Positions 1 to 5,819 of a stretch of 5,819 bases of DNA are shown here, one piece after another. Position 1 is the first letter of the stretch; every line of letters starts with the position of its first letter. The position numbers and the translations under genes were made by a program. The stretch spans positions 1-5,819 of the forward strand of contig CALMET010000046.1 of assembly GCA_937863195.1 (NCBI GenBank), given 5' to 3'. The stretch is from an uncultured bacterium (GTDB lineage Bacteria > Patescibacteria > ABY1 > SG8-24 > 2-12-FULL-60-25). The notes below the pieces were generated by a model. The model was not told where the DNA came from and searched no databases. It worked only from the letters and a program-made list of their open reading frames with translations.

Positions 1-133
1 GAATTCTTGTAGTATGCCAACGCCCCCTGTCTATACCTTTAGAGCTGAAGATGTTGCAGCACAGGCACCAGATATTAAGCCTGGCTCATTGGATGTTGAA
101 GCAAATATCACGGTTACCTTTGAAATTCGCTAG
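1..133 (+). CDS. SIMPL (DUF541) domain protein, C-terminal end only
   Basis: The frame is open from base 2 to a TAG at 131-133, giving the last 43 residues of a protein that begins before the window. It contains PTPPVYTFRAED, then the segment IKPGSLDVEANITVTFEIR at the very end. A 'PTPI/PPVY...' stretch, then 'PG..EV.A.VTVTFEI' at the terminus, is how SIMPL-domain (YggE-like, DUF541) proteins usually finish, with the last beta strand closing the domain. Family members are mostly exported or membrane-anchored and have been linked to oxidative stress, but their biochemical role is unclear. The signal peptide and most of the domain lie outside the window, so the call rests on this tail alone. 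The stop is 24 bases before the enolase start on the same strand, so co-transcription is possible. Confidence 0.62.
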   Translation, partial: NSCSMPTPPVYTFRAEDVAAQAPDIKPGSLDVEANITVTFEIR

Positions 134-157
134 TCACTAAGTTTTTCTTCGTTCTTT

Positions 158-1420
158 ATGTTCGCTACTACTAAAATCAAATCTCTCGTCGCCCGCGAAG
201 TTTTAGACTCGCGCGGCAATCCAACCGTGGCCTGTCGTGTCACGTTAGCTTCTGGTGCTTCTGCTGAGGCAAAGGTGCCAAGCGGTGCCTCAACGGGCTC
301 ACACGAAGCCATGGAGCTTCGAGATGGTGGTAAACGCTATGGAGGCAAAGGTGTGCTCAAAGCCGTCGCAAATGTTAATGGTCCACTCGCGAAAAAACTG
401 GTAGGGATGGACGCCCTTAAGCTCGCTAAAATCGACGCGGTGATGATTGAGCTTGATGGTATGTCAAACAAGTCGCGTTTTGGCGCGAATGCATTGCTCG
501 CCATCTCAATGGCTTGCGCTCAGGCCGTCGCCCTTCACCGCAAAGAACCGCTCTGGAAGACCTTGCGCCACATGTATGATTTTCCGCGCGCCGCCAAGAT
601 GCCGATACCAACCATGAACGTGCTGAATGGTGGGGCGCATGCCAATTGGTCACTCGACGTGCAAGAGTGCATGATTGTGCCAAAACAGCGCACTATTGAA
701 GAGCGTGTGCGTGCAGGTGCTGAAGTTTTTCAGGTACTTGCTTCGATCTTAAAGCAAAACGGCTTTGCAACAACCGTAGGCGATGAAGGTGGTTTTGCAC
801 CGCAGCTGCATACGATCGAAAATGCTTTCGACGTACTTGTCCAAGCGATTAAAAAAGCTGGATACACGCCTGGTAAAGATATTGCCATCGCTACCGATAT
901 TGCTGCTTCTGAATTCTACAATGCCAAAAAAGGTGTGTATGAAATGAAAACCGAAGGCAAGACCTATACGGCAGACGAGCTTTTGCAACGCTATATTGAT
1001 CTGCAGAAAAAATACCCGATAGAATCGATCGAAGACCCCTTCGCCGAAGATGATTGGGCGGCATGGAAGAAAGCTCTCCCTAAGCTCAAAAAGAAATCCG
1101 TTGTGGTGGGGGACGACTTCTTTGTGACGAATGTCGAGCGTCTCGAACGCGGTATTAAAGAAAAAGCCGCAAACGCCATTCTTATCAAGCCAAACCAGAT
1201 TGGGACGGTAAGCGAAACGGTGCAAGCCATCATCATGGCCCATAAGCACGGATTCAAAACCTCTATCTCTCATCGCTCTGGCGAAACGTCTGATACCTTC
1301 ATCGCCGACCTTGCTTATGCCTGTGGTTCGGACTATATCAAAACCGGTTCTCTCTCACGTTCAGAACGTGTTGAAAAATATAACCGTTTGATGGAGATCT
1401 CGCTTGAAACACGCAAGTAA
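158..1420 (+). CDS. eno: Enolase (phosphopyruvate hydratase)
   Basis: Cytoplasmic glycolytic enzyme converting 2-phosphoglycerate to phosphoenolpyruvate, with Mg2+. The 420 residues are close to the usual bacterial length of about 430. The N-terminal domain opens with AREVLDSRGNPTV (12-24) and carries the mobile loop SGASTGSHEAMELRDG (42-57). The barrel domain has NGGAHANWSLDVQE (157-170), VGDEGGFAP (207-215), SIEDPFAEDDW (290-300), VVGDDFFVTN (316-325), ILIKPNQIGT (341-350) and SHRSGETSD (371-379). By alignment from memory with the E. coli enzyme, the acid/base pair is E210 and K344. Metal ligands are D247, E292 and D319, and substrate contacts include H161, E170, R373, S374 and K395. All are present, so it should be active. 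Small departures from consensus are NWSLD where NN.D is common and Cys171 where Phe is usual. The ATG at 158 is preceded by a pyrimidine-rich stretch, not a Shine-Dalgarno. All 20 arginines use CGN codons. Confidence 0.98.
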   Translation: MFATTKIKSLVAREVLDSRGNPTVACRVTLASGASAEAKVPSGASTGSHEAMELRDGGKRYGGKGVLKAVANVNGPLAKKLVGMDALKLAKIDAVMIELDGMSNKSRFGANALLAISMACAQAVALHRKEPLWKTLRHMYDFPRAAKMPIPTMNVLNGGAHANWSLDVQECMIVPKQRTIEERVRAGAEVFQVLASILKQNGFATTVGDEGGFAPQLHTIENAFDVLVQAIKKAGYTPGKDIAIATDIAASEFYNAKKGVYEMKTEGKTYTADELLQRYIDLQKKYPIESIEDPFAEDDWAAWKKALPKLKKKSVVVGDDFFVTNVERLERGIKEKAANAILIKPNQIGTVSETVQAIIMAHKHGFKTSISHRSGETSDTFIADLAYACGSDYIKTGSLSRSERVEKYNRLMEISLETRK

Positions 1421-1453
1421 AAAAACACTCCGACATTAGGTCGGAGTGTTTTT
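1421..1453. terminator. Bidirectional intrinsic terminator between eno and the 58-residue minus-strand gene
   Basis: A perfect 14-base inverted repeat, AAAAACACTCCGAC (1421-1434) and GTCGGAGTGTTTTT (1440-1453), encloses a 5-base loop, ATTAG. It begins directly after the enolase stop. The plus-strand transcript ends in five U. The minus-strand transcript ends in seven U, from the A run at 1419-1425. The site therefore suits termination in both directions between convergent genes. The TTA at 1436-1438 in the loop is the complement of the minus-strand gene's stop codon. Confidence 0.92.
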
Positions 1454-1612
1454 GATATGATCGCGAATGGCTTGCTGAGTTTTTTCGTCCAACTGACCCA
1501 TAACAGGTAGAGCTCGCTCGATAAAGGTTTGCTTAACCTCGTGCAATTCTTTTGCGAGTTTTGCGTAGGCTTTTTTGAGCTCGTCTTGCTGTTGGGGTGT
1601 CGGCGTAGCCAT
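1436..1612 (-). CDS. Small helical protein of 58 residues, unknown function
   Basis: Reading the minus strand from the ATG at 1612 gives 58 residues ending in TAA (1438-1436). The protein starts MATPTPQQQDELKKAYAKLA, continues as a charged Ala/Lys/Glu/Leu-rich stretch, and ends IRDHIKNTPT. It has no signal peptide, membrane segment or cysteine, and looks like two amphipathic helices separated near the proline of RALPVMGQ. I do not recognise the family. Four things support it as a real gene: an in-frame TAA three codons upstream fixes the start, the composition is protein-like, it fills the gap between eno and the next gene, and it ends inside a terminator with a U-tract on its own strand. A longer 130-residue frame overlapping it on the same strand has a junk-like composition and ignores the terminator. 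AAGGG lies three bases before the ATG, closer than a good Shine-Dalgarno. Confidence 0.72.
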   Translation of the reverse strand: MATPTPQQQDELKKAYAKLAKELHEVKQTFIERALPVMGQLDEKTQQAIRDHIKNTPT

Positions 1613-1620
1613 AGGCCCTT

Positions 1621-1649
1621 AGGATACCGCTTTTTCATGCCCTTGAAAA
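1621..1649 (-). promoter_or_regulatory. Weak candidate promoter for the 58-residue gene
   Basis: On the minus strand, TTTTCA (1649-1644) and TATCCT (1626-1621) are 17 bases apart, each matching four of six bases of the sigma70 consensus. Transcription would begin at or within a base or two of the ATG at 1612, giving a leaderless message. Chance matches of this quality are common. Confidence 0.2.
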
Positions 1650-1650
1650 C

Positions 1651-1661
1651 TGTGATACACT
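1651..1661 (+). promoter_or_regulatory. Candidate extended -10 promoter for the 1670-2092 gene
   Basis: TGTGATACACT fits the TRTGnTAnnnT form of an extended -10 element (TG at 1653-1654, hexamer TACACT at 1656-1661). No good -35 lies 16-18 bases upstream, which an extended -10 does not strictly need. Transcription would start near 1668, only about two bases before the ATG. A closely similar element precedes the gene at 3101. Confidence 0.35.
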
Positions 1662-1669
1662 GAGGGTAT

Positions 1670-2092
1670 ATGCGAATCCCTATGTTTCTTACCGAATCCC
1701 GCCAGCGCTGGATCGCCACGCTCATCTTAAGCGCGTTGATTCTCGGTGGTCTCTTTGTCTATACCTTTACCGCATTGCCATCGGTTATTAACGGAAATTC
1801 TTATCAAGCCGTCTTTTTGACCAATGGTCAAGTTTACTTTGGTAAGCTTGTCTCGACGCGCGGTTCATACAAGTTAACCGACGTGTACTATCTTCAATCA
1901 AAGCAGCCCGTTCAGTCTCAGGGAGCAGATGCCGGCGCTGAAGGTGACATGGCACTCATCAAGCTCGGTAATGAACTCCACGGTCCAGAAGATTGGATGT
2001 TGATCAATCGCCAGCACGTGGTTTTTGTTGAACAACTCAAAGGCGATAGCCGCGTGGTACAAGCGATTAACAAAGCAAAGGCAGGTAATTAG
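1670..2092 (+). CDS. Single-pass membrane protein, conserved hypothetical of Patescibacteria
   Basis: A 140-residue protein with one predicted membrane helix at about 14-36, preceded by Arg11 and Arg13, which favours a cytoplasmic N-terminus and an exported C-terminal domain. After the helix come YQAVFLTNGQVYFGKL (45-60), LTDVYYLQ (69-76), a Gln/Ala/Gly-rich linker (77-92), LIKLGNELHGPED (96-108) and NRQHVVFVEQLK (113-124). These segments match, from memory, a hypothetical family common in Patescibacteria and with no assigned role. The linker probably varies between members. The first ATG (1670) is used because the predicted promoter would start transcripts about two bases upstream. A second in-frame ATG at 1682 would lose only four residues. 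The stop is eight bases before the miaA start, so the two genes are probably co-transcribed. Cell-envelope location is inferred only from the helix. Confidence 0.85.
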   Translation: MRIPMFLTESRQRWIATLILSALILGGLFVYTFTALPSVINGNSYQAVFLTNGQVYFGKLVSTRGSYKLTDVYYLQSKQPVQSQGADAGAEGDMALIKLGNELHGPEDWMLINRQHVVFVEQLKGDSRVVQAINKAKAGN

Positions 2093-2100
2093 GTTGTCTT

Positions 2101-3027
2101 GTGGCGTTACCCAAACTCCTCTTTATCGTAGGTCCAACGGCGTCTGGTAAGACGTCGTTGGGTTTATTGTTGGCGAAACGTTTTGACGGCGAGATCGTCA
2201 ATGCTGACGCGCGCCAGCTCTATAAAGAATTTTCGATTGGTACCGGCAAACCTGAATGTGAATCCGAGATTCATCACGATGAACATATCTGCTGGGTAGA
2301 CGATGTTCCGCATTATTTGATGGATTCACAGGATCCACGAGAACCGATCAGTGTCGCTGAATACAAGGCCCTCGCCGAAGAGCGTATCGCGGACATTTTA
2401 TTGCGTGGCAAATTACCTATTGTTGTTGGTGGTACGGGGCTTTATGTGAGCGCCTTGATTGATCAACCGCTCTTGCCTGAAGTACCGCCAAATGAAGTTC
2501 TGCGTGCTGAACTCGAACAAAAAGAATTGCCAGAGCTCGTACATGAACTTCTAGAGTTGGACGAAGAAGCGGGCGATAGCATCGATCTCCAAAATCCGCG
2601 CCGGGTGATTCGCGCGATTGAATTGATAAAGGCGTTAGACCTGCCGATTCGTGAAATCCGTAAAACAGGCGAACCAAAATACGATGCACTTCAATTAGCA
2701 ATCAAGCATGAACCAGAAGTATTACGCGAACGCATCGATAAAACGATTGAACGATTTTTTGAAGAAGGGTGGTTACAAGAAGTGCGCGAGTTATTAACAA
2801 AAGACATTCCTTTCGATGTTCCTGCGTGGTCGTCTATTGGCTATCCTGAATTACGACAAGTGCTCGAGGGCAAGCTTGAAGAACAAGAAGCGAAACGCCA
2901 GATTCAATTCGCGACCTGGCATTACGCCAAACGTCAGCTCACCTGGTTCAAACGCGACCAACGTATTAAGTGGATGATGAATGATCACAAGGTGATCCAG
3001 GAGGTTATTCAGTTTCTGGCGACGTAG
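2101..3027 (+). CDS. miaA: tRNA dimethylallyltransferase (tRNA A37 isopentenyltransferase)
   Basis: Transfers a dimethylallyl group from DMAPP to N6 of A37 in tRNAs that read codons starting with U, which stabilises codon-anticodon pairing. The 308 residues are typical length. The P-loop GPTASGKT is at 11-18. GEIVNADARQLY (30-41) follows, with D36 matching the catalytic aspartate. GTGKP is at 47-51, PHYLMD at 70-75, VGGTGLYVSALID at 109-121, NPRRVIRAIEL at 166-176, and the C-terminal tRNA-binding signature YAKRQLTWFKRD at 275-286. Between GTGKP and PHYLMD there is about ten residues more than in E. coli, and the usual HPND before the Arg-rich motif reads DLQN. As I recall, both traits are common in Patescibacteria. 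The start is GTG at 2101, which places the P-loop normally. No clear Shine-Dalgarno precedes it, so translation may be coupled to the gene ending at 2092. Confidence 0.96.
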   Translation: MALPKLLFIVGPTASGKTSLGLLLAKRFDGEIVNADARQLYKEFSIGTGKPECESEIHHDEHICWVDDVPHYLMDSQDPREPISVAEYKALAEERIADILLRGKLPIVVGGTGLYVSALIDQPLLPEVPPNEVLRAELEQKELPELVHELLELDEEAGDSIDLQNPRRVIRAIELIKALDLPIREIRKTGEPKYDALQLAIKHEPEVLRERIDKTIERFFEEGWLQEVRELLTKDIPFDVPAWSSIGYPELRQVLEGKLEEQEAKRQIQFATWHYAKRQLTWFKRDQRIKWMMNDHKVIQEVIQFLAT

Positions 3028-3038
3028 AGCAGCAGAGA

Positions 3039-3069
3039 CGTGGAACAGTCTAATACCGTGTGATAGGAT
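3039..3069 (+). promoter_or_regulatory. Candidate promoter of the four-repeat gene
   Basis: CGTGG (3039-3043), 15 bases, then TGTGATAGGAT (3059-3069), an extended -10 of the TRTGnTAnnAT form. Transcription would start near 3076, giving a leader of about 25 bases to the ATG at 3101. The same elements with identical spacing precede the paralogue at 3803, and that conservation is the main support. Confidence 0.42.
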
Positions 3070-3100
3070 CAGGGTATAACTCAAATGCCTGCTCATATCA

Positions 3101-3697
3101 ATGGAAAACTCTTTTAAATCGACGCCCTCGCTGTCTCATTCTGCAGAACAGGGGCAAGATCTGTTAAAACAAAAAGAAGCTGCTCTCGAGACAATCAGAT
3201 CGGTGTTGATTAATGGAAATGGGGTTTATTTAGCTAATGCTATTAAGCAGGCTGAGTCTTGTGGAGCAACTGAGCAAGATTTTAGATCCCTGAAGGATGT
3301 ATTAGTGACGTCAGTGGTATCGGTTTTGTCCGAAGGATACATATCCTCGGTACTTGCTTTGCTTGGTCATATGACAACGTTCGGTGCCTCGAAGGAGGAT
3401 TTTTTAGGTCTCAAAGAAGCTGCGATAAAGGGTGTTGATGCGCAATTACTAAGAGGTGAGGCTCGTGAAGCTCTTAGCCTCATTGAGAATAGCTGGCGAT
3501 TCGATGCTTCAAAAGATGATTTTATTGGTTTAAAAGAGAAGGCGACACGGGGGATAGAATATCTACTCGATGAAGGCCTCGGATTAGAAGCGCTTGAAGC
3601 ACTTGAAGCTACCGAGCGTTTTGGCGTGAACGAAAGTGATTTCAGTGAATCAGCTCAAGAAACCTTTGAGGTTTATAGATTGGATCGTCGAGGTTAA
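3101..3697 (+). CDS. Protein with four tandem 40-residue helical repeats, unknown function
   Basis: A 198-residue protein, apparently cytoplasmic: no signal peptide, membrane segment or known catalytic motif. After a Ser/Gln-rich polar head (1-31) it is four back-to-back repeats of exactly 40 residues: 32-71, 72-111, 112-151 and 152-191, with a 7-residue tail. Each repeat has Leu at position 5, Gly at 8, a hydrophobic helix B, then a turn such as FGASKEDF at 23-30 and a helix A such as LKEAAIKG at 33-40. Ser or Thr at 26 with Asp at 29 looks like a helix capping box (Asn replaces it in repeat 4). This suggests an alpha-solenoid with loose resemblance to TPR or PPR repeats, but at 40 rather than 34-35 residues I cannot place it. 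Such folds usually bind proteins, peptides or RNA. Four of ten arginines use AGA, unlike neighbours. The start at 3101 lacks a Shine-Dalgarno. The gene is paralogous to 3803-4645. Confidence 0.88.
   Translation: MENSFKSTPSLSHSAEQGQDLLKQKEAALETIRSVLINGNGVYLANAIKQAESCGATEQDFRSLKDVLVTSVVSVLSEGYISSVLALLGHMTTFGASKEDFLGLKEAAIKGVDAQLLRGEAREALSLIENSWRFDASKDDFIGLKEKATRGIEYLLDEGLGLEALEALEATERFGVNESDFSESAQETFEVYRLDRRG
3194..3673 (+). repeat. Four tandem 120-base coding repeats
   Basis: The coding sequence for residues 32-191 is four in-phase 120-base units. At the protein level Gly8 is present in all four, Asp29 and Phe30 in all four, and Gly24 in three, with Asp in the third. The DNA units have diverged, so they are old duplications apart from short conserved blocks such as 3379-3403. 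Confidence 0.88.
3379..3403 (+). repeat. 25-base block identical to 4210-4234
   Basis: This stretch in repeat 2, which encodes the FGASKEDF turn, is identical base for base to 4210-4234 in repeat 3 of the paralogue, including third codon positions. It begins GTTCGGTGCC and ends GGAGGATTTT. The flanking bases differ. Confidence 0.9.
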
Positions 3698-3740
3698 AAA
3701 TAGGCAATTCGTTTTTTATCAGCGTAAAGCGTTGACAGAG

Positions 3741-3771
3741 CGTGGCTGATGTAAAGAGGCTGTGTTAGCAT
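3741..3771 (+). promoter_or_regulatory. Candidate promoter of the six-repeat gene
   Basis: CGTGG (3741-3745), 15 bases, then TGTGTTAGCAT (3761-3771), an extended -10 with hexamer TAGCAT. Transcription would begin near 3778, giving a leader of about 25 bases to the ATG at 3803. Both the 15-base spacer and the 31 bases from hexamer to ATG equal those of the paralogue's promoter. Confidence 0.42.
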
Positions 3772-3784
3772 TAAGTCACTTAAT
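3770..3784. promoter_or_regulatory. 15-base palindrome at the predicted start site of the six-repeat gene
   Basis: ATTAAGT-C-ACTTAAT is a perfect palindrome overlapping the last bases of the -10 and the predicted transcription start near 3778, a usual place for a repressor operator. In the RNA, AGTCAC (3774-3779) could instead pair with GTGACT (3787-3792) around a 7-base loop. The paralogue's leader has no such palindrome. The binding protein, if any, is unknown. Confidence 0.3.
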
Positions 3785-3802
3785 CTGTGACTGTACCTAT
3801 CT

Positions 3803-4645
3803 ATGAAATCATCTCTTGAATCGATGTCCTCAGCGGCTACTCCAGCAGAATCCAAAAAGTCTCAGGATCAGGAGCAAAAAGAAAAGAAGATTTTGTTTTT
3901 GAGAATCGAGTCCTACCTGCGCAAAGGCGATGCAGCTAAAGTGTTCGATTACCTCGAACAAGTACAATCGCTAGGCGCTACCAAAGAAGAGTTAAGTAAT
4001 TTGTCAGAGTCCGTGGTTAAGGGGGTGGATAAATTACTCTCTATGGGCAAGGGAGAGGAGGCGATAAAATTACATGCATTCGCACTGTCGCACGGCGCTA
4101 CCAAGGAGGATTTTACAGGATTTCGAGAAGCGCTTCTCAAGGGGGCTGAGTATCAGTTATCCATAGGAAATATTGACCGTGTTCTCCCGACTCTCGAAAA
4201 CGGGGAGTTGTTCGGTGCCTCGAAGGAGGATTTTAAAATCATTGGGAAAGCCGCCATAAAAGGCGCCGAGTTAGGTTTGTCCAGAGGCGATATGGATCCG
4301 GCAATTAAAGCCTTAAAGTATTCGTCGAACTTCGGTTTATTTACGGAGGACTTCGCTACGCTAAAAGAGGCAGCGATTAAGGGTATTTACGATCTATTGC
4401 TAAGTGGTGAGGCTGAATCGGCTCTTGATTTAATCGAGAACACAAAACGTTTCGGAGTCTCCAAGGAGGACTTCAGCATCTTAAAAGACGCTGCAATAAG
4501 AGGGATAAATACGTTAAGCAAAGATGGATTTGGGCTAGAAGCTTTAGAAGCCTTTGAAATTGTTAAAAAATTGGGTGTTACGGTATCAGATATAAGTGAA
4601 TCAAGCTGGGATATAATGAAGTCAACTCGTAGCACGCAATATTAA
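3803..4645 (+). CDS. Protein with six tandem 40-residue helical repeats, unknown function
   Basis: A 280-residue paralogue of the preceding gene. A polar, Lys/Gln/Ser-rich head (1-34) leads into six contiguous 40-residue repeats at 35-74, 75-114, 115-154, 155-194, 195-234 and 235-274, with a 6-residue tail. Gly8 and Gly24 are kept in all six. The turn reads GATKEDF, GASKEDF, GLFTEDF or GVSKEDF in the middle copies and decays to GVTVSDI in the last. The C-terminal repeats are colinear with the shorter paralogue: repeat 5 carries SGEAESALDLIEN against RGEAREALSLIEN, and repeat 6 carries FGLEALEAFE against LGLEALEALE. The proteins therefore differ mainly by repeat number. There is no signal peptide, membrane segment or cysteine. 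I infer an alpha-solenoid binding scaffold with unknown partner. Three of eight arginines are AGA. The start is ATG at 3803 without a Shine-Dalgarno. The stop is 11 bases before the EVE gene. Confidence 0.9.
   Translation: MKSSLESMSSAATPAESKKSQDQEQKEKKILFLRIESYLRKGDAAKVFDYLEQVQSLGATKEELSNLSESVVKGVDKLLSMGKGEEAIKLHAFALSHGATKEDFTGFREALLKGAEYQLSIGNIDRVLPTLENGELFGASKEDFKIIGKAAIKGAELGLSRGDMDPAIKALKYSSNFGLFTEDFATLKEAAIKGIYDLLLSGEAESALDLIENTKRFGVSKEDFSILKDAAIRGINTLSKDGFGLEALEAFEIVKKLGVTVSDISESSWDIMKSTRSTQY
4210..4234 (+). repeat. 25-base block identical to 3379-3403
   Basis: Second copy of the identical block, here in repeat 3 of the six-repeat gene. The copies start 831 bases apart in direct orientation, so recombination between them would fuse the two genes. 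Confidence 0.9.
4612..4617 (+). promoter_or_regulatory. Possible internal -10 for the EVE-domain gene
   Basis: A consensus TATAAT near the end of the six-repeat gene would start transcripts around 4624, giving a leader of about 33 bases to the EVE start at 4657. No recognisable -35 or TGn extension accompanies it, and the bases are also coding, so this may be chance. Confidence 0.22.
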
Positions 4646-4656
4646 ACCAGGGTCCC

Positions 4657-5070
4657 ATGTCCTATTTTCTCATCAAATCTGACCCCGAAGAATTTGGATG
4701 GAAGGAGCTGCTTCGTGATGGCAAAACCGCCTGGACGGGCGTGCGCAGTGCAGCTGCAGCATTGAATTTAAAAAAGATGAAAGCAGGGGACATCGCCCTT
4801 TTTTATGAAAGCCAGGGTCCAAAAGAGATTGTCGGACTTTCGATCATCAAAAAAGCGGCTTATCCAGATCCGACCAATACTGATACAAAACGTGATTGGG
4901 TGGCGGTAGATGTCGTGCCGGGCAAGCCCTTTAAGCGCCCTGTTACTTTGGCTGAGATTAAAGCCGACCCGTTTTTTCTTGACTTCTTGCTCGTACGTCA
5001 ATCAAGGCTCTCGGTGATGCCGGTAACAGTAAAACAATACGAAAAAATTGTATCAAAAGGCAATAAATAA
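4657..5070 (+). CDS. EVE domain-containing protein
   Basis: A 137-residue stand-alone EVE domain, a PUA-like beta-barrel fold. Family hallmarks in order are YFLIKSDPEEF (3-13, usually YWLMKSEP), WTGVRS (26-31, usually WDGVRN), MKAGDIALFYES (41-52, usually MK.GD..LFYHS), GLSIIKKAAYPDPT (60-73), WVAVDV (81-86) and RLSVMPVT (117-124). EVE proteins are thought to recognise modified bases in DNA or RNA in an aromatic pocket. Free-standing ones are widespread in bacteria and mostly of unknown substrate. This copy has Glu51 in place of the usual His in the FYHS motif, which could affect the pocket. The ATG at 4657 gives the normal N-terminus. AGGG nine bases or fewer upstream is a weak ribosome-site candidate. 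The gene ends inside a hairpin that also overlaps the lepB promoter. miaA upstream is another RNA-modification gene, but a link is speculative. Confidence 0.93.
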   Translation: MSYFLIKSDPEEFGWKELLRDGKTAWTGVRSAAAALNLKKMKAGDIALFYESQGPKEIVGLSIIKKAAYPDPTNTDTKRDWVAVDVVPGKPFKRPVTLAEIKADPFFLDFLLVRQSRLSVMPVTVKQYEKIVSKGNK

Positions 5071-5093
5071 GCGCTCGACAAGACGCTTATTTT
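5065..5093 (+). terminator. Hairpin after the EVE gene, probable terminator
   Basis: AAATAAGCG (5065-5073) and CGCTTATTT (5084-5092) form a perfect 9-base stem with a 10-base loop, followed by one more T. The EVE stop codon (5068-5070) is in the left arm. The stem is A/T-rich with only three G/C pairs and the U-tract is interrupted, so termination may be partial. Confidence 0.55.
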
Positions 5094-5103
5094 AGGCTAT
5101 GAT
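5075..5103 (+). promoter_or_regulatory. Sigma70-type promoter of lepB
   Basis: TCGACA (5075-5080), a 17-base spacer, then TATGAT (5098-5103), each matching five of six consensus bases. This is the best promoter in the window. Transcription would start near 5110, leaving a leader of only about nine bases before the ATG at 5119. The -35 lies in the loop of the preceding hairpin. Confidence 0.6.
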
Positions 5104-5118
5104 AGGCCGTATTCCGCT

Positions 5119-5727
5119 ATGTTTACACGATTTCGTAAATCCGACAGTGAATCGGTGTCAGAAGCTCCAAATTCAGCGCTTGGTGTCATTCTTGAAGTAG
5201 TGCAAGTGCTTGCTATTTCTTTAGCGTTGATTATCCCGATTCGTTTTTTTCTCATTCAGCCATTTTACGTTCAGGGTGCGAGCATGGAGCCGAACTTCTT
5301 TGACCATGAATATTTGGTCATCGATGAGCTCTCTTATCGATTGCATGCGCCAAAGCGCGGCGATGTGACCGTCTTCAAGTATCCAAACAATACCAAAGAG
5401 TACTTTATCAAGCGCGTGATCGGTTTACCTGGTGAAACGGTTGAAATCTCAAATGGCAAGATAAAGATATTTAACGACAAGCATCCAAATGGTGCTCAGC
5501 TCGACGAAACGAGCTATCTCGATCAAGACTTTACGGCAAATTCACAGACGGTCACTTTAAAGCCAGATGAATACTTCGTTCTCGGTGATAATCGCTCATC
5601 AAGTCTCGACTCCCGTTTCTTTGGACCTGTAAGTAGCTCCTATCTCGTTGGTCGTGTCTGGTTGCGCGGATTCCCGTTTGATCGCTGGAAGCATTTCACC
5701 TCCTTTAACTACGAAATCGATAACTAA
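5119..5727 (+). CDS. lepB: Signal peptidase I
   Basis: Membrane-bound serine protease that removes signal peptides from exported proteins on the outer face of the cytoplasmic membrane. The 202 residues fit the short, single-anchor form typical of Gram-positive and Patescibacteria enzymes. A charged head (1-17) precedes one membrane helix at about 21-47. The catalytic Ser55 is in GASMEPNF (53-60), followed by the GD segment KRGDVTVFKYP (79-89). The general-base Lys99 is in KRVIGLPGE (99... start of box D at 98-106), and box E reads GDNRSSSLDSRFFGPV (156-171). All catalytic elements are present. The start at 5119 gives a normal cytoplasmic head before the helix. It has its own good promoter, and the next gene begins five bases after the stop, so the two are likely co-transcribed. 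Confidence 0.97.
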   Translation: MFTRFRKSDSESVSEAPNSALGVILEVVQVLAISLALIIPIRFFLIQPFYVQGASMEPNFFDHEYLVIDELSYRLHAPKRGDVTVFKYPNNTKEYFIKRVIGLPGETVEISNGKIKIFNDKHPNGAQLDETSYLDQDFTANSQTVTLKPDEYFVLGDNRSSSLDSRFFGPVSSSYLVGRVWLRGFPFDRWKHFTSFNYEIDN

Positions 5728-5732
5728 ACATT

Positions 5733-5819
5733 ATGCCATCCAAACCCGTAAAAAAGCCTCCTGCAAAGCCGGCTGCGCCAAAGGCTTCATCTGAGGCGCC
5801 AACGTCATCCAAAAAAGCT
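5733..5819 (+). CDS. Lys/Pro/Ala-rich protein, N-terminal fragment
   Basis: An ATG at 5733 opens a frame that continues to the end of the window (29 codons, no stop). The visible part, beginning MPSKPVKKPPAKPAAPKASS, is a disordered, basic, low-complexity tail built of Lys, Pro, Ala and Ser. Such tails precede many unrelated domains, so no function can be assigned. It starts five bases after the lepB stop, without a Shine-Dalgarno, and is probably in the same transcript. Confidence 0.6.
   Translation, partial: MPSKPVKKPPAKPAAPKASSEAPTSSKKA

Follow-up and report, generated by a model that had tools for sequence, protein, structure and literature searches.

Two adjacent genes in a 5,819-nt stretch of Patescibacteria DNA, referred to below as the window, encode paralogous proteins made of 40-residue helical repeats. 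These proteins, A and B, appear to represent an uncatalogued yet TPR/PPR-like variant of the alpha-solenoid with an unusual period, and are probably a branch of a wider repeat family present in the same Patescibacteria class. It seems likely that they form curved, TPR/PPR-like scaffolds that hold a peptide or a protein, and that they do so as a branch of the repeat family of the class.

The gene for A (3101-3697, + strand) codes for 198 residues and that for B (3803-4645, + strand) for 280; each protein has an N-terminal cap, a row of 40-residue repeats and a short C-terminal tail. The first-pass annotation had proposed ten gapless repeats, four in A (about 3194-3673, + strand) and six in B (about 3905-4624, + strand), and self-comparison bears this out. 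In both proteins self-similarity peaks at a lag of exactly 40, followed by 80 and 120. At lag 40, identities amount to 40 of 158 positions in A and 65 of 240 in B, a level reached by none of 20,000 composition shuffles, for which the maxima are 25 and 34, respectively. The residue counts given earlier also hold: in the register of that annotation Gly8 is invariant (10/10) and Leu5 is found in nine repeats. By eye, on the ten segments whose starts run from CGATEQDF to LGVTVSDI, Gly24 and Asp29 are found in nine and Phe30 in eight, as is Ser/Thr26. Read from the turn, the consensus of the ten units is FGASKEDFxxLKEAAxKGIxxxLxxGxxxxALxxLExxxx. A second register can be used as well, of which position 19 is the start of the first, so that Leu5 and Gly8 become positions 23 and 26; the first unit of each protein in this register (A14, B17) is degenerate and is devoid of the FG-x-S/T-x-x-D-F turn. 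Positions 9, 20, 21, 24 and 25 of this register vary between repeats as much as almost any other. Both proteins are acidic (pI 4.7 for A and 5.2 for B, with net charges of about −13 and −7), and both end soon after the repeat array. No catalytic domain is matched in either, nor does inspection by eye reveal a signal peptide or membrane segment. Ten gapless units provide a clean consensus for structure work.

The AlphaFold2 model of B (pLDDT 78, pTM 0.54) is a tandem array of helical hairpins, as expected for an alpha-solenoid and in agreement with the earlier proposal that each unit is a two-helix hairpin. The predicted pairs comprise H61-80/H84-96, H141-161/H164-176, H182-200/H204-217 and H221-240/H244-257. 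Only in the third of the six repeats is helix A broken in two (H101-104 and H107-120, followed by H124-137). For the most part helix A is about 20 residues long in the model, and helix B 13 to 14. In both structure comparisons the top places go to designed helical repeat proteins. Among the natural structures of the second are PPR10 and chains of plastid RNA polymerase, which we take to be PPR subunits, while a Pins chain stands at rank 48 of the Foldseek list for B (E 0.092).

A and B are 40% identical over 184 residues (BLASTP E 1.5e-34). For the ungapped pairing of A54-193 with B137-276, dN is 0.54 and dS, which is saturated, 2.98; a dN well below dS is what selection on the proteins would lead one to expect. 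Unit by unit, the final two complete repeats of A find their best partners in the final two of B, with 25/40 and 21/40 residues identical, which suggests a gene duplication and the gain or loss of repeats towards the N-terminus. Furthermore, a tract of 25 nt that codes for FGASKEDF in A (3379-3403, + strand) is identical to one in B (4210-4234, + strand), though the proteins are only 40% identical. Given the codon usage, the chance of identical codons over this tract is about 7e-4, and this hints at a recent exchange between the two genes.

In the protein database, B alone finds no relative among 3,597 candidates sharing exact words (E up to 1e-3), nor does the alignment of A and B among 7,999 such candidates (E up to 10), and none of the seven pattern matches of B in viral contigs is a relative. 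The two-protein profile finds nothing in the 41 genomes of the nearest family, which are the same 41 at the level of order and of family. Among 380 sampled genomes of the class it matches one, G694 (best E 2.8e-5), and a profile made from the repeats of G694 matches 5 of the 111 genomes of its order, G694 included. A mixed single-repeat profile of 33 rows, composed of the ten units of A and B together with units of G694, G738, G797 and G805, reaches three of the 379 phylum genomes at a threshold of E 0.001. In the class, 14 of the 380 genomes match at E 0.01, and nine of these still do so at E 0.001. These 14 include G694 by construction and five genomes with a single match at E between 0.001 and 0.01; frames were examined from 12 of them (all except G624 and G642). 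Thus, where the first-pass annotation had placed the repeat family in two adjacent paralogues, adjacency and paralogy stand, and the restriction to these two genes is probably too narrow. The mixed profile also matches G411, a member of the nearest family that is missed by the two-protein profile. In a protein search, a mixed six-row profile gives 14 matches at E 0.01, one of which holds a profile row, with names that never go beyond 'hypothetical'.

The repeats of these relatives are spaced mostly by 34 and 39 residues, within a range of 33 to 50; in the 1,879-aa frame of G694 the two lengths mostly alternate. The proteins differ in size, from stand-alone frames of 161, 185 and 416 aa (L172, L167 and L170, respectively) to very long ones of 1,255 to 1,879 aa (L123:5677-11316, L137:4019-9127, L138:4775-9106, L139:2950-7491 and L165:1946-5713). 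Of the frames with repeats, 13 were scanned with Pfam, which recognizes no repeat family in any of them. One of the proteins, P0001 of G797, is the Candidatus Falkowbacteria hypothetical protein COS18_00245. The 34/39-residue repeats resemble those of A and B in their register, F-x-x-S-x-E...(E/Q)AA-x-x-G-x4-L-x-x-G-x4-A, in their predicted hairpins and in their acidity, with pI values of 5.1 to 5.6 for the repeat parts of four relatives. They differ in a helix B that is about three residues shorter, in an additional short helix that stands apart in units of 39 residues, and in the long C-terminal parts that are often present. For the G805 protein, the model of the repeat part (477 residues; pLDDT 87, pTM 0.66) also consists of hairpins; most 39-residue units in it have helices of 4, 16 and 10-11 residues, the first two of which correspond to the single helix of about 20 residues in most repeats of A and B. 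Two named families suggested for the 1,879-aa protein, RGCC (PF15151, above the cut-off) and BSAP-5i (below it), look like artefacts of composition or repetition; in neither does a single stretch pass alone.

How firm is the kinship of A and B with these proteins? A profile HMM built on 73 domain matches in the long proteins, and on nothing from A or B, was run against 3,699 sequences (the two proteins, their two reversed versions, 2,000 shuffles and 1,695 open reading frames of all frames). B comes first (E 5e-4) and A second (E 8e-3), while the best of the others has an E of 0.64; these ranks rest on weak single-unit scores. The comparison of profiles with hhalign gives 28.4 (P 4.5e-7), with 16.0 as the highest score of 200 column-shuffled profiles, and two further scores are 29.6 (P 3e-7) and 27.6 (P 1.3e-6, prob 90.6). 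With a profile made of the G694 units only, A and B are not separated from shuffles (B at E 0.047, A below three shuffles). The two directions of comparison with PPR and TPR do not tell the same story. With the window-only profile, a typed six-copy PPR consensus scores 20.9 bits, above the best relative (18.3) and G694 (17.3). The profile of the relatives lists B and A, and the PPR and TPR consensus sequences are absent up to E 1000; it also finds no PPR or TPR chain of the PDB up to E 10. Against single-sequence targets, hhalign gives 19.6 for PPR and 14.8 for TPR. The profile match exceeds the decoys, although the window-only profile gives the PPR consensus an equally high score. The relatives are further marked by mixed spacing and by a short SPE(V/I) helix in their longer units. 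A and B keep to a period of 40 in every repeat and show no SPEV segment, and we therefore call them probable kin of the 34/39-residue family rather than members. The link is moderate; as far as the profiles can tell, kinship within a TPR-like fold seems more probable than not.

It could also be imagined that A and B are generic helical repeats that arose by local duplication and convergence, unrelated to the repeat proteins of the class. The absence of matches to the two-protein profile across the nearest family (41 genomes), the PPR consensus that equals the repeats of the class in score with the window-only profile, and the identical 25-nt tract, with its hint of recent exchange between A and B, would all fit such an origin. 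The profile matches beyond the decoys speak against it, and so does the 185-aa stand-alone frame of G411 (L167:1052-1609), which belongs to the same nearest family and contains one or two recognised repeat units. We regard convergence as rather doubtful, and kinship with the repeats of the class as the preferred reading.

The absence of a named family, asserted in the first-pass annotation, is upheld, in that nothing lies above the cut-off in Pfam or NCBIfam. The closest Pfam model for B is PPR (PF01535; 18.3 bits, E 0.0027, residues 235-259), short of the cut-off of 25 bits, and A has no Pfam match up to E 1. NCBIfam gives only a sub-threshold spore-protein match for B and none for A, and the matches in PADLOC and PHROGs are all at E 0.0058 or weaker. 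None of the TPR repeat models of Pfam appears up to E 1, and ARM_TT21, from a TPR-21 protein, is found at E 0.025, below the Pfam cut-off. Compared with the PDB, the profile of the ten repeats is closest to designed PPR chains (E 0.0013-0.0014) and then to designed TPR chains (E 0.015 and 0.031); these PPR and TPR matches span only 12 to 15 columns of helix B, and no single stretch passes alone. Matches of B to designed TIM barrels in the PDB (E 1e-4 to 1.5e-3) look like artefacts of composition or repetition. No paper on repeats of this type is found among the literature matches listed, as judged from titles and the beginnings of abstracts. PF01535 itself has no match in the 41 genomes of the nearest family, nor in 14 control genomes, which makes this absence uninformative.

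The earlier view that the repeat is different from TPR and PPR must therefore be toned down, given the signature G-x4-A-L-x-L in the helix-B half, the rank of PPR as best, though sub-threshold, Pfam model, the designed PPR and TPR chains as best PDB profile matches, and a PPR consensus that, in one direction, equals the score of the Patescibacteria repeats. Judged by these patterns, the helix-B half is of the TPR/PPR type, and the longer helix A and the FG-x-S/T-x-x-D-F start are not. With PPR, the repeats of A and B share the two-helix hairpin, the helix-B core G-x4-A-L-x-L-(F/I) and a distance of 16 residues between the two Gly that flank helix B, a spacing that PPR also has. They differ from it by their length of 40 instead of 35 residues, the longer helix A, the turn, their acidity and a score below the Pfam cut-off. 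TPR, with a period of 34, forms superhelices of helical hairpins that bind peptides, and a similar array is predicted here. Longer TPR periods exist: LGN/Pins are long TPR variants with 40-residue TPRs, the same period as in A and B. The extra residues of LGN are partly in helix B, while those of A and B are mostly in helix A, and no Pfam TPR repeat model is found for them up to E 1.

Octatricopeptide repeats (OPRs), which act in organelle RNA biology, are 38 to 40 residues long according to PMC8635915, and carry a PPPEW motif according to PMC12691811. The length and the helical hairpins are alike, but A and B have no PPPEW motif by eye and are set apart from OPRs by description. In the latter, a 2025 review, natural tricopeptide repeats outside 34-38 residues are called 'apparently missing' (PMC12691811), a claim against which the 39- and 40-residue units speak, although OPRs of similar length (PMC8635915) are already on record. 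Longer TPRs are known as well.

A and B could then simply be ordinary TPR or PPR members that have diverged too far for Pfam, and the helix-B signature, the sub-threshold PPR match and the designed PPR and TPR chains agree with this. We consider it unlikely, in view of the period of 40 rather than 34 or 35, the longer helix A in the model, the lack of any Pfam TPR repeat model up to E 1, the PPR score below the cut-off and the coverage of helix B only. It is very unlikely that they are PPR-like RNA binders in which each hairpin reads one or a few single-stranded RNA bases. In favour of such a role are the rank of PPR as closest Pfam model, the designed PPR chains at the head of the PDB profile matches, the PPR chains found among natural structure matches, and the neighbouring miaA and EVE proteins, which act on or bind nucleic acid, the position next to miaA hinting at work on tRNA or mRNA. 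Against it, both proteins are acidic, the matches are confined to 15-17 columns around helix B and do not include the start of helix A, where the PPR code residues sit, and in relatives other genes, or none, occupy the position next to miaA.

A scaffold that holds a peptide or protein is thus more probable than RNA reading in the PPR manner. In the preferred reading, each repeat would fold as a two-helix hairpin, the hairpins would stack into a curved scaffold, and its surface may hold a peptide or protein partner. Since both proteins are acidic and show no signal peptide or membrane segment by eye, A and B may be cytosolic adaptors, available in two lengths through their different numbers of repeats. 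They are probably a regular, stand-alone branch of the repeat family of the class. In relatives that carry a GNAT domain (PF00583), the array would aim the acetyltransferase enzyme, as this domain lies behind the repeats in one long protein (L137) and in the gene beside another (L136).

More tentatively, the 34-, 39- and 40-residue units may together constitute an uncatalogued tricopeptide-like superfamily that has branched out within a single Patescibacteria class and ranges from minimal, free-standing arrays to enzyme-aiming proteins of 1,200 to 1,900 residues, with A and B as its most regular form and a natural template for the design of peptide binders. If so, the arrays would direct catalytic heads, acetyltransferase-like and others, towards selected partners, and the long relatives would offer a testable way into the cell biology of the Patescibacteria, of which little is known. 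The genomes of these organisms are small (about 0.5 to 2 Mb for those examined), yet in one member of the class a single repeat gene (L123), the repeats of which have no Pfam name, takes up 5.6 kb.

The C-terminal parts of the very long frames are dissimilar and mostly without a Pfam name. By eye, L138, L139 and L173 have a common C-terminal stretch with a Thr-x-Cys-Cys-Met-Pro motif, while L137, L136 and L174 share another one, together with a GNAT-like end, L174 resembling the two GNAT cases. In L136:2902-6102 (minus strand), the Falkowbacteria repeat protein, of 475 aa, is followed by a frame of 589 aa with the GNAT end. By eye, the two together match one long L137 protein, and the gene appears to be split there; several other database copies of the 475-aa frame have the same length.

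All genes of the window, from enolase (158-1420) to signal peptidase I (5119-5727), form one run on the + strand, in which A is preceded by miaA (tRNA isopentenyltransferase; 2101-3027, PF01715) and B is followed by a gene for an EVE-domain protein (4657-5070, PF01878), both assigned by Pfam. Scans for promoters and terminators give no more than in shuffles. A MiaA scan of contigs yielded 69 loci, one of which, from a Saccharibacterium (L058), was used to reach the phylum. Enolase is matched in 312 of the 379 Patescibacteria genomes sampled. The closest enolases, 66-74% identical, come from G073, G315, G086, G213, G322 and G173, which belong to one family of 41 genomes; the class of G073 contains G694, and the order of G694 contains G797. 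As the MiaA proteins of this nearest family are at most 49% identical to that of the window, the host is, by this measure, a separate lineage in or near the family. An EVE gene is also present at 5 of the 30 miaA loci of the family. The two genes directly adjoin in L091, L098 and L107, and other genes lie between them in L092 and L097, the intervening frame being presumably UMP-kinase-like by motif. In L090 and L101 a frame that we take to be nucleotidyltransferase-like lies between miaA and signal peptidase. No relative of A or B is found by tblastn (E 0.1) in 51 loci. The site of A and B is thus, on this comparison, a variable slot, and the neighbours are uninformative on function. A like case is the 185-aa frame of G411, which sits between housekeeping genes; its neighbours are presumably, from their motifs, glutamate racemase-like and site-2 protease-like. 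The 140-aa protein encoded upstream of miaA (1670-2092, + strand) belongs to no Pfam family above the cut-off; it has a hydrophobic stretch at its N-terminus, and the gene for a relative (51%) adjoins miaA in G073 (L092).
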